A stretch of DNA of 64,000 bases from Neptuniibacter marinus (GTDB lineage: Bacteria > Pseudomonadota > Gammaproteobacteria > Pseudomonadales > Balneatricaceae), in the NCBI RefSeq assembly GCF_001597725.1, contig NZ_LUTR01000005.1, positions 1 through 64,000 of the forward strand, in the 5' to 3' direction. The notes below the pieces were generated by a model, which was given only the letters and a program-made list of their open reading frames with translations, was not told the DNA's origin and searched no databases. A program made the translations under genes and the position numbers. Positions 1 through 64,000 of the stretch are shown one piece after another (within the stretch, counting starts at the first letter, position 1; each line of letters starts with the position of its first letter).

Positions 1-81
1 CGTGCGGAAGCGGTGGTTAATAATCCAGATGAGTTTACCTTCCGAAATGAGCGTAACTCTAAAGTATTTGCTAAGGGTTAA
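1..81 (+). CDS. 3' end of an unidentified gene (partial)
   Basis: An open frame enters from the left edge and ends at TAA 79-81. It gives 26 residues ending NSKVFAKG. Its last base is the first base of the next gene's ATG, so the two genes are translationally coupled and probably in one operon. Too little is visible to name a family. Confidence 0.6.
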   Translation, partial: RAEAVVNNPDEFTFRNERNSKVFAKG

Positions 82-1958
82 TGTTGAAAGTAGGTTCGGT
101 TCCTAAGTTAAATGCAAAAACACGCTCGGGTTTCTGGTCTACAGAGCTAAATGAGCAACGAGTTGTTAGTGCTAATGTTGAATATAGCCAGCTGCGATGT
201 TCATTTGAGGGAGTGCCTTATTGGGTAGAGCTTAGGCCTGACGATCGCTCTCGCTGTGTTTTATGTTATGAAAAAGAGGGGGTGATCGTTGATATTACGC
301 CTACACAATATAGTGTTCGTAGCAAAGTACATGAGTATGGTGGGCAAAGCTGGTGCTTTGTTGATGACGGGATTATTTTCACCAATGAGCATGATCAGCA
401 ACTTTACCTGCAAAAAAACTTATCGGATTCATTGTCTTCTTGCCAGCAGATCACAGCAGAAATTAATTCTCGCTTTATAGAGCCTGTGTGGGACCAGCAT
501 AATCGTCAAGTTATAGCGGTAGAAGAGCAGCATAACTCTGACAATGTTATCAATCGCTTAGTTGCGATCTCTTTGACTACAGGCAAAGTAAGGTTGCTTC
601 ATGAAGGCTATAGTTTTTATAGCTACCCTGCACTTAATCCACAGAAAAACGAGTTAGCATTTATTGCATGGAATCATCCATTTCAACCTTGGATATCCAC
701 GGAGCTGGTTTCTCTTCAACTTAAAGACCTTGCTGTCAGCGTAATGGCAGGGCAGGTGCGCGAGGAAGCTCTATCGCAGCCGCTTTACTGTCCTGATGGG
801 CAGTTATATGTGGTTAGTGATCGTGATGGGTGGTGGAATATCTATCGTTATGATGCTCTTAATGGCGCTTTAGAGCCGCATTTGTCCTCTCCTCAGGATA
901 TGATCTCTGCACCATGGCAGTCTGGTTTAAGACATTATGCCTGTACAGATTCCGGCATATCGCACCTATTAATCGCACATGAAGGAAGTGAGCTTTACCA
1001 TCAGGGTTGTCGTGTTAAGAAAGACACAATGAGTTATTTTCACTCATTGCAGGTCTCAAATGGGAAATTATATGCAATAGCTAGCTCTCTAGATCGTTTA
1101 GATGCAGTCATTGAGGTCAATGAGTCACTTCAATTTAGGCGTTTAACTGGAGGAGGCGCTCCTTTAGATAAAACGGACTGTTCTGAGCCAAAAGCACGTG
1201 TGTTTGGTTCAGGAAAGGATCGTTGCTATGGGTATTTATACTCAGCAAAAAACCACCGTTATACTGAAAGTGAAGAGAGTGCGCCGCTTGTTGTTTTTCT
1301 GCATGGAGGGCCTACAGCGGCTAGCTATCCAGTATTGAATTTAAAAATTCAGTATTGGACGCAACGAGGGTTCTCGGTGCTTGACCTCAATTATAGAGGT
1401 AGTAGTAATTATGGCCGAAGCTATAGATTAGCGCTTGAGCATGCTTGGGGTGACATTGAAGTTAATGATATTAGCTTAGCGGTTACCTCTTTAGTTAATG
1501 AAGGTGTTGCAGATCCTAGTGCTGTGTTTATTCGAGGGAATAGCTCGGGAGGATATAGTGCGCTCAATGCCTTATGTCAGCTTGACCTGTTCACTGCTGG
1601 AGCAAGCCTCTATGGTGTTACTGATCCGGCGGTGCTGAATGATTGCACCCATAAATTTGAGTCTCATTACCTTGGCTGGTTGATTGGCGATCCTATAGTT
1701 GATGCTGAGCGATACAGATCTTTATCGCCTATTTATCATGCTGCCGATATCGAATCCCCTGTTATCTTTTTTCAGGGCGAAAAAGATAAAGTTGTACTCC
1801 CTGAGCAGACTCGCGCTATGGTCGCTGAGCTGAAGGGTAAAGGCGTTGATGTTGAAGCTCATTACTTTAGTGATGAAGGGCATGGCTTTCGTCAGAAAGA
1901 GAATGTAGTGCATGTGCTGGCGGAGGAGCTTCGTTTTTATAGAAAGTACCTGCCCTAA
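81..1958 (+). CDS. S9 family (prolyl oligopeptidase-type) serine peptidase
   Basis: This 625-residue protein resembles dipeptidyl aminopeptidase/acylaminoacyl peptidases. The first ~390 residues look like the beta-propeller that gates these enzymes. The last ~230 are an alpha/beta hydrolase with an oxyanion-region HGGPT motif, the nucleophile elbow GNSSGG (Ser near residue 489), the acid in GEKDKVV and the catalytic His in DEGHGF. No signal peptide is seen, so a cytoplasmic peptidase acting on short peptides is expected. The start ATG overlaps the stop of the preceding frame by one base, with AAGGG just upstream as ribosome site. The substrate is not predictable. Confidence 0.88.
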   Translation: MLKVGSVPKLNAKTRSGFWSTELNEQRVVSANVEYSQLRCSFEGVPYWVELRPDDRSRCVLCYEKEGVIVDITPTQYSVRSKVHEYGGQSWCFVDDGIIFTNEHDQQLYLQKNLSDSLSSCQQITAEINSRFIEPVWDQHNRQVIAVEEQHNSDNVINRLVAISLTTGKVRLLHEGYSFYSYPALNPQKNELAFIAWNHPFQPWISTELVSLQLKDLAVSVMAGQVREEALSQPLYCPDGQLYVVSDRDGWWNIYRYDALNGALEPHLSSPQDMISAPWQSGLRHYACTDSGISHLLIAHEGSELYHQGCRVKKDTMSYFHSLQVSNGKLYAIASSLDRLDAVIEVNESLQFRRLTGGGAPLDKTDCSEPKARVFGSGKDRCYGYLYSAKNHRYTESEESAPLVVFLHGGPTAASYPVLNLKIQYWTQRGFSVLDLNYRGSSNYGRSYRLALEHAWGDIEVNDISLAVTSLVNEGVADPSAVFIRGNSSGGYSALNALCQLDLFTAGASLYGVTDPAVLNDCTHKFESHYLGWLIGDPIVDAERYRSLSPIYHAADIESPVIFFQGEKDKVVLPEQTRAMVAELKGKGVDVEAHYFSDEGHGFRQKENVVHVLAEELRFYRKYLP

Positions 1959-2221
1959 ACTCAGTAACACTTCTCTCTATTATTAGTCTCAAACATCCGT
2001 TTTTTGTTTTCGCTTCCCCTGATTTTGTCTATGTCGTTGTATAGAACAACAAGTCGTATCTTACGGATGGAAACTAAAGTATTAGATAAAATCGTTCTGT
2101 TGCAGAGCATAAATTATTGCCATTAAGCCTGATAATAGACCCACTAAAGAGCTTACCTAGCTCTTTGCATCCACTCTCTGGTTTCTGAGTTTTCTATCTA
2201 AAGCTCTAACCGTCGTACTTC

Positions 2222-2247
2222 GCCTGCTTTTTAGCAGGCTTTTTTTT
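2222..2247 (+). terminator. Rho-independent terminator
   Basis: A 6-bp GC-rich stem (GCCTGC/GCAGGC) with loop TTTTTA is followed by eight T residues. It reads on the plus strand. It ends either the peptidase transcript or an unannotated small RNA. Confidence 0.8.
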
Positions 2248-2501
2248 GCCTGAGATCACCCCGCCTAATTTTACTTTGCCTTAGATGGTTTATCTTTTGC
2301 GGGTTCGATTTATCTAGCGAAGTGTTTTTATAGTATATATCTGTAATCTGAGCTGATACGGCTGCGTTGAGTATGTCGAGGCTTTGCAGCACATGACCTT
2401 AAGCGTTAATGGTTGGCGGGGTTAATGCGAAGGGTTTCGTGTAGGTGTCTGTGTAATAAGCGGGAGGATTGGTTCGGCTTGTCGGCGAAGATTTGCTGGT
2501 A

Positions 2502-2553
2502 TTAAAAACAAAGAAGGCCGCGGCTCTGGAGAAGGGGGGACAGAGCGGCGGCC
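2502..2553 (-). terminator. Porin gene terminator
   Basis: A 13-bp stem with one mismatch (arms 2516-2528 and 2541-2553) lies 25 bases past the porin stop on the minus strand. It is followed there by a T-rich tail (TTCTTTGTTTTT). This is a strong intrinsic terminator, as expected for a highly expressed porin. Confidence 0.85.
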
Positions 2554-2578
2554 AATGGTTCTAACTTTTAAGTAGGGC

Positions 2579-3688
2579 TTACCAGCTTAGAGCAGCACCA
2601 ATTGCGAACTGCTTAGTTTCGTTGCCGGTAGAGCTGTCTGCGATATCGTATTCAGCAATCAGTTTTAGGCTGCTGTTAACATCGTAGAAGTATGCAATAG
2701 AATCCATTTCATTATCGCTAGTTGCGCCAGTGTCAGTTTCACCGTGAGACAGAACAATGCGATGACCGTTAGCACCATAAGATGCTTGCACAAGGTAGCC
2801 ATCAGATTCAACGTTACTTGCAACTGTGCGGTCAGCTAAGACAGAGCTAATACCTTCCTGATCAAAACCAGAAACTGTAAATTGGAACCCTGACATGGCA
2901 ATACGAGCACCGTATGCAATACCTTCTACGCTTCCGCCATCAGTATTAGATTCGCCTGCTGCACCGCCAATCCAAGCATTAAATTTACCACCATCAAAAT
3001 CTGTAGCGTAAGTTATTTCACCCTCAAAGCGAGCATCATCACCTTGACCAGCTGTAACTTCCGATGCTTGACGTAAGCCGTCTGAGTTTGCATCAACCCA
3101 TACACCACCTTCACCACCATCCGGATCAAGAACACCTACAGCAATTTGGAAACCATTATTTACGGGGGAGCGGTATGTAATCTGAGCGTTTGGAGTAGTG
3201 TATGGGTAGCCTACAGAGATATTACCAAATGTTACGCCGCCAGAATTAATCTGTGGAAGACCTGTACCGAGTAGAAGCTCATCGGAGAATATGTTTGAGC
3301 GTCCGTAAAGGCCGAAATCTTTACCGAAAAGAACCTGACCGAAATCGCCATCTACAGTACCGTAAAATTGACGAACATCGATAGCTGTATCAGTTACATT
3401 GCTAGTGCCATCGTTAATTGTTACCCAGAAAGATGAGCGACCGCCCACTTTAAGGTCATCAATCTGTTTGCTTACATTAAAACCGATCCAGTTTGGTAGG
3501 AAGCCCATGCGTACACGAGACTGATCACCAGTGGCATCATCATCAGTTTGAACGTAAAACGCGTTAAAATGACCATCAGCAGAGAAAATCGTGCCATCTT
3601 GGTTATACAGTTCAATTGCAGCACTGGCCTGAGTGCTAATTCCCATTGCTACTGCTACTGCTAACAGTTTAGCTTTATTATTTTTCAT
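2579..3688 (-). CDS. Outer-membrane porin (Gram-negative general porin family)
   Basis: The 369-residue protein starts with a clear Sec signal peptide (cleavage near TQASA-AIELYN). The rest is a beta-barrel-like sequence rich in alternating Gly, Asp, Asn and aromatic residues, ending in an aromatic residue (ALSW) as BAM-assembled barrels do. Internal phrases such as KDFGLYGRSN and TYRSPVNNGF are typical of trimeric porins. A strong ribosome site (GGGGGCGA) precedes the ATG. It has its own terminator and a 420-bp upstream region, so it is probably monocistronic. Position beside the alcohol oxidation cluster suggests a role in substrate entry, but that is inference. Confidence 0.9.
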   Translation of the reverse strand: MKNNKAKLLAVAVAMGISTQASAAIELYNQDGTIFSADGHFNAFYVQTDDDATGDQSRVRMGFLPNWIGFNVSKQIDDLKVGGRSSFWVTINDGTSNVTDTAIDVRQFYGTVDGDFGQVLFGKDFGLYGRSNIFSDELLLGTGLPQINSGGVTFGNISVGYPYTTPNAQITYRSPVNNGFQIAVGVLDPDGGEGGVWVDANSDGLRQASEVTAGQGDDARFEGEITYATDFDGGKFNAWIGGAAGESNTDGGSVEGIAYGARIAMSGFQFTVSGFDQEGISSVLADRTVASNVESDGYLVQASYGANGHRIVLSHGETDTGATSDNEMDSIAYFYDVNSSLKLIAEYDIADSSTGNETKQFAIGAALSW

Positions 3689-4111
3689 GTCGCCCCCGAA
3701 AATACGGATTTATTTTTTGTTAAACGTTGCAGCGATTATCATGAACTTGATGTTTAACTTGTATCGGACAGAAGCACAGGTATAGGTAAACCTTAGTGTG
3801 CTTGTACCTTTAGTGATTTCGGGTATGATTCTGAAGATGTGCAGTATTGGGGCGAAGGGGTTATAGACCTGATTAGTACTAAAGGTTGTATTTATTGTGC
3901 GCCTGCATCATTTGGGTGCAGGCTTATAGTAACGTCAAAATATGACTTAATAATGACTATTGATCAGTATGAGTAAAAGGTTAAAGCGCACCCAAAAACT
4001 AATAATAAAATTAAGTGCTTATTCTTCTAAAATTTTTTTGTTGTAATCTAACATAGCTTTAAATGCGGTCATAACAATAATGCAGACCTAGCCGTTTTTG
4101 ACGGCTAGGGT
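3689..4111. other. Divergent promoter region between porin and ercA
   Basis: No gene is seen. The region is AT-rich and must hold the promoters for porin (minus) and ercA (plus). It contains a 7-bp hairpin at 3901-3923 (GCCTGCA/TGCAGGC) without a good U-tract, and a perfect 9-bp hairpin at 4087-4109 touching the ercA start. Confidence 0.5.
4087..4109 (+). promoter_or_regulatory. Perfect hairpin over the ercA ribosome-binding region
   Basis: The arms CCTAGCCGT (4087-4095) and ACGGCTAGG (4101-4109) pair perfectly around a 5-base loop. The last arm contains the only AGG-type Shine-Dalgarno sequence before the first ATG at 4112. There is no T-run after it, so it is not a normal terminator. It could hide the ribosome site or be a DNA operator. 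Confidence 0.6.
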
Positions 4112-5287
4112 ATGGTAGTCATGATGAGTAGTGATATCTCTAATCTTAGAAAGTTCATTTCCCCTGAAATTATTTTTGGCGTGGGTGCGCGTAAATCTGT
4201 TGCAAATTATGCGCGAACATTCGGGGCGCGAAAAGTATTAGTGGTGTCTGACCCAGGCGTTGTTGCCGCTGGGTGGTTAGATGAGATCTGTAATCTCTTA
4301 TCTGAAGCAGATATCGAATATGCAACCTTTACGGATGTATCGCCTAATCCTCGTGTCAATGAAGTGATGAGTGGAGCGCAGGTGTATCAAGAAGCTCAAT
4401 GCAATGTCATTGTGGCTATTGGTGGCGGAAGCCCTATGGATTGTGCAAAAGGGATTGGCATTGTAAGTGCTAACGGTAAGCATATCCTAGATTACGAAGG
4501 GATCGATACAATTCACTTGCCGATACCTCCCTTGATCTTTATTCCTACGACGGCGGGCACATCCGCAGACGTATCCCAATTCGCTATTATTTCAGATCCT
4601 ATTGAAAAGATTAAAATATCCATTGTCAGTAAAGCGGTTGTGCCTGATGTGTCACTTATTGATCCTGAAACAACCATAACAATGGATCCATTCTTAAGTG
4701 CTTGCACCGGTATTGATGCGCTTGTGCACGCAATTGAAGCGTTTGTTTCTACAGGATCAGGGCCGCTAACGGATATGCATGCACTTGATGCCATGCGGCT
4801 TATTAATGAAAATATTGTAACCCTAGTTGCCAATCCTTTTGACATTAAAACCCGAGAGCAAATTATGCTTGGGTCGATGAAAGCCGGGTTGGCATTTTCT
4901 AACGCTATTTTGGGTGCTGTACATGCTATGTCCCATAGCTTGGGTGGGTATCTGGATCTTCCGCACGGTTTATGTAATGCCATGCTGTTAGAACATGTTA
5001 TTGACTTTAATTATAAAGAAGCACATGAGCGCTTTAAGGTCGTCGCTGAAACATTGGGAATTGATACCCGAGGATTGAATACACAACAGGTTCAGGCTCG
5101 TCTGATGAATACTGTTATTACGTTGAAAAAAAATGTTGGTCTCACACAAAAGATGGCAGAAACTGGAGTGCATATTAGCGATATCCCCATGCTTTCTGAT
5201 CATGCCTTGCTTGACCCTTGTATACTTACCAACCCTAGAAAGTCTAACAAGCGAGATGTAGCTGCAGTATATGAAGAAGCACTCTAA
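4112..5287 (+). CDS. ercA: Iron-containing alcohol dehydrogenase, ErcA-like
   Basis: This 391-residue group III Fe-dependent alcohol dehydrogenase has the NAD-binding GGGSPMDCAK motif near residue 108. Metal-ligand regions are also clear: the segment around DALVHAIEAFVS, and HAMSHSLGG and DLPHGLCNA further on. In Pseudomonas the ErcA protein is encoded next to the ErcS kinase and is needed for control of ethanol oxidation rather than being the main oxidising enzyme. The next gene here is just such a kinase, overlapping by 17 bases. ATG codons at 4112, 4121 and 4124 are all possible starts; the hairpin before 4112 may govern which is used. Confidence 0.88.
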   Translation: MVVMMSSDISNLRKFISPEIIFGVGARKSVANYARTFGARKVLVVSDPGVVAAGWLDEICNLLSEADIEYATFTDVSPNPRVNEVMSGAQVYQEAQCNVIVAIGGGSPMDCAKGIGIVSANGKHILDYEGIDTIHLPIPPLIFIPTTAGTSADVSQFAIISDPIEKIKISIVSKAVVPDVSLIDPETTITMDPFLSACTGIDALVHAIEAFVSTGSGPLTDMHALDAMRLINENIVTLVANPFDIKTREQIMLGSMKAGLAFSNAILGAVHAMSHSLGGYLDLPHGLCNAMLLEHVIDFNYKEAHERFKVVAETLGIDTRGLNTQQVQARLMNTVITLKKNVGLTQKMAETGVHISDIPMLSDHALLDPCILTNPRKSNKRDVAAVYEEAL

Positions 5288-7007
5288 CACCGCTAATGAC
5301 ACCCTAATTAACTTGATGGGTTTGGGTAATCATTCCGTCCGGAAAAACTATTATTCTGAACTCGTTAATAAGCTTGATGAATTAGAACAAGAGAAAAACC
5401 GTTACAAATGGCTATTCGAGAATGCCCAGCATGGGATATTCCAAGCACAGCTGGATGGTGGAATACTCAATGCCAATCCGGCTATAGTCCATATTTGTGG
5501 CTATACATCATCTAAAGAATTCTGTGATACCGTTACTGATCTTGAATCCTTATTGTTTTGTTGCGTAGATGCATATGAAGATTTCAGATACAACCTCGTA
5601 CAGTCTGGTAAAGTTTCTGGGTTTGAGACTATCTTTCTACGTGCGGATGGTCAGTGCATCCACGTTTCGATTAATGCTTTATTGAAAGACAATCAAGGTG
5701 AGCATCCCACTATTGAAGCTTTTATTAAAGATATAACGGAAAGAAAGAAGGCAGAGGAGCAGCTAAAGCAATTGAATGAAGAGTTGGAGCTACGCGTTAC
5801 AAGTCGAACACAAGAGCTTGTTTCCCTGAACAATAAGCTTTGGCAGGAGATTAGTGATAGAGAGAGCGCACAGAAAGAACTTCAAATTGCTAAAGAGGCT
5901 GCAGAAGAGACGAATCGAGGTAAAGATAAATATTTAGCAGCAGCCAGTCATGACCTGCTTCAACCAATGAACGCCGCAAGGTTACTTATATCAGCATTAC
6001 GTGAGCGTAGTTTGCCTCAACAGGATGCTCATTTAGTTGAGCGCGTACATATGGCATTAGAAAATGCCGAAGATCTTTTAACAGATCTCCTCGATATTTC
6101 GAAGCTAGATCAAAATGCGGTCACATTGGATGTTAGCTGCTTTAGATTAGATCATCTGCTTAATTCCATGGTTAGTGAATTTCAGCCGGTAGCAGAAGAT
6201 AAAGGGATAGAGTTGAAATTACAGCCAAGCAGTGTTGTTGTGAAATCAGACTCAAGATTACTGCTTCGTATTATTCGCAACCTGATTAGTAATGCGATCC
6301 GCTATACGTCGGCAGGCAAGGTTCTTGTCGGCTGTCGGCGAAAGAAAGGTGTTATCCGCATTCAGGTACTCGATACAGGTATAGGTATTCCTGACAACAA
6401 ACTAGGCGCTATTTTCAAAGAATTTAATCAACTCGATAGACCTAATGCTAAAGATAGGCAAGGGGTTGGGCTTGGTTTAGCTATTGTGGAACGTATCGCC
6501 ACTATATTGGGACATGACTTATCTGTTAGATCTATAGAAGGAAAAGGTTCGATTTTTTCTGTGGATGTGCCTTTTGTCGAGTACTTTCCGGATAGTCCTG
6601 AGCTCACGCCATTCCATTCCCCACAAATCAATATGCTCAATGATCTATCTATTCTGGTCATTGATAACGAAGAGAATATTCTTGTTAGTATGGATGCGTT
6701 ACTCAGTCAATGGGGGTGCAGTATTGTTACAGCATCTAGCGCAGAAGAAGCCCTCATACTTTGTCAAGATGAAGAGTTTACGCCTGATGTAATTCTTGCG
6801 GACTACCATCTAGATAATGGTTTACTGGGTACTGATGGAATAGCATTAATTAGGGACAACTACTCTTCATTAATTCCGGCCCTTATTTTGACTGCTGATA
6901 GAAGCAGTGAATCGGGTCAGATGTTTAAGGAGATGGGATTGCCTGTTATTAATAAGCCGGTAAAACCAAGTAAACTTCGTGCGCTTTTGACACATTTATG
7001 TCAGTAG
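5271..7007 (+). CDS. ercS: Hybrid sensor histidine kinase, ErcS-like
   Basis: The 578-residue soluble protein has no membrane segment. It has a PAS domain (about 45-158), a coiled coil, a HisKA domain with phospho-accepting His near residue 227 in AAASHDLLQPMNAARL, an HATPase domain (VGLGLAIVERIA) and a C-terminal receiver with Asp near 511 (LADYHLD). The HDLLQP box is typical of the ErcS/NahK kinase group. The start overlaps the end of ercA, which matches the ercA-ercS pair (PA1991-PA1992) of Pseudomonas aeruginosa. It probably feeds ErbR. The signal is unknown. Confidence 0.88.
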   Translation: MKKHSNTANDTLINLMGLGNHSVRKNYYSELVNKLDELEQEKNRYKWLFENAQHGIFQAQLDGGILNANPAIVHICGYTSSKEFCDTVTDLESLLFCCVDAYEDFRYNLVQSGKVSGFETIFLRADGQCIHVSINALLKDNQGEHPTIEAFIKDITERKKAEEQLKQLNEELELRVTSRTQELVSLNNKLWQEISDRESAQKELQIAKEAAEETNRGKDKYLAAASHDLLQPMNAARLLISALRERSLPQQDAHLVERVHMALENAEDLLTDLLDISKLDQNAVTLDVSCFRLDHLLNSMVSEFQPVAEDKGIELKLQPSSVVVKSDSRLLLRIIRNLISNAIRYTSAGKVLVGCRRKKGVIRIQVLDTGIGIPDNKLGAIFKEFNQLDRPNAKDRQGVGLGLAIVERIATILGHDLSVRSIEGKGSIFSVDVPFVEYFPDSPELTPFHSPQINMLNDLSILVIDNEENILVSMDALLSQWGCSIVTASSAEEALILCQDEEFTPDVILADYHLDNGLLGTDGIALIRDNYSSLIPALILTADRSSESGQMFKEMGLPVINKPVKPSKLRALLTHLCQ

Positions 7008-7170
7008 GTAAGGCCTGTCCTGATAATGTTAATTACCAACAACATTTGACGCTATTATCAAATGCTTAGCTCTTTTTTAAATTTAATTAAAAGGGGACTC
7101 AAGTAGTATATTGGTATTGAGTCGCAGGTCCTAGAATGGAAAGAAAAACTACTTCCTGAGGATTAGCATT

Positions 7171-8319
7171 GTGACTAACAGATCTGCTTTTATAACTGCT
7201 GCATCATTTAGTGCAGACCCCAAAGAGGCAGCTGAAGATCTGGGGCAACAGCTTTCAGGAATAGATCTGAAAACGGTTATATTTTTTTGCTCCGCTGAGT
7301 ATGACCTTCCTTTGTTAGCTCAATCTATTAATCAGGTGTTTCACGGTGTTGATGTCTCTGGGTGCACTACAGCAGGGGAGATCACACCTTTAGGTTACGG
7401 CCAAGGGTGTATAACCGCTATAGGTTTTAGTTCGACTGATTTCTCTATTCATGCACAATCGATAGAATGCTTAGATAATTTTAGCCTTACCGATGCTCAA
7501 ACATTGGTTGACCAATTAATAGCAGGTTGCAGGCAATCAGATGTAGCACCTATCAAAGGAAATACCTTCGCACTCACGCTCTTAGATGGGCTATCCATTC
7601 AAGAAGAAAATGTTCTTGTTACGTTAAATTCAGCCTTAGGTAGTATCCCAAATTTTGGTGGTTCAGCTGCTGATGATATTCATCACTATAAAACCCATGT
7701 TTTTTACAATGGTGAATTCCACACCGATGCAGCAGTGATCATGATGGTGAACACGGCTTATGAGTTTGAAGTGTTTAGTACTCACCATATGCAACATAAA
7801 GATATTAAATTAGTTGTTACCGCCGCTGATGTAGATGCCCGGTGTGTATATGAGTTAAATGCGGAACCTGCAGCCTCCGTATACGCAGACGCTATAGGCT
7901 TATCCGTTGAGGAGTTAAATCATCAAGTATTCGCATTAAACCCAATCGCTGTAAAGTTGGGTGATGAATACTATGTTCGTTCTATACAGCAAGTTAATGA
8001 TGATTTAAGCCTGAAATTTTACTGTGCAGTAGAAAACGGCATAGTGCTAACAATTATGGATGCCAAAGATCTTGTTGTAGATCTTATTCAAACACTGGAC
8101 TCCATTGAAGAAAAAATAGGTAAGCCGCAATTGATTATTGGTTGTGATTGCTTTCTAAGGCGTATGGAATGTGAAATTAAGGGTTATTCTGATGAAGTTT
8201 CAGAACTGTTAAAAAAGCACAATGTTATTGGCTTCAACACCTACGGAGAGCAGATGGAAGGGCTACACATAAATCAGACTTTCACTGCCGTAGCGATAGG
8301 GAGAAATCGCAATGAGTGA
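7171..8319 (+). CDS. nosP: FIST-domain protein, NosP-like nitric oxide sensor
   Basis: The 382-residue protein has a FIST N domain (for example GVDVSGCTTAGEI, PNFGGSAADD) and a FIST C domain (LIIGCDCFLRRMECE, GFNTYGEQMEGLHINQTFT). In Pseudomonas the FIST protein NosP (PA1975) binds haem and NO and modulates the kinase NahK encoded next to it; the same order is seen here. The GTG start has TGAGGAT upstream. The end overlaps the next gene by 8 bases, so the two are coupled. Haem ligands cannot be assigned from sequence alone. Confidence 0.82.
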   Translation: MTNRSAFITAASFSADPKEAAEDLGQQLSGIDLKTVIFFCSAEYDLPLLAQSINQVFHGVDVSGCTTAGEITPLGYGQGCITAIGFSSTDFSIHAQSIECLDNFSLTDAQTLVDQLIAGCRQSDVAPIKGNTFALTLLDGLSIQEENVLVTLNSALGSIPNFGGSAADDIHHYKTHVFYNGEFHTDAAVIMMVNTAYEFEVFSTHHMQHKDIKLVVTAADVDARCVYELNAEPAASVYADAIGLSVEELNHQVFALNPIAVKLGDEYYVRSIQQVNDDLSLKFYCAVENGIVLTIMDAKDLVVDLIQTLDSIEEKIGKPQLIIGCDCFLRRMECEIKGYSDEVSELLKKHNVIGFNTYGEQMEGLHINQTFTAVAIGRNRNE

Positions 8320-10888
8320 TGAAAGCCTTGAATCTCAAATTCAGCGTTTAGAAGAAGAGAATCGCAAGCTTCGTAAAATCAACAATGTGCTTATTGAGCG
8401 AGTAGAGGCTGGTGGTAGCCAAGGGGCGAATCCCTACTCAGCATTTGAGCATTCCGTTGTACTGGCTGAGCAAGTTAGGGAACGGACCGATGCGCTACAC
8501 AGTGTTTTATCTGAATTAAAGGCAAGCCATCGAGATCTAAAAGAAGCTAACGATCAAGCCGCTTTAGCTAACCAACGTGTGGTTGATGCAATCGAAAGTA
8601 TTTCTGATGCCTTTGTTTTATTTGATCAAGAGAGGAAAATTGTTCTCTTTAATAGCAAGTTTAGCAATGTTTGGGAATCAACAGGCCTTGATGTAAAAAC
8701 AGGTACGACTATTCAAGATATTACTCGTCTCGCAAGAATGAGCGGTTTAATTGATGAAGAGTACCCTGCAACCAATAGTGGCAGCAAAGTTTATCGTTTG
8801 AGTGATGGTCGTTGGGTGCAGATGTCAGAACGGCCAACCCAAGATGGTGGTTTAGTTATTCTCTATACTGATATTACAGCGATAAAAGAACGAGAAACCG
8901 CTGATAGAGAACAAGCGCTAGCTCAAAAAACTAAACTACTGCAGCGTACAGTTGATAACCTTTCTCAAGGGGTTGTATTAGTAACGCCTGAGGGAAGGGT
9001 TGAGCTATGGAATGATCGCTTTCTTGATCTAATGGGTGTAGATGCCGAGCAGGTTGAGTCATATCCTCCATTTGCTGCACTTATGTTGGATAATCATGCC
9101 ATCCTTCAACATGCACTCACGGCTGCACAGCAGGGTGAAGTTTTAGCCTCTGAACAAACGGGGCGGTTAGGTCAAGTTATTGAAGTGCGAACCCACCCTA
9201 TGCCTCAGGGAGGATTTGTTAATACCTACACAGATATTACCGAGCGCCATCGTTATGCAGAATCTTTGCGACAAAGTGAGCAATGGATACGCCTAATTAC
9301 AGATAACGTTCCAGCCTTGATCGCTTACCTAGATAAGAATTTACATTATCTATTTACCAACAAAGTTTATAACGAATGGTTTGGTAAACCTCACGGTATG
9401 CTCAATGGAGAAAGCATTCATGAGGTTTATACTGATGATCAGTATGCAGAGGTAGAGCCTTATGTTGAGAGGGCTTTATCAGGTGAAAGTGTAACTTTCG
9501 AGGTTTGGCAGACAAACGCTAGGGGCGAGCAACGCTATATGCTCAAATCTTATGTGGCGAATATTGATAAGGACGGTCAGCCGGATGGCTTCTTTGTTAT
9601 GATTCGCGATATCACCGAACGTAGGCGCTCAGCTGAAGCTTTAGAACTGTCCCATCAGCTGCTAGAGCAGCGCGTTGAAGAGAGAACCTCGGCGCTTACA
9701 GCGCTTAACAATCAGCTGCGTTCCGAGATTACAGAAAGAGCTGGGGTCGAAGCACGGCTCAGAGAAGCTAAAAAAGAAGCTGACCAAGCGAATCTATCTA
9801 AAACAAAGTTCCTTGCTGCTGTTAGTCATGACCTTTTACAACCGTTAAATGCCGCCCGTTTATTTTCTGGTGCATTATCGGAGCAGATTAAAGATCCAAG
9901 AAACTATAATCTCGTCCAATCGGTATCCAATTCATTAGATGATGTGGAATCCTTATTACGGACATTAGTTGATATATCTAAGCTCGATGCGGGTGTAGTT
10001 AAAGCTGATGTTGTTAATTTTAGTATACAAGGGCTTTTTGATACTTTAGCCGCGGAGTTTTCACAGTTAGCAGGGGCTGAAGGCTTAGGTTTTAAATGTG
10101 TTCATAGTGATGCGGTTATTCGTTCAGATTCTCAATTGCTGGCACGTATACTGCGTAATTTCCTGACTAATGCTATTCGTTACACTAAACAAGGGCGCTT
10201 ATTATTAGGGTGCCGACATACGGCTGAGACGTTATGGATAGAGGTATGGGACACAGGCTCTGGTATCCCGAAAGAAAAGCTGGTTGAGATCTTCCAAGAG
10301 TTTAAACGACTACAGGAGGATCAACCTGGGCAAGAGAAAGGCTTAGGTTTAGGGCTTGCTATAGTTGATAAAATATCGAGGGTGCTAGGCCATAAAATTA
10401 GAGTGTCCTCAATTGAAGGAAAAGGTTCTGTATTTGCGGTGGAGGTACCTAAAGCGAAACAGATACTTCCTAATGTGGCGACCGGCCCACAAATACCAAT
10501 GATTACTGAACGTTTAGTGGATGCTGATGTATGGCTTATAGATAATGATGCGGCTATTTGTGAGGCAATGGAGACCCTGCTAACAGGTTGGGGGTGTAAT
10601 ATTGTCACAGCGCTATCTTTAGATGATTTAAGGTCGCAAGTAAATTTCCATAATGATTCAGTTGATATTTTGATTGCCGACTACCATTTAGACAATGGCG
10701 AAAATGGACTTAATGCGGCAAAAATAGTCACGAGTGAAGTACCGCATAACCTTCCCGTTTTGATGATAACCGCCAATTACAGTAAAGAGTTAAATCAGGA
10801 GATACGCGATCTTGACTATATGTTGGTCAACAAGCCGGTTAAACCACTTAAACTAAAAACAACGCTGATTCATATGCTTGGTTCATAG
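8312..10888 (+). CDS. nahK: Hybrid histidine kinase, NahK/ErcS'-like
   Basis: This 858-residue soluble kinase has an N-terminal coiled coil, three PAS-type modules (about 90-195, 210-310 and 330-440), a second coiled coil, HisKA with His near 506 (AVSHDLLQPLNAARLF), HATPase (GLGLGLAIVDKIS) and a receiver with Asp near 790 (IADYHLD). It is the likely partner of the upstream NosP protein. In P. aeruginosa the orthologue PA1976 is known both as NahK (biofilm control) and ErcS' (ethanol oxidation control). It has more PAS modules than the paralogue at 5271. Confidence 0.88.
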   Translation: MSDESLESQIQRLEEENRKLRKINNVLIERVEAGGSQGANPYSAFEHSVVLAEQVRERTDALHSVLSELKASHRDLKEANDQAALANQRVVDAIESISDAFVLFDQERKIVLFNSKFSNVWESTGLDVKTGTTIQDITRLARMSGLIDEEYPATNSGSKVYRLSDGRWVQMSERPTQDGGLVILYTDITAIKERETADREQALAQKTKLLQRTVDNLSQGVVLVTPEGRVELWNDRFLDLMGVDAEQVESYPPFAALMLDNHAILQHALTAAQQGEVLASEQTGRLGQVIEVRTHPMPQGGFVNTYTDITERHRYAESLRQSEQWIRLITDNVPALIAYLDKNLHYLFTNKVYNEWFGKPHGMLNGESIHEVYTDDQYAEVEPYVERALSGESVTFEVWQTNARGEQRYMLKSYVANIDKDGQPDGFFVMIRDITERRRSAEALELSHQLLEQRVEERTSALTALNNQLRSEITERAGVEARLREAKKEADQANLSKTKFLAAVSHDLLQPLNAARLFSGALSEQIKDPRNYNLVQSVSNSLDDVESLLRTLVDISKLDAGVVKADVVNFSIQGLFDTLAAEFSQLAGAEGLGFKCVHSDAVIRSDSQLLARILRNFLTNAIRYTKQGRLLLGCRHTAETLWIEVWDTGSGIPKEKLVEIFQEFKRLQEDQPGQEKGLGLGLAIVDKISRVLGHKIRVSSIEGKGSVFAVEVPKAKQILPNVATGPQIPMITERLVDADVWLIDNDAAICEAMETLLTGWGCNIVTALSLDDLRSQVNFHNDSVDILIADYHLDNGENGLNAAKIVTSEVPHNLPVLMITANYSKELNQEIRDLDYMLVNKPVKPLKLKTTLIHMLGS

Positions 10889-10912
10889 TTTTAAAACGTT
10901 GTCCTATAAAAC

Positions 10913-10940
10913 AAAAAAAACCGCATTTGCGGTTTTTTTT
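10913..10940. terminator. Bidirectional terminator between nahK and erbR
   Basis: A-run, stem CCGCA/TGCGG with a 2-base loop, then eight T residues. The A and T runs make it work on both strands. It separates convergent genes. Confidence 0.85.
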
Positions 10941-10966
10941 ATATCAACAGGAAAATTTGTTTAGGA

Positions 10967-11635
10967 TTAACGTTTTAAATACTCGTTAAAATCAATATTA
11001 CCAGCAGATAGCACTGCTTGGATGCGGTTATGAACACCGAGTTTACGCAAAATAGCGGAGACATGTGCTTTTACGGTTGTTTCAGCAATATTCAAATTGT
11101 AAGCAATCTGTTTATTTGATTCGCCTTTTGACATGCGTTCAAGAACTAAAAGCTGACGACGGGTTAAAGATGAGAGCAGTTCTGGAGGGATCTGGTTGTC
11201 ATCTTTGCGGTGCATCCTTTTATTATCAGGCTGACTTGCTCGAATAATATCAGATGGGAGGTATACATTGCCGGCAAGAATCTGTCGTAAAGCATCTGTC
11301 ATCTGCTCACGAGGCGATGATTTAGTGATAAATCCAACTGCACCATAAGTAATCGCTTGAAGTACGATCTGCTTATCTTCTTCTGCCGAAACAATAACGA
11401 CTGGAACAGTAGGCAGATCATTTCTTAATGTTATTAAACCATTCAAGCCATTCATGCCCGGCATATTGAGGTCTAGTAAAATTAAGTCGAGATCTTCTTC
11501 TCCTTGTGCAATCTCCAACGCGCTCTCAAGATCTTCTGTTTCGAGTGTTTTGCAGTCGTCAAAGCTATTTGCTATTACATTAATGATAGCTTCACGAAAT
11601 AGCGGGTGGTCGTCTGCGATTAGGATCTTGTACAC
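10967..11635 (-). CDS. erbR: LuxR-family response regulator, ErbR/AgmR-like
   Basis: The 222-residue protein has a receiver domain (acid pocket DD at 8-9, phosphorylated Asp 55 in [11 protein letters not shown], Lys in FITKSS) and a C-terminal LuxR helix-turn-helix ([21 protein letters not shown] onward). ErbR (AgmR, PedR1) is the global activator of PQQ-alcohol oxidation genes in Pseudomonas and is encoded beside NahK there, as here. The minus orientation, convergent with nahK, is also the Pseudomonas arrangement. It is expected to be phosphorylated by the ErcS/NahK-type kinases. Confidence 0.87.
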
Positions 11636-11794
11636 AATGCTTCTCCAATCTCATTATATTTATTATACACACCGAAATCAGTGTTATAGGTCATCTTGGG
11701 CTTTCTGTTCTTGCATGCCAACACTGTAAGGGTAATTTTCAAGTTATGTTACAACTTTGTTGTATAGTTTCAATTTATTATTCAATAACTGGTG

Positions 11795-12385
11795 TTAATG
11801 GTCATCTTGTAGCGGAATCGGTTGAGCAACTGCGGTTTCCATATTATTTTCAATCCAACCATCAGATCCGTTTCTATACCAATATAACCTGCTATAACCC
11901 CATGAGGATGCGCGTTTTAGGGCATTCCATGACATCCAACAATCAGCTCTGCAGTATATGACGATAGGGCGCTGCTTGTTTCCTGCTGTAATTTTCGTTA
12001 GGTTCGAGCGGAAATATTCTTCCCACTCAGGTTCTAACTCACCACGTCCTACGTTTGGCAGCCAGAGGCTACCGGGAATATGTAGTCTAGGCTCTTTTTG
12101 GATAAAGACGCGGTTCCATAAGAGAGGTTGAACATCCAATAAAACAACATTTTTGTCTTTCTCAAGTAAGGCTAATAATGTTGATAGCGTTAAGGTCTCT
12201 GCATGTTCACTGCTTTTGGGAGTTGGGCTTCGATATCGAAACAGCCGATAACCATCTACATTAAATAGTCCAAAGTCATCATCACTCTCTTCCACATAGG
12301 CATCAAAATTTGTCGCAGCGACAGCGATCGTTGATCCCAACATAAATAGAGTTACTAAGCACAATCGGAGTAATAAAATAGTCAA
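11795..12385 (-). CDS. PQQ-dependent catabolism-associated CxxxCW-motif protein
   Basis: The 196-residue exported protein has an N-terminal signal peptide (cleavage near AVAATN) and a rhodanese-like fold in which the active loop reads YCRADCWMSW. This CxxxCW loop defines a family found almost only next to PQQ-alcohol dehydrogenases (TIGR03865 type). A sulfur or copper/haem handling role in the periplasm has been suggested by context only. It lies upstream of erbR on the same strand with a 159-base gap. Confidence 0.82.
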   Translation of the reverse strand: MTILLLRLCLVTLFMLGSTIAVAATNFDAYVEESDDDFGLFNVDGYRLFRYRSPTPKSSEHAETLTLSTLLALLEKDKNVVLLDVQPLLWNRVFIQKEPRLHIPGSLWLPNVGRGELEPEWEEYFRSNLTKITAGNKQRPIVIYCRADCWMSWNALKRASSWGYSRLYWYRNGSDGWIENNMETAVAQPIPLQDDH

Positions 12386-12555
12386 TTACCTGTCATTCTT
12401 TCTATGCCTCTATTACAACCTGCGAAAGTCTTGGTCAAAATCCTACCATCGAGCAAAAAAACAGGTACGAAAGTACTATTTTTACACACAGCCTAGCAGC
12501 ATATGTTGGTTAAGGGCTTTTTAGCATCTACTTTATTCAGAATCACAGGCATTTC

Positions 12556-13521
12556 ATGCGAATTTCTTTCCAGCTAATCCTCTCTAGTATTTTAATTATT
12601 TTTACAACACATCTAGCAGCAAAGGAGCCGTTACCGACGGTTCACGTCACTGTCATCTCTTCCGGTACTGTTAATTGGGAATTACAACATCTCAAAAATA
12701 TGCAACTTGATCATAGCAATGGCTTCAATCTCGTTATTGATCCTGTTGCCAGCTTATCAGCTGCGAGAATCGCAATCACTTCAGGTAATGCAGACTTTAT
12801 CGTTTCTGATTGGTTGTGGGTTACTGAGCGAAATATGAAAGGAGCTAATCTGAGGTTTATCCCATTTTCTCAACAAATAGGTAGCATTATCGCTGCAAAA
12901 GACAGCAAAATGCTCAATTTTTCAGATTTAAAAGGTAAGCGGGTTGGCATTGCAGGAGGGCCATTGAATAAAGGCTGGGTACTACTACGTGCGGCGGCAA
13001 AGAAAGAGGGGATCGACCTTCAGAATGATGTAAAAATACAGTTCGGAGCGCCCCCACTGCTAAATCAGGCACTGAGAAGTGGTCAGTTAGATATGCTTGC
13101 AACATTTTGGCATTATGGCGCTCGATTGGAAGCGGAGGGGTATAGTAAGTTATATAGCCTTAAGGACGTTATGAAAGGGTTAGGATTAACCAGTGATATT
13201 CCTATGCTGGGTTACCTCTTTAATCAATCTTTTGAAGATCAGCACCCGACATTGGTTGCGGGTTTTTATCGGGCAGTTAAGCAGGCAAAAGCGCAACTGG
13301 CTATAGATGATGAAGCATGGACAGCGCTTCGACCTTTAATGAAAGTAGAGAATGATGCTATCTATCAGGGACTTGTTGCAGGTTATCGAGCCGGTATCCC
13401 TAGCGATATTACGCAAGAACAGATTGAGGATGCTGTGAACTTTTATCAGATGATTGATGAGCTTAAACCATATCCCTCAGGCACCCAGCTCAATCCTGAA
13501 CTTTTTTATAAGGGGTTGTAA
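12556..13521 (+). CDS. ABC transporter periplasmic binding protein (NitT/TauT/SsuA type)
   Basis: The 321-residue protein has a signal peptide (cleavage near HLAAKEP) and the NMT1/SsuA-like fold: ADFIVSDWLWV, KGKRVGIAGGPLNKGW, and a long helical C-terminus. It begins a three-gene importer operon, with its stop overlapping the permease ATG by one base. The substrate cannot be read from sequence. Relatives carry sulfonates, nitrate or pyrimidine precursors, and related binding proteins occur near quinoprotein loci. Confidence 0.82.
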   Translation: MRISFQLILSSILIIFTTHLAAKEPLPTVHVTVISSGTVNWELQHLKNMQLDHSNGFNLVIDPVASLSAARIAITSGNADFIVSDWLWVTERNMKGANLRFIPFSQQIGSIIAAKDSKMLNFSDLKGKRVGIAGGPLNKGWVLLRAAAKKEGIDLQNDVKIQFGAPPLLNQALRSGQLDMLATFWHYGARLEAEGYSKLYSLKDVMKGLGLTSDIPMLGYLFNQSFEDQHPTLVAGFYRAVKQAKAQLAIDDEAWTALRPLMKVENDAIYQGLVAGYRAGIPSDITQEQIEDAVNFYQMIDELKPYPSGTQLNPELFYKGL

Positions 13522-14282
13522 TGAAAAGCAGTCGATTAAGCGACCAGGTCATTGCCCTTACTTGTTTGTTGGCGGGGTGGTGGCTAGTCGCCTCATTTGT
13601 ATCTAGCCCTCTTTTACCTGCACCTTTAGAGGTATTTGAAGCATTAAGTAAAGAGTTTAGAGAGCAGCGTTTAGTTGAAAGCTTATTAGTGACTTTGCAA
13701 CGCGTCGTAATTAGCTTTGTCTTCGCGATGCTACTGGGTGGCATTGTTGGTGTTTTAATGGGCCGCTTTCGTTTTGTTAACCGTATTCTCGATCCTATTT
13801 TAATTATTCTGTTAAACATTCCAGCACTTGTTGTCATTATTTTGCTTTATATCTGGTTTGGTCTTGTTGAGGTTGCCGCAGTTGCAGCCGTGATTATTAA
13901 CAAGTTACCTAATGTTGCAGTTACTCTCCGAGAAGGAGGGCGCATGTTTGACCACGAGTTGGAAGAGATGTCAGTTATGTATAAATTTAGCGTCCAGCAA
14001 AAGCTAGTCCATATCTGGTGGCCTCAGCTGTTCCCATACATCATGATAGCAACACGAAGCGGTCTTGCCCTTATCTGGAAGATTGTCTTGGTAGTCGAGC
14101 TGCTAGGGCGTTCTAATGGAGTAGGCTTTCAATTACATTTAGCTTTTCAGTCATTTGATGTTGCTACTATATTGGCTTATAGCTTAGCTTTTATCTCTGT
14201 TGTTCAGTTAATTGAATGGTTTATTTTACAGCCTTTAGATAGAAAGGCGTCCCGTTGGCAGAAGGGTAGTAGCCATGTTTGA
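13521..14282 (+). CDS. ABC transporter permease (NitT/TauT type)
   Basis: This 253-residue inner-membrane protein has about six hydrophobic segments. The EAA loop, which contacts the ATPase, is seen around HELEEMSVMYKFSVQQKLVHI. It overlaps the binding-protein gene by one base and the ATPase gene by 8 bases, so the three proteins are made together. Confidence 0.88.
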   Translation: MKSSRLSDQVIALTCLLAGWWLVASFVSSPLLPAPLEVFEALSKEFREQRLVESLLVTLQRVVISFVFAMLLGGIVGVLMGRFRFVNRILDPILIILLNIPALVVIILLYIWFGLVEVAAVAAVIINKLPNVAVTLREGGRMFDHELEEMSVMYKFSVQQKLVHIWWPQLFPYIMIATRSGLALIWKIVLVVELLGRSNGVGFQLHLAFQSFDVATILAYSLAFISVVQLIEWFILQPLDRKASRWQKGSSHV

Positions 14283-14952
14283 GTTTCATGTAGAGGGGCT
14301 AACCTTGTCCCAAAGGCAGATCTTGTCTGCTTTAAATATCAAGGTAAATTCAGGGGAAACGCATTGCCTTTTAGGGCCATCAGGTAGTGGTAAAACGACC
14401 TTACTTAATTTAATGGCAGGTTTAGAGCAAGAGAATGTTGAAGCCATAGGTGGTGAAACGCGGCGGGCTAATTACTGGTTGCCTCATAAACCTGAAATAG
14501 GCTATCTATTTCAGCAACCCCGCCTTTTGCCTTGGCGAACGATTATGCAGAACTTACTGTTGGTTGAGCCCAACGAAGAGATCGTTCTCAAGCTATTAGA
14601 GGAGGTCAAACTTCAAGACTATGTGGATTATTATCCGTCTAAAATTTCTTTAGGTATGGCGCGTAGGGTCGCTCTGGTTAGGTGCTTATTACTCGAGCCT
14701 GAGTTGGTGTTGATGGATGAACCTCTGACCTCACTTGACCTTCCTACCGCACGTGAAATGCGTGTCCTGATAAAACGCTTGGTTTGTGATCATCCAACTC
14801 GTAGTATGCTTTATGTTACGCATGATTTAGAGGAAGCGCTTGAACTTAGTGATAGTGTTTCTGTCTTAGGTAATTCGCCGGCTCAAGTGATTTATAACAG
14901 TAGGATTGATGCAGTATCCCGTCAAGAACTTGAGATGTTATTGAAACATTAA
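14275..14952 (+). CDS. ABC transporter ATP-binding protein (NitT/TauT type)
   Basis: The 225-residue ATPase has Walker A GPSGSGKTT (near 36), Q-loop FQQPRLLPWR, Walker B LVLMDEPLTSLD and the H-loop YVTHD. The ABC signature is degenerate (ISLGMARRVAL instead of LSGGQ-RVAI). The LPW after the Q-loop is common in TauB/SsuB-type ATPases. It pairs with the two genes before it. Confidence 0.9.
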   Translation: MFEFHVEGLTLSQRQILSALNIKVNSGETHCLLGPSGSGKTTLLNLMAGLEQENVEAIGGETRRANYWLPHKPEIGYLFQQPRLLPWRTIMQNLLLVEPNEEIVLKLLEEVKLQDYVDYYPSKISLGMARRVALVRCLLLEPELVLMDEPLTSLDLPTAREMRVLIKRLVCDHPTRSMLYVTHDLEEALELSDSVSVLGNSPAQVIYNSRIDAVSRQELEMLLKH

Positions 14953-14966
14953 GTTGTGCGGGCAAC

Positions 14967-16172
14967 TTGATGATATATAAGAATAAAAACATAATGAATG
15001 ATAGACCTCGTCATATACTTCTCGCCATTGTTATTGCCCAGCTTTTGGGGACATCAACATGGTTTGCGGGCAATGCAATTTTACCTGTATTACAAGCTGA
15101 ATGGTCACTTCCCAATAGTGCGGTGGCTGAGCTAACAAACTCCGTTCAGCTTGGCTTTATTGTCGGGGCACTCCTTTTTGCTTTCCTCGCATTGGCTGAT
15201 CGTATATCGCCTCGCGTTCTGTTTTTTATCTGTGCTGTAGGCACGGCTTTCTTTAACCTTCAAATAGCTTTTTGGGCTGATAGCCTTAATCAGGTTTTGT
15301 TATTGCGTTTTTTTGGCGGGATGATGTTAGCAGGGGTCTATCCTGTTGGTATGAAGATCGCTACAGGTTGGTACCCTGAAGGTTTAGGCTTAGCATTGGG
15401 CTACCTCGTTGGTGCTTTAGCGTTAGGTACATCCTCGGGTCACCTCTTTGCCTCTTTTGAGTTTAATGACTGGCAGTCGGTTATCTACTTGACCAGTGCT
15501 TGCTCTGTTATTGGCGGTTTATTGGTATTGTTGTTTGTTCCTGACGGCCCAGCTTTACATAAAGGCGGTGCTCTAAGGTTTAGACATCTGTGGGTCGCTA
15601 TGAAAGATAAACCTTTGCAAGCGGCAGCCGGGGGCTACTTTGGCCATATGTGGGAGCTTTATGCGGTGTTAGCTTTGGCTCCGTATTGGTTTATTGCTTG
15701 GGCAGGACAGAACGAGGTTGATCTTAATATCCCATTTTGGTCTTTCTATGTGATTGGTGTCGGTGGTTTAGGATGCATGTTAGGCGGGCATATTTCGCTA
15801 AAACTAGGAAGCTGGCATGTTGCTAGGTTTATGCTGTTTTGTTCAGGCGTTTGCTGTTTGCTTTCGCCATTTATTTTTGAGCTTCCATTTGTTGCGGTGG
15901 TCATATTTTGGACTATCTGGGGGGTGACCGTTGTGGCTGATTCGCCTCAATTTTCCGCTTTATCCGCTCGAACAGCACCTAATGCGGTTGTTGGTAGTGC
16001 GTTAACTATGATTAACGCAATAGGCTTTACCATCACGATTATAGCGACACAAATAACAGCCATGTTATTGGATAGTTTTCCTATTGAGTGGGTTATGTTG
16101 TTACTTGCACCGGGTCCTTTATTGGGGCTGCTCAGTTTAAGACGACTTAAAAAAATAAAGCCTGATATTTAA
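14967..16172 (+). CDS. MFS transporter
   Basis: The 401-residue protein has 12 predicted membrane helices and the loop signature between helices 2 and 3 (ALADRISPRVLFF). Conserved phrases include RFFGGMMLAGVYPVGMKIA and GYLVGALALGTSSGH. It follows the ABC importer by 14 bases and ends in a strong terminator, so it may share that operon. The true start may be the ATG at 14994 (MNDRPRH), directly before the first helix; no start has a strong ribosome site. Substrate unknown; a small organic anion is plausible. Confidence 0.85.
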   Translation: MMIYKNKNIMNDRPRHILLAIVIAQLLGTSTWFAGNAILPVLQAEWSLPNSAVAELTNSVQLGFIVGALLFAFLALADRISPRVLFFICAVGTAFFNLQIAFWADSLNQVLLLRFFGGMMLAGVYPVGMKIATGWYPEGLGLALGYLVGALALGTSSGHLFASFEFNDWQSVIYLTSACSVIGGLLVLLFVPDGPALHKGGALRFRHLWVAMKDKPLQAAAGGYFGHMWELYAVLALAPYWFIAWAGQNEVDLNIPFWSFYVIGVGGLGCMLGGHISLKLGSWHVARFMLFCSGVCCLLSPFIFELPFVAVVIFWTIWGVTVVADSPQFSALSARTAPNAVVGSALTMINAIGFTITIIATQITAMLLDSFPIEWVMLLLAPGPLLGLLSLRRLKKIKPDI

Positions 16173-16185
16173 TCAGGCTTTATTT
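16153..16185. terminator. Bidirectional terminator
   Basis: A perfect 14-bp stem (16153-16166 with 16172-16185) around a 5-base loop, ending in A-rich and T-rich arms. It sits over the stop of the MFS gene and 6 bases before the end of the convergent ABC permease gene. Confidence 0.85.
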
Positions 16186-16190
16186 AACGC

Positions 16191-16976
16191 TTACTTACCA
16201 GATTTCTGAGGGTTAAATCCAGTTACCGCCAGTACTGCAAAAAACAAAGTACATCCTGCAGTAATAAACATCGCATCAGTATTCAGTTTTAGATATAACG
16301 CGTATCTAACTAGTTCTACTGCATGAGAAAAGGGGTTAACCGCACAGATCCAATATAACCATTCGCTCGCTTCCTGCATTTTCCATAAGGGATAAAGTGC
16401 TGAGGATAGGAAAAACATTGGAAAGATTACAAAATTCATCACGCCAGCAAAGTTTTCAAGTTGTCTAATTCTAGTCGAAAGAAATAGACCTAATGAACTT
16501 AGTAAAAGGGCGACCAGTAAAAGGGCTGGCAATACTGTTAAGTAACCTAGCAATGGGGGCTCTACATCAACAAGCAATGCGATCAAGAGAAAAGCATAAA
16601 CCTGTGTTAGAGATATAAGGGCTGTTGAAACCATTTTACATAGCAATAAGTAAGGTCTAGGAAGAGGGCTCATCAGTAGCACTCGCATACTCCCCATCTC
16701 TCTGTCATACACCATCGACAGACTGCTTTGCATGCCGTTAAACAGTAAGATCATGCAACATAAGCCTGGTGCTATGTAGGTTTCATAGGTGATGTAGGTC
16801 TCATAAGGATCGATAATAGCGATACCTAATGCCGCTCTAAAGCCTGCCGCAAATACGATAAGCCAAAGCAGAGGTCTAATTAATGCGCTTAAAAAGCGGG
16901 AGCGTTGTTGCACAAAACGCAAAAATTCACGTATTAATATTCCTTTGAAGCAGTACCAGGATGCAGAAATGTTCAT
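16191..16976 (-). CDS. pedC: ABC-2 type permease, PedC-like (PQQ alcohol system)
   Basis: The 261-residue protein has six hydrophobic segments and the ABC-2 layout of exporters: RFVQQRSRFLSALIRPLLW near the start, DREMGSMRVLLMSPLPRPYLL in the cytosolic loop. It overlaps the ATPase gene by 4 bases. Genes of this kind are found with PQQ-alcohol dehydrogenases (pedA-C of Pseudomonas putida) and are thought to export a product or stress compound of alcohol oxidation. The cargo is unknown. Confidence 0.86.
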   Translation of the reverse strand: MNISASWYCFKGILIREFLRFVQQRSRFLSALIRPLLWLIVFAAGFRAALGIAIIDPYETYITYETYIAPGLCCMILLFNGMQSSLSMVYDREMGSMRVLLMSPLPRPYLLLCKMVSTALISLTQVYAFLLIALLVDVEPPLLGYLTVLPALLLVALLLSSLGLFLSTRIRQLENFAGVMNFVIFPMFFLSSALYPLWKMQEASEWLYWICAVNPFSHAVELVRYALYLKLNTDAMFITAGCTLFFAVLAVTGFNPQKSGK

Positions 16977-17713
16977 TGGGTACCTCCAAAGGACTCACTG
17001 TCTGTTAATTTATGGAAGGCATCGGTTAGGTTTTGCTCGCCCGATTTTTCAATCATTGTACTCGCGACTGAATCTAACAAGATACTGCCTTTATGCAAGA
17101 GAATGATAGGATCATTAAGGTCTATCTCCTCCATTAGATGTGTGGCCCATAAAACTGTAATATTTTCATCATCACATAGTTTACGAACATGTCGATTAAG
17201 TCCTCTTCGTGTTTGAGGATCTAAACCAACGGTTGGTTCGTCTAATAGCAAAATGTCGGGTTTATGAAGTAAAGCTCTTGCAATCTCAACACGTCTACGG
17301 TGCCCTCCGTTAAGCCCTCTAACTTTTTCGTTAGCCCGTGTTTTCATTTCCATGCGATCAAGCTCATTATCAATCTGTTTTTGTGCTTCTTTGGAAGGAA
17401 TCCCGTGTAGTGATGCATGGTACAGCAGGTTTTGAGTTACAGTGAGGTCTAAATCGAGGGTGCTTTGCTGAAAGACGACGCCAATCCGTTTCATAGCACT
17501 AGCAGGCTGCTCTTTGATACTTTGCCCATCGATATAAATATTACCTCCTTGTAACTCGTAGAGACGAGTCAATAGGGCGAATAAAGTGGATTTTCCGGCC
17601 CCGTTAGGCCCAATTAGAGCATGAAATACACCCTTATCAAGCAGGAAGTCAACATCTTGTAGTGCTTGTTTTGGGCCATAACTGAAGCTAAGCGACTCGA
17701 CTGAAATTGTCAT
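16973..17713 (-). CDS. pedB: ABC transporter ATPase, PedB-like
   Basis: I place the start at the ATG ending at 17713 (MTISVESLSF), because AGGAAT lies just upstream; a longer frame reaches 17755 but would run through a perfect palindrome. The protein has Walker A GPNGAGKST, signature LNGGHRRRVEI, Walker B ILLLDEPTVGLD and H-loop WATHL. It is the exporter-type partner of the overlapping permease. In P. putida the homologue belongs to the ped alcohol cluster. Confidence 0.87.
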   Translation of the reverse strand: MTISVESLSFSYGPKQALQDVDFLLDKGVFHALIGPNGAGKSTLFALLTRLYELQGGNIYIDGQSIKEQPASAMKRIGVVFQQSTLDLDLTVTQNLLYHASLHGIPSKEAQKQIDNELDRMEMKTRANEKVRGLNGGHRRRVEIARALLHKPDILLLDEPTVGLDPQTRRGLNRHVRKLCDDENITVLWATHLMEEIDLNDPIILLHKGSILLDSVASTMIEKSGEQNLTDAFHKLTDSESFGGTQ

Positions 17714-17730
17714 ACTATTCCTAAATAAGT

Positions 17731-17754
17731 TGAGGCCTCCAATTGGAGGCCTCA
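17731..17754 (-). repeat. 24-bp perfect palindrome between propeller and ATPase genes
   Basis: Every base of 17731-17754 pairs with its mirror position; the core is CCAATTGG. It lies 8 bases past the beta-propeller stop and 17 bases before the ATPase start. There is no U-tract on the minus strand, so it is more likely an mRNA-stabilising or processing hairpin, or a protein site, than a terminator. Confidence 0.75.
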
Positions 17755-17762
17755 TTTAAAAA

Positions 17763-18734
17763 TTATGGTTTAATTGCAACACCCCAGGGGTACCGTCCCA
17801 CCTTAATGCTCTTAATCGCTTTCATTTTACTAACATCAATGACTGATACGTCACCGCTGATACCGTTTGTCGCAAGCAGAAGGCTTTGATCTTGGTTAAA
17901 CTCCATATGCCATACTCGACGGCCAACTAAGATATAGTCCTCAACCTCATAGGTTTTAGCGTTAACAACGGCCACATGGTTGGCAGGTCCTAAAGCAACG
18001 AAAGCATAACGTCCATCGTCTGAAAGCTTAACACCAACGGGCTGCACTTTGTCTCTATGAACACCTTTAATCTCAAAAGTGATTTTTTTAATTATTTTAC
18101 GCGAAGTGGTATCAATAACGGAAACTGTGGCACCTATTTCGGCACTTGCCCATAAGACTTTGCTGTCTTTACTGAATTCAACATGACGTGGGCGTTGATC
18201 AACCAAAGTATTGTCTATTAATTCGTGTTTTACTGTATCAATCCAGTGAACCATATTAGTGGTTTCACTTGTGTTAACCGCCATTGTTCCATCAGGGCTG
18301 ACAGCCATACCTTCAGGTTCAACACCTACATCAATCTGTGCAAGCACTTCACTTGTTTCAGTGTCAACTATAGTAACTAGGGCGTCATCTTCGTTTGAAA
18401 TATATAGATGACGATTGTTTGGGTGAAGAGCAAACTGTTCAGGATCTTCACCTGAAGGTAACTCTTTTATAATCTGATTGGTGGCAAGGTCCATCACTTG
18501 CACAGTGTCTGAATCAGATGCACAGATATAAAGTTTAGAATTATCTTTAGAAAGTATTATTCCGCGAGGGCGCTCACCAACATCGATTGTGTCAGTGACA
18601 GTCATCGTATCTAAATCAATGATTGAGATAGTGTCATCTTTCTCATTGGAGACATAAGCCGTTTCTGCATAAAGTGCGGAAGAGGCTAGCAAGCTACCAA
18701 CAGCTAATGCAGTAAGTGTTCTTTTAAAATTCAT
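17763..18734 (-). CDS. PQQ-dependent catabolism-associated beta-propeller protein (YVTN repeats)
   Basis: I start it at the ATG ending at 18734 (MNFKRTLTALAVGSLL), which has GGAA seven bases upstream and begins a proper signal peptide cut near LYAETAY. A longer frame to 18791 would overlap the upstream gene. The mature ~300 residues are YVTN-type repeats (ISIIDLDTMTVTDTIDVGERP and variants), folding as a beta-propeller in the periplasm. Such proteins accompany PQQ-alcohol dehydrogenases and the Ped ABC transporter (TIGR03866 type). It may present or scaffold a cofactor or substrate. Confidence 0.86.
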   Translation of the reverse strand: MNFKRTLTALAVGSLLASSALYAETAYVSNEKDDTISIIDLDTMTVTDTIDVGERPRGIILSKDNSKLYICASDSDTVQVMDLATNQIIKELPSGEDPEQFALHPNNRHLYISNEDDALVTIVDTETSEVLAQIDVGVEPEGMAVSPDGTMAVNTSETTNMVHWIDTVKHELIDNTLVDQRPRHVEFSKDSKVLWASAEIGATVSVIDTTSRKIIKKITFEIKGVHRDKVQPVGVKLSDDGRYAFVALGPANHVAVVNAKTYEVEDYILVGRRVWHMEFNQDQSLLLATNGISGDVSVIDVSKMKAIKSIKVGRYPWGVAIKP

Positions 18735-18750
18735 AATTATTCCAATTTTT

Positions 18751-19935
18751 TTATTTGCGTGTTTCAGTGCAGTCAGTTTCTTTTTGATCAAACCCTAATG
18801 TATCGAGCTCATTCGTGGGGTGTAAAAAGCCTTCTTGAGGCGAGGAAGATACCAGCGAACGAGGGTGAACTAATGGAATAGTCTGTCTAAGTTGTCCATT
18901 CCAGCTGCGAAAGTCAAGCTTACGGCCTTTAAATCCAGCTAACTGGAAATTATCAGAAGTGATATATCCGTGATTCGTAGTTGCATCATTTGTTTGCGTC
19001 CGTGTTACCGCCTCGGCCACTGTACGGACCGCCGCCCATGCGGAATAATCTTTGCTATTCATCCAGCGATTGGCGCTTTTTTGAAAGCGGCTTTGTAATT
19101 GTGCGGCGCCATATTGCTCTACTACTCGGTGCCAAGCGACAGGGGTCAGCCCCTGAGTGCCCACTACGGGTCTAGGTAGCCATGTGTTGTAAAGTACATA
19201 CTCCCCAAAATCACCACGCTCATCAGCTACAAAAACAACATCATAATCACGATGCTGAGTAAATAAAGGCATCTCCGATTGCGCTGTTCGGCGCAAATCT
19301 GTATCAAAACTCCAATTTTTCTCTTCTACAATTGATAAGCCAAAACGTTTTGCTGAGCGTTTAAATGAGTTGCTATAGGCTTTATCATCGGTAGTTGAAC
19401 CGGTAATCATAAAGATTTTTTGTAATCGTTTTGCTTTAAGCCACTGCGCTAAGGCGTCAGTTAGCATTGCTCTACTAGGCATCGTATGAAAAAGATTCGG
19501 CTGGCAAACCTGTCGCCTTAGGGTATTTGAACTTGATCCCGCATTAAAAATAAGTGCATCTTTCCCGAGTGAGTCTGTGAATTTCCTAACGGTTTGCTCA
19601 TCGGCATTGATAACAAAATATCTAATTCCTTCTTCATATTGTGCCTTTGCCTTATCAAGCAAGACTTGAGGGTCATCACTGATAGCATCTTGTAACTGGT
19701 ATTTATGTTTTAGGAAGCGGCCTGTTGTATTGCTATCCTGAATTGCCAGTTTTGCACCTTGTAAGCCCGCATCTTCAGGTTCGGGCAGGATATTAGATAA
19801 AACGGGGCCTTGATCAATCTCCTGTTGTAAATAACTAATATTAACCTCTATCTCAGAATAAGCATTGCTGCTACCTAATAGAGCTGCCATTGTTATCGCT
19901 AATGCGTTTTTTCTTTTTATATAATTAGAAAACAT
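18751..19935 (-). CDS. Periplasmic binding protein of the PQQ-alcohol dehydrogenase ABC system
   Basis: The 394-residue exported protein (signal peptide ending near NAYSEIE) has the branched-chain amino-acid-type periplasmic binding fold: GAKLAIQDSNTTGRFLKH, YFVINADEQTV, KIFMITGSTTDD. It matches the family described as the PQQ-dependent alcohol dehydrogenase system binding protein (TIGR03863 type). It is first in a four-gene minus-strand unit with the propeller, ATPase and permease genes. It is odd to have a binding protein with an exporter-type ABC-2 permease; this is usual for the family, and the function is unresolved. Confidence 0.84.
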   Translation of the reverse strand: MFSNYIKRKNALAITMAALLGSSNAYSEIEVNISYLQQEIDQGPVLSNILPEPEDAGLQGAKLAIQDSNTTGRFLKHKYQLQDAISDDPQVLLDKAKAQYEEGIRYFVINADEQTVRKFTDSLGKDALIFNAGSSSNTLRRQVCQPNLFHTMPSRAMLTDALAQWLKAKRLQKIFMITGSTTDDKAYSNSFKRSAKRFGLSIVEEKNWSFDTDLRRTAQSEMPLFTQHRDYDVVFVADERGDFGEYVLYNTWLPRPVVGTQGLTPVAWHRVVEQYGAAQLQSRFQKSANRWMNSKDYSAWAAVRTVAEAVTRTQTNDATTNHGYITSDNFQLAGFKGRKLDFRSWNGQLRQTIPLVHPRSLVSSSPQEGFLHPTNELDTLGFDQKETDCTETRK

Positions 19936-20111
19936 AATAGTTATACAAGCTTACCGTTAGTGTATTTATCCCAGCATAGGCGGGAATCTGTGAACTCGGA
20001 ATATGAATAAAGTAGAAAACAATTAGTACCGAAGTAGCATTCTTTTGCCCAGAGTGATCTTTAGCATAGTAAAACATAATAATTAAACACTCTTAATGCT
20101 TGAGGTACAAA

Positions 20112-20549
20112 ATGAATTTTATAAAAACATTTACTATGGGAACGTTGGCTGCGGCTTTAACTCTTTCAAGTATGTCTGCAATGGCAAAAGGTGATTTAAC
20201 AACTAGGCCAACGAAACTGCCAGATCTTGTTTTAGGAACTGAAGACAACCGTTATGAGCTATCACAAAAAGAGTATCAGCTTGAAACGGGCAAAGCTTAC
20301 AAACTAAAAATAGTTTCTAGTGGCCAAACAGAATACGCCCTGCAGGCGCCAGATTTTTTTGCTTCTATTTTCCTGCGTAAACTTGAAGCTGGAGATATGG
20401 AAATAAAAACTATGAGTGTTACTGAGCTTGAATTTGAACAGGAAGCAGAGGCGGAAATTTACTTCGTTCCTGTAAAACCAGGCAGCTTCGAATTTTACGC
20501 TGAAGGCCTAGAAGAGAAAGGAATGGAAGGCGTATTTAACGTTAAATAA
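20112..20549 (+). CDS. Small exported protein, degenerate cupredoxin-like
   Basis: The ATG at 20112 has TGAGGT five bases upstream; a TTG at 20100 is less likely. The product is ~145 residues with a signal peptide (cleavage near AMAKGD). The C-terminal PGSFEFYAEGLEEKGMEGVFNV aligns by eye with the copper loop of cupredoxins (PG-Y-FYC-x(n)-GH-x-GM-G), but the Cys and His ligand places hold Ala and Leu/Glu. So it looks like a cupredoxin fold that has lost copper binding. It has its own terminator. It sits beside the alcohol-oxidation regulators, and its role is unknown. Confidence 0.72.
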   Translation: MNFIKTFTMGTLAAALTLSSMSAMAKGDLTTRPTKLPDLVLGTEDNRYELSQKEYQLETGKAYKLKIVSSGQTEYALQAPDFFASIFLRKLEAGDMEIKTMSVTELEFEQEAEAEIYFVPVKPGSFEFYAEGLEEKGMEGVFNVK

Positions 20550-20574
20550 TAACGCCTTAGTTGTTGTTTATAGC

Positions 20575-20609
20575 AAAATACTCGCCTAAAGATTCAGGCG
20601 AGTATTTTT
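20575..20609 (+). terminator. Rho-independent terminator
   Basis: Stem AAAATACTCGCCT with AGGCGAGTATTTT around an 8-base loop, with extra T. It ends the small exported-protein gene. Confidence 0.85.
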
Positions 20610-20695
20610 ATCTTAGTTTACCCTTCACAGATAGGTAAAATAGCCTGTTTTTCATGGTAGGATGGGGGATATTATTTTTCCTATCTGGAGACTTC

Positions 20696-21331
20696 ATGAA
20701 AATCCTAATTACTGATGACCACTCGGTTGTGCGACAAGGATACGCAAGTGTTCTTCCGACGGTTATTAAGGATTGCGAAATCGTTGAAGCGGCGTGTGGA
20801 GAAGAGGCCTGCGAACTCTATCAGAAGGAGCTGCCAGACATTGTAATTATGGATATTAACTTGCCAGGTATTAGTGGCATTGAAGCGGCCACCCGTATTC
20901 TGCAAGTAGATAATGATGCAAAAGTGCTATTCTTTAGTATGTATGATGAAGCACCTATCGTTAAGCAAGCGTTAGATACTGGTGCTATGGGATATATCAC
21001 TAAATCAGGCTCCCCTAAAACCCTCGTTGAAGCAGTAACAAAAATATCTAAAGGTGAAATATTCATTGAATATGAGTTAATTATGAAATTAGCGCTAAAT
21101 TCACAAAATATTTCCGATGAACGTTTGCGAGAGTTGACGCAGCGCGAATTTGAAGTCTTTGTTATGTTAGCGCGAGGTCAAAGTAATCAAGTTATTTCTG
21201 ACACTCTATCGCTAAATATTAAGACTATTTCAAACTATGTAACCACCATAAAAAGTAAATTGAAAATCAGCTCCACTGCGGAATTAGTTCACTTGGCAAT
21301 CGAGGCTGGTGTTATCAAAATAGCCCACTAA
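20696..21331 (+). CDS. exaE: LuxR-family response regulator, ExaE/PedR2-like (copy 1)
   Basis: The start at 20696 (MKILITDDH) is preferred over 20654 because GGAG lies six bases upstream and the receiver begins there. Receiver Asp 53 (IVIMDINLPGISG), Lys in YITKSG, and a C-terminal LuxR helix-turn-helix (LTQREFEVFVMLARG, NYVTTIKSKL). The family controls the PQQ-alcohol dehydrogenase promoter. A clear paralogue follows the kinase gene at 22757, so the kinase is flanked by two regulators. Confidence 0.85.
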   Translation: MKILITDDHSVVRQGYASVLPTVIKDCEIVEAACGEEACELYQKELPDIVIMDINLPGISGIEAATRILQVDNDAKVLFFSMYDEAPIVKQALDTGAMGYITKSGSPKTLVEAVTKISKGEIFIEYELIMKLALNSQNISDERLRELTQREFEVFVMLARGQSNQVISDTLSLNIKTISNYVTTIKSKLKISSTAELVHLAIEAGVIKIAH

Positions 21332-21470
21332 ACTGAAAAGGCGGGTGCAATTCAGTACCTAAGTGCTAGTTTGAATACTGCTATAGAGGAATACTGCCCG
21401 ACCCACTGACGTTTGCATACTAGCTGTTGGCGGAACTTTAACTTCGTCATATTCTAGATTAGGTATGTAG

Positions 21471-22760
21471 ATGAAAGCTGTTTTGCGTTTAAATTTGGTT
21501 GTTGCACTCGTATTTTTGTTTGCCCTTTTGGTGACGGTATATGGCATGCTTCAGCAAGCAACTAAAGATATCACTCGAGAAGTTTCCGCGGGCGTAAGCT
21601 TTACCCATCAACTTTTAAGTGCCGCTGTTACAGACGAAGAGTTATTAAAAAATCTACTTGATGGCGAAACGCGCCATGTCCATCTATCTATTGTTGATAA
21701 TACACAGCTTTCAAGTAACGACCAGCCTCCCCATCATTCTGATGAAGTGCCCGAATGGTTTTTTAACATGATACCAGGGCTTGATCACATAGAGGAAAAG
21801 CAATACTTCAGGTATCTATCTGATGGTAGAGCGTTACGTTTGCAAGCGGATACCTCTGATGAAGTTGAAGAGGTGTGGGAATCCGTCCAAAGTGTTTTAG
21901 TGTTATTTACATTAAGTGCGCTATTATCAAATCTTGCAATCTATATTGGAGTCAGGCACGGCGTTAAACCGGTAACCGATTTTTTGAATGCGCTAAAAGA
22001 TATAGAAAAGGGTCGATTTACGGCTCGGCTTGATCACTATTCAATCAGAGAAATCAATGATTTATCTGAACACTTTAACGCAATGGCTCTCGCTCTTGAG
22101 AACGCGGAACAAGATAATGCACGCTTAACTCATGAGCTGATGCGTTTACAGGAAAAGGAACGGGCTCACTTAGCACGGGAGCTACATGATGACCTAGGGC
22201 AGTATTTAACAGGTATCAGGGCTCAAGCCTATTTAATAAAAGCATCAGCAAATAATCCAGACATGGTTTCAGCTGTAGGCGAACAGATAACGGTTAATTG
22301 CGATGCGATGCATGTAAGCTTTAGGCAATTAATTCGTAAACTACATCCCGTCATTTTAGAGCAATTAGGGTTGCTTGATGCAATACGGACGCTGGTTGAA
22401 ACCTGGAGCCAATCTCACCATATAAAGGTTGACCTCCACTTTCCAGAATCGCTTATTTCATTATCAGATGAAAACAACACGCATATATATAGAATCATTC
22501 AAGAAGCGCTTAATAATATCGCGCGACACGCCCAAGCAAGCTTGGTCGATCTAACTCTTAAAGAGGAGAGTGATTCGCTTAAGTTAATCGTGAGTGATAA
22601 TGGTATCGGGGCAGACTGCTCTAAAGGTTCAGGATTAGGGTTAAGATCCATGCAGGAACGAGCGCGCTGTATGCAAGGTACTTTAAATTTCAAACAGTTA
22701 GCCGAAGGTGGCAGTATGGTTTCTATGGAGATCCCTGTTATTGAGGTGGAGGAAGTATGA
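21471..22760 (+). CDS. exaD: Membrane sensor histidine kinase, ExaD/PedS2-like
   Basis: The 429-residue protein has an N-terminal membrane helix (about 7-27), a ~110-residue periplasmic domain, a second helix (about 140-160), HAMP, and a HisKA_3 dimerisation domain with His near 239 (ELHDDLGQYLTGIR), then HATPase (IIQEALNNIARHA, GSGLGLRSMQERA). This NarX-like build fits LuxR-type partners. In P. putida the related PedS2 senses lanthanides and switches between the calcium and lanthanide dehydrogenases. The stop overlaps the second regulator by 4 bases (ATGA). Confidence 0.86.
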   Translation: MKAVLRLNLVVALVFLFALLVTVYGMLQQATKDITREVSAGVSFTHQLLSAAVTDEELLKNLLDGETRHVHLSIVDNTQLSSNDQPPHHSDEVPEWFFNMIPGLDHIEEKQYFRYLSDGRALRLQADTSDEVEEVWESVQSVLVLFTLSALLSNLAIYIGVRHGVKPVTDFLNALKDIEKGRFTARLDHYSIREINDLSEHFNAMALALENAEQDNARLTHELMRLQEKERAHLARELHDDLGQYLTGIRAQAYLIKASANNPDMVSAVGEQITVNCDAMHVSFRQLIRKLHPVILEQLGLLDAIRTLVETWSQSHHIKVDLHFPESLISLSDENNTHIYRIIQEALNNIARHAQASLVDLTLKEESDSLKLIVSDNGIGADCSKGSGLGLRSMQERARCMQGTLNFKQLAEGGSMVSMEIPVIEVEEV

Positions 22761-23401
22761 AAATAATTATCGCGGACGACCATGCTGTAGTTCGTCAGGG
22801 CTACTCAAGCTTGTTATCAACGATGCTTGCGCCTTGTGATGTATTAGAAGCCAGTAATGGTGATCAAGCATTTAACCTTTGCCAAACAGATAAGCCTGAT
22901 ATTGTAATTATGGATGTTAATATGCAGGGAATTAGTGGAGTTGAAGCTACGCGACGTATTTTACAACGTGATTCAAATATCAATGTTTTGTTTTTTAGTA
23001 TGTACGATGAATCACCAGTGGTGGCGCAAGCAATGGAGGCTGGGGCAAAAGGCTATATTACAAAAAGCTGCACCCCTGAAATATTAATTGATGCGGTTAA
23101 AAAAGTGGCTGCAGGCCAGTTATATGTTGAACATGAATTAGCTATGCGCTTAGCGGTTACTCGCCCAGAACAGAAAGATCAGCGCCTTAAAGATATGACA
23201 CAAAGGGAGTTCGAAATTTTTGTTATGTTGGCTCAAGGCTGTAGCGTTCAGCAGATATCTGAACAACTATTTATCAGCAATAAAACAGTATCCAACTACA
23301 CCTCTATATTGAAAAGTAAATTACAGATCAGCTCTACTGCTGAATTAGTTCATTTGGCGATAGAAACCGGTGTAGTTAAAGTTGGTGTAGACGTCAGTTA
23401 A
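22757..23401 (+). CDS. LuxR-family response regulator, ExaE/PedR2-like (copy 2)
   Basis: This 214-residue regulator has receiver Asp 53 (IVIMDVNMQGISG), Lys in YITKSC and the LuxR helix-turn-helix. It is clearly homologous along its whole length to the regulator at 20696, and the last helix region (ISSTAELVHLAIE) is the same in both. The 4-base overlap with the kinase gene makes this the likely cognate partner; the other copy may be a cross-talking duplicate. Confidence 0.86.
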   Translation: MKIIIADDHAVVRQGYSSLLSTMLAPCDVLEASNGDQAFNLCQTDKPDIVIMDVNMQGISGVEATRRILQRDSNINVLFFSMYDESPVVAQAMEAGAKGYITKSCTPEILIDAVKKVAAGQLYVEHELAMRLAVTRPEQKDQRLKDMTQREFEIFVMLAQGCSVQQISEQLFISNKTVSNYTSILKSKLQISSTAELVHLAIETGVVKVGVDVS

Positions 23402-23429
23402 AGTCTGAGCGACTACAGTTAAGGCAGAG

Positions 23430-23454
23430 TGCACCGGTTCTATGCACCGGTGCA
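23430..23454. terminator. Hairpin between convergent genes
   Basis: TGCACCGG and CCGGTGCA form an 8-bp stem around a 9-base loop. TGCACCGGT is also present twice as a direct repeat. It lies between two convergent genes. The tail is not very T-rich, so terminator function is only probable. Confidence 0.5.
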
Positions 23455-23468
23455 TTGTCCATAATTGT

Positions 23469-24107
23469 TTAATCCCTTGCCCAATCAAATGGGCAATCTA
23501 CACATCCTTCCATATATGTTGCTTGGAATGACGCATAGCGTTTCTGTACGCCTGTGAATATTGCATTCTCTAGTGATGCGCCATTCAGTTTGGCTTCTTG
23601 TAGGTTGGCATTTTCTAACGTAGCGCCTGTTAGAATAGTTTTGGTCATCCATGCCATTTCTAAGTTAGCCGCCCGTAATACTGCTCTCTCAAATTTAGCA
23701 TTACTTAATCTAGAAAATTCTAGGTTTGCGCCATATAAATTGGCGTCGTTAAAGTTTGCACCTTGGCCAAAAAGCGTCCAACCATTAATTGCTTCAAGGT
23801 TGGCAGATGACAGATTAGCTCCTTTAACTGAAGTATGTCTCATGTCTGCGCGGGCTAGATTTGCCTTTGATAAGTTTGCTTTGCTTAGATTTGCATTTTT
23901 TAAGATCGCATGACGTAAGTCGGCTCCCGATAGGTTCGCACCACTTAGATCTGCGTTGCGAAGGTCGACAAGCCTTAAATTAGCACCAGATAGATCCATG
24001 TTTGCACATTGTGCTTTAGGTTCTATTTTACAACCATTGATAATCATCTCATCTGCAAAAAGATTCGATGCGCAAAATAAGAGCCCAATAGGGATAATAA
24101 ATTTCAT
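23469..24107 (-). CDS. Exported pentapeptide-repeat protein of the PQQ alcohol cluster
   Basis: The start at 24107 (MKFIIPIGLLFCASNLFADE) has GGAG six bases upstream; a longer frame to 24137 would start inside the terminator stem. After the signal peptide comes a Cys-containing segment (GCKIEPKAQCANMDLSG), then about 25 tandem A(D/N)LXX pentapeptides (ADLSGANLSG and the like), which fold as a right-handed square helix. A pentapeptide protein occupies the same place beside the PQQ dehydrogenase in P. putida. Function unknown. Confidence 0.85.
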   Translation of the reverse strand: MKFIIPIGLLFCASNLFADEMIINGCKIEPKAQCANMDLSGANLRLVDLRNADLSGANLSGADLRHAILKNANLSKANLSKANLARADMRHTSVKGANLSSANLEAINGWTLFGQGANFNDANLYGANLEFSRLSNAKFERAVLRAANLEMAWMTKTILTGATLENANLQEAKLNGASLENAIFTGVQKRYASFQATYMEGCVDCPFDWARD

Positions 24108-24115
24108 GTGTGCTC

Positions 24116-24154
24116 CAAAAAAAAGCCCTCTTATCATAGTGATGAAAGAGGGCT
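24116..24154 (-). terminator. Terminator after the calcium-type PQQ dehydrogenase
   Basis: On the minus strand AGCCCTCTT and AAGAGGGCT form a 9-bp stem, followed by a run of eight T. The T-run touches the GGAG ribosome site of the downstream pentapeptide gene, so this is an attenuator between the two genes. Confidence 0.85.
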
Positions 24155-24200
24155 ACATAGATAGATTAGAATCTATTTAAATAAAGCGTAAAACTAATTT

Positions 24201-26033
24201 TTATTTAGTCTTTAGTTTAAACGCCCAGAATGAACCACCTTGAGAAACAGGCTTAGTTAAGTCAGCCATATCGCCACCCCATAGAGGTACAGCACCGCCG
24301 TAACCACTTGCGATACCGATATACTGCTCACCATCCTGAGTCCAAGTTACAGGCGAGGATACAATCCCAGAACCTGTCTGGAATTTCCATAGCTCTTTAC
24401 CTGTTTTAGCATCAAATGCTTTTAGGAAGCCTTCGCCTGTACCTGTAAAGATAAGGTTACCCTTAGTGGCAAGAACCCCTGACCATAATGGTAATTTTTC
24501 TTTGTGAGTCCATGCAATTTTGCCTGTTTTAGGATCAACTGCACGAAGCACACCAACATGGTCGTCATACATCTTACGGATACGGAAACCTTGCCCTAAG
24601 TATGCTGCACCTTTTTTATAGTGAACTTCTTCAGTCCAGTAATCTTCTTTCCAGTGGTTAGCACCTAGATAGAAAAGGCCAGTATCTTGGCTATAAGCCA
24701 TAGGGTTCCAGTTTTTACCGCCCAAGAATGGAGGTGATACTTCTATAGACTTACCTTTTTTCTTGCCTTTTTCAGGAAGAGCAGGGCGTTGACCTTCAAC
24801 TTCTACTGGACGACCCGTTTTAGGATCGATATGTGTTGCCCAAGTGATATTGTCAACAAATGGGAAACCTCGGATGAAGTCGCCATTCTCACGGTTAACT
24901 ACATAGAAGAAACCGTTACGGTCAGCATGACCTGTTGCTTTAATTGTTTTACCGTTGTCTTTGTACTCAAAAAGTACTAATTCGTTATTACCGGAGAAAT
25001 CCCAAGCATCGTTAGGTGTATGTTGATAGAACCACTTAACTTCGCCTGTAGATGGATCAACAGCAACCTGGCCAGATGTGTATAAGCTATCGTAATCAGC
25101 TGGGTTTCCACCTGGTGATGTTCTCGCCCAACCATTCCAAGGAGCAGGGTTGCCCGCACCAATGATAATTGTATTGGTTTCTATATCGAAACTAGCTGAC
25201 TGCCAAGGGGCACCACCACCATGGCTCCATGCTTCAACTTTACCCGTTGGTGAATTTGGATCATCAGGCCAAGATGGTGCTTTGGGATCGCCGGTAGGTG
25301 TGCCTTTCTTGCCATTTAGACGGCCGTAGTGACCCTCTACGAAAGGACGCATCCAGATCTCTTCACCTGTCATTGGGTCGCGTGCAAACAATTTACCTAC
25401 AACACCAAACTCATCACCAGAAGATCCATGAATCAAAAGAACTTTGCCTGTCTTTTGATCTTTAATGATCGTAGGAGCACCGGTCATTGTGTAACCTGCG
25501 GTATGGTCACCGAATTTTTTCTTCCACTTCACTTTACCGGTTTTCTTATCAAGCGCTACGATAGCAGCGTCTAGCGTACCGAAGTATACAAGATCACCAA
25601 AAATTGCAGCACCACGGTTAACTACGTCACAACAAGGACGAATGTCATCCGGTAGGCGGTAAGAGTAAGACCAGATTTTTTTACCTGTTTTAGCATCTAC
25701 GGCAAATATACGTGAATAAGAACCTGTAATATAGATAATGCCATCATGCACAAGTGCTTGTGATTCTTGACCGCGCTGTTTCTCATCGCCAAAAGAGAAT
25801 GACCATGCAGGAACAAGGGCATCTATATTTTTATCGTTGATTTTAGTTAAATCACTCCAGCGCTGAGCTTTTGGTCCTATACCATAGCCAAGAACATCTT
25901 CTGGAGTGTTGGCATCATTCTTAATGTCATTCCAAGTGACAGGTTTAGCAATTGCTGTAGTAGCTGCGAGCGACAAAGTGATCGCAACACATAGAGGCTT
26001 GATTCCCGTTCCTATTATTTTTGTCATTTTCAT
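24201..26033 (-). CDS. exaA: PQQ-dependent alcohol dehydrogenase, calcium type (ExaA/PedE-like)
   Basis: The 610-residue periplasmic enzyme (signal peptide cleaved near AIAKPV) is an eight-bladed quinoprotein. It has the vicinal disulfide pair CC at 134-135 (PCCDVVNRG) and the catalytic Asp 345 in NDAWDFSGNN. Two residues later there is Ser 347, not Asp, so the metal site is the Ca2+ type. Tryptophan-docking repeats such as DAKTGKKIWSY recur. It oxidises primary alcohols and passes electrons to cytochrome c550. ATG at 26033 has AGGG upstream. It is divergent from the cytochrome gene across a 749-bp control region. Confidence 0.92.
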   Translation of the reverse strand: MKMTKIIGTGIKPLCVAITLSLAATTAIAKPVTWNDIKNDANTPEDVLGYGIGPKAQRWSDLTKINDKNIDALVPAWSFSFGDEKQRGQESQALVHDGIIYITGSYSRIFAVDAKTGKKIWSYSYRLPDDIRPCCDVVNRGAAIFGDLVYFGTLDAAIVALDKKTGKVKWKKKFGDHTAGYTMTGAPTIIKDQKTGKVLLIHGSSGDEFGVVGKLFARDPMTGEEIWMRPFVEGHYGRLNGKKGTPTGDPKAPSWPDDPNSPTGKVEAWSHGGGAPWQSASFDIETNTIIIGAGNPAPWNGWARTSPGGNPADYDSLYTSGQVAVDPSTGEVKWFYQHTPNDAWDFSGNNELVLFEYKDNGKTIKATGHADRNGFFYVVNRENGDFIRGFPFVDNITWATHIDPKTGRPVEVEGQRPALPEKGKKKGKSIEVSPPFLGGKNWNPMAYSQDTGLFYLGANHWKEDYWTEEVHYKKGAAYLGQGFRIRKMYDDHVGVLRAVDPKTGKIAWTHKEKLPLWSGVLATKGNLIFTGTGEGFLKAFDAKTGKELWKFQTGSGIVSSPVTWTQDGEQYIGIASGYGGAVPLWGGDMADLTKPVSQGGSFWAFKLKTK

Positions 26034-26782
26034 AAACCCTGTAAACGAATAGCGTTTTATTTTTTTGTAAATCGAGCATTGAGATTCTAGTTTTGCCGAC
26101 AGACACGCGGCTACGGAATCAAGCCCAAGTAATATGGGATAGTAGCCCTTCCTTAAGGGAAATATGCCTTTCGATGCTGGGATATTTTCGCGATAAAAAA
26201 CGAAAAACTAATACTTCGCGAAAAGGTATAAGTTATTGATAAAGAAACACCCTCGTAAATTTATATGTTTTATTTATCTTGTATTCAGTTACTGGGTGGT
26301 AGGCTGAAAGAGCGTAAAATATAAGGCTGAGCTGGATGATTACAGTTAAAAAGGTTATAGAGGCTGTAAATATAGATTTGCCAGCTTTGTAGAAAAGAGC
26401 TTTTCCTATAATAGAGCTTCAATATTTTTAGTTTGAATAGGAGGTATAAAGGACAACTCATGCAAAGAAGAATCATTCTCATTTAGACTTAAGGTCTTAG
26501 AACTTTGGTTCTATTTGCTTAGGCATAATAATAGTACTTAAGTACTACTGTGTGATGATCTGGTACCAAGGGACTAGTTTTTGAAACCCAAAGTACAATT
26601 CTTGCTGATTTTGCACAAGCAATATCATATAGGGATAACGGCTGGAGTGGGTGACTCTGGCTAATAATAAGTATTCTCGCCAGCTGCGATTAGGATGATT
26701 GCAAAGAGTAGAGCCTGGTCTTTTTTGACACAGTGTAATACCAGGCAAGGCGGACCGTATAAAAACTAAGTGGTGAATAGAG
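26034..26782. promoter_or_regulatory. Long divergent control region between exaA and the cytochrome c550 gene
   Basis: No credible gene is seen in 749 bases; short frames here have no ribosome sites or family resemblance. It holds a perfect inverted repeat TTTTCGCGA/TCGCGAAAA (26185-26193 and 26216-26224; centres 31 bp apart, three helix turns) and a 16-bp palindrome TAGTACTTAAGTACTA (26532-26547). These are candidate sites for ErbR or ExaE. Its length suggests several promoters or an unannotated RNA. Confidence 0.5.
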
Positions 26783-27226
26783 ATGTCAATAAATAAAAAG
26801 ATACTGGGATTAACTACAGCTGGAATGTTAGCGGCTGTTTTGTCTGGCCAAGCAATGGCGCATGGGGATGTAGTACCTCAAAGCGTTGATGTAACAGGTC
26901 TTAAAATGCTTGGGGATGAGTGGTTGGAGACCAACCCATATACACCAGACTATGAAAACCATAAGCTTGCAGTAGAGATAGGTGCATCTGCTTACACTCA
27001 AAATTGCGCTCGTTGTCACGGCCTTGATGCTATTTCTGGCGGTATTGCACCGGATCTGCGTTACCTTGAGTCAGGTATCGAAGGTGATGAGTGGTTTAAA
27101 TACCGTGTAATTAACGGTGCCGTACGTGACGGCCGTGTTTATATGCCTAAAATGGCTGATACTCTTAGTCAAGAAGCCTTATGGGCAATCCGCGCATACT
27201 TAGAGACTCGTACTACTGATGAATAA
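26783..27226 (+). CDS. exaB: Cytochrome c550, ExaB/PedF-like
   Basis: The 147-residue protein has a signal peptide (cleavage near AMAHGD), one haem motif CARCH near residues 76-80, and a Met ligand probably in VYMPKM. Such cytochromes take electrons from PQQ-alcohol dehydrogenase in the periplasm. The gene overlaps the next one by 8 bases and starts a run of four genes for quinoprotein accessories. Confidence 0.9.
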   Translation: MSINKKILGLTTAGMLAAVLSGQAMAHGDVVPQSVDVTGLKMLGDEWLETNPYTPDYENHKLAVEIGASAYTQNCARCHGLDAISGGIAPDLRYLESGIEGDEWFKYRVINGAVRDGRVYMPKMADTLSQEALWAIRAYLETRTTDE

Positions 27227-28136
27227 ACATAGCCTATTTTATGCTACTGTTTTCACTTGCGCCAGCCTGCTCAGCAGCCTGGCGCAAGCTCGTTATTACG
27301 ACGACGTAATAGATAGTGGCTATTTGACCGTTGGTTTTTATCGAGATTTTCCGCCTTACTCTTATATTGAAGATGGAAAGGCGGTGGGCGTTGATGTTGA
27401 AGTGGGTAAGCGTATAGCTAAAGGCTTGGGCGTTAACTTTAAGACCCATTGGATTACTCCGGATGAAAACCTCGAAGATGATTTGCGAAATAATGTTTGG
27501 AAAGGACATTATTTAGATAAGGACGAGGAACAAGGAGCTCTCGCGCTTAAAAAAGTTGCGGATGTGATGATGCGCGTTCCCTATGACCGTGAATTTGCCT
27601 ATATGCAAGATTCTACCGGTGCCGTTATTAACGACATGGTGGTCATGTTTGGTCCATACCAACGAGAAAGTTGGAAGGTTACGTACGATAGTCGTAAGAT
27701 TGATAACGTCTCTACGGTTGCTGTTTTTCAATACCATCCGATTGGTGTTGAGATCGATAGTCTGCCCGATTTTTACTTAACGTCTGCTTTTGGCGGACGT
27801 ATGCGCGAAAAAACTCACCACTATACAAATGCACGAGAAGCCTTTAAGGGTATGCAGAACGGTGAAGTGCATGCGGTTATGGCAATGCGGGCAGAGATCG
27901 ACTGGTTAGTTAATAAAGCTGGCGATCCTAACTTTAAATTTGCCACAAACAGTTATCCTTCTATGGGTAAACAGAAATGGGATATTGGTATGGCGGTTAA
28001 AACTAGCTATCGCCAATTAGGTTATGCTATCGAAGAGGTTGTTGATAAAATGGTCCGCAACGGTGATATGGCTAAAATCTACCAATCTTATGGTTTAACC
28101 TATGAAAAGCCATCGCTGTATTTGGACGTTAACTAA
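27219..28136 (+). CDS. Quinoprotein dehydrogenase-associated periplasmic binding protein
   Basis: The 305-residue exported protein (signal cut near LAQARYY) has the family-3 solute-binding fold: LTVGFYRDFPPYSYIEDGKA, VGVDVEVGKRIAKGLGV, and a late KMVRNGDMAKIYQSYGL. It matches the quinoprotein-associated group (TIGR03871 type), which includes XoxJ-like proteins of methylotrophs. These may help activate the apo-dehydrogenase. No ABC permease follows, which fits an accessory rather than transport role. Confidence 0.85.
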   Translation: MNKHSLFYATVFTCASLLSSLAQARYYDDVIDSGYLTVGFYRDFPPYSYIEDGKAVGVDVEVGKRIAKGLGVNFKTHWITPDENLEDDLRNNVWKGHYLDKDEEQGALALKKVADVMMRVPYDREFAYMQDSTGAVINDMVVMFGPYQRESWKVTYDSRKIDNVSTVAVFQYHPIGVEIDSLPDFYLTSAFGGRMREKTHHYTNAREAFKGMQNGEVHAVMAMRAEIDWLVNKAGDPNFKFATNSYPSMGKQKWDIGMAVKTSYRQLGYAIEEVVDKMVRNGDMAKIYQSYGLTYEKPSLYLDVN

Positions 28137-28199
28137 TCATGATGTAGTGTCTTTTTTATAGCGGTTTAACATCTATAAAAATAATTAAGAGGTTAAACG

Positions 28200-28949
28200 A
28201 TGAAACAGAAAATATCAGCACTCGCTTTGAGTGCTGTAATATCGCTTCCTGCTTATGCGGTTACGGATCCTTTAGAGTCACCGCTTTGGGATTACATGCG
28301 TAAAACATTCATAGGTAATGAGCCTTATGTGTTTGATGATCAGGTTAAGGTCGAACTCCCCGAGTTTGCTGAAGACCCAACGCAAGTACCCATCACGGTT
28401 GATGCAAGCGCATTGAGTGGAGATATCCAGCGTATTATCTCTTGGGCAGATCTCAATCCAATTCAACACATCTTTACCTACCACCCCCATCCCGACATCA
28501 TTCCTCGCATGTCGTTAAGAATAAAAGTTCAGCAAAGCACTGCAGTTAGAGCGGCAGTTCTGACGAAAGATGGTGTTTGGCATATAGGTGGGCGTTACTT
28601 GGAGGCTGCAGGCGGAGGGTGCTCAACACCGAGCATGGCAAACGCTGATCCATACTGGGAAAGCCATTTAGGTGAGATGAAGAGCCGCTTATTCCCAAGA
28701 GAGGAGGGTGGGCGCTATAAATTCAAAGTTATCCATCCGATGGATACAGGACTTGTTGACGCAATCCCTGAATTTTATATCGAGACCATTTCTGTTCGTT
28801 CTGAGGGTGGTGAGCCGTTAGCACGTATGGAGCTCTCACCACCTGTGAGCGAGAATCCTGTTATTACCTTTGATGTTCGAGATGCGTCTAAAAAACACAG
28901 AATCTGGCTAAGGGATAATGGTGGTAACGAATTTGAGCAAGAGCTTTAA
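28200..28949 (+). CDS. Quinoprotein dehydrogenase-associated SoxYZ-like carrier protein
   Basis: The 249-residue exported protein starts after GAGG and has a signal peptide (cleaved near AYAVTD). It has a SoxY-like half with the Cys-bearing segment GGGCSTPS near residue 140, in the position where SoxY carries its swinging Cys, though here the Cys is internal. A SoxZ-like half follows (RYKFKVIHPMDTG). The family (TIGR04557 type) is restricted to genomes with PQQ-alcohol dehydrogenases. A relay with the next gene's metallohydrolase is assumed. Confidence 0.85.
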   Translation: MKQKISALALSAVISLPAYAVTDPLESPLWDYMRKTFIGNEPYVFDDQVKVELPEFAEDPTQVPITVDASALSGDIQRIISWADLNPIQHIFTYHPHPDIIPRMSLRIKVQQSTAVRAAVLTKDGVWHIGGRYLEAAGGGCSTPSMANADPYWESHLGEMKSRLFPREEGGRYKFKVIHPMDTGLVDAIPEFYIETISVRSEGGEPLARMELSPPVSENPVITFDVRDASKKHRIWLRDNGGNEFEQEL

Positions 28950-28964
28950 ACTTTGGGGATCGCA

Positions 28965-29888
28965 ATGATTAGCAAAAAGATTGTTATAGCTAGTTTACTC
29001 GTTGTCGCAGGGCCGCTTATGGCAGCTCCTCTCAGTTATGATTTGAAACCACAAAAAATTGCTGACAATACATGGGTTTTGCAGGGTAAGCTTGAAGATT
29101 TTTCCAATAGAAATGGAGGAAATATTGTTAATACCAGCTTCGTGGTTACTGAGGATGGTGTTGTCGTTATTGATACCGGCCCTTCATTAAAATACGGTAA
29201 AGAGATGCGGGCGGTTATCGCCTCTGTAACGGACAAACCGATCAAATATGTTTTTAATACCCACCAACATCCGGATCACTTTTTAGGTAATCAGGCCTTT
29301 AAGGATATTGAAATATTGTCCCTGCCTAAAACTAAGCAGCAGATAAAACAGGATGGTGATAGCTTTGCTGAAAATATGTACCGCTTAGTCGGCGACTGGA
29401 TGCGCTCCACTGAAGTTCAGCTGCCGACCACGGTAATTGAATCTGATCATTTAACCTTAGGCAGTCACCGTTTTCAATTGAGTGCTTTTTCAGGGCATAG
29501 TGGTGCTGATCTTGTCATCTATGATGAAAAAACAGGCGTATTATTTGCGTCGGATATCGTATTTTATCAGCGTGCACTCACAACGCCGCATACACCAGGG
29601 TTAGCGACTTGGATGGATGACATCGACCGACTTGAAAGCTTTAAATATACGCATATTGTACCGGGTCATGGTCCTGTTACGATGGATCATCGTCCTTTAG
29701 CGCAGATGAAGTCTTATTTGCAGTGGTTGGATAAAACATTAACAGATGCAGCAAAAGCTGGGCTGAGCATGACGGAAGTAATTAGGCTGCCGATTAGTGC
29801 TGAGTTTGATTCGATTCAACTGACTCGAACAGAGTTTGTTAAGACTGTTGCCCATCTTTATCCCAAGTATGAAGAGCTGTATTTTTGA
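28965..29888 (+). CDS. Quinoprotein relay system zinc metallohydrolase (MBL fold)
   Basis: I start at 28965 (MISKKIVIASLL), which has GGGGA upstream and gives a clean signal peptide. The protein is a metallo-beta-lactamase fold enzyme with THQHPDH metal motif, later His in FSGHSGADL, Asp in FASDIVF and His in VPGHGPV: a complete binuclear zinc site. It is SoxH-like and belongs to the quinoprotein-relay group (TIGR04558/04559 type). It is coupled to the SoxYZ-like gene. The reaction is not known. Confidence 0.86.
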   Translation: MISKKIVIASLLVVAGPLMAAPLSYDLKPQKIADNTWVLQGKLEDFSNRNGGNIVNTSFVVTEDGVVVIDTGPSLKYGKEMRAVIASVTDKPIKYVFNTHQHPDHFLGNQAFKDIEILSLPKTKQQIKQDGDSFAENMYRLVGDWMRSTEVQLPTTVIESDHLTLGSHRFQLSAFSGHSGADLVIYDEKTGVLFASDIVFYQRALTTPHTPGLATWMDDIDRLESFKYTHIVPGHGPVTMDHRPLAQMKSYLQWLDKTLTDAAKAGLSMTEVIRLPISAEFDSIQLTRTEFVKTVAHLYPKYEELYF

Positions 29889-29958
29889 TATTTTCCCTTT
29901 CTCCTGTTCCTTTCCTAAAATTCGACTAGAATTTATTCTGTAAGATGTTCTCTTTATA

Positions 29959-29980
29959 TAGCAGCCATAAAAGGCTGCTA
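29959..29980 (+). terminator. Hairpin after the metallohydrolase gene
   Basis: TAGCAGCC and GGCTGCTA form an 8-bp stem around ATAAAA, 70 bases after the stop. The tail is only moderately T-rich, so it is a weak terminator or an mRNA 3' end. Confidence 0.45.
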
Positions 29981-30186
29981 ACTTATTGAATTAAAAGGAA
30001 TAAGCGTTTCGTTAGGTATTGTCTCGTATTTTATGTCTTTCTGGTATTACTACTAAGGGATGAAGAAACTACTTCCGCTGTTTAATTGTTGAAAAAGCGG
30101 TAAAGAAAAACAATGAGCGCATGGATTGGGAATTTTTCCCGACTCTCTCTGAACGCTAATAATAAATATCCGTAGAGGAGCGTACA

Positions 30187-31935
30187 ATGAAGAAATTCAC
30201 TCTGTCAGCCTTAGTTGCAGCAATGGCTATTGCAGGCACGGCTCAAGCTGGTGTTACTGATAAAGATATCCTTAACGACCAGATGACAACAGGTGATGTG
30301 TTGACTTACGGCATGGGCCTTCGTGGTCAGCGCTATAGTCCAATGGACAAAATCAATACAGAAACAGTTAAAGATATGCGTCCGGTTTGGGCGTTTTCTT
30401 TTGGTGGTGAAAAACAGCGCGGTCAAGAATCACAGCCGATGGTTAAAGATGGCGTAATGTACGTTACTGCTTCTTACTCTCGTGTATTCGCTGTTGACAC
30501 TAAAACAGGTGAAGAGCTATGGGAATACAATGCACGTCTACCTGACGGCATCATGCCTTGCTGTGACGTTATCAACCGTGGTGTTGCACTTTATGATGAC
30601 CTAGTTATCTTCGGTACGCTTGACGCTAAGCTTGTTGCCCTAAACAACAAGACGGGTAAGGTTGTTTGGAAGAAAACTGTTGAAGATTACAAAGCGGGTT
30701 ACTCTATTACCGCTGCACCAATCATTGTAAAAGGCAAGGTAATCACTGGTGTATCTGGTGGTGAGTTTGGTATCGTTGGTAAAGTTGAAGCTTACGATGC
30801 TAAAACAGGCAAACTTGCTTGGACTCGTCCTACCGTTGAAGGCCACATGGGCTACATCTGGAAAGATGGTAAGAAAGTTGAGAACGGCATTTCCGGTGGC
30901 CAAGCAGGTAAAACATGGCCTGGTGATCTATGGAAAAGCGGTGGTGCTGCTACATGGTTAGGCGGCACATACGACGCTGACGTTGATCTACTGTTCTTCG
31001 GTACAGGTAACCCTGCACCATGGAACTCTCACCTACGTCCAGGTGATAACTTGTTCTCATCTTCTCGTCTAGCAATTGACCCTGATACAGGTAAAATCGT
31101 ATGGCATTTCCAGACTACTCCACATGATGGCTGGGATTACGATGGTGTAAACGAGCTGGTTTCTTTTGACTATAAAGAAGGTGGTAAAACGGTTAAAGCG
31201 GCTGCAACAGCTGACCGTAACGGTTTCATGTATGTCTTGAATCGTGAAAACGGTGATTTCATCCGAGGCTTCCCATTTATAGACGAAATTACTTGGGCTA
31301 AAGGTCTAGATCCTAAGACTGGCCGTCCAATTTATGATGAAGCGTTCCGTCCAGGTAACCCTGCTGACTCTAAAGATGGTAAGAAAGGTAGTTCTGTACA
31401 CGCTGTCCCAGGTTTCTTGGGTGGTAAAAACTGGATGCCTATCTCTTACAGCCAAGATACAGGTCTGTTCTATGTACCATCAAACGAATGGGCGATGGAT
31501 ATCTGGAATGAGCCAACAGCCTATAAGAAAGGCGCTGCTTACCTAGGTGCAGGGTTCACGATTAAACCAATGAACGATGATTACATTGGTGTTATGCGTG
31601 CGATGGATCCAAAAACGGGTAAAGAAGTATGGCGCTACAAAAACTACTCTCCTCTATGGGGTGGTGTGCTATCGACTAAAGGTAACTTAGTATTCTTCGG
31701 TACGCCAGAAGGCTACTTGCTTGGTCTAGACGCTAAGAACGGTGAAGTTAAATACAAATTTAACACGGGTTCAGGCATCGTAGGCTCTCCAATAACTTGG
31801 GAACAGGATGGTTCACAGTACCTATCTGTCGTTTCTGGTTGGGGTGGTGCAGTACCTCTATGGGGTGGTGAAGTGGCTAAACGTGTTAAACACCTTAACC
31901 AAGGTGGCACAGTTTGGACATTCAAACTACCTTAG
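30187..31935 (+). CDS. pedH: PQQ-dependent alcohol dehydrogenase, lanthanide type (PedH-like)
   Basis: The 582-residue periplasmic enzyme has a signal peptide (cut near AQAGVT), vicinal Cys pair 125-126 (PCCDVINRG), and catalytic Asp 317 in [11 protein letters not shown]. The residue two positions on is Asp 319, the extra carboxylate that marks lanthanide-dependent quinoproteins such as PedH and XoxF. Codon choice is strongly biased (GGT, CGT, GCT), a sign of high expression. It follows the accessory genes on the same strand after 298 bases, with GAGGAG before the ATG, and ends in a strong terminator. Confidence 0.92.
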
Positions 31936-31991
31936 TAATTCTTCGGAATTACGACTAAGCGTTGATTTCAGCGCTTAGCCTGTCCCAGCAT

Positions 31992-32021
31992 AAAAAGCCA
32001 ACTGATATAGTTGGCTTTTTT
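31992..32021. terminator. Terminator after the lanthanide-type dehydrogenase
   Basis: AAAAAGCCAACT pairs with AGTTGGCTTTTT around GATAT, ending in six T. A further hairpin (CTAAGCG/CGCTTAG) lies at 31953-31976. The remaining bases up to 32290 show nothing recognisable. Confidence 0.88.
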
Positions 32022-32290
32022 GGTTTTAAAGTATTGTTTAATCTATGAGGTCGTCAGCTTTACTTATAAGGCTTATTAAGTTTGGGCTCTAAGTGACAGA
32101 TATTAATTAGGAATATAGTTTAGCAAAGACAGAGGATAGCTTCTAAACTAGAAAATAAATAACACTAATATTCTTTCCTGTGGATACAAGCGATTGCTGT
32201 TACATGCTTAGAGAGGAAAGCTTAATCAAGATACAAAAACCGACTAGGTATGCCTGCCGGTGTTTAGGTAACTTAAGATCTATTTTCTGG

Positions 32291-32950
32291 TTAAACTAAA
32301 TCGATAATGCTGTTAAAGGCAATAACGACCCTGTCTTTTTTTCCAAAGTAGGGCAGTGCTGAGTGTTTAAGATAAGAGGGGAAGATAACAATTTGTCCCT
32401 CAACGGGTTCAAAGTCCCAAAAGCCTTGTTCGCCTAAATAAGCAGTACCAGCATCGGCATAATGATCCGCATTAATTCTTGGGTCATAAAAGCGATTAAC
32501 ACCATTGCGAGCGTCCAACGCGCACTCACCAGATTCTAGATAATAAATGCCACACCATGAACAGTTTGGGTGGGAGTGGATATCGTGATATCCACCATCT
32601 TTTGTAACATGAAACCATGACTCTATTATTGTTGCTTCACCTTCAACGCCTTCTGGCCAGCAACCACTATTTACTTCGGCAACTACGGCAGACAGCAGCT
32701 CTTCGAGCATCCGGCGGGCTTCAATGATAGCTGGCAACTCAGTCTCAAGAAAATTTAACTTACTTTCAAACAATTGATGTTTAGCGGTTACTGCTACCTG
32801 GCTATCAATTGCATGGGATTGATGCTGTTGATACTCATAGATATACGCAAGCAAATCCTCTTTAATAAATTCGTGGTCCGGATTTGTAGTTACGAACAGA
32901 GGGGATGACCATGCGTTAATAGATTCTATCTCTGGCGTTTGAGTATACAT
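32291..32950 (-). CDS. Putative 2OG-Fe(II) oxygenase
   Basis: The 219-residue protein resembles the small group of putative 2-oxoglutarate/iron oxygenases (TIGR02466 type). It has YHDIHSHPNCSWCGIYYLES at 121-140, then FYDPR, and a late LKHSALPYFGKKDRVVIAFN with the distal His and the 2OG-binding Arg. Relatives are common in marine bacteria and phages; the substrate is unknown. It stands alone between the two parts of the alcohol cluster. Confidence 0.75.
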   Translation of the reverse strand: MYTQTPEIESINAWSSPLFVTTNPDHEFIKEDLLAYIYEYQQHQSHAIDSQVAVTAKHQLFESKLNFLETELPAIIEARRMLEELLSAVVAEVNSGCWPEGVEGEATIIESWFHVTKDGGYHDIHSHPNCSWCGIYYLESGECALDARNGVNRFYDPRINADHYADAGTAYLGEQGFWDFEPVEGQIVIFPSYLKHSALPYFGKKDRVVIAFNSIIDLV

Positions 32951-33095
32951 TGTGATGACCTAATACATATAAGTAATCGCATTGTAATGAGAGTCGTCTC
33001 ATTTATCTATTGCGATAGGTCTGCGGGGTAAAAAATTGAAGAACACTTTACGATAAGCCTTTTTGAGTTCACTTATTTAATCGTTTATTGCGTGC

Positions 33096-33896
33096 TTAAT
33101 TTGAATGAGTGTTGGCTGATGAACCAACCCAGCTGGCTTCCAGTTCATAGGATATAGAGCGTGCTAAACCATCCAAATCAGGGAAGAGTGTTGCATGGCT
33201 AATATTCATTCGATAGAGCGCTTCCATCGCTTCTGACCTTATCTCATTAGGTATGATGATTTTGGCAAGAATAATATCGTTATAATCGTAATTAGTTAAT
33301 AACTCAGCAACCGATACATCGATCTTTCCAGGGATCATAAAAGTCCCTGCTTGAGCAACAATGCGACGATCCATAGACCAGGGCTCTCCAGGCCACACCA
33401 CGGGGTATTGGTTAGACAGGTAATACTTGTGCAGCAGGTCATGCTTGCGAGGGTCTATGGCATCCCTTGTTTGCTCAGGGAAGCCTGGTGGGGTCGCTTC
33501 ATGCCAAAGTGCGGGCGTGTTTACTGCATAGACTGCAGCCGTCGTTGTGCTGGAGTGGAGAGCGAAGTAACTAGCAACATAAGGAGATTTGGTAAAATCT
33601 AGTAATCGTGTAGGGGCGCCGTGATGCTGCATAAGTGCTAAACAGCGAAAGTCATCATTAAGTGCAGAGGTATCATGTAAAAAGTAATGGGCTTTACGTT
33701 TAAAGACACGAATAGCACGGCCCTCTTGTTCAGCCCAGCGGGCTTGAGGTACGAATTGTTTTAGGCGTCGAGTAAGTGAACTTTCTAAATCCCAAGTTGC
33801 ATCGCATTGACCACGAAAGGCCCAGCCTCGAAGCTCTTCCGATTCGACTAGCGTCAAAAATTCTTGCCAGCTTTTTACTGTATATACCTTCGTCAC
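33096..33896 (-). CDS. FRG domain protein
   Basis: The frame runs up to 33995, but the GTG ending at 33896 has GGAG seven bases upstream and starts just before the domain (VTKVYTVKSWQEFL), so I prefer it. The FRG domain is seen in GWAFRGQCDATWDLESSLTR and in LMQHHGAPTRLLDFTKSP. FRG proteins have unknown biochemistry; many lie in phage-defence or toxin contexts. It has no evident partner here and sits just upstream of the aldehyde dehydrogenase on the opposite strand. Confidence 0.78.
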   Translation of the reverse strand: MTKVYTVKSWQEFLTLVESEELRGWAFRGQCDATWDLESSLTRRLKQFVPQARWAEQEGRAIRVFKRKAHYFLHDTSALNDDFRCLALMQHHGAPTRLLDFTKSPYVASYFALHSSTTTAAVYAVNTPALWHEATPPGFPEQTRDAIDPRKHDLLHKYYLSNQYPVVWPGEPWSMDRRIVAQAGTFMIPGKIDVSVAELLTNYDYNDIILAKIIIPNEIRSEAMEALYRMNISHATLFPDLDGLARSISYELEASWVGSSANTHSN

Positions 33897-34273
33897 TGTA
33901 TTGGCTCCGGCCGTAAAAAAGAGGATTAATTTAGCGTTTATAGCCCTGAGTACGATTAATGTACACACATTCGGCAAGTCAGCACTAAAAAGCATAAATT
34001 AGGATATTATTATTTGCAGTACAATATAGATGGAGTTTTAAAAAATAAACTTCATGTTTATCAATATGTTATAGTTTTGTTTTGTATGGGATTTCTATTT
34101 TAAATGTCAATATATGTTAAGCAGGGGCCTCGATAAGTAGTACCAAATAAGTATTTTTTTGATGCCAAGGAATGATACCTGTGCTTCTTGGTGGGTCGTT
34201 AATATGGGTATGTAAAAATAACCATACTGTCCAACACTCCTGACAGTAGATAAAAACAAGAGGCATTTCGAAG
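33897..34273. promoter_or_regulatory. Control region of the aldehyde dehydrogenase gene
   Basis: An AT-rich stretch with a 7-bp inverted repeat TACTGTC/GACAGTA at 34225-34231 and 34242-34248, ending 25 bases before the ATG. It could be an operator or an mRNA hairpin. No gene is seen between the FRG start and the ATG at 34274 apart from the possible upstream extension of the FRG frame. Confidence 0.45.
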
Positions 34274-35794
34274 ATGATTTACGCAAAGCCAGGTACAGAC
34301 GGCGCTGTAGTTTCTTTCAAAGAACGTTATGGAAACTTTATTAATGGTCAGTGGGTTGCGCCCATTAATGGACAATATTTTACAAACCACTCACCAGTAA
34401 CGGGCGAAGCTATATGCGAAATTCCACGCTCAACTGAAGAAGATATCAATGCTGCTATTGACTCTGCAGAAGCAGCGAAAGATGCTTGGGGTAAAGCATC
34501 TACAACTGATCGTTCAAATGTTCTACTTAAAATTGCTGACCGTATTGAAGAAAATCTAGAACGCCTTGCTGTTGCTGAAACATGGGATAACGGTAAAGCC
34601 GTACGTGAAACCTTGGCAGCTGACGTGCCTCTAATGGCTGATCATTTCCGTTATTTTGCAGGTTGCATCCGTGCTCAAGAAGGTTCAATTGGTGAAATTG
34701 ATGAAACAACCGTTGCATACCACTTCCATGAGCCACTAGGTGTTGTTGGTCAGATTATTCCTTGGAACTTCCCATTGCTAATGGCTGCTTGGAAAATCGC
34801 TCCAGCGCTAGCTGCAGGTAACACGATTGTTCTTAAGCCTGCTGAGCAAACGCCTGTTTCTATCCTTATTTTGATGGAGTGCATTGGTGATCTTCTTCCT
34901 GCTGGTACGCTAAACATTGTTAACGGTTTTGGTGCTGAAGCAGGCCAAGCGCTAGCAACAAGTACGCGTATTGCTAAAATTGCCTTCACTGGTTCTACGC
35001 CAGTAGGTTCACACATCATGAAGTGTGCAGCTGAAAACATTATTCCTTCTACGACTGAGTTGGGTGGTAAATCACCAAACGTATTCTTCAAAGACGTGCT
35101 AGCTCAAGAAGATGAGTTCGTTAGCAAAGCAATCGAAGGTGCGGTACTTGCTTACTTTAACCAAGGTGAAGTATGTACTTGCCCATCACGTATTCTTGTA
35201 CAAGAAGACATCGCTGATGAGTTCATCGCTAAAGTTATTGAACGTGCTGGTCAGATTAAACGTGGTAACCCACTTGATACTGAAACAATGGTTGGTGCAC
35301 AAGCCTCTCAAGAACAGTTCGACAAGATCCTAGGTTATATGGATATCGGTCGTGAAGAAGGTGCTGAAATCCTTATGGGTGGCGGTATTGAGAAGCTGGA
35401 AGGTGAATTTGGTTCTGGTTATTACATCCAGCCAACACTAATCAAAGGCACAAACGAAATGCGCGTCTTCCAGGAAGAGATCTTTGGTCCTGTTGTTGCC
35501 ATCACTACCTTTAAAGATGAAGCAGAAGCGTTAGAAATTGCTAACGATACTGAATTTGGTTTAGGTGCTGGTGTATGGACACGTGATACTAATCTTGCAT
35601 ACCGCATGGGTCGCGGCATTCAGGCTGGTCGTGTTTGGATGAACTGCTACCACTTGTACCCAGCACATGCTGCGTTCGGTGGTTACAAGAAGTCAGGTGT
35701 AGGCCGTGAAAACCATAAGATGATGCTTGAGCATTATCAGCAGACTAAAAACATGTTGGTAAGCTACAGCGCTAATCCTCTAGGCTTCTTCTAA
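34274..35794 (+). CDS. exaC: NAD-dependent aldehyde dehydrogenase, ExaC/PedI-like
   Basis: The 506-residue cytoplasmic enzyme has NAD-binding [11 protein letters not shown], catalytic Glu in [13 protein letters not shown] and catalytic Cys in [11 protein letters not shown]. It matches the acetaldehyde dehydrogenase ExaC of the exa locus (508-residue class with C-terminal FF). It completes the pathway from alcohol to acid. Codon use is strongly biased like the quinoproteins, so high expression is expected. It has its own promoter region and a strong terminator. Confidence 0.92.
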
Positions 35795-35807
35795 ATAGGA
35801 AGCTTTC

Positions 35808-35830
35808 GGACGATAGGTTATCTATCGTCC
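35808..35830 (+). repeat. Hairpin after exaC
   Basis: GGACGATAG and CTATCGTCC form a perfect 9-bp stem with loop GTTAT, 14 bases past the stop. It precedes the real terminator and may protect the mRNA 3' end. Confidence 0.6.
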
Positions 35831-35860
35831 ATTGCTATTCATTTAGCTTCTTGCATTATT

Positions 35861-35886
35861 GCGGCCCTATAAGGGCCGCTTTTTTT
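35861..35886 (+). terminator. Rho-independent terminator of exaC
   Basis: An 8-bp GC-rich stem (GCGGCCCT/AGGGCCGC) with a 3-base loop is followed by seven T. Confidence 0.9.
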
Positions 35887-36002
35887 ATGCCTGACGTTTT
35901 GTTCAAACGACTCCTACTTTGGTGCTTTTCTTTTCCCGAAAATCAAGAAAATAGACCTTTAATGTTAAGCTCTTTTCATATTATTTGAGGGAGCCAATAA
36001 TC

Positions 36003-36299
36003 GTGCGTAAATTATTATCTATCCTGATTGCGTTTTATGTTATTGAGGGGCATGCTGCGGTACAGGATTATCAAGTAATTCGCCTTGTCGCGATGAAATC
36101 TGATTGTATAAAAAACGACCTTCTTCGCACTGAACGGTCTGATGGAAGTATTGAGTTTTTTATCTCCTGTAAAAACCTAAGCCATTACCCCGATGGTCTA
36201 CAAGTTACCTGTAGTAACGCCGAAGATGAGCGAAGCTGTAAGATCAAAACAGAAGCTAAACAGTTTAACAGCCTTAAATTATTACAAAGCGCTGAGTGA
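36003..36299 (+). CDS. Small exported protein of unknown function
   Basis: A GTG start at 36003 with AGGGAG nine bases upstream gives ~98 residues: a signal peptide (ending near EGHAAVQD) and an 80-residue mature part with four Cys (SDCIKND, FISCKNL, QVTCSNA, RSCKIK), perhaps forming disulfides in the periplasm. A TTG at 35985 is the other possible start. The stop overlaps the next frame. No family recognised. Confidence 0.6.
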   Translation: MRKLLSILIAFYVIEGHAAVQDYQVIRLVAMKSDCIKNDLLRTERSDGSIEFFISCKNLSHYPDGLQVTCSNAEDERSCKIKTEAKQFNSLKLLQSAE

Positions 36300-36310
36300 G
36301 GAGATTGACT

Positions 36311-36742
36311 GTGAAAAGCAAGTGGCAAACGCCAATAATAGGATTCGTTTTAACGAGCTCTTTAAGTGCGCACCTCTATGCAGACCCTATTACTAAAGCC
36401 TTTAATAAATGTAAAATTATCGAGGATCAGTATCAGCGGCTTAATTGCTATGACAGTTTAGTTATTGAGGATTTAATGGGTAACAATGAGCCCCAGTTCT
36501 CAGGTAAGCATACACTCAAAACTGAGCTATTTACTCTCACTGAACCCACTCAAATTCGCTTTCAAAGCGATGGTTCTATCTTTGTTATGGCTATTTATAA
36601 CGAAGAGGGCGATGTTGTTGAAAACCTTCATATCGGCGGAGGCGGAGAGGATAGTTATATTTTAGAGCAGCCCGGACGCTATTATTTACAGGTTAACGGT
36701 TCAACAACATGGCGAGTGTGGTTAGAGCCCCCACCAGCCTAG
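36311..36742 (+). CDS. Exported protein with CxRLxCYD-type motif
   Basis: A GTG at 36311 with GAGGAG seven bases upstream is the best start; the frame opens at 36296. The ~143-residue product has a signal peptide (ending near HLYADP), then KCKIIEDQYQRLNCYDSL. That two-Cys helix motif is common in periplasmic proteins, including VasI-type proteins of type VI secretion. The C-terminal half (FRFQSDGSIF, LEQPGRYYLQVNG) looks like a small beta-sandwich. It is coupled with the gene before it. Function unknown. Confidence 0.62.
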   Translation: MKSKWQTPIIGFVLTSSLSAHLYADPITKAFNKCKIIEDQYQRLNCYDSLVIEDLMGNNEPQFSGKHTLKTELFTLTEPTQIRFQSDGSIFVMAIYNEEGDVVENLHIGGGGEDSYILEQPGRYYLQVNGSTTWRVWLEPPPA

Positions 36743-36771
36743 ATAACGATGATAAGAGTGTATGAATAAGC

Positions 36772-38172
36772 CTATAGGTCGAATATTTTACCTGGGTTCA
36801 TAATATTTTTGGGATCTAAGGCCATTTTTATCGTTTTCATAATCTCTATTGATCTTGCATGTTCCAACTTTAGAAACTCCTTTTTACCTAAGCCAATACC
36901 ATGCTCACCTGTACAAGTTCCACCTAAGTTAAGTGCGGTATTAACTACCTGAGATGATAACTGTTTAGCCTGCTCAACTTGATCACGGCTAGTTGGGTCC
37001 ATCACTATCAATAGATGGTAGTTACCATCCCCAACATGGCCAACAATAGTACACTGCAGTCCGCTTGCCTCAGCATCTTGCTCTGCCTGCAATATGCTTT
37101 TTGCCAATTTAGATATAGGCACACAAACATCGGTTGTAAGTACTTTACTCTTGGCTTGTAACTGCTGAGTCGCATGATAAGCGTGATGACGGGCGCTCCA
37201 AAGTAGATTGCGCTGCTCTGTTGTTTCTGCCCATTTAAACTTACTGCCTCCAAATTCACCGCTTATATCTTTAAATAAATTAATTTGCTCAGCCACACTC
37301 TTTTCTGTGCCATTAAATTCGATAAAAAGAGTCGGTTTTGCTTCAAACCCTTCTAATTTTGAATATTGGATACAGGCCTGCATTTGCAGACTATTAAGTA
37401 ATTCAATTCTGGCCATAGGGATAGCCGTCTGCCTAGCGTTAATCACAGTATCGACTGCCGCTGCCACAGTATCAAAACTACAAACTGCAGCCTTTATTAT
37501 TTCGGGAACGGGATGTAAACGTAACTGTACCTCCGTAATTACCGCTAAGGTGCCTTCAGAGCCTACCAGTAGCTGTGTAAGATCATAGCCGGCAGAACTC
37601 TTCCTTGCTCGCGAACCGGTTTTAATAATCTCACCGGAAGCTACAACGGCGGTTAAGCCAATAACCGCATCTTTCATTGTTCCATACTTAACCGCATTAG
37701 TGCCTGAGGCTTGAGTGGATGCCATTCCCCCAATGGATGCATTAGCACCGGGATCTATGGGGAAAAACAACCCATCATAACGCAGCGCTGTATTTAGTTG
37801 CTCTCGGGTTACACCTGCTTGAACACGACAATCCATATCGGCCGCATTAATTTCTATAACCTGATTCATCTCAGATAGATCGATCGATATTCCGCCTTTG
37901 ACCGCAAGTAAATGTCCTTCAACGGAAGAGCCTGCGCCAAAAGGGATAACCGGAATCTTATATCTATTGCAAAGTGTAACAATCTGAGCGACCTCTTCTG
38001 TGCTAAAGGGGTAAATCACCGCATCAGGGGGAAGATTGCCATAGCTGTCATCACCACCTCCATGCTGCTCTCGTACGATCTGTGATAAGTGAATACGATC
38101 ACCGAAAGTAGTCGCCAGCTCATTAATAACTTTTTTAAGGTCAGCTTGAGAATAAGGCTTGATTGCACGCAT
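36772..38172 (-). CDS. FAD-linked oxidase, D-lactate dehydrogenase (cytochrome)/GlcD type
   Basis: The 466-residue flavoprotein has the FAD-binding PCMH domain (PFGAGSSVEGH, DPGANASIGGM, GSEGTLAVITE) and the C-terminal oxidase domain (GHVGDGNYH, EHGIGLGKKEFL). This build fits D-lactate or D-2-hydroxyacid dehydrogenases that reduce a cytochrome or quinone. No signal peptide is seen. It stands alone. Substrate choice among D-lactate, glycolate and related acids is not resolved. Confidence 0.87.
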   Translation of the reverse strand: MRAIKPYSQADLKKVINELATTFGDRIHLSQIVREQHGGGDDSYGNLPPDAVIYPFSTEEVAQIVTLCNRYKIPVIPFGAGSSVEGHLLAVKGGISIDLSEMNQVIEINAADMDCRVQAGVTREQLNTALRYDGLFFPIDPGANASIGGMASTQASGTNAVKYGTMKDAVIGLTAVVASGEIIKTGSRARKSSAGYDLTQLLVGSEGTLAVITEVQLRLHPVPEIIKAAVCSFDTVAAAVDTVINARQTAIPMARIELLNSLQMQACIQYSKLEGFEAKPTLFIEFNGTEKSVAEQINLFKDISGEFGGSKFKWAETTEQRNLLWSARHHAYHATQQLQAKSKVLTTDVCVPISKLAKSILQAEQDAEASGLQCTIVGHVGDGNYHLLIVMDPTSRDQVEQAKQLSSQVVNTALNLGGTCTGEHGIGLGKKEFLKLEHARSIEIMKTIKMALDPKNIMNPGKIFDL

Positions 38173-38361
38173 AGGTGTCGCTTCTATATCTAAGTTAATG
38201 TTCTGCTATTAAATCAGGAAGCTTAAAATGATTAAAGTAGGGGAGGAAAAACACTTAGAAGAGTGACGTTAAGTGGGATGGCAGTCCGTTGCCCGTCCGT
38301 CGTTACTTATCCTTGAACATGGGTAAATTATATGGGCTCTATATGACAAAAATATGATGAT

Positions 38362-39141
38362 TTAATTGCAGAGAAGTAAATTAAACTCTTCCGAGATCAA
38401 TGCTCGCATTGTGGTGGTCAGTGAGACTAAAGATCTGGTTGTTTGCGCTTTAGCTAATAGATCCTGGATGCTGGTGGCAACTAAAGGATCAAACTGACGC
38501 GCATTCCCCGCCAAAGTATAAAATTTATTCACTTGGTGGGTGCCCGCAATAGCATCCGCCTCAACCATCAGCATCGCTTGCGCTAAAACTGCTTGTTTAA
38601 TCGCTTTTGTATTAGCAGGGGAAACCATGATCCTTTGTGCGGTCCCTGTGATTTTTAATCCATTTACATTCAGGTTATAGCGTCCATCGCAATAAGAGCC
38701 TGGAGTCTCTCCATAGTCTGCAGAAAGGCCTAACTGCAGCAAGGCTCTTTTAATCGGCTCACACAAGGCCATATATATATCATCAAGATCAAAATCATCA
38801 TCGCCTGTTTTAGGAAAGATAATTGAGAAATTAATAATACCTGGGTGCAAAGGTACCGACGTACCACCACTATCACGGACAATCACAGGCCATCCTTGCT
38901 TCTGTAGTGCCTCACAAGCCTGATTAAACGTAGGAAAGCGTGTTTCCTTCCTTGTTACAACTAAACACTGAGGAACCTCCCAGAGACGAGCTGTTGCCCC
39001 TCGCTTACCACAAGCCACCTCTTTAAGCAGTTCGCTATCTCTTTTTAAGGCCGCCTGAGGACTATCAGCAATAGGTTCATCAATAAGACGCCAACGGGAC
39101 TGTTTGCGATAAATATCGAGAAAATCCTTATCTAAACCCAT
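38362..39141 (-). CDS. Lipoate-protein ligase A family protein
   Basis: The 259-residue protein has the LplA-type core: VIVRDSGGTSVPLHPGIINFSI in place of the RRxSGGGAVYHD motif, the lysine in LNVNGLKITGTAQR, and a Gly-rich ARLWEVPQCLVV near the N-terminus. It probably attaches lipoate or octanoate to carrier proteins. It lacks the C-terminal accessory domain, so it is an octanoyl/lipoyl transferase-like single-domain form. No operon partner is seen. Confidence 0.75.
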   Translation of the reverse strand: MGLDKDFLDIYRKQSRWRLIDEPIADSPQAALKRDSELLKEVACGKRGATARLWEVPQCLVVTRKETRFPTFNQACEALQKQGWPVIVRDSGGTSVPLHPGIINFSIIFPKTGDDDFDLDDIYMALCEPIKRALLQLGLSADYGETPGSYCDGRYNLNVNGLKITGTAQRIMVSPANTKAIKQAVLAQAMLMVEADAIAGTHQVNKFYTLAGNARQFDPLVATSIQDLLAKAQTTRSLVSLTTTMRALISEEFNLLLCN

Positions 39142-39260
39142 AGGTGATCTAATCTCCTTACAAAGTGATATATAGAATAGCGGTGCTATAAGACTTGTTC
39201 AGTGATTAGATAATGCTATGATCGCGCCTTAAACTCCAGTAGAACGATTAAGTAATCAAG

Positions 39261-39650
39261 ATGACAAGACCAATTCCAGCCGCTAATGTCGATGATTTAC
39301 AGACATGGGTAAAGTACAAAAGCAAAATGTGTCAATCCTGCCGCGGAACATGCTGTAGCCTGCCGGTAGAAGTTCGCTTTGCTGATCTTGTTCGAATGGG
39401 GGTACTTGATGAGTTTGACGCCCATGAACAACCTAAACGTTTAGCCAAGCGGTTGATGAAAGAGGGGATCGTTGGTCATTTTAATAACAAGACCGAAGTG
39501 TATACGCTATCACGTTATGCCAATGATGATTGCATCTATTTAGAACAAAAAACACGTCTGTGTATCATCTACGAAAATAGACCGGATACCTGTCGTAAAC
39601 ACCCAATGGTTGGCCCTAAACCAAACTATTGCGCATACCAGCCTAAATAG
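39261..39650 (+). CDS. YkgJ-family cysteine cluster protein
   Basis: The 129-residue cytoplasmic protein has Cys groups CQSCRGTCC near residue 25, then DDCIYLE, LCIIYENRPDTCRKHP and NYCAYQ: the eight-Cys pattern of the zinc or iron-sulfur binding YkgJ (UPF0153-like) family. It is followed 14 bases later by the GST gene. Function in the family is unknown. Confidence 0.82.
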   Translation: MTRPIPAANVDDLQTWVKYKSKMCQSCRGTCCSLPVEVRFADLVRMGVLDEFDAHEQPKRLAKRLMKEGIVGHFNNKTEVYTLSRYANDDCIYLEQKTRLCIIYENRPDTCRKHPMVGPKPNYCAYQPK

Positions 39651-39664
39651 ACTAAGCAAAGATA

Positions 39665-40315
39665 ATGACAGAGACTAAGCTGCCTATTTTATACTCATTT
39701 CGTCGCTGCCCTTATGCAATGCGAGCTCGGCTCGCTATAGCCTACAGTGGTGCGAAGCTAGAGCTACGTGAAATTGTACTCCGTGAGAAGCCAGAAGAGA
39801 TGCTAGCGATCTCTCCTAAAGGCACGGTCCCCGTTTTACAGCTACCGAGTGGCGAAGTGATTGATGAAAGTATTGATATTATGCGCTGGGCATTAGCTCA
39901 ACATGATCCTAATGACTGGTACTCTGAGCCTTATATCCCAGCGATTGAGTCATTGATTACACAAAATGATGAATCGTTTAAGCCTTGGCTTGATCGTTAC
40001 AAGTATGCAGATCGATACCCAGAACAACCGGAAACCTTCTATCGGAACCAATGTGAAGCTTGGTTCAAAACATTAGAGTCCCTATTGGAAGCCAACAAGG
40101 GATACTTAGTAACAGATCAGATCACTTTAGCTGATATGGCATTAGTGCCATTTATAAGACAATGTGCCCATGTGGATCTAACCTGGTTTGAATCCACCCC
40201 ATATCCCCATTTGCAACGCTGGTTAACGGACTTCAAAGCCTCTGAGCTATTTGTCGATATTATGCGCAAATACCCCCTTTGGGCGTTAGGTGATCCCGTC
40301 ACCTTATTTCCATAA
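39665..40315 (+). CDS. Glutathione S-transferase family protein
   Basis: The 216-residue protein has the thioredoxin-like N-domain with SFRRCPYAMRAR (catalytic Cys or Ser region), cis-Pro in KGTVPVLQL and the glutathione gamma-Glu contact DESIDIM, then a helical C-domain. The CPYAMRAR motif is like glutaredoxin-2-type and omega-type GSTs. It is likely cotranscribed with the YkgJ-type gene. A bidirectional terminator follows. Confidence 0.87.
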   Translation: MTETKLPILYSFRRCPYAMRARLAIAYSGAKLELREIVLREKPEEMLAISPKGTVPVLQLPSGEVIDESIDIMRWALAQHDPNDWYSEPYIPAIESLITQNDESFKPWLDRYKYADRYPEQPETFYRNQCEAWFKTLESLLEANKGYLVTDQITLADMALVPFIRQCAHVDLTWFESTPYPHLQRWLTDFKASELFVDIMRKYPLWALGDPVTLFP

Positions 40316-40342
40316 GGGGTCCCCGTGATAGATAAAACAAAA

Positions 40343-40376
40343 AAGCCCGCTAGAGTTATCTCTAGCGGGCTTGTTT
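40343..40376. terminator. Bidirectional terminator
   Basis: A perfect 13-bp stem (AAGCCCGCTAGAG with its complement) around TTAT, followed by TGTTT; the other strand has an A/T-rich flank too. It lies between the convergent GST and ion channel genes. Confidence 0.85.
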
Positions 40377-40404
40377 ATTCGCTATAGGCTGGTGATAGGG
40401 TCGC

Positions 40405-41208
40405 TTATTTACGCTGTTCTATCAGCTGTTTAAGCTCGGCTATCTGGCGAGACAGATCCTCTATTGTAAGATCCCCATCGGCGATGGCTTTTTCTTTAGC
40501 TTCTTCAGCGTGCTCATTCTCCATTACGTTGACCACAATACCGATCACCATATTCAAAAAAGCAAAGGTGGTTAAGAAGATAAAGGTTAGGTAAAAGAAC
40601 CAACTAAAAGGATAGACCTCCATCGTTTCATACATAACGTCGGTCCAATCTTCGAAGGTCATCACTCTAAAGAGCGTCAGCATTGAAATAGATATATCGC
40701 CCCATAAAACCGGATTTATATCGACAAAGAATGATGAGCCAATCGCAGCGTAGATGTAAAAAATAATAAACATCAATAAGATGACGTAGCCCAATTGTGG
40801 CAGTGCTTTAATTAAAGAATTAAGTAGCAAGCGTAATTCAGGGACAATCGACACCATACGTAAAACTCGGAAAATACGAATTAAGCGCCCAATCAATGCC
40901 ATTTCACTGTCTTGAATAGGAATAATACTGACCACAACAATCAGGGTGTCAAAAACATTCCATGGATTTTTGAAGAAAGTTTTCTTATGAGGTTCACCTA
41001 TAAACCGTATTGTCAGCTCAATAAAAAAGAAAGCTGTAATTGCACGATCTAACCAGACAATGATTGAAAGTATATGTGTAGGTATATCATAGGTTTTTGC
41101 GCCAATAACTAAGGCGGAAAAAAGTATGACGGCGACAACGAAAAGCTCAAAGGCCTTGTTGCTTCTAATTTCAAAAAAACGGGATTGTAGAGTTTCAATA
41201 TTCATCAT
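40405..41208 (-). CDS. Voltage-gated cation channel, NaChBac/NavAb-type
   Basis: The 267-residue protein has six membrane segments. S4 is RLIRIFRVLRMV near 108-118, with Arg at every third position. The pore loop carries filter TFEDWTD at 184-190, where NavAb has TLESWSM. A long S6 (FLTTFAFLNMVIGIVVNVM) and a C-terminal coiled coil (DLSRQIAELKQLIEQ) for tetramer assembly follow. The extra Asp residues at filter positions 187 and 190 are those that make engineered CavAb calcium-selective. So the channel may carry Ca2+ or be mixed. Confidence 0.88.
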   Translation of the reverse strand: MMNIETLQSRFFEIRSNKAFELFVVAVILFSALVIGAKTYDIPTHILSIIVWLDRAITAFFFIELTIRFIGEPHKKTFFKNPWNVFDTLIVVVSIIPIQDSEMALIGRLIRIFRVLRMVSIVPELRLLLNSLIKALPQLGYVILLMFIIFYIYAAIGSSFFVDINPVLWGDISISMLTLFRVMTFEDWTDVMYETMEVYPFSWFFYLTFIFLTTFAFLNMVIGIVVNVMENEHAEEAKEKAIADGDLTIEDLSRQIAELKQLIEQRK

Positions 41209-41310
41209 AATTTCACATAACTGATAAATTTTGCAGCACTGTACTGTGAATTTGAAACAAAAGGTAGTCGTAAAACTGCTCTATTTTAAACAGCTTTTAA
41301 GAACTATTCG

Positions 41311-42222
41311 CTACAAAACTACCTGTTTATGCTTACGGTGCTGAAAAAGGATTCCTTCAGCACTAAAAATAGCCAAACCGATCCAAATAAGTACAAAAGG
41401 CACTAAGCGTTGTCCATTCATAGGCTCATGGTAATAAAAAACCGCAATCAGGAATGCAATACTAGGACCTATGTACTGTAATAAACCAATCAGTGTCAGG
41501 CTAAGGCGGCGCGCTCCTGATGCAAAAGCGAGCAAAGGTAAGCTTGTTACGAGGCCCGCGAACAGTAGTAACCACACCATATGAGTATCAGCACTCAGAA
41601 TCTGGAATTGATCCTGACTAAAAAGCCATCCCATGTACACTAATGAGATAGGTAGCAACCACAATGTTTCAATTAACAAACCGCTTACCGAGTCGACCGG
41701 AATCTGCTTACGAAGCACGCTATAAGCAGAAAAGCAGCAGGCTAAAGTTAATGCGATCCAAGGTAATTCGCCAAGTAGAAACACTTGATAAGCAACAGCG
41801 CAAGTTGCTAAACCAATAGAGATCCATTGAACCGCTCTAAGTCTCTCGTTAAAAAATATCATTCCAAACAGTATATTTATCAAAGGGTTAATAAAATAAC
41901 CCAATGTAGTCTCTACGATCTTTCCTTGACCTACGGCCCAAATAAAGATTAACCAATTAATGGCAATGACCACTGCAGATAGCGCCAAACCGGATATGAT
42001 TCGTGGCCGTTTAAATAACTGAAAAATCTCACGCGTACGCTGAGTAACAATAATAAACAGTATCAAAAAAACGACAGACCAAAGTACCCTGTGTGCTAAC
42101 ACCTCAAGCGGTGAAATTTGGCTTACCAATTTAAAATAAACAGGAACAAACCCCCACATAACGAAGGCTGCACTGGCAAAATAAATCCCTTGAAGTTGTT
42201 CAGATCTAGACTGTATGTCCAT
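41311..42222 (-). CDS. rarD: RarD-type EamA transporter
   Basis: The 303-residue inner-membrane protein has ten hydrophobic segments in two EamA repeats. It begins GIYFASAAFVMWGFVPVYFK and has LEVLAHRVLWS, which is typical of RarD. ATG at 42222 is preferred over a TTG one codon upstream. Probably a metabolite or drug exporter; the natural substrate of RarD is not known. Confidence 0.88.
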   Translation of the reverse strand: MDIQSRSEQLQGIYFASAAFVMWGFVPVYFKLVSQISPLEVLAHRVLWSVVFLILFIIVTQRTREIFQLFKRPRIISGLALSAVVIAINWLIFIWAVGQGKIVETTLGYFINPLINILFGMIFFNERLRAVQWISIGLATCAVAYQVFLLGELPWIALTLACCFSAYSVLRKQIPVDSVSGLLIETLWLLPISLVYMGWLFSQDQFQILSADTHMVWLLLFAGLVTSLPLLAFASGARRLSLTLIGLLQYIGPSIAFLIAVFYYHEPMNGQRLVPFVLIWIGLAIFSAEGILFQHRKHKQVVL

Positions 42223-42496
42223 CAAGTATGTATTCCTAAAAGATAGTCAGTGGAACAGCTCTGGCATGTAACGATAAATTCTATGTGGTTACTACGCTTA
42301 AAGTGCATAAGCTGTTACGGGGGCACAGTTTAATTAGTATTGGCACGTTATGGGTCATTTTTAATGATACAGAGTGTTGCACTTATGAGAGTCTGGCCAA
42401 TTAAGTCACCAAAAAGGCCGAAAAATCGCGAGTAGGTAGAGGCATGATTTTTGCTTTTTTATTCCCCTACAACGACAAAAATAAAGGGGAGACGCC

Positions 42497-43405
42497 GTGA
42501 TTAATAAAACATACCAACCATTCATTTTATTGTCTTTACTGCTACTAATTGCAATTCCTGCTCAAGCGACACCAGAGATTGTCTGGAAAAAACAGGCCGA
42601 CTATATTGCCATTAGCACACTAAGTGGAGCAAATAATAATAACCACCCAAAGGATATTTCGGTTGAGACTATCGCAAGACTACTGAGCCATGTTCAAGTC
42701 AAAAATAGCACTTATAATCCGAGTGATTCTATATGGGATGATAGCGATGAGGTACTCGTCCGAGTTTTTACTGACCGTGAAATAGATTTATTAGGTCATA
42801 AGCTCAATCAGGCTTTTAAGCAGGTAAAATCGAATGAAGTTATTACCTTTTCAGTCTCAGACTTTCGCTCCGCCTACATAGGCCGGAAAAGATTATCTAT
42901 TAGCGGCACAGTCTTTATCAAAGATAACCACTTGAACCTGCTTATCGGAGCGATGCATGCAGACTTATTAGCAGAAAAACTACGTACAGGTATCACCGGC
43001 ACTTATGGTCGTCTTAAAAATGATTTAAGTAATGGCGAGATTCAAGGCGAAACTGCCCACGAGTGGCAGCTGGTAAGCTTTAGTGGCGCAGAGCTAGTCA
43101 ATAACCGGACAGACTGGTTATCGGTCGATATGCAACGAGAGTACCCCTATGCGGTTATTAAGCAAAACAAAGAGCGAGCGGATGAAAAGTACCTAACAGA
43201 AGCTCAGCAGGCTCAATCAAGTGATGCACTCGAAGCACGTATTATCAAGCTGGAGCAGGAAAGGGTTGGTAAGACGAATGCGCCGATTGCTGGCGAGAGT
43301 GTCATTGAAGGGCGCTTACGTAAGCTTCAAGCTCTATATGATACAGGCGCACTACCTGAGACCGTCTACCTTGAAAAAGTACGCTCGATTATGGCTGACC
43401 TGTAA
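42497..43405 (+). CDS. Exported protein with C-terminal SHOCT-like domain
   Basis: A GTG start with GGGGAG upstream gives a 302-residue protein with a signal peptide (cleaved near PAQATPE). The middle ~180 residues are not recognised; a segment FSVSDFRSAYIGRKRLSISGTVFIKDN is probably beta-rich. A charged coil (EARIIKLEQERVGK) leads to a SHOCT-like end, VIEGRLRKLQALYDTGALPE. Such domains pair with oligomerisation. No gene partner. Confidence 0.6.
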   Translation: MINKTYQPFILLSLLLLIAIPAQATPEIVWKKQADYIAISTLSGANNNNHPKDISVETIARLLSHVQVKNSTYNPSDSIWDDSDEVLVRVFTDREIDLLGHKLNQAFKQVKSNEVITFSVSDFRSAYIGRKRLSISGTVFIKDNHLNLLIGAMHADLLAEKLRTGITGTYGRLKNDLSNGEIQGETAHEWQLVSFSGAELVNNRTDWLSVDMQREYPYAVIKQNKERADEKYLTEAQQAQSSDALEARIIKLEQERVGKTNAPIAGESVIEGRLRKLQALYDTGALPETVYLEKVRSIMADL

Positions 43406-43420
43406 TGTAGAAAAAATAGT

Positions 43421-43449
43421 CCTGAGGCCCTATAAATACTAGCCTCAGG
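43421..43449 (+). terminator. Hairpin after the SHOCT-like gene
   Basis: CCTGAGGC and GCCTCAGG form an 8-bp stem, 16 bases past the stop. The tail lacks a good T-run, so the call is tentative. Confidence 0.4.
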
Positions 43450-43692
43450 GCTCGGCTTTACATAAATAAAACATCGACAGGTAAGGCCTTGTCTAGATCT
43501 TAATTTAGCCCCTATTTTTATTAAAATCTTTTGATGAAAGATATTCGTCTAATCGTAGAGATACTCTATACTGGCAAATGATTAAACTTATTTTTTAATC
43601 TTTTTTAATAATTTGTTCATAAAAAAACGTTTCCATAGGGTTGTCTGTAAACAACAGCAAGCATTGGAAAACAAAAAAATCAGGATAAGGTA

Positions 43693-43887
43693 ATGAGCAG
43701 CAAATTAAGATTAGGCGAGATAGCGTTTGACGATGATGATTTTGATCATGGTTTTAAAAAGCCAAACACTGGATTGAATTCAAGGAAGAGGGCAGGAAAG
43801 AGCAAACGCAAAAAACAGGATTCGGATAACTATTTTGTCGAACGCAGTATGAAGCGTGGGACAATGGATAATTCAGAACTTCATTAA
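43693..43887 (+). CDS. Small, highly charged protein of unknown function
   Basis: The 64-residue frame starts with an acidic run (FDDDDFDHGF) and continues with a basic stretch (SRKRAGKSKRKKQ), ending acidic. AAGG lies just before the ATG. It is followed 34 bases later by a strong terminator, which supports a real short transcript. No domain is recognised; nucleic acid binding would fit the charge. Confidence 0.5.
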   Translation: MSSKLRLGEIAFDDDDFDHGFKKPNTGLNSRKRAGKSKRKKQDSDNYFVERSMKRGTMDNSELH

Positions 43888-43921
43888 ACAAGATACCCTG
43901 TACGCAAAAACCTGTTTATAA

Positions 43922-43956
43922 AAAAGAGCGATCGGCTCATATCGTATCGCTCTTTT
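43922..43956. terminator. Bidirectional terminator
   Basis: AAAAGAGCGAT pairs perfectly with ATCGCTCTTTT around a 13-base loop. It serves the small charged-protein gene on the plus strand and can serve the helicase on the minus strand. Confidence 0.8.
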
Positions 43957-44016
43957 CCAATTCCAGTATTCTGATTCAGTTACAGCAAGGCCAGAGAGTC
44001 AGCTGAGCACTCTAAA

Positions 44017-45288
44017 TCAACGTTTCTTTTTAGCACTCCCTATCGCATTGTTTTTCTTCGCTGATTTTTGACCGATAATTTTTGTTCGTGATGCTTTGTT
44101 AACACGTTTCTTAGGGCCTTTTTTACTGATTCGTTTACGCAACCCCTCACGGCTACCTACTTCAAAGCCCGGCACGTAGACGCGACGGATGCTCGCACCA
44201 ATAAAGCGCTCAATATTATCTAAAGCGCTTTCTTCTTCACGGCTGACAAAAGAGATCGCTTGGCCTTTAGCGCCTGCACGACCTGTACGGCCAATACGGT
44301 GAACATAATCTTCCGCTAAGTAGGGAAGGTTGTAGTTGACCACATGCTCTAAGCCTTTAATATCAAGTCCTCTGGCGGCTACTTCAGTTGCTACAAGCAC
44401 TTGTACTTTACCGGCCTTAAAATCAGCAACCGCACGGCGGCGAGCCCCTTGGCTTTTATCTCCATGGCAAATGACCGCATCAATACCGTCAAACTTCAGG
44501 TCTTTCATTAGCTCATCGGCCTGACCTTTAGTACTGGTAAAAACCAATACTTGAAACCAGCTATGCTTTTTAATTAATTTAGCAAATAGATCCGCTTTAC
44601 GTTTCTCTTCTACCGGATAGACAACATGATCCACGGTATCGGCAGTAATATTGGCTTTGGCTGCGCTAATGGTCTCATGACTGGTCAGAATTTTACGGGA
44701 TAGAGTATGCACTGCACTAGATAAGGTTGCCGAGAAAAGCATGGTCTGACGTTTCTTGGCGCTTTTTTCCAAAATGGTCAACACATCACTGACAAAGCCC
44801 ATATCCAGCATGCGGTCAGCCTCATCTAAGACGACAAACTCTGTTTGAGCCAGAGAAACATTACAGGCGGTGATATGTTCTAACAAACGCCCGGGTGTGG
44901 CGATTAGGATATCTGTGCCGTTACGCAATTTCTTTTTCTGGGTATCAAGGGTTGTGCCGCCGTAAACCGAGATGATACGTAAATCTAAATACTTATTATA
45001 ACGAGAGATTGTTTCAAAAAGTTGCTGGGCAAGTTCGCGTGTTGGGGTTAAGATTACAGTCCGGGCTTGCGTAGCATTAAGCTCTTTAGGCTGATCATGC
45101 AGTTTTTGTAAAATAGGGAGTGCAAATGCAGCAGTTTTACCTGTACCTGTTTGAGCATTAGCTAAGAGATCCTTTCCGCGACGCGCAGGGATAATGGCTT
45201 GCTGCTGAATAGGGGTCATCTCTTCATAACCACAATCATCCAATGCTTGCTGGATAGCAGGTGCAAGATCTAAGGCGGTAAACTTCAT
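44017..45288 (-). CDS. rhlE: DEAD-box RNA helicase, RhlE-type
   Basis: The 423-residue protein has the Q motif (PIQQQAI), Walker A AQTGTGKT, PTRELAQQ, DEAD box (VVLDEADRM), SAT (LFSATL), and helicase C motifs including HRIGRTGRAG. The last ~45 residues are Lys/Arg-rich (KRISKKGPKKRVNK and on), an RNA-binding tail. It unwinds short RNA duplexes in ribosome assembly or RNA decay. Single gene. Confidence 0.92.
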   Translation of the reverse strand: MKFTALDLAPAIQQALDDCGYEEMTPIQQQAIIPARRGKDLLANAQTGTGKTAAFALPILQKLHDQPKELNATQARTVILTPTRELAQQLFETISRYNKYLDLRIISVYGGTTLDTQKKKLRNGTDILIATPGRLLEHITACNVSLAQTEFVVLDEADRMLDMGFVSDVLTILEKSAKKRQTMLFSATLSSAVHTLSRKILTSHETISAAKANITADTVDHVVYPVEEKRKADLFAKLIKKHSWFQVLVFTSTKGQADELMKDLKFDGIDAVICHGDKSQGARRRAVADFKAGKVQVLVATEVAARGLDIKGLEHVVNYNLPYLAEDYVHRIGRTGRAGAKGQAISFVSREEESALDNIERFIGASIRRVYVPGFEVGSREGLRKRISKKGPKKRVNKASRTKIIGQKSAKKNNAIGSAKKKR

Positions 45289-45476
45289 ATATCTCTCTCA
45301 ATATGCGCATTAGGCGCGAGTCGCTAAAAGCGGGAATTATAAAGTAATTTAATCGATTAAGTTATAGCTAACTTAACCAGATCAACTATAGCTAAAGTCA
45401 CAATAGGTAAATGACCGTTTAATAATCTATAGTAATGACGGTTGTGGGATATTTTTTAGATAATAAGAGTAAATAA

Positions 45477-45800
45477 ATGACAATAACCCAGACACAGCTC
45501 ACGGTTAACTTTCGTATAGAAGCTGGCTGCTTAGGTCCAGAGGGTGTTTCCCATATAGATCAGTTCTGTCTGTTGGCCCATAAAAGGTTAAAAGCCCTGC
45601 ATTCAGATTTTATTGATTGGAACTTGACCCCACGAAGCGATAAGACACTTCCTGAAATTGACTATGCTATCAATGGAAAAATGCTTAGTCGTGCACAAGC
45701 GGCCCGATACTTTACGATATTCGATCAACATATTGAGGATTTTGAAGCTGCCGTCTTCGAACAACTCCCCATAATTATTGATCAATATTTTAGTCGCTAA
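45477..45800 (+). CDS. Conserved-looking hypothetical protein
   Basis: The 107-residue frame codes for a compact, soluble, mixed protein (NFRIEAGCLGPEGVSHIDQF, RAQAARYFTIFDQH). No signal peptide or family is recognised. It is well spaced from its neighbours and has a proper codon pattern, so I take it as real. Confidence 0.55.
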   Translation: MTITQTQLTVNFRIEAGCLGPEGVSHIDQFCLLAHKRLKALHSDFIDWNLTPRSDKTLPEIDYAINGKMLSRAQAARYFTIFDQHIEDFEAAVFEQLPIIIDQYFSR

Positions 45801-45915
45801 GCGCTTTTACCCGCTAAATTCTCTATAAGTCAGATCTATCTGTAACCTTACGAGCCTTATTGAGGCTCAGCCTTGCCTATACTTGATACTAGATCATGCT
45901 ACTATCTCTATATTC

Positions 45916-45926
45916 GTGACAGTCAC
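45916..45926. promoter_or_regulatory. GTGACNGTCAC palindrome upstream of the small basic-protein gene
   Basis: GTGAC-A-GTCAC, embedded in a 22-base block that recurs at 54811-54832 with a few mismatches. It lies 20 bases before the start at 45947. Candidate operator or promoter element. Confidence 0.45.
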
Positions 45927-45946
45927 AAATATAAGCAATGGAGTAG

Positions 45947-46219
45947 ATGATTTACATGAGCAACCCCAAATCGCATCAATCCTCCTCAGCGATAACAGGC
46001 CAAGCAAGACGAGGACGTAAACCGCTATTCTCTGAATCAATGTCCGCATCAGAACGCAAGGCAAAGCAGAGGAGGGAACAGGACGCACGGATTATGGATA
46101 TATCCGCATCAGAATGGTCTGAATCAGACTGCCTACGAGTACTGACCACTAAACGTTTTCAACCATTCCATGAATTGGCTTGGAGAAGAATCGGGCAAAT
46201 CAAAGGCTATGTGCTTTAG
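45947..46219 (+). CDS. Small basic protein with RRGRKP motif
   Basis: The 90-residue frame (alternative start at 45956) has an AT-hook-like RRGRKPLF followed by SMSASERKAKQRREQD. This resembles small plasmid- and phage-borne DNA-binding proteins with GRP-x(n)-MSxAERQxxYR. The rest (LAWRRIGQIKGYVL) is unknown. It is convergent with the ParA-like gene. GGAG lies just upstream. Confidence 0.55.
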   Translation: MIYMSNPKSHQSSSAITGQARRGRKPLFSESMSASERKAKQRREQDARIMDISASEWSESDCLRVLTTKRFQPFHELAWRRIGQIKGYVL

Positions 46220-46269
46220 ACTTCTCATTGTCCGATTCAAAGTGACATCACTACCGGTTTGGTAAACCC

Positions 46270-46980
46270 TTAGCTCGTAATGCCTTTTAAAGCAGCCGTA
46301 ATCGCAGCATAGCTCTTTTTAAGCCAAACCTTACTGCGCTGTCGCTCCATTAGGCTAAGGTGCTTAGACTCACTGTCTTTAACGTTAATAGCACCCCAGA
46401 AGCTTAAGCCTAACATATCAATTTTATTGATCGTTGATTCATGGAGCGCGGGTAGGGACATTTGACGTAGAACAGGAGCTTTAAGAGGATCGCTATTAAA
46501 ATGAGGTAATGCTTCAATACCGCTAAAATCATTACCGCAGCCATAATTCTTAACGACGATACAGTTCATTAATGCGTTGTATTTAGCAAGGAACCGATCT
46601 AATAAATTAATAGAGTCCGGTCCACCATCTACGGTGTACCAGTAAACTAACTCAATGCCCATTTCAGAACACAGTGATAATACATCATTCTCTTCTATCC
46701 AGCTTTCTAGAAAACGCTGACTTTGAGCAGGTAGATCGATCAACAGATGGACATCCTGCTCCATAGCGATCTCCATGATCGTGTCGATACTTTCAAATAG
46801 GTCAAGATTGATAGGGCGTGTGTAACCGTCGTAATAACGGGTTAACGTGGGATGGGATTGATCTGCATCTAAACCTACATAAGCAATATCATTATCAAGA
46901 AAATATTGCGATAAGGTACGGGAAAGAACGGATTTACCTACGCCGCCTTTTTCACCACCTACAAAATGAATCATGCTCAT
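46270..46980 (-). CDS. ParA/MinD-family P-loop ATPase
   Basis: The 236-residue protein has the deviant Walker A GGEKGGVGKS with its signature lysine, LDADQSHPTL as switch I, and LLIDLPAQSQ as Walker B-like. It resembles chromosomally encoded MobD/ParA-like ATPases. No parB or centromere-like repeat is seen beside it, so a role in plasmid partition is not supported. The neighbour across the convergent gap is a small basic protein. Confidence 0.8.
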   Translation of the reverse strand: MSMIHFVGGEKGGVGKSVLSRTLSQYFLDNDIAYVGLDADQSHPTLTRYYDGYTRPINLDLFESIDTIMEIAMEQDVHLLIDLPAQSQRFLESWIEENDVLSLCSEMGIELVYWYTVDGGPDSINLLDRFLAKYNALMNCIVVKNYGCGNDFSGIEALPHFNSDPLKAPVLRQMSLPALHESTINKIDMLGLSFWGAINVKDSESKHLSLMERQRSKVWLKKSYAAITAALKGITS

Positions 46981-47317
46981 TCTAGCTATTCCTTAAAAGG
47001 GACTTTAACGTCATTATTTAGAGTAAATATTAGCAATCATTAGGCCAAGCAAAAAAACGCGCTTATAGTGGTTTAACTTCCAGTTTAGGTTACTTAGGCA
47101 GTCTACATGCTTTTTGATAGTGCAGCGGATAAAAAATATCGCACCTAAATAGCTCAAAACCTACCGCACTCAAAAGATCATATTACTCTGTCATTATTTG
47201 GATTTTATGAAAATTTCCAGTCAATAAGTAGAACATCATAACTAAATATAAAAACACTTGTTTTTCATAAGGTTGCAGAAAACTAATAAGATATAAAATC
47301 ATATGGAAACATAATTT
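46981..47317. other. Gene-free stretch
   Basis: AT-rich DNA between the start of the ParA-like gene and the end of the kinase fragment. I see no gene, terminator or repeat of note. Confidence 0.4.
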
Positions 47318-47839
47318 TCAGCCATTGTTTCCTGTGTTTAAACCCTTCGACGCCGCAATTTTTATTGGAAGATGAATCACAAAACGAGTACCTCCTTCAG
47401 GCGGAGACTCCATTTTAATCTGACCATGCATTAGTTGAGTCACCCACTGATGAACAAGATGCAAGCCTAATCCTGTATGACCTATACCTCGACCACTTGT
47501 CACAAAAGGATCAAACAAACACTCTCTTAGCTCAGGGGAAACTCCCTTACCATTATCGCTTACCGATAACACAACCCATTCTTCACTAAGTTCTGTCTGT
47601 AACGTTATTTCTCCTTGCTGCATTCCTTCGGTTCCGTAAGTGATCGCATTGATAATTAAGTTTTGTAATATCTGTGATACGACACCTGGATAGCCTGTGA
47701 GTACTAAGTCTCTATTCGCTTTATTAACAACATGGGTACCCGAATTTCTTAACTTAGGCGTTAGGGTGCAGAGCAAATCACTAACCACTTGATCAAGGTT
47801 GAACTGAATAACTTCCTCATTCGCACGATCTAACGCCAA
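47318..47839 (-). pseudogene. C-terminal ATPase part of a frameshifted histidine kinase
   Basis: This 173-residue frame (starting at a TTG that is unlikely to be used) is an HATPase domain: QNLIINAITYGTEG, SVSDNGKGVSPE, FVTSGRGIGHTGLGLHLVHQWV. It is the direct continuation of the kinase at 47844-49268, which ends KRAAALIKSF. Dropping one T from the TTTT run at the stop restores SFKRLALDRANEE. So the two frames are one gene split by a single base, either a mutation, a sequencing error or a frameshift site. Confidence 0.8.
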
Positions 47840-47843
47840 CCGC

Positions 47844-49268
47844 TTAAAAGCTCTTAATTAAAGCCGCGGCTCTTTTAAGATTGTTTTCAACGAGAGCCAA
47901 GCCCTCTTCTGTGTGTTCAACATAGTCATCAAGTGCCTGCCTCGTTAAGCCATCATCTATAGATTGCTTAAGCGAACGTTGGAAACTTTGTAGACTTGAT
48001 GTGGAAATTAAGGCACCGCCAACGGGGGTATTAAGTTCATGGGCAACCCCAGCCACCATCATTCCTAAAGAGGATAGCTTCCGAGTTTCAACTAATTCAT
48101 TTTGTAATAACTGCTGTTGGGATAAGGCACTATCGAGCTCATGGTTAAGCTGTTTCAATTCATGTTTTTCTCGTGCCAGTGTTTTGGTTAATGTTTTTAG
48201 GTTTTTTTGCATAGCGAAATCGCGGAACAATATTTTCCCACCAATCAGCATGATGCATATCATAACCACTAAAGCCGGCTTAGCCGCACACCATTCAATT
48301 TGAGTCACTTTATCGGTTGGTGTACGGATAATCATATAAATACTTTCCGCAACCGCTGGGGAGCTCTCGCTGGAGAGACTGATTAGACGCGCGCTGATTA
48401 GCTCGCCGTCATAAGGCTCAAGAATGCTGTTTTTTTCCTTGTTAATATATTCCCAAAGCAGGGGGGCTTTATGTTTTAGATTATTATCTGGCTGCTGTAA
48501 GGCAGAGCCCCACTCTTTTTCTTGATTGGGATGTAACAACCAGTTTCCCCAGGCATCAACTAGCATGACCTCAGATTCAGGAGTGCTCAGTGCTCGGATC
48601 TTCTCAATAAGGGTTGTGAGATCGTAGTTGATCATCAATAAGCCGTGTCGCATCCCATATCGTTCTGTGGTTTGAAAACCAATGCGAAATACCGGCTGGA
48701 AAGGTTTAATAATCTGGCCATTTTCAATATTTAAATCTATAGGTGATATATAGATTTCTGGTGGAAAAACCTCCATTGCATTTTTAAAATAGTAACGGTG
48801 ACTTTTATCTTGTAAAGCATTATCGGGTACTATTTGGGTAGCGCCATTATTAATGTTAATTCGAACTTTTTCATGTCCCTTAGCATCCAGCCAGCGTACC
48901 TGTAAAAGGTGATCAACGGCATTACCAAACTGATTAAAAACGTTTTTTAATCTTCGCTGATTCAGCGTATTAAACAGAGACAAGCTACTTAAAAGATCGC
49001 TATCGGTTGATAGTAATCGTAAGGTGTTACGAATATCACCCAGTTCTCTATTTATATCGATCACTGCGAGTGTAATCTGCTCCTCATGCAACGCCCTTAG
49101 TTGGTCAATTTGCTCATCTTTGATCTTAGTGTAGAGCATCACACTACTGAGTAGGGCAAAGACCGTTAGCGCCGAAACAAAAAGAAGGCGTTTGTGGTTA
49201 AATTTATTAAACCATATATGAACCTCATCTAAATGTGTGCTCCCCCTGAGAGGTTTAGACGAGTTCAT
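47844..49268 (-). CDS. Membrane histidine kinase, sensor and HisKA part (frameshifted)
   Basis: The 474-residue piece has two membrane helices (about 30-47 and 325-345) around a ~280-residue periplasmic Cache-like sensor, a coiled coil, and HisKA with His in VAGVAHELNTPVGGAL. It stops at TTT TAA just where the ATPase domain should begin. The stop of the upstream EAL regulator gene overlaps this start by 4 bases, so the two are an operon and probably a signalling pair. Without a frameshift the product lacks ATP binding. Confidence 0.8.
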   Translation of the reverse strand: MNSSKPLRGSTHLDEVHIWFNKFNHKRLLFVSALTVFALLSSVMLYTKIKDEQIDQLRALHEEQITLAVIDINRELGDIRNTLRLLSTDSDLLSSLSLFNTLNQRRLKNVFNQFGNAVDHLLQVRWLDAKGHEKVRININNGATQIVPDNALQDKSHRYYFKNAMEVFPPEIYISPIDLNIENGQIIKPFQPVFRIGFQTTERYGMRHGLLMINYDLTTLIEKIRALSTPESEVMLVDAWGNWLLHPNQEKEWGSALQQPDNNLKHKAPLLWEYINKEKNSILEPYDGELISARLISLSSESSPAVAESIYMIIRTPTDKVTQIEWCAAKPALVVMICIMLIGGKILFRDFAMQKNLKTLTKTLAREKHELKQLNHELDSALSQQQLLQNELVETRKLSSLGMMVAGVAHELNTPVGGALISTSSLQSFQRSLKQSIDDGLTRQALDDYVEHTEEGLALVENNLKRAAALIKSF

Positions 49269-51475
49269 GTCGTTTGCTGCGTGTTTAGCCAGTCAATAAC
49301 TTTACTTACCGACATAGGACGTGCGAATAAATAGCCCTGTGCTACGTAGCACCCTCGGTTCAATAAATACTGGCGTTGAAGTTCAGTTTCTACACCTTCG
49401 GCTACAACAGCAAAACCAAACTGTTCACCAAGATGAAGTATCATTTCAACCACATGGTTTCCAGCGTCATTTTCACCCAGATGGTCGATAAAGCTTTTAT
49501 CGATCTTTAATGTCGTCGCTTCTAGATAAGCCACATGAGCAAGGGAAGAGTAACCTGTGCCAAAATCGTCAATACTCACCCCGAGCCCCAGATCAGAAAA
49601 CTGTTTTAAGGTTGGGTTTATCTGCTCGTAACTCAACATGGCTTGGGATTCAGTGACCTCAATATCTAACAGGTGGCCATCAAGACCACTGCGCCCAATC
49701 ATATCTAATACAGTTCTAACATAATCTTTATGATGCAGATTTGAGCAGCTGGCGTTAAATGAAATAGGGAGATCAAAGCCAGCTTTCTGAAGTAAGATTG
49801 CCGCTTCAATCGTTTGCTTTGCGGCTTCTATATCTAAATGGCTAATTAAGCCTGCGGTTTCGGCTAAAGGAATAAAACGGTCCGGTGGAATAACTTGACC
49901 ATCCGGTTTTTGCCAACGTAAGAGTGCTTCAAAACCTGTGGCTTTACCACTTCTCATATTAACTTTCGGCTGTAAAACGATAAAAAACTCATGATTATCA
50001 ATCGCAGCATGAAGGTCCATCAGTAGATGATGGCTGGCGGTGATCGACCTCATGATTTCGGGTTCATAATCGATAATCCGCTGACCTTTAATATGTGCCA
50101 TATTTGCGGTTGATTCTGATAACTGCAATATCTGTTCGGCTTTAACCTCAGTCAGTAAACTTAAATCGATCCTTGCTACCGTAAGCCGGAGTCTGTGAAT
50201 AGTGTTGTTGAGTGTGAGCCGCTGATCAATCATATGTGACAGCTTTTCTTCTGTTAGTATGCTTTTTTTATTGAATAAGATAGCGAAAGTGCAGTCGCCA
50301 GTACGGGCGATTAAGTCTTTAGGGTAAACCCCATGGATATTAAGCAACAAGGCGGTCAATAGGTCTTCGCAATAATGCTCACCAAAAGTGACCATCATGC
50401 CGGTAAAGTCATTGACGACAACAATCATCAACCGACTTTCAAGTTTCTCCTCCTTAGTCATTGCTGATAGCTCACGTAACAGCCAATTTCGGTTATAAGA
50501 TTTAAGTACTTGATCTTTATAAGCAAGGTTGGTTAGTCGGCTAACCAGCGCAACGGCGGTAAAACCACTGCTAATATTCTCGCTAAATACTTGCAGTAGA
50601 TTGATATGGCCATCGGTTAACCGCTCTCTGGAGTGAACCAAGACAATATAGTGTTTTTGATCAATATTAGGCGTATCGAAATAGAGAATAGAGGAATCCG
50701 TGCCAAATAGGTGACCACGCTTTTCTGCTGCGCAAACAAAGCCAGGGTAATACTCATCTAAATTAAGCTCGGATAATGCTTTATGGGTGGAGCCGCTATA
50801 AGCGCCGCTCGCGGCTAGCACTCGAGCATTAGAGGAAAACTGTTTACCTTGGTAAGCAAAGCAAACAATACCACCTTGTTTGATACCAATAATACGCTCA
50901 ATCTCATTGAGCACAGTTTCGGTAAAGCTTACTAGGTTTTGCTTGCTGCTGATGCTTCGTGCGGCATCAACAACCATCTGTAGTCCTTGCTTAGCTTGAA
51001 TAAGCTCGGAGAGATAGCGCCAAGTGCGAATATGGCTACTCACAACCGTATGCAGGGTATCCCGAGCTAAGTCTGATTTATTCCAATATTCATCTATATC
51101 ATACTTAGCCATTACTTCATGGCGGGGAGCCATGCCTGGTTGGCCCGTGACCAAGATAATACGCACCGCTGAATTACCTAAAACCTCGCGAATCGTGCTC
51201 GCAAGCCTCAAACCGGCATCATCTTCTTCCATAACGACATCCAGTAAAATAACACTGATGTCACTATTGCGGGAGATAATATCAGCCGCTTCACTCACTG
51301 AATTTGCAGTTAATATTTCGACGGGACGTTCATAAACAACTAAATCTTGTAGGCTATAAATCAGTGATGCCTGATAAGTCAGGTCATCCTCAACACTTAG
51401 CACTTTCCATGGCGTTACAGTGGTTTTTTTAACAGTAGAATTTTCAGAAAAATGGAATAATTCTAACTCTGACAT
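49265..51475 (-). CDS. Response regulator with DUF3369, degenerate GGDEF and EAL domains
   Basis: The 736-residue protein has a receiver (Asp 79 in VILLDVVMEEDDAG), a DUF3369-type sensor region (about 165-320), a GGDEF-like domain whose signature reads RTGDCTFAIL, so it cannot make c-di-GMP, and an EAL domain from about 500. The EAL residues look complete: FEALLRW, SFNASC, DIEVTES, SIDDFGTG, KIDKSFI, VAEGVE. It should degrade c-di-GMP when phosphorylated, probably by the coupled kinase. AAGGAT precedes the ATG. Confidence 0.88.
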   Translation of the reverse strand: MSELELFHFSENSTVKKTTVTPWKVLSVEDDLTYQASLIYSLQDLVVYERPVEILTANSVSEAADIISRNSDISVILLDVVMEEDDAGLRLASTIREVLGNSAVRIILVTGQPGMAPRHEVMAKYDIDEYWNKSDLARDTLHTVVSSHIRTWRYLSELIQAKQGLQMVVDAARSISSKQNLVSFTETVLNEIERIIGIKQGGIVCFAYQGKQFSSNARVLAASGAYSGSTHKALSELNLDEYYPGFVCAAEKRGHLFGTDSSILYFDTPNIDQKHYIVLVHSRERLTDGHINLLQVFSENISSGFTAVALVSRLTNLAYKDQVLKSYNRNWLLRELSAMTKEEKLESRLMIVVVNDFTGMMVTFGEHYCEDLLTALLLNIHGVYPKDLIARTGDCTFAILFNKKSILTEEKLSHMIDQRLTLNNTIHRLRLTVARIDLSLLTEVKAEQILQLSESTANMAHIKGQRIIDYEPEIMRSITASHHLLMDLHAAIDNHEFFIVLQPKVNMRSGKATGFEALLRWQKPDGQVIPPDRFIPLAETAGLISHLDIEAAKQTIEAAILLQKAGFDLPISFNASCSNLHHKDYVRTVLDMIGRSGLDGHLLDIEVTESQAMLSYEQINPTLKQFSDLGLGVSIDDFGTGYSSLAHVAYLEATTLKIDKSFIDHLGENDAGNHVVEMILHLGEQFGFAVVAEGVETELQRQYLLNRGCYVAQGYLFARPMSVSKVIDWLNTQQTT

Positions 51476-51723
51476 GAATAATCCTTTGTTCTAGTCAACT
51501 GCTTCGAAGCTTAGCTTAATACTATGATTTTGCAATGAATGTTAATAACAAGAAAGAGCTTCATTTTCTAACCTTCTGTTTTTAAGGTATATTTTCTCGC
51601 CCTTCAAAAATAGACATTATCGGTAAAGCGAAAGCGTTTGCTTATCAGGTGGTGATGGTTGTTTTTCATTTGCAAAACACCGACCTTAATAAAACACGTA
51701 GATCACAATGGGTAGAATAGTGA

Positions 51724-51951
51724 GGGCACAGCATCCCCGATGAAAAAGTAGAATCCCGTATTCCGCAAACCCTTAACAATATTCGCAACGCTATACCTTT
51801 ATGTGATCAGGTTCGTTTACCGGATAATTCCAGTTACACCGAACCATTCCAGCCGGTTGCAACGGTTCGCTCCAAAGGCGTTACTCTCCAAAAAGATCCA
51901 CGGCCGAACTGGATGGAAGGGATTTTAATAGACCTTATTGATACCTCTTAA
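51724..51951 (+). pseudogene. Remnant of a zeta-toxin family gene (3' end)
   Basis: An open frame of 75 residues without a start codon reads GHSIPDEKVESRIPQTLNNI, then NAIPLCDQVRLPDNSS and so on to a stop at 51949-51951. This looks like the C-terminus of zeta-toxin-like kinases (IPxEKIxSRxPRTLANIRxALPLxDExRLLDNSS). A stop codon lies directly before it, and nothing of the P-loop part is present. Its end overlaps the stop of the LysR gene. The other bases of 51476-51723 show no gene. Confidence 0.6.
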
Positions 51952-52832
51952 CCAGTTTGGCAAATGCTATTATTCTGTTTAATTGCTGCCGATAAGGCCG
52001 AAATGACTTGTAAAGGTGTATTTTCTTGCCATTTCAAGCCGATACTTCGCTCAATTTCTAGGCCCGAAACATTAATAATGCTCAGATCAGAGGGGACAAG
52101 GCTTTTCGGCGCTAAAGTGATGTTGTGACTTCTTCTTACTAATTCAAAAGCTAAGCTTTCACTTTCAGTTCTCATTTGCAAATTAAGTTTTACGCCCTCT
52201 GCTTTAAGCCTAGCTCTACCCAGCGAATCTAGCTCACAACTTGAGCGGTGTATGAAAGGGTATTTGGATAAATCCCGAATAGACATGAAGTTAGTTGTTC
52301 CAGCATAAGGGTGATCAGGCGCGACTACCGCAACCAATGGCTCTCGCCAGAGCAATTGAGTATTAGGGGTTAAGCTACCCACATTACTCAGAACAATATT
52401 TAGTCGTTTCTGGCTGAACCAGCTTTCTATCCTGTCATTTGAACCTTCCCATAAATCTAACCGAGTGTTGGAGTCATTAAGCTGGAATGCCTCTAACAGG
52501 TTAATAATAAAGTCTTGTGGTAATGTATCGAGTACCCCCAAAACCAATTTTTTTTCGTGACTAGAATCACCTAAAAACTCAGCTTGAGCTAATTCGCATT
52601 GACCAAGGATATCAATCGCTCGACGATAGAAGCCCTGTCCCTTAGGGGTTAAGCGTAATGGCCGGTTAGCTGGCCCGCTTCGGTCAAATAAAGCTCCTCC
52701 CAATTCGTCTTCTAAGGCCTTAAGACCTGCGGAGATTGACGGCTGGGAAATATGCAAACGTTCAGCCGCATTAATCGCACTACCATAATCAACAACAGCA
52801 ACAAGAAAGCGTAGGTGCTGAATTTTTATCAT
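51948..52832 (-). CDS. LysR-family transcriptional regulator
   Basis: I start at the ATG ending 52832 (MIKIQHLRFL), with GGAT seven bases upstream; the frame opens at 52850. The N-terminal helix-turn-helix is clear (AAERLHISQPSISAGLKALEDELGGALFDR) and a periplasmic-binding-like effector domain follows. It is divergent from the thioesterase and MFS genes, 97 bases apart, so it most likely controls them. The effector is unknown. Confidence 0.88.
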   Translation of the reverse strand: MIKIQHLRFLVAVVDYGSAINAAERLHISQPSISAGLKALEDELGGALFDRSGPANRPLRLTPKGQGFYRRAIDILGQCELAQAEFLGDSSHEKKLVLGVLDTLPQDFIINLLEAFQLNDSNTRLDLWEGSNDRIESWFSQKRLNIVLSNVGSLTPNTQLLWREPLVAVVAPDHPYAGTTNFMSIRDLSKYPFIHRSSCELDSLGRARLKAEGVKLNLQMRTESESLAFELVRRSHNITLAPKSLVPSDLSIINVSGLEIERSIGLKWQENTPLQVISALSAAIKQNNSICQTG

Positions 52833-52929
52833 AGAAATATCCAATAACATAAAATAAAAACAATCGAATATAATTATAATACAAATATTGTTAATTTGTG
52901 GCTATCTAGCAATTCTAGGAGTACTTATA

Positions 52930-53403
52930 ATGACGACGCTTTCTACTTTAGAATTTCTACAAAGGCATATAGAAAACAATCTGCCTATGAATGCCACAAC
53001 TGAAATGCGCTACCCGACAGCCATATCAAAACTGCTTGATTTTCGTATCATCGCTATTGCTAAAGGCCAGGCGACATTGAGTATATGTACAGACCCAAGT
53101 GTTCATGGCAATCAACAGGGGACCGTGCATGGCGGTTTACTGAGCGAGTTGGCTGATGCTGCTATTGGAACCGCTCATTCAACCGCCATACAAAAGGGTG
53201 AATCATTTACCAGTCTCGATCTCCAAATCAAGTTTTTTCGCCCTGTGTGGCAATCGACCCTTACCGCTACAGCCAGTCCTGTTCAGCGAGGGCAAATGAT
53301 AAGCCATTATCAGTGTGAGATTGCCCGTGAGAACGGTGACATGGTTGCGCTTGCGTCGGGTACCGTAATGACCTTGCGTGGGGATTCAGCGCGGGGTCGT
53401 TAG
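52930..53403 (+). CDS. PaaI-type hotdog thioesterase
   Basis: ATG at 52930 has AGGAG nine bases upstream; a longer frame to 52888 lacks a ribosome site. The 157-residue hotdog protein has GTVHGGLLSELADAAIG, the catalytic segment of PaaI-like thioesterases, and LDLQIKFFRPVW. It hydrolyses some acyl-CoA. It is 57 bases before the MFS gene and divergent from LysR. Confidence 0.85.
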   Translation: MTTLSTLEFLQRHIENNLPMNATTEMRYPTAISKLLDFRIIAIAKGQATLSICTDPSVHGNQQGTVHGGLLSELADAAIGTAHSTAIQKGESFTSLDLQIKFFRPVWQSTLTATASPVQRGQMISHYQCEIARENGDMVALASGTVMTLRGDSARGR

Positions 53404-53460
53404 CTTTAGGGCGCTTCTTAAAATGGGAATAAAAATTTAAGTTTTTAAAGTGTTTGTATT

Positions 53461-54708
53461 ATGAATAAAACAGATCGCTTGTTCACGCCCGTTCTAATCG
53501 CAGGGTGCCTTATTATATTAATCAGTTTTGCGGTTAGGTCATCCTTCGGCATATTTCAAATTCCTATTGCTGAGGAGTTTAACTGGCTCAGAGCTGACTT
53601 TTCGTTTGCTATCGCTATCCAGAACCTTTTCTGGGGAATTGGACAGCCCTTATTTGGAGCGTTGGCTGAAAAATATGGTGATAGAAAAGCAATTATTGTG
53701 GGGGCAATAACCTATGCGACAGGATTAGTCCTGTCTTCATATGCCATTACCCCAGGCCAACATCAGCTTCTTGAAATGCTGGTTGGGTTTGGTATTGCAG
53801 GTACCGGATTTGGGGTAATACTTGCAGTGGTTGGTCGTGCAGCATCGGATAAGTATCGATCTCTAGCCTTAGGTATTGCTACTGCTGCAGGTTCTGCCGG
53901 CCAAATCGTCGGGCCACCTTTGGCACAGTTCCTACTACGCGATTTTCAATGGCAATCAGTTTTTATAATCTTTGCTGTGCTTGTTTTATTATCACTCGTC
54001 GCACTCTTTTTTATGCGAGTACCGCCCCCAGAAAAAGTAGAAAAAATAGAAGAAGGCCTAGGCCAGGTTATTTATAAGGCAATAAAAGACCCAACTTTTA
54101 CGTTTATTTTTGTTGGCTTTTTCTCCTGTGGTTATCAGTTGGCATTTATTACTGCACACTTCCCAGCCTTCATTACCGAAATGTGCAGCGCTGTAGCACC
54201 GGGCAGTATCATTCAATCTTTAGGTATATCGTCAACATCAACACTGGGTGCAGCAGCTATTGCTCTTATCGGCATTTCCAATATTGGGGGCACTATCCTA
54301 GCGGGGTGGTTAGGTAATAGGTATTCCCGAAAGTATCTCCTTGCGGGTATCTATTTAATGCGAACCCTTGTTGCCGGAGCCTTTATTATTAACCCGATTA
54401 CGCCAGAGTCCGTAGTCATTTTCTCTATTCTTATGGGGGCATTGTGGTTAGCTACCGTTCCCTTAACCTCTGGGTTAATAGGGCAGATTTATGGCCTGCG
54501 TTATATGGGCACTTTATATGGTTTAGTTTTTTTCTCACATCAACTAGGCGGTTTCTTAGGTGTGTGGTTGGGCGGCTCAATGTATGACCTATACGGAAGT
54601 TATACGCTTGTATGGTGGGTTGGTATTGGAGTAGGTGCGTTCTCTGCTCTTATTCACTTACCCGTCAACGAACGCCCGTGGAAAAGTCGTCAAATCAATG
54701 CTTGTTAG
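53461..54708 (+). CDS. MFS transporter, OFA/monocarboxylate-type
   Basis: The 415-residue protein has 12 membrane helices, RSSFGIFQIPIAEEFNWLRADFS in helix 1, AEKYGDRKAI in loop 2-3 and GLVFFSHQLGGFLGVWLGG in helix 11. This fits the oxalate/formate and monocarboxylate group. With the thioesterase it makes a LysR-governed unit that may take up and process an organic acid. Last recognised core gene before the accessory region. Confidence 0.86.
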   Translation: MNKTDRLFTPVLIAGCLIILISFAVRSSFGIFQIPIAEEFNWLRADFSFAIAIQNLFWGIGQPLFGALAEKYGDRKAIIVGAITYATGLVLSSYAITPGQHQLLEMLVGFGIAGTGFGVILAVVGRAASDKYRSLALGIATAAGSAGQIVGPPLAQFLLRDFQWQSVFIIFAVLVLLSLVALFFMRVPPPEKVEKIEEGLGQVIYKAIKDPTFTFIFVGFFSCGYQLAFITAHFPAFITEMCSAVAPGSIIQSLGISSTSTLGAAAIALIGISNIGGTILAGWLGNRYSRKYLLAGIYLMRTLVAGAFIINPITPESVVIFSILMGALWLATVPLTSGLIGQIYGLRYMGTLYGLVFFSHQLGGFLGVWLGGSMYDLYGSYTLVWWVGIGVGAFSALIHLPVNERPWKSRQINAC

Positions 54709-54937
54709 GTTAGGTATTGAAAGTAAGCCAACGTAATAGACCTTGTAATGTCGCAACTGACGGAGTTGCAAGGTCAATGTTAAAACGAGAAAGTGTGTAT
54801 TATCGCAAATATTTAGTGACGGTCACAAAAATAACAACGATGGCTTACTTTATACCCGCGAAAAGATACTCTCTGCTCGCAGCGGCAAGCGACCCAGTAA
54901 AAAAATCGCCTATTAGATGATCTATTTTTCTATCTAG
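54709..54937. other. Start of accessory region; GTGACNGTCAC block
   Basis: No firm gene. A copy of the GTGACNGTCAC palindrome (54816-54826) sits 14 bases before a 26-codon frame, ATG 54840 to TGA 54920, which matches nothing known to me. The region looks like decayed mobile DNA. Confidence 0.35.
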
Positions 54938-55245
54938 CGTGAGAAGCAAGCGCGGCTATTAGACGCCTCTTTCAAGAACCCTATTTTTTCCACCGAACAA
55001 GACAGCTATCGCTGGAGCAAGTTTAAGAACTTAGATCCAGAAGTGATGTCCAATTTAGTCAAAGAGAAGGTCTTTCCGTTTATCAAAACGATTACTTCCA
55101 ACATGAAAACTAGTGGTTATCTCAGTCGCAAATGGCACCAGTGCAGATAACAACAGCTATCAGGTTAAAAACGTGTTTGACTCAGGGGAATTGGACGAAA
55201 CAGCAACGACCGAGGATTTTCGGTCGTTCGCCAATAGATGCTGGT
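54938..55245 (+). pseudogene. Remnants of a type I restriction methylase and a RhuM-like gene
   Basis: One frame reads REKQARLLDASFKNPIF, then TEQDSYRWSKFKNLDPEVMS and KVFPFIKTI, the N-terminal style of HsdM (RWSxFKxLDPExMxxLVxxxVFPFIK). It breaks after TSGYLS. Another frame from about 55108 reads NNSYQVKNVFDSGELDETAT, like the start of RhuM-family proteins, which are often inserted in type I operons. Both are short and lack starts. So this is debris of an older restriction system next to the live one at 60609. Confidence 0.55.
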
Positions 55246-55591
55246 AATGACCAGAAGGATAGGGGAGGAATGACGCGCTTGGAGGGTATTATTCGCTGCG
55301 CTCACTTGGGCCGTCAAAGATCCGTTCTCTTGCATCCTAAGCGGTATGACCAGAATTGGCGTTACTTGTTTTCAAAACAAATTAGCCCTTTCTTTTAATT
55401 CTATTGGCCAGAGTTTTTACTGTAATGAGTCGAGTACCTATGATGCGCCAAGCGTTTGTTTTCCTTGGACAGGATTTAGATCGAGCTATCTGCGCCCTCG
55501 ACAACGATCTTTTGACGGACGACGCGGCTCTCAAAGGTAACGATTCTTGGCCAACATTAAGCACGCCCTTACCTCATTGGATGGAACATTC
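55246..55591. other. Unassigned accessory DNA
   Basis: Short overlapping frames occur on both strands (for example 55404-55595 plus, 55382-55564 minus), but none has a good ribosome site or a family resemblance. Probably decayed sequence. Confidence 0.35.
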
Positions 55592-56023
55592 ATGAACACT
55601 TCGCAGAAAGATCAATGCGCCTTAACGGAAGAACAGATCTTAAAGGCCCCGGAATCCGACTATATGAACACAGAACAACTCGAATATTTTAGAAGTCGGT
55701 TAATGCAGCTTCATGAATCTATCAGTGGAAGAATCCAATAGGCTAAGAACAAAATGGCTAGTCCCCCTGAACTTAACGATGATAGTGATCGGGCATCTTG
55801 GGAGGAAGAGTGTAGTACTTCATTGCGGATTTTGGATCGAGAACAAAAGCTGCTGCCTAAAATCATCCAATCATTGGAGCGCATACGCCTAGGTACCTAT
55901 GGCTACTGTCTGGAGTCGGATGAACCTATAGGCATTCCACGCCTTTTAGCAAGACCGACTGCTGAATACTGCGCAGACATCAAAGCCGATAGGGAATTAA
56001 AGGAACGTGTTTACCGAGATTAG
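55592..56023 (+). pseudogene. DksA-like gene with in-frame stop
   Basis: Reading from ATG 55592 the frame gives YMNTEQLEYFRSRLMQLHE, as in DksA (YMNEEQLxHF), then meets TAG at 55739-55741. It continues in the same frame with AKNKMASPPELNDDSDRASWEEE and ends at 56023, with SLERIRLGTYGYCLES and ARPTAEYCADIK. The DksA zinc finger has only one Cys in each pair, as in zinc-independent DksA2 proteins. The stop falls in the coiled coil, so the full protein needs read-through. The second part alone could start at 55754. Confidence 0.72.
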
Positions 56024-56196
56024 ATTCTGCAATAATAGGCTTAGTGGAATTTAAGAAAACCAAAACCAAAAGCGATGTAACTTATCAGGCCACATTAGTA
56101 ACGGTTATTCATAATATTTATTGGACTCAAGATACTATTGTTAGAGCTCCGAAAACGGGTAAAGGTTCAAGAGTTTTGCCCAATAAGGATTTACCA

Positions 56197-57450
56197 ATGC
56201 TTTGTCGACTCGCCAGACTATTTATTGCCCTGTTTGTTGTTCTGAGTACCCCTGTACTTGCCGAGCCAAGTTCGACTACTGGTGCGTTTTATGATGTCTC
56301 TTACGTTTGGAGCAAAGATTCTGCCGCTGTGCAGAAGTATCATGACAATGTAGCGCGAATTCTCGGACCTGCGGTAGCTAGACACTTGCGCGTTGTAGTC
56401 GATAATGGTTTGCATGGGGTCATTTATCTACGTCATGGAAACAGTGCAGGTGCGGTACGGGTAGCCCGTGTGCATAGTCAATTACTCAACAGAAAAGGAT
56501 TAGAGGCAGCCGCTCCGGTACTGTCGAAGGATTGGGTCTTAGCAGCTACCGATCGCAACTTAACGAAAACCAAAAAACAAACTGTATTCGCAAAAAACTC
56601 TGAACGATCAAACACCGTTGCCAAACCAACCAGTTCTTCGACTAAAAAGTCCCAAGCAATCCACGACCTAGAGGTTGCTGTGGAAACCTATATCAAAGAC
56701 CTTCGGCAAAGAGGGCGAATAAGCAAGGACGAACGCACAGGCTGGTCAGTATACGACTTCACTAACGGAGAAAAACTGGTCACCATCAACGAGGAGCTTC
56801 AATTTCAATCCGCTAGCCTGATCAAACCCTTTATTGCTGCAGCTTTCTTTCATCAAGTTAAACAAAAAGATCTAATCTACGGGCCAAAAAGTCGACGCCA
56901 TATGGAGCGGATGATCCACCGTTCCAACAACGCTTCCACCAACTGGGTTATTAAGCAAGTGGGTGGTCTGAAGGCGGTACAACGAATACTCAAACAAAAT
57001 TATCCCGGTATATTCCGCGCCACCAGTATCGTCGAATACATTCCTGCAGGCGGAAAGACCTACCGCAACAAGGCCTCAGTTCATGACTATAGTCGCTTTC
57101 TGTATGCTCTATGGAACGATAATATCGCTGGTGCCCGAGAGATAAAGCGTCTTATGTCTTTACCTGGTACTGACCGAATCTACACCGGTGCCGAATCAGT
57201 ACCGGTAGGTACGCAGGTATTCAACAAGACCGGAAGTACTGCTCGATTATGCGCCGACATGGGAATCTTGAACGTGAAGGGACCTGATGGGAAACGCTAC
57301 CCCTATATCCTTATTGGCATTATCGAAAAGCAAGAAAAAGCACGTAACTATACCACCTGGATACGCGATCGAGCCGAAGTGATACGGGACGTATCCAACA
57401 TCGTTTATCAAGGTATTGCCCAGAAGCATAATTTTACTGATGTGCTTTGA
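56197..57450 (+). CDS. Exported class A beta-lactamase-like serine hydrolase
   Basis: The ATG at 56197 has AAGGAT seven bases upstream and starts a signal peptide (MLCRLARLFIALFVV, cleaved near LAEPSS); the longer frame to 56044 is not supported. A ~120-residue N-terminal region is unknown. Then comes a serine-hydrolase domain with SLIK (Ser 207, Lys 210), SNN (243-245) and KTG (344-346), the three motifs of class A beta-lactamases. A clear Glu166-type omega loop is not seen. It may be a beta-lactamase or a peptidoglycan enzyme. Confidence 0.78.
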   Translation: MLCRLARLFIALFVVLSTPVLAEPSSTTGAFYDVSYVWSKDSAAVQKYHDNVARILGPAVARHLRVVVDNGLHGVIYLRHGNSAGAVRVARVHSQLLNRKGLEAAAPVLSKDWVLAATDRNLTKTKKQTVFAKNSERSNTVAKPTSSSTKKSQAIHDLEVAVETYIKDLRQRGRISKDERTGWSVYDFTNGEKLVTINEELQFQSASLIKPFIAAAFFHQVKQKDLIYGPKSRRHMERMIHRSNNASTNWVIKQVGGLKAVQRILKQNYPGIFRATSIVEYIPAGGKTYRNKASVHDYSRFLYALWNDNIAGAREIKRLMSLPGTDRIYTGAESVPVGTQVFNKTGSTARLCADMGILNVKGPDGKRYPYILIGIIEKQEKARNYTTWIRDRAEVIRDVSNIVYQGIAQKHNFTDVL

Positions 57451-57505
57451 TTGAACTCTGCTAAAGTCGCGTTGATCATGCCGCTTCAGGTTGAAAGCAG
57501 GGACC

Positions 57506-57634
57506 GTGGCTAGATATCCTGTGCTTGAATCTGTACTTTGTCATTTGGGGTTAAGAGAAGAATGGGGCGATTATTTTATCGGCAGCGCTTTTGGACTGCT
57601 TGATAACGATGGCGTTCGTGAGTCGAGTAGATAG
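57506..57634 (+). CDS. Possible 42-residue protein
   Basis: GTG start with AGGG four bases before; encodes a short frame containing LGLREEWGDYFIGSAFGLL. It could be the end of a decayed gene. No family known to me. Confidence 0.25.
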   Translation: MARYPVLESVLCHLGLREEWGDYFIGSAFGLLDNDGVRESSR

Positions 57635-57842
57635 GTTATTTTCAATACAGGGCTACCAAGTATCACCACTGATTAATTCTAACTTGCCACACAATACTGT
57701 CATGAGCATCCTGAAGGGGAATCTGAAATTGTCTGATCTCAACCTTTCAGATGAACAGCTTGATGTTGTATCTCTGGCAGTAAACGGAATCCTTACCAAT
57801 CAAGAAGCATTCAAAAGGCTTGGGATCACTTTAAACAAATAG
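57591..57842 (+). CDS. Small hypothetical protein, possible antitoxin-like
   Basis: The frame gives up to 83 residues; a later ATG at 57702 would give 46 (MSILKGNLKLSDLNLSDEQL and on to LGITLNK). The segment DEQLDVVSLAVNGILTNQEA loosely recalls VbhA-type antitoxins, but the match is by eye and weak. It lies between the hydrolase and the CoiA-like gene. The bases from 57843 to 57987 show nothing else. Confidence 0.35.
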   Translation: MDCLITMAFVSRVDRLFSIQGYQVSPLINSNLPHNTVMSILKGNLKLSDLNLSDEQLDVVSLAVNGILTNQEAFKRLGITLNK

Positions 57843-57987
57843 TAGTCACCTACCTGAACATGAATCGGCCTCATATTCATCTAGCTCTCTGCTAGGATAG
57901 ACATTAATATCAATAGCTAGAAGTTCGGTTAGTAAATTGATAAATAAAGGATAAATCCTCGGTAACTTAAACGAACAAGGAATTGTT

Positions 57988-58782
57988 TTGAGCAAAGTAC
58001 CATTCGCACTGGAATTAGATACTCAAAAGTATGTTGACGTTCACGACGTAAAACGTGGCCTCAAATGTAACTGTATCTGCCCATCATGCAAAACACCTCT
58101 CTCAGCCAAGCAAGGTGATGAGAATGCATGGCATTTTGCTCATGCGACCCGAAGCACATCTGACAAAACAGTTACGAATTGCGAATACTCTTTTTACGTT
58201 TCAGTAACTCAAATGGCGAAACAGTTGTTTATGGACAGGGGAAGTTTGTCGCTGTCGCTCCCTGCATACAACTACAGAGTTCAAAGCAGTACTTCAAACT
58301 CGTTTTATACCTCTACTAGAGAAGTCCTGATTACCGAGGCCTCAAGCATAAGCCTTAATATTCAGGGAATAGAGACAAAGCTTTCAAGACACGCAGCTGA
58401 TGTTCTTGGCAAAGTACGGGGTTTCCCATTTATCATCATTTTCACCCATCCCGAGAAACGCTTCGAAATCGATATAGAATTGCTGGATGGCGAAAGAGCG
58501 GGAATTATTGGTATCGACCTTACTGATAGTGTATCCATCTTTCATAATCAGAAAGGTGCTTCCATCACGTCGTTCAAAGAGGCCTTGTCAGCCTATTTGT
58601 TTGATGAAATAGAGCATATCAAGTGGCTCTATCATCCAAGAGAAAGTTCGGTTATCGAAAAAGCGGCACAGCATTTAGAAAAAGAGTCATCTATAGATAA
58701 GAGCTCCCGTCTGGACCCTGCTAAAGAGATGGACTTCATAGATAGAGCACTGGCAGGCTTCCACCTAAACCGAGGTAAATAA
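57988..58782 (+). CDS. CoiA-like zinc-finger protein of unknown function
   Basis: TTG start with AAGGA eight bases before it. The 264-residue protein starts with a CoiA-like zinc module: CICPSCKTPLSAKQGDENAW, then HFAH. In competence protein CoiA this precedes a nuclease domain. Here the middle has FEIDIELLDGERAGIIGIDL, which could be a PD-(D/E)xK-like core, but this is not certain. The next gene starts 3 bases after the stop, so the two form an operon. It may be a DNA-processing or defence protein. Confidence 0.6.
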   Translation: MSKVPFALELDTQKYVDVHDVKRGLKCNCICPSCKTPLSAKQGDENAWHFAHATRSTSDKTVTNCEYSFYVSVTQMAKQLFMDRGSLSLSLPAYNYRVQSSTSNSFYTSTREVLITEASSISLNIQGIETKLSRHAADVLGKVRGFPFIIIFTHPEKRFEIDIELLDGERAGIIGIDLTDSVSIFHNQKGASITSFKEALSAYLFDEIEHIKWLYHPRESSVIEKAAQHLEKESSIDKSSRLDPAKEMDFIDRALAGFHLNRGK

Positions 58783-58785
58783 CTC

Positions 58786-60048
58786 ATGCCGAACATACCT
58801 CAAGTAGAAAAAAATAAACGAGAAGAACCTTCGAAATTTAAGATCAAATTCCCAAAAAACAATTTCGGATATCTTCCTCCTGCAGAAGACTTTTTCGAGC
58901 TTTTGAATCTCAAAGTCTCACCATTTCATCTGCTATCTGAAATAGAAGCAGAAACAGAGGAGAAGCTGCCTGTAGGTCGAAATCAGCTATACAACATTGT
59001 TAAAGATGGCATCAGTCAAAAAATTAAAAACAAACTACTGTCATACCTCAATCGTGTTGCACCTGAACTCACCCTCAATTTCAAATTCAGTATTGGCTTA
59101 TTCAAGAAACTATACGAATCCAACAAACTTGGTGCCAATGCGGGAGCTTGGCTATCAATGCTAACGGGGTTTAATCGTTCAAGATCATCCGATCAGCTTG
59201 ATTTGCTTGTTCAGTTTATAGAGGAGAGATCGCATGCAGAGCTTGGTCTGTGTAAGCAGGCCAACCGTGTTAGGAAACAAGACTTAACTGGCCACGAACA
59301 AGCACTATTCATTTCAGGCTTTCTGTCTGATCACTCTTTGGTCCCCAAAGAGGTTTTGAATGACTACTGCGATCAAGTAGTAAGAAATGACTCAGGCCTC
59401 GAATTCGATCAGCTGGCAGTGATAAAGTTTCTACTTTTCACCTGGTCAGACTTCTACCTCTCAGCCATAGCTTCATACGAAATTGGCACACGAAACTACA
59501 TGCAACGCTTGGGGTTGGTTGTAGAGTGGGATGCTGATACAAGTATCCAAAAATCCATGCCCGACCTTTTTAATGAAGATACAAAGAGAAATTCAGCATT
59601 TAACAATTTGCTAGAACTGACTAAAAAACTTCATAGCAAAGGTGAGGAGCTCAGTTGGCGTGAATTCTCCAGAATGATTCCGATCAACGGTCAAACTGAA
59701 GAAAAGCAGAATAATTACGATTCGACTTCATTTGCCGATAAACAATACAAGACCCTTAGGCGCTGGCGATCAGGAAGAGATCTACCTTCAAGGAAGCTTC
59801 TTTCTCAATTCATTACGTCTTTTTGTGAGAGTAAAACCCTTGAGCATCAGCTCATAATGGAGCGCTTTACGATAGCTCTCGCTATTGATTCCTGGATTAG
59901 AAAATGGGACGAGTGGTTGGAATCGAATGGTATAGCTGCTGATGTGAGGCATGAATTAATCCAATCAGTTCTAAATCACTACGATGCACATCTGGCTCAG
60001 ATGAAAGAGAACCATGCAGAAATTCTTGAAGATGATAAGGCCGCATAG
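58786..60048 (+). CDS. Unknown protein paired with the CoiA-like gene
   Basis: The 420-residue, mostly helical protein has no family I know. Two segments look like DNA-binding helices: GRNQLYNIVKDGISQKIKNK near 65-85, and KTLRRWRSGRDLPSRKLLSQF near 325-345, which has the style of a lambda-repressor-type recognition region. No membrane segment or signal. It starts 3 bases after the CoiA-like gene and ends before two opposite-strand micro-genes. The pair precedes the type I operon. Confidence 0.6.
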   Translation: MPNIPQVEKNKREEPSKFKIKFPKNNFGYLPPAEDFFELLNLKVSPFHLLSEIEAETEEKLPVGRNQLYNIVKDGISQKIKNKLLSYLNRVAPELTLNFKFSIGLFKKLYESNKLGANAGAWLSMLTGFNRSRSSDQLDLLVQFIEERSHAELGLCKQANRVRKQDLTGHEQALFISGFLSDHSLVPKEVLNDYCDQVVRNDSGLEFDQLAVIKFLLFTWSDFYLSAIASYEIGTRNYMQRLGLVVEWDADTSIQKSMPDLFNEDTKRNSAFNNLLELTKKLHSKGEELSWREFSRMIPINGQTEEKQNNYDSTSFADKQYKTLRRWRSGRDLPSRKLLSQFITSFCESKTLEHQLIMERFTIALAIDSWIRKWDEWLESNGIAADVRHELIQSVLNHYDAHLAQMKENHAEILEDDKAA

Positions 60049-60070
60049 CGGCCTTATTAGTCAGTGAAGA

Positions 60071-60211
60071 TTAGTTATCTTCTTCATCATCAGAGTCATG
60101 GGTTCTTTCGTACCAGTCCTCTGGGCGCTCATCTTCACCACGGCTTTGCCAATAAGCATCATGTTCAGGGTCTAACTGGCATGAACGGTTGTCATCATCA
60201 TGTTGAGCCAT
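60071..60211 (-). CDS. 46-residue acidic micro-protein
   Basis: Found by reading the minus strand: a perfect AAAGGAGGT ribosome site lies eight bases before the ATG. The product is acidic (MAQHDDDNRSCQLDPEHDAY start, DSDDEEDN end) with WQSRGEDERPEDWYERTH. The ribosome site lies within the end of the gene before it, so the two are coupled. No known family. Confidence 0.65.
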   Translation of the reverse strand: MAQHDDDNRSCQLDPEHDAYWQSRGEDERPEDWYERTHDSDDEEDN

Positions 60212-60213
60212 TC

Positions 60214-60351
60214 TCATTTACCTCCTTTCTTGGCGATAGTTCGGGTAGCGCGAGCAGTAAAGCTATCTGAACTCACTTGGCCGCCAGACTTTTTTGCTTC
60301 CGCGCTATGGATACGTTTTACAGCTTTTGGGGTCATCTTTGTTGTCGTCAT
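60214..60351 (-). CDS. 45-residue basic micro-protein (SMP-like)
   Basis: The ATG has AGGAG eight bases upstream. The product (MTPKAVKRIHSAEAKKSGGQ, then SSDSFTARATRTIAKK) resembles short seed-maturation-type proteins with RIQSAxAKxxGGxVxxxSFAARAQSAA found in bacteria and on mobile elements. It is followed by the acidic micro-protein, so one basic and one acidic small protein are made from one mRNA. Confidence 0.68.
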   Translation of the reverse strand: MTTTKMTPKAVKRIHSAEAKKSGGQVSSDSFTARATRTIAKKGGK

Positions 60352-60608
60352 AATCAATCTCCTAAAATGGTTTAATTAGCTGGTCATCAGCCAGCGCAAG
60401 AGATGATCGTTCTTTTGAAATTGAAAAAGGTGGGGGGGAAAGTATTTTATTTTTGATATAAAACTAAATTTCTCATATCAGCGAGTTATGTATTTGTCCT
60501 ATGGGCTTGTAGTACACTGATTTCCAATAAAAAAGAGGCAGCGGATGCTTCATCTCATCACCGCTGTATATGTACCTTTGTATTTAGGAAAGTAAGTAAG
60601 GAACAGCA

Positions 60609-62285
60609 GTGTCTGATTTCAAAAAGATTGAACAGTTAGAAAAGCGCCTGTGGTCTGCGGCAGATAGTTTACGAGCGAACACAGGGCTTACCGCACAAGA
60701 GTATTCCCGCCCGATTCTGGGGCTGATTTTCCTGCGTTATGCAGAGTTTCGTTTCGAAAATGCTAAAGCAAAGCTGGAAGGTCAATCCAGCCGCCGCCGT
60801 GGCGGTGATATCAAGAGCCGTATTCAGGCAGAAGGGGCGATGTATGTGCCAGAGGAGGCGCTGTACTCCAATCTTTTGAAACTGCCGGAAAGCACCAATA
60901 TCGGCCTGAATATCAATGAGGCAATGAAGGCTCTGGAAGCGGATAATGAAGCTATTAAAGATGCGCTGCCTAAATCCTATACCCGCTTTGATAACACCAT
61001 TCTGAAAGACCTTCTGAAGAATTTTGCCGCCATCGATTTTGGCATGGGGTCAGATGTATTCGGGCGTATCTATGAGTACTTCCTGAATGAGTTTGCCAAA
61101 ACTGAAGGTCAGGGCGGTGGTGAGTTCTTCACGCCGTCTACACTGGTACGTTTGATCACAGAGATTATCGAGCCTTACCACGGCAAAGTGTTCGACCCTG
61201 CTTGCGGTTCGGGTGGTATGTTTGTGAGCTGCGCGAACTTTGTTGAAGAGCACTCTTTATCTCAAGGGCAGTCATCTCAGGAACAGAGAGACGCTTCAGA
61301 TCACCTTTCTATCTTCGGTCAGGAGAAAACTGGGGATACGGTTCGCCTGAGTAAGATGAACCTGGCAGTCCATGGTCTGCAGGGCGATATTCGTGAAGGT
61401 AACTCCTATTACGAAGATATTCATAACTGCGCGGGTAATTTCGACTTTGTAATGGCGAACCCGCCATTTAATGTTAACGAGATCCAGAAAGATCGTTTAG
61501 TTGATGACAAAGCACGCTTCCCATTTGGTATGCCACGTACCGATAACGGTAACTATCTATGGATTCAGATGTTCTATGCGGCACTGAACGAAAAGGGCCG
61601 TGCAGGTTTTGTTATGGCGAATTCTGCCAGTGATGCCCGTGCGTCTGAGCAGGATATCCGTCAGCAACTGATCGAAGCCAAAGCTGTGGATGTGATGATC
61701 GCGGTATCCAGCAACTTTTTCTATACCGTAACCCTGCCATGCTCACTCTGGTTCTTTGATAAATCTAAGAAAGGCACGGATCGGGAAGATAAAGTCCTGT
61801 TTATCGATGCTCGCCATATCTTCCGTCAGGTCACCCGTGCGGTACGCGATTACACCAGCGAGCAGCTGAACTTTATTGCTAATATCGTGCGCCTTTATCG
61901 TGGGGAAGCAGTCGATAATACCTACCTTGAACAGCATCCAGATGACGTACAGGGAAGTACTAATGTCGCGGGAGACAGGACGTCGGGAGCGACCGAAGCC
62001 AATAAGGGCGATTGGGCTGTCGATAAGCACTTCACCGAGGGTCAGTATCAAGATATTGCTGGGCTATGTAAGGTCGCAACGATTGAAGAGATCAAAGAAC
62101 AAGGCTGGTCGCTGAACCCTGGGCGCTATGTGGGTGTAGCTGCCGGTGAAGAAGAGAATGATGAAGATTTTGTGGTTAAGTTGGAGACGCTTCAGGAGGA
62201 GCTTTTGGTATTGAATTCAGAGGCTCATGAGCTGGAGCAAGCCATAGCTAACAATGTGGTGAAAGCATTAGGAACTATGTCGTGA
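60609..62285 (+). CDS. hsdM: Type I restriction-modification methyltransferase (HsdM)
   Basis: The 558-residue N6-adenine methylase has the HsdM N-terminal domain ([20 protein letters not shown]), AdoMet motif [10 protein letters not shown] near 197 and catalytic NPPF near 284. Start is GTG with AAGGA upstream. Overlaps hsdS by 4 bases. Its codon use is richer in CTG and GC than the flanking core genes, a sign of transfer. It modifies the sequence chosen by HsdS. The hsdR gene is not in the window and may lie further right. Confidence 0.92.
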
Positions 62286-63517
62286 GCCTAGAAGGTGAGG
62301 TTTTTACATTGGATGAACTTGGCTATTTAGGTCGAGGAAAATCCAAACATAGACCCCGTAATGACCCCCAACTGTATGGGGGGGGGTACCCATTTGTACA
62401 AACTGGTGATGTAAAGGCAGCAAACCTTTACTTGAAGAACTACTCGGGAACATATAATGATTTTGGTTTAGCTCAGAGCAAGCTTTGGAAAAAAGGCACT
62501 CTTGTTATTACGATTGCAGCCAATATCGCAGAAACAGCAGTATTAGGACAGGATTCATGCTTCCCTGATAGCGTCGTTGGCTTTGAGCCAAATGAAGATA
62601 AAGTTAACTCTTTTTTTATCAAATACTACATCGATCACATTAAGCGTGAAATGCAGAGTATTTCTCAAGGAACCACTCAAGACAACTTGAGTTTAGAAAA
62701 ACTAAGAACTTTCAAGCTTAAAGTCCCTTGTAAGCAAAGTGTTGACAAAATCACTGAGGTTTTACTTAGTTACGACAACCTAATCGAAAATAACAACCGT
62801 CGTATCGCTATTCTGGAAGAGATGGCTCAATCCCTCTACCGTGAGTGGTTTGTTAAATTTCGTTTCCCAGGGCATGACCAGTGCCAGATGGTTGATTCAC
62901 CACTTGGGATGATTCCTGAGGAATGGGAGATACGAAAGCTCGAAGACGTTGCAGATGTTAACCCTGAATCCATTAAGCCTAAATCAGCACCTGAGCAAAT
63001 TCATTATATTGATATTAAAAGCGTATCCACTGGAAAAATAGACGAAGTACGCACCCTAAGCTTCTCTGAAGCGCCAAGCAGAGCAAGAAGAATAGTTAGG
63101 GATCAGGATGTTATTTGGGCTACAGTAAGACCGAACCGTAGGCAGTTTTCATATATCTGCAAGCCTATTGAAAATACGATAGCCTCAACAGGATTTGCAG
63201 TTCTTAGAGCAAAGAACATTCCTGCAAGCTATCTTTATTTCTTCACTACGACTGATAGTTTTACGTCATATCTAGTAAATCATGCTTCTGGGGCTGCATA
63301 CCCAGCAGTAAACACATCAGATTTTAATAACGCTGATATTCTGTTGCCAAGTGATGGCATTCTTGCCCAGTTTGATAATGCGGTTAAAGAAACATTGATC
63401 TTAAGTGAAAATCTTAAGCGCAAAAACGAAAATTTAAGAAAACAACGCGACCTTCTGCTCCCCAAGCTAATCAGCGGCCAGATCGATCTGAGCCAGGCAG
63501 AGCAAGCTTTAGCATGA
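62282..63517 (+). CDS. hsdS: Type I restriction specificity subunit (HsdS)
   Basis: The 411-residue protein has two target-recognition domains, each followed by a conserved helix: [15 protein letters not shown] after the first (near 190) and [19 protein letters not shown] at the end. The start is GTG at 62282 inside the end of hsdM. The recognition domains are more AT-rich than hsdM, as usual for these swapped parts. Its stop overlaps the next ATG. Confidence 0.9.
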
Positions 63518-64000
63518 TTATTCACTGCACTCAGAAGCTATCTGCCAAGTTAAAGAGTGCTGGCCATGCGGTAAGTACAACACCACTGGTTTCTGCTCAG
63601 TGTTCAGACAGCACAGAGAGTTCCATTGGTTCATGGCACGCTAATATCACTACAATTCAGCGTCGTCAGTGCGTGGTGTTCTGCCATGACCAGACCCGTT
63701 TTGCGCTGGTGTTGATCGGCGCTACAGCAAAAGAGCTGAAAGCAATCGATTACTGGTTTAGCGATCTGTTAGTGAACACCTTGCTGAAAGCGGGTGTTGA
63801 TCCCGTCCTGATCAAATCGACCTGTCAGCAACTACCTGCACTGCAATTTGATACAGCTTGCAACCGCTCAGTACAGGGCACACTGAATCAGTTGATTCAG
63901 GAGCTGGAATGGACTGTTCAGTATGATGGTATCTCAGTAATGGATCTACCGATTTACAGCACCTGTGTGAGATTAAGTAAGCGCCCTTGTCGAATCAAGG
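63514..64000 (+). CDS. DUF6933-type protein within the restriction operon (partial)
   Basis: The ATG overlaps the hsdS stop (ATGA) and the frame is open to the edge: 162 codons. It begins [13 protein letters not shown] and has GSWHAN and RRQCVVFCHDQTRFALVL. This style fits small DUF6933-like proteins of unknown function. Tight coupling to hsdS suggests a role with the restriction system or that it is cargo in the operon. The 3' end is missing. Confidence 0.7.
   Translation, partial: MIIHCTQKLSAKLKSAGHAVSTTPLVSAQCSDSTESSIGSWHANITTIQRRQCVVFCHDQTRFALVLIGATAKELKAIDYWFSDLLVNTLLKAGVDPVLIKSTCQQLPALQFDTACNRSVQGTLNQLIQELEWTVQYDGISVMDLPIYSTCVRLSKRPCRIK

Follow-up and report, generated by a model that had tools for sequence, protein, structure and literature searches.

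The window, i.e. the whole stretch of 64,000 nucleotides of Neptuniibacter marinus DNA that was analysed (contig NZ_LUTR01000005.1), contains two open reading frames separated by only 3 bases, which encode a CoiA-like zinc-finger protein and a second protein, here called p2 (Table 1). An initial annotation had proposed these two genes as a candidate two-gene defence system, and both open reading frames, their spacing and the length of the second protein (420 residues) were confirmed. The same annotation placed the pair directly before a live type I restriction operon, with no genes listed between p2 and hsdM. The operon is indeed there, with hsdM, hsdS and an intact hsdR following, but a gap of 560 bp holding two small minus-strand genes lies in between, so that the restriction operon does not simply begin with p2. 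Similarly, what had been described as a restriction hotspot came down to one restriction system near the pair (with an MNT/HEPN-type pair inside it) and not several, the rest of the window having been surveyed by eye. The CoiA-like gene and p2 are likely co-transcribed in the window; no operator-like repeat stands out near them, and promoter and terminator counts are at or below shuffled expectation.

Table 1. Features at the locus, in window coordinates unless marked as contig positions
Feature	Position	Strand	Basis
CoiA-like zinc-finger protein, 264 aa, TTG start	57988..58782	+	ORF list and Pfam CoiA_N
Zinc-finger region of the CoiA-like protein, residues 27-65	58066..58182	+	alignment
p2, 420 aa, ATG start, probable C-terminal Cro/C1-like HTH	58786..60048	+	ORF list and profile comparison
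Probable p2 HTH region, residues 275-350, conserved W-R-x-G...P motif	59608..59835	+	profile comparison
Acidic microgene type C, 48 aa, Shine-Dalgarno AAGGAGG	60071..60217	-	4-nt overlap with the basic microgene
Basic microgene type A, 45 aa, Shine-Dalgarno AGGAG	60214..60351	-	convergent with p2
hsdM, type I restriction-modification operon (neighbouring system)	60609..62285	+	ORF list and PADLOC
hsdS, same type I operon as hsdM	62282..63517	+	ORF list and PADLOC
hsdR, intact, past the window end	contig 65217-68408		

Several other features surround these genes. The MNT/HEPN-type toxin-antitoxin pair (contig 64176-65202) lies within the type I operon, downstream of hsdS and upstream of hsdR; its first gene corresponds to PADLOC PDC-M05A, the Pfam matches are to nucleotidyltransferase and HEPN, and a DUF6933 gene stands just before the pair, also between hsdS and hsdR. 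Approximately 6 kb beyond hsdR, beside pgsA/uvrC-like genes (by eye), there is a cluster of tRNA-Leu, -Cys and -Gly genes, which is a possible integration hotspot. Upstream of the CoiA-like gene, an 83-aa ORF (57591-57842) finds no match in Pfam at E 1, and none of the fetched loci holds a clear relative of it; the DNA of an MFS gene upstream of the pair is common to two of ten other genomes of the same genus.

The CoiA-like protein and its pairing with p2

The zinc finger of the CoiA-like protein had been recognised correctly: the Pfam CoiA_N model matches at E 1.1e-8 (34.9 bits, above the cut-off of 26.3), and C27, C29, C31, C34, H52 and C65, i.e. the four cysteines of CxCxCPxC, one histidine of HFxH and a further cysteine, are invariant in all 12 aligned CoiA-like sequences. 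The possible nuclease core suggested at the same time stands only in part. An AlphaFold model from seven sequences (pLDDT 64, pTM 0.60) has its best structural alignments with PD-(D/E)XK nucleases, at Z values of 5.0 or less that may mean only a common arrangement; among the best-aligned chains are SSO0001, Hjc, EcoRV, VRR_NUC, McrBC and AddAB, all of which share the PD-(D/E)XK fold. In Foldseek searches with the same model, no PDB entry reached E 0.001, whereas two unnamed viral proteins did, and a phage ‘competence protein’ followed at E 0.009. A nuclease-like fold is plausible on the strength of this modelling.

Canonical PD-(D/E)XK catalysis, on the other hand, is unlikely. The position of the catalytic Glu is occupied by Ile in the window protein, whereas seven of the 18 aligned sequences carry Glu there, on a strand that reads like IExxVTH. 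The first catalytic Asp (Asp 138) is kept in the window protein and in nine, this one included, of the 11 sequences that lack the Glu; ten of these 11 have no acid at the Glu position, and L025 has Asp there but no first Asp. Since the grouping by Glu was drawn from the motif itself, it is a description and not an independent test. The protein would probably bind nucleic acid without canonical PD-(D/E)XK cleavage. With the CoiA family, which is listed in the PD-(D/E)XK clan (PMC1913061), it has in common the N-terminal CxCxCPxC...HFxH...C zinc finger and a weakly REase-like predicted fold; it differs in being short (the C-terminal Cys-rich region of several relatives is missing), in having Ile in place of the strand Glu of seven aligned members and in that no link to competence was seen.

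Among 72,556 plasmid records, 2776 contain relatives of the CoiA-like protein and 1833 of these 2776 are predicted to be conjugative; the best-ranked plasmid relative is 34.8% identical over 88% of the query. Near this relative, an annotated ATP-binding protein and a UvrD-like helicase stand in a Gabija-like layout (L003 2619-5392). None of 50,697 phage records matched at E 1e-5. Pattern scans for close relatives yielded none in genome contigs or viral contigs, and six viral loci were found with the CoiA alignment. Within the same order, a CoiA-like gene is present at E 1e-8 in eight of 145 genomes, the window's included. PADLOC 2.0.0 yielded nothing significant, its one match being DruB, aligned across the zinc finger at E 0.035. 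A clear defence gene lies within approximately 8 kb in three of seven CoiA-like loci of the same order, which is not an unbiased rate because the ten neighbouring proteins scanned were picked by eye (from six of the seven loci, G506 being left out); at a fourth locus only a UvrD-like helicase is nearby. Individual observations from CoiA-like loci include a Cas12c-like effector of 1258 aa in G443 (L053 1663-5439, minus strand, PADLOC E 5e-134), approximately 2.7 kb from the CoiA-like gene, an IetA-IetS defence pair in G383 (L048 7979-12877), divergent from the CoiA-like gene and approximately 0.5 kb away, and a CoiA-like gene in G459 (L054 7395-9811) that is seemingly split by a TnpB-type gene (by eye), with matches to the CoiA profile on both sides.

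The proposal that the CoiA-like protein and p2 constitute a two-gene defence system, i.e. a nuclease plus a DNA-binding partner, can draw on (i) the 3-base gap, which suggests coupled translation, (ii) the weakly nuclease-like fold, (iii) the three of seven CoiA-like loci near a clear defence gene, from proteins selected at six loci, and (iv) one of 21 validated E. coli defence systems, which includes a CoiA domain according to the accessible part of its description (PMC9519451) and is likened here by description, not by sequence. It does not agree with the distribution of the two genes. Both profiles occur together in three of 83 fetched loci (many of them overlapping), all of which are the window's own DNA, and a narrower set of 61 loci gave the same outcome. 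Within the stretches fetched, p2 is absent from 14 other bacterial CoiA-like loci (seven of the same order, the G536 locus and six plasmid stretches, two of which start at the record start and so have a short left flank), and no CoiA gene stands beside p2 in the seven other p2 loci, i.e. the pair is found in one of eight. A genome-wide test in four other p2-bearing genomes (with G763, G773 and Photobacterium outside it) showed no CoiA homologue at E 0.1 in three. The sole exception, G536, carries its CoiA-like gene on a different contig from p2, after an apparent P2 gpD gene (by eye). A hidden pairing in G536, where both genes are near contig ends, was considered and rejected: a 111-bp repeat, 97% identical and equally oriented, stands at the start of both contigs and probably represents one insertion-sequence end; adjacency of the two genes is thus not shown.

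As no second locus with the pair was found among those fetched, the two genes are rejected as a conserved two-gene system, and by the co-occurrence check that the initial annotation itself proposed, the pairing fails. Given also that Ile occupies the place of the catalytic Glu, a defence system made up of these two genes as nuclease and DNA-binding partner is highly improbable. The CoiA-like gene is better described as a separate cargo gene, of a family that is common on plasmids, than as an obligate partner of p2, and experiments guided by the adjacency seen in a single genome would have been aimed at the wrong pair.

The p2 family and the microgenes facing it

As initially reported, the second protein has no significant family match, here in Pfam, NCBIfam, PHROGs, PADLOC or PDB sequences, and its single-sequence structure model (pLDDT 36) has no meaningful fold. 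The first p2 search gave six other genomes at E ≤ 0.1, of which three were kept after reading and used to build a profile; the weak first hits G007, G594 and G402 are absent from the profile-search lists, and their stretches contain no p2 profile match at E 0.01. p2 was found in five of 390 genomes of the order (its own included), in one of 369 genomes of the class (its own only) and in four of 48 genomes of one family, counts that are not to be added because the three samples overlap. It is present on one plasmid among 72,556 records, found with two homologues as queries; p2 itself as query had no plasmid match, and phage records yielded only two matches near E 1. The eight loci available for comparison are those of the window, G466, G637, G536, G763, G773 (where p2 is broken by a stop), G750 and the Photobacterium plasmid NZ_CP099737. 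The homologues are approximately 19-24% identical to the window protein, and the W-R-x-G...P motif and other positions are invariant across the family. Neither p2 nor the microgenes described below appeared in the titles and abstracts of the literature searched, which is not proof of absence; p2 seemingly represents a rare, undescribed family without a family model.

Two DNA-binding-like segments had been noticed in p2, of which the C-terminal one is supported by profile comparison and the N-terminal one was not (score 10.1, P 0.049). Specifically, comparison of the p2 profile with an XRE set of eight helix-turn-helix sequences, one taken from G637 and seven from the genome that holds the window, gave a score of 23.0 over columns 267-349, with an insertion between the helices, while the best of 200 column shuffles reached 14.3 and the reversed profile 10.8. 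The best helix-turn-helix family in Pfam was HTH_26, at E 0.16 in one of six members and below the cut-off, and the WYL domain matched none of the six. On the basis of these alignments, p2 probably carries a Cro/C1-like helix-turn-helix near its C-terminus.

Directly 3′ of p2, and convergent with it, a basic microgene is found in all eight distinct loci. It is of type A in the window, G466 and G750 and of type B in G637, G763, G773, G536 and Photobacterium, being shortened in G763 and broken in its frame in G773. All 25 fetched stretches with p2, which cover the eight loci, contain a type A or B profile match, but these matches are not independent since the profiles were built from six of the p2 loci. 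An acidic microgene with the motif YWQSRGE(E/D)ERP(E/D)DW accompanies the basic one in five of the eight loci (the window, G637, G763, G773 and G536), and none was seen in the other three; the two genes overlap by 4 nt in the window and by 1 nt in G637 and G763. Independent support comes from the new profile matches elsewhere (see below) and from tblastn: in searches against the other loci, the window's type A microprotein reached E 7.6e-5 in G750 and its acidic microprotein E 1.7e-8 to 6e-11, and Pfam gave no match above cut-off for the two overlapping microgenes. Four families of the order, and Photobacterium as well, have p2 together with a microgene.

Shine-Dalgarno-like purine runs precede the ATG in twelve microgenes examined at p2 loci. 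Between G637 and G536, the type B genes differ by 10 synonymous and 3 nonsynonymous codons (3/0/12 differences at the three codon positions) and the p2 genes by 88 and 82 (55/37/127); between G637 and G763, the acidic genes differ by 14 and 10 (6/4/20). The codon-position pattern of the changes indicates that the microgenes are protein-coding, and that of type B points to purifying selection.

The microgenes are not confined to p2 loci. The type A profile matched four of 174 genomes, namely the window's genome and G466 (beside p2 in both), G407, where the match lies in a restriction/WYL region, and G409 (weak). The type B profile matched five of 184, namely G536 (beside p2), G491 and G447, where the matches adjoin a different large protein (p2b, see below), and G506 and G537, which have no such neighbour. 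Neither p2 nor p2b is near the matches in G409 (weak), G537, G506 and G407 within the fetched stretches. On plasmids, a type A relative was found in one Salinimonas record and a weak type B relative in one record from Sphingomonas.

Defence operons beside p2

The defence neighbourhood that had been proposed is supported beyond the window as well: seven of the eight p2 loci adjoin recognised defence genes, a raw count in which four of the eight loci come from one genus and are not independent. The defence genes are of Gabija (three loci), type I restriction (two, the window included), Hma-like (one) and Vsr/Dcm/type II (one) kinds. In G763, p2 directly follows gajA-gajB (GajA E 0, GajB E 3e-267) at a distance of 106 bp, and G773 has the same layout in DNA that is 94-96% identical; in G536, p2 is preceded by DNA that matches the 3′-terminal part of gajB, a remnant that begins near the 111-bp contig-end repeat. 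In G637, the gene 76 bp upstream of p2 is the hsdR of a type I system in which PrrC is also present. On the Photobacterium plasmid it is 125 bp from a Vsr gene, with Dcm and a type II endonuclease within 6.5 kb, and in G466 it stands beside an SH3-like gene (by eye) followed by HmaC/HmaB-like genes approximately 1 kb away. The G750 copy lies in a region with DUF932/YqaJ-type genes (by eye), where no defence family was detected in the one large p2 neighbour scanned; a 1271-aa protein near this copy (L024 12663-16478, minus strand) has no PADLOC match.

Within one genus, the p2 block follows hsdR in one genome (G637) and gajB in three (G763, G773 and G536). Between G637 and the other three, homology begins 18 bp upstream of the p2 start codon and continues past the microgenes, and blastn of the DNA directly upstream of p2 found no match between the type I and Gabija versions. 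The position of this junction means that two unrelated defence operons have been joined to one and the same block. A separate match of 357 bp (80%) common to G637 and G763 lies approximately 8 kb upstream of p2.

A junction this sharp between different defence operons is also what could be expected if p2 and its microgenes did no more than mark the edge of a mobile hotspot, or anchor recombination there, and moved together with the defence cargo. The integrase-like gene (by eye) near p2 at the G536 contig end, together with the 111-bp repeat there, the DUF932/YqaJ-type genes near the G750 copy and the breakage of both p2 and the basic microgene in G773 fit such an explanation. It is nevertheless quite improbable, given that the microgenes change like protein genes, that p2 and a microgene are found together across four families of the order as well as Photobacterium despite p2 identities of approximately 20-24%, and that no recombinase family matches p2.

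The conserved unit consists of p2 and the facing microgene(s), and the CoiA-like gene is not part of it. Our preferred interpretation of this unit, which is a tentative one held at somewhat less than even confidence, is that p2 and the microproteins form a DNA-binding module which is portable, lies at the edge of defence operons and has a control or accessory function. In such a module, p2 would bind DNA and would control, or act with, the adjoining defence operon; the p2 block would travel and become joined to different operons (Gabija, type I restriction); and the tiny basic and acidic proteins would be partners of p2 that tune its DNA binding or its level, in a role comparable to that of small ligands or antitoxins. 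If this is true, a rare family re-attaching to different defence operons would be a new control module with its own microproteins, and partners of 30-50 aa are the sort of genes missed by annotation. Several observations argue against the control module: a regulator would usually sit upstream or divergent, whereas p2 is downstream of a same-strand gene in five of the eight loci; no Pfam helix-turn-helix family reaches its cut-off; no operator-like repeat stands out near the CoiA-like gene and p2; both p2 and its basic microgene are broken in G773; and no defence genes were seen at the p2b loci or in the one large neighbour scanned in G750.

Known systems provide partial parallels. BrxR (PMC9122601) and RptR (PMC12255303) are DNA-binding proteins tied to defence systems, and the accessible parts of both papers describe the control of defence islands as still little known. 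With the BrxR/WYL regulators, as far as covered by the accessible part of PMC9122601, p2 has in common that a probable helix-turn-helix protein stands beside several kinds of defence system (four for p2); unlike them, it has no WYL match, is mostly downstream of a same-strand gene and comes with facing microgenes. The likeness to RptR is a small-genome-neighbourhood tie to type I restriction, but RptR, in the accessible part of PMC12255303, has 79 aa and one domain and represses an island promoter, whereas p2 has 420 aa and is a predicted binder, the two being compared by description. As for Gabija (GajA-GajB), two related genomes have p2 as the gene following gajB and a third has it behind a gajB remnant, but p2 matches no PADLOC model and also occurs without Gabija.

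The main rival to the control module is that p2 and the microproteins are a toxin-antitoxin-like or abortive-infection module of their own, independent of the adjoining operon, and that their co-location merely reflects the clustering of genes in defence islands. The overlapping acidic and basic microgenes resemble a coupled pair, and the p2 block stays intact while the defence operon upstream differs. We still regard this as rather unlikely, as no acidic partner was seen in three of the eight p2 loci, no toxin family matches p2 or the microproteins, and p2 faces the microgenes and shares no common operon with them.

A second family beside the same microgenes

The large proteins adjoining microgenes of the same types in G491, in G447 and on the Salinimonas plasmid (in tandem, not convergent) were grouped as p2b. 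The G491 and G447 members are 25% and 21% identical to the Salinimonas member, with 404 of the 743 aa of the G447 protein aligned. Profile alignment of p2b with p2 gave a score of 25.9 over 259 columns and placed W-R-x-G on W-R-x-G, as compared with 11.6 for the best of 150 column shuffles and 3.8 for the reversed profile. Single-sequence tests of p2b against p2 were negative, and the p2b profile scored 11.1 against the XRE set, where shuffles reached up to 9.2; for these reasons, the remote kinship of p2b to p2 suggested by the profiles is provisional. No defence genes were seen near the three p2b loci (by eye or from annotation), and p2b with a microgene in such surroundings favours the toxin-antitoxin-like alternative.

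A broader interpretation would unite p2, p2b and the basic and acidic microproteins in an undescribed superfamily of portable switch modules, in each of which a large helical DNA-binding protein would be controlled by a tiny partner encoded beside it. Bacteria would attach such modules to anti-phage systems that can replace one another, namely Gabija, Hma and type I or type II restriction; in the window, the module would be attached to the CoiA-like zinc-finger protein. Taken as one joint claim, this is unlikely. Two of the three p2b members also show weak TPR hints, none of them above the Pfam cut-off.
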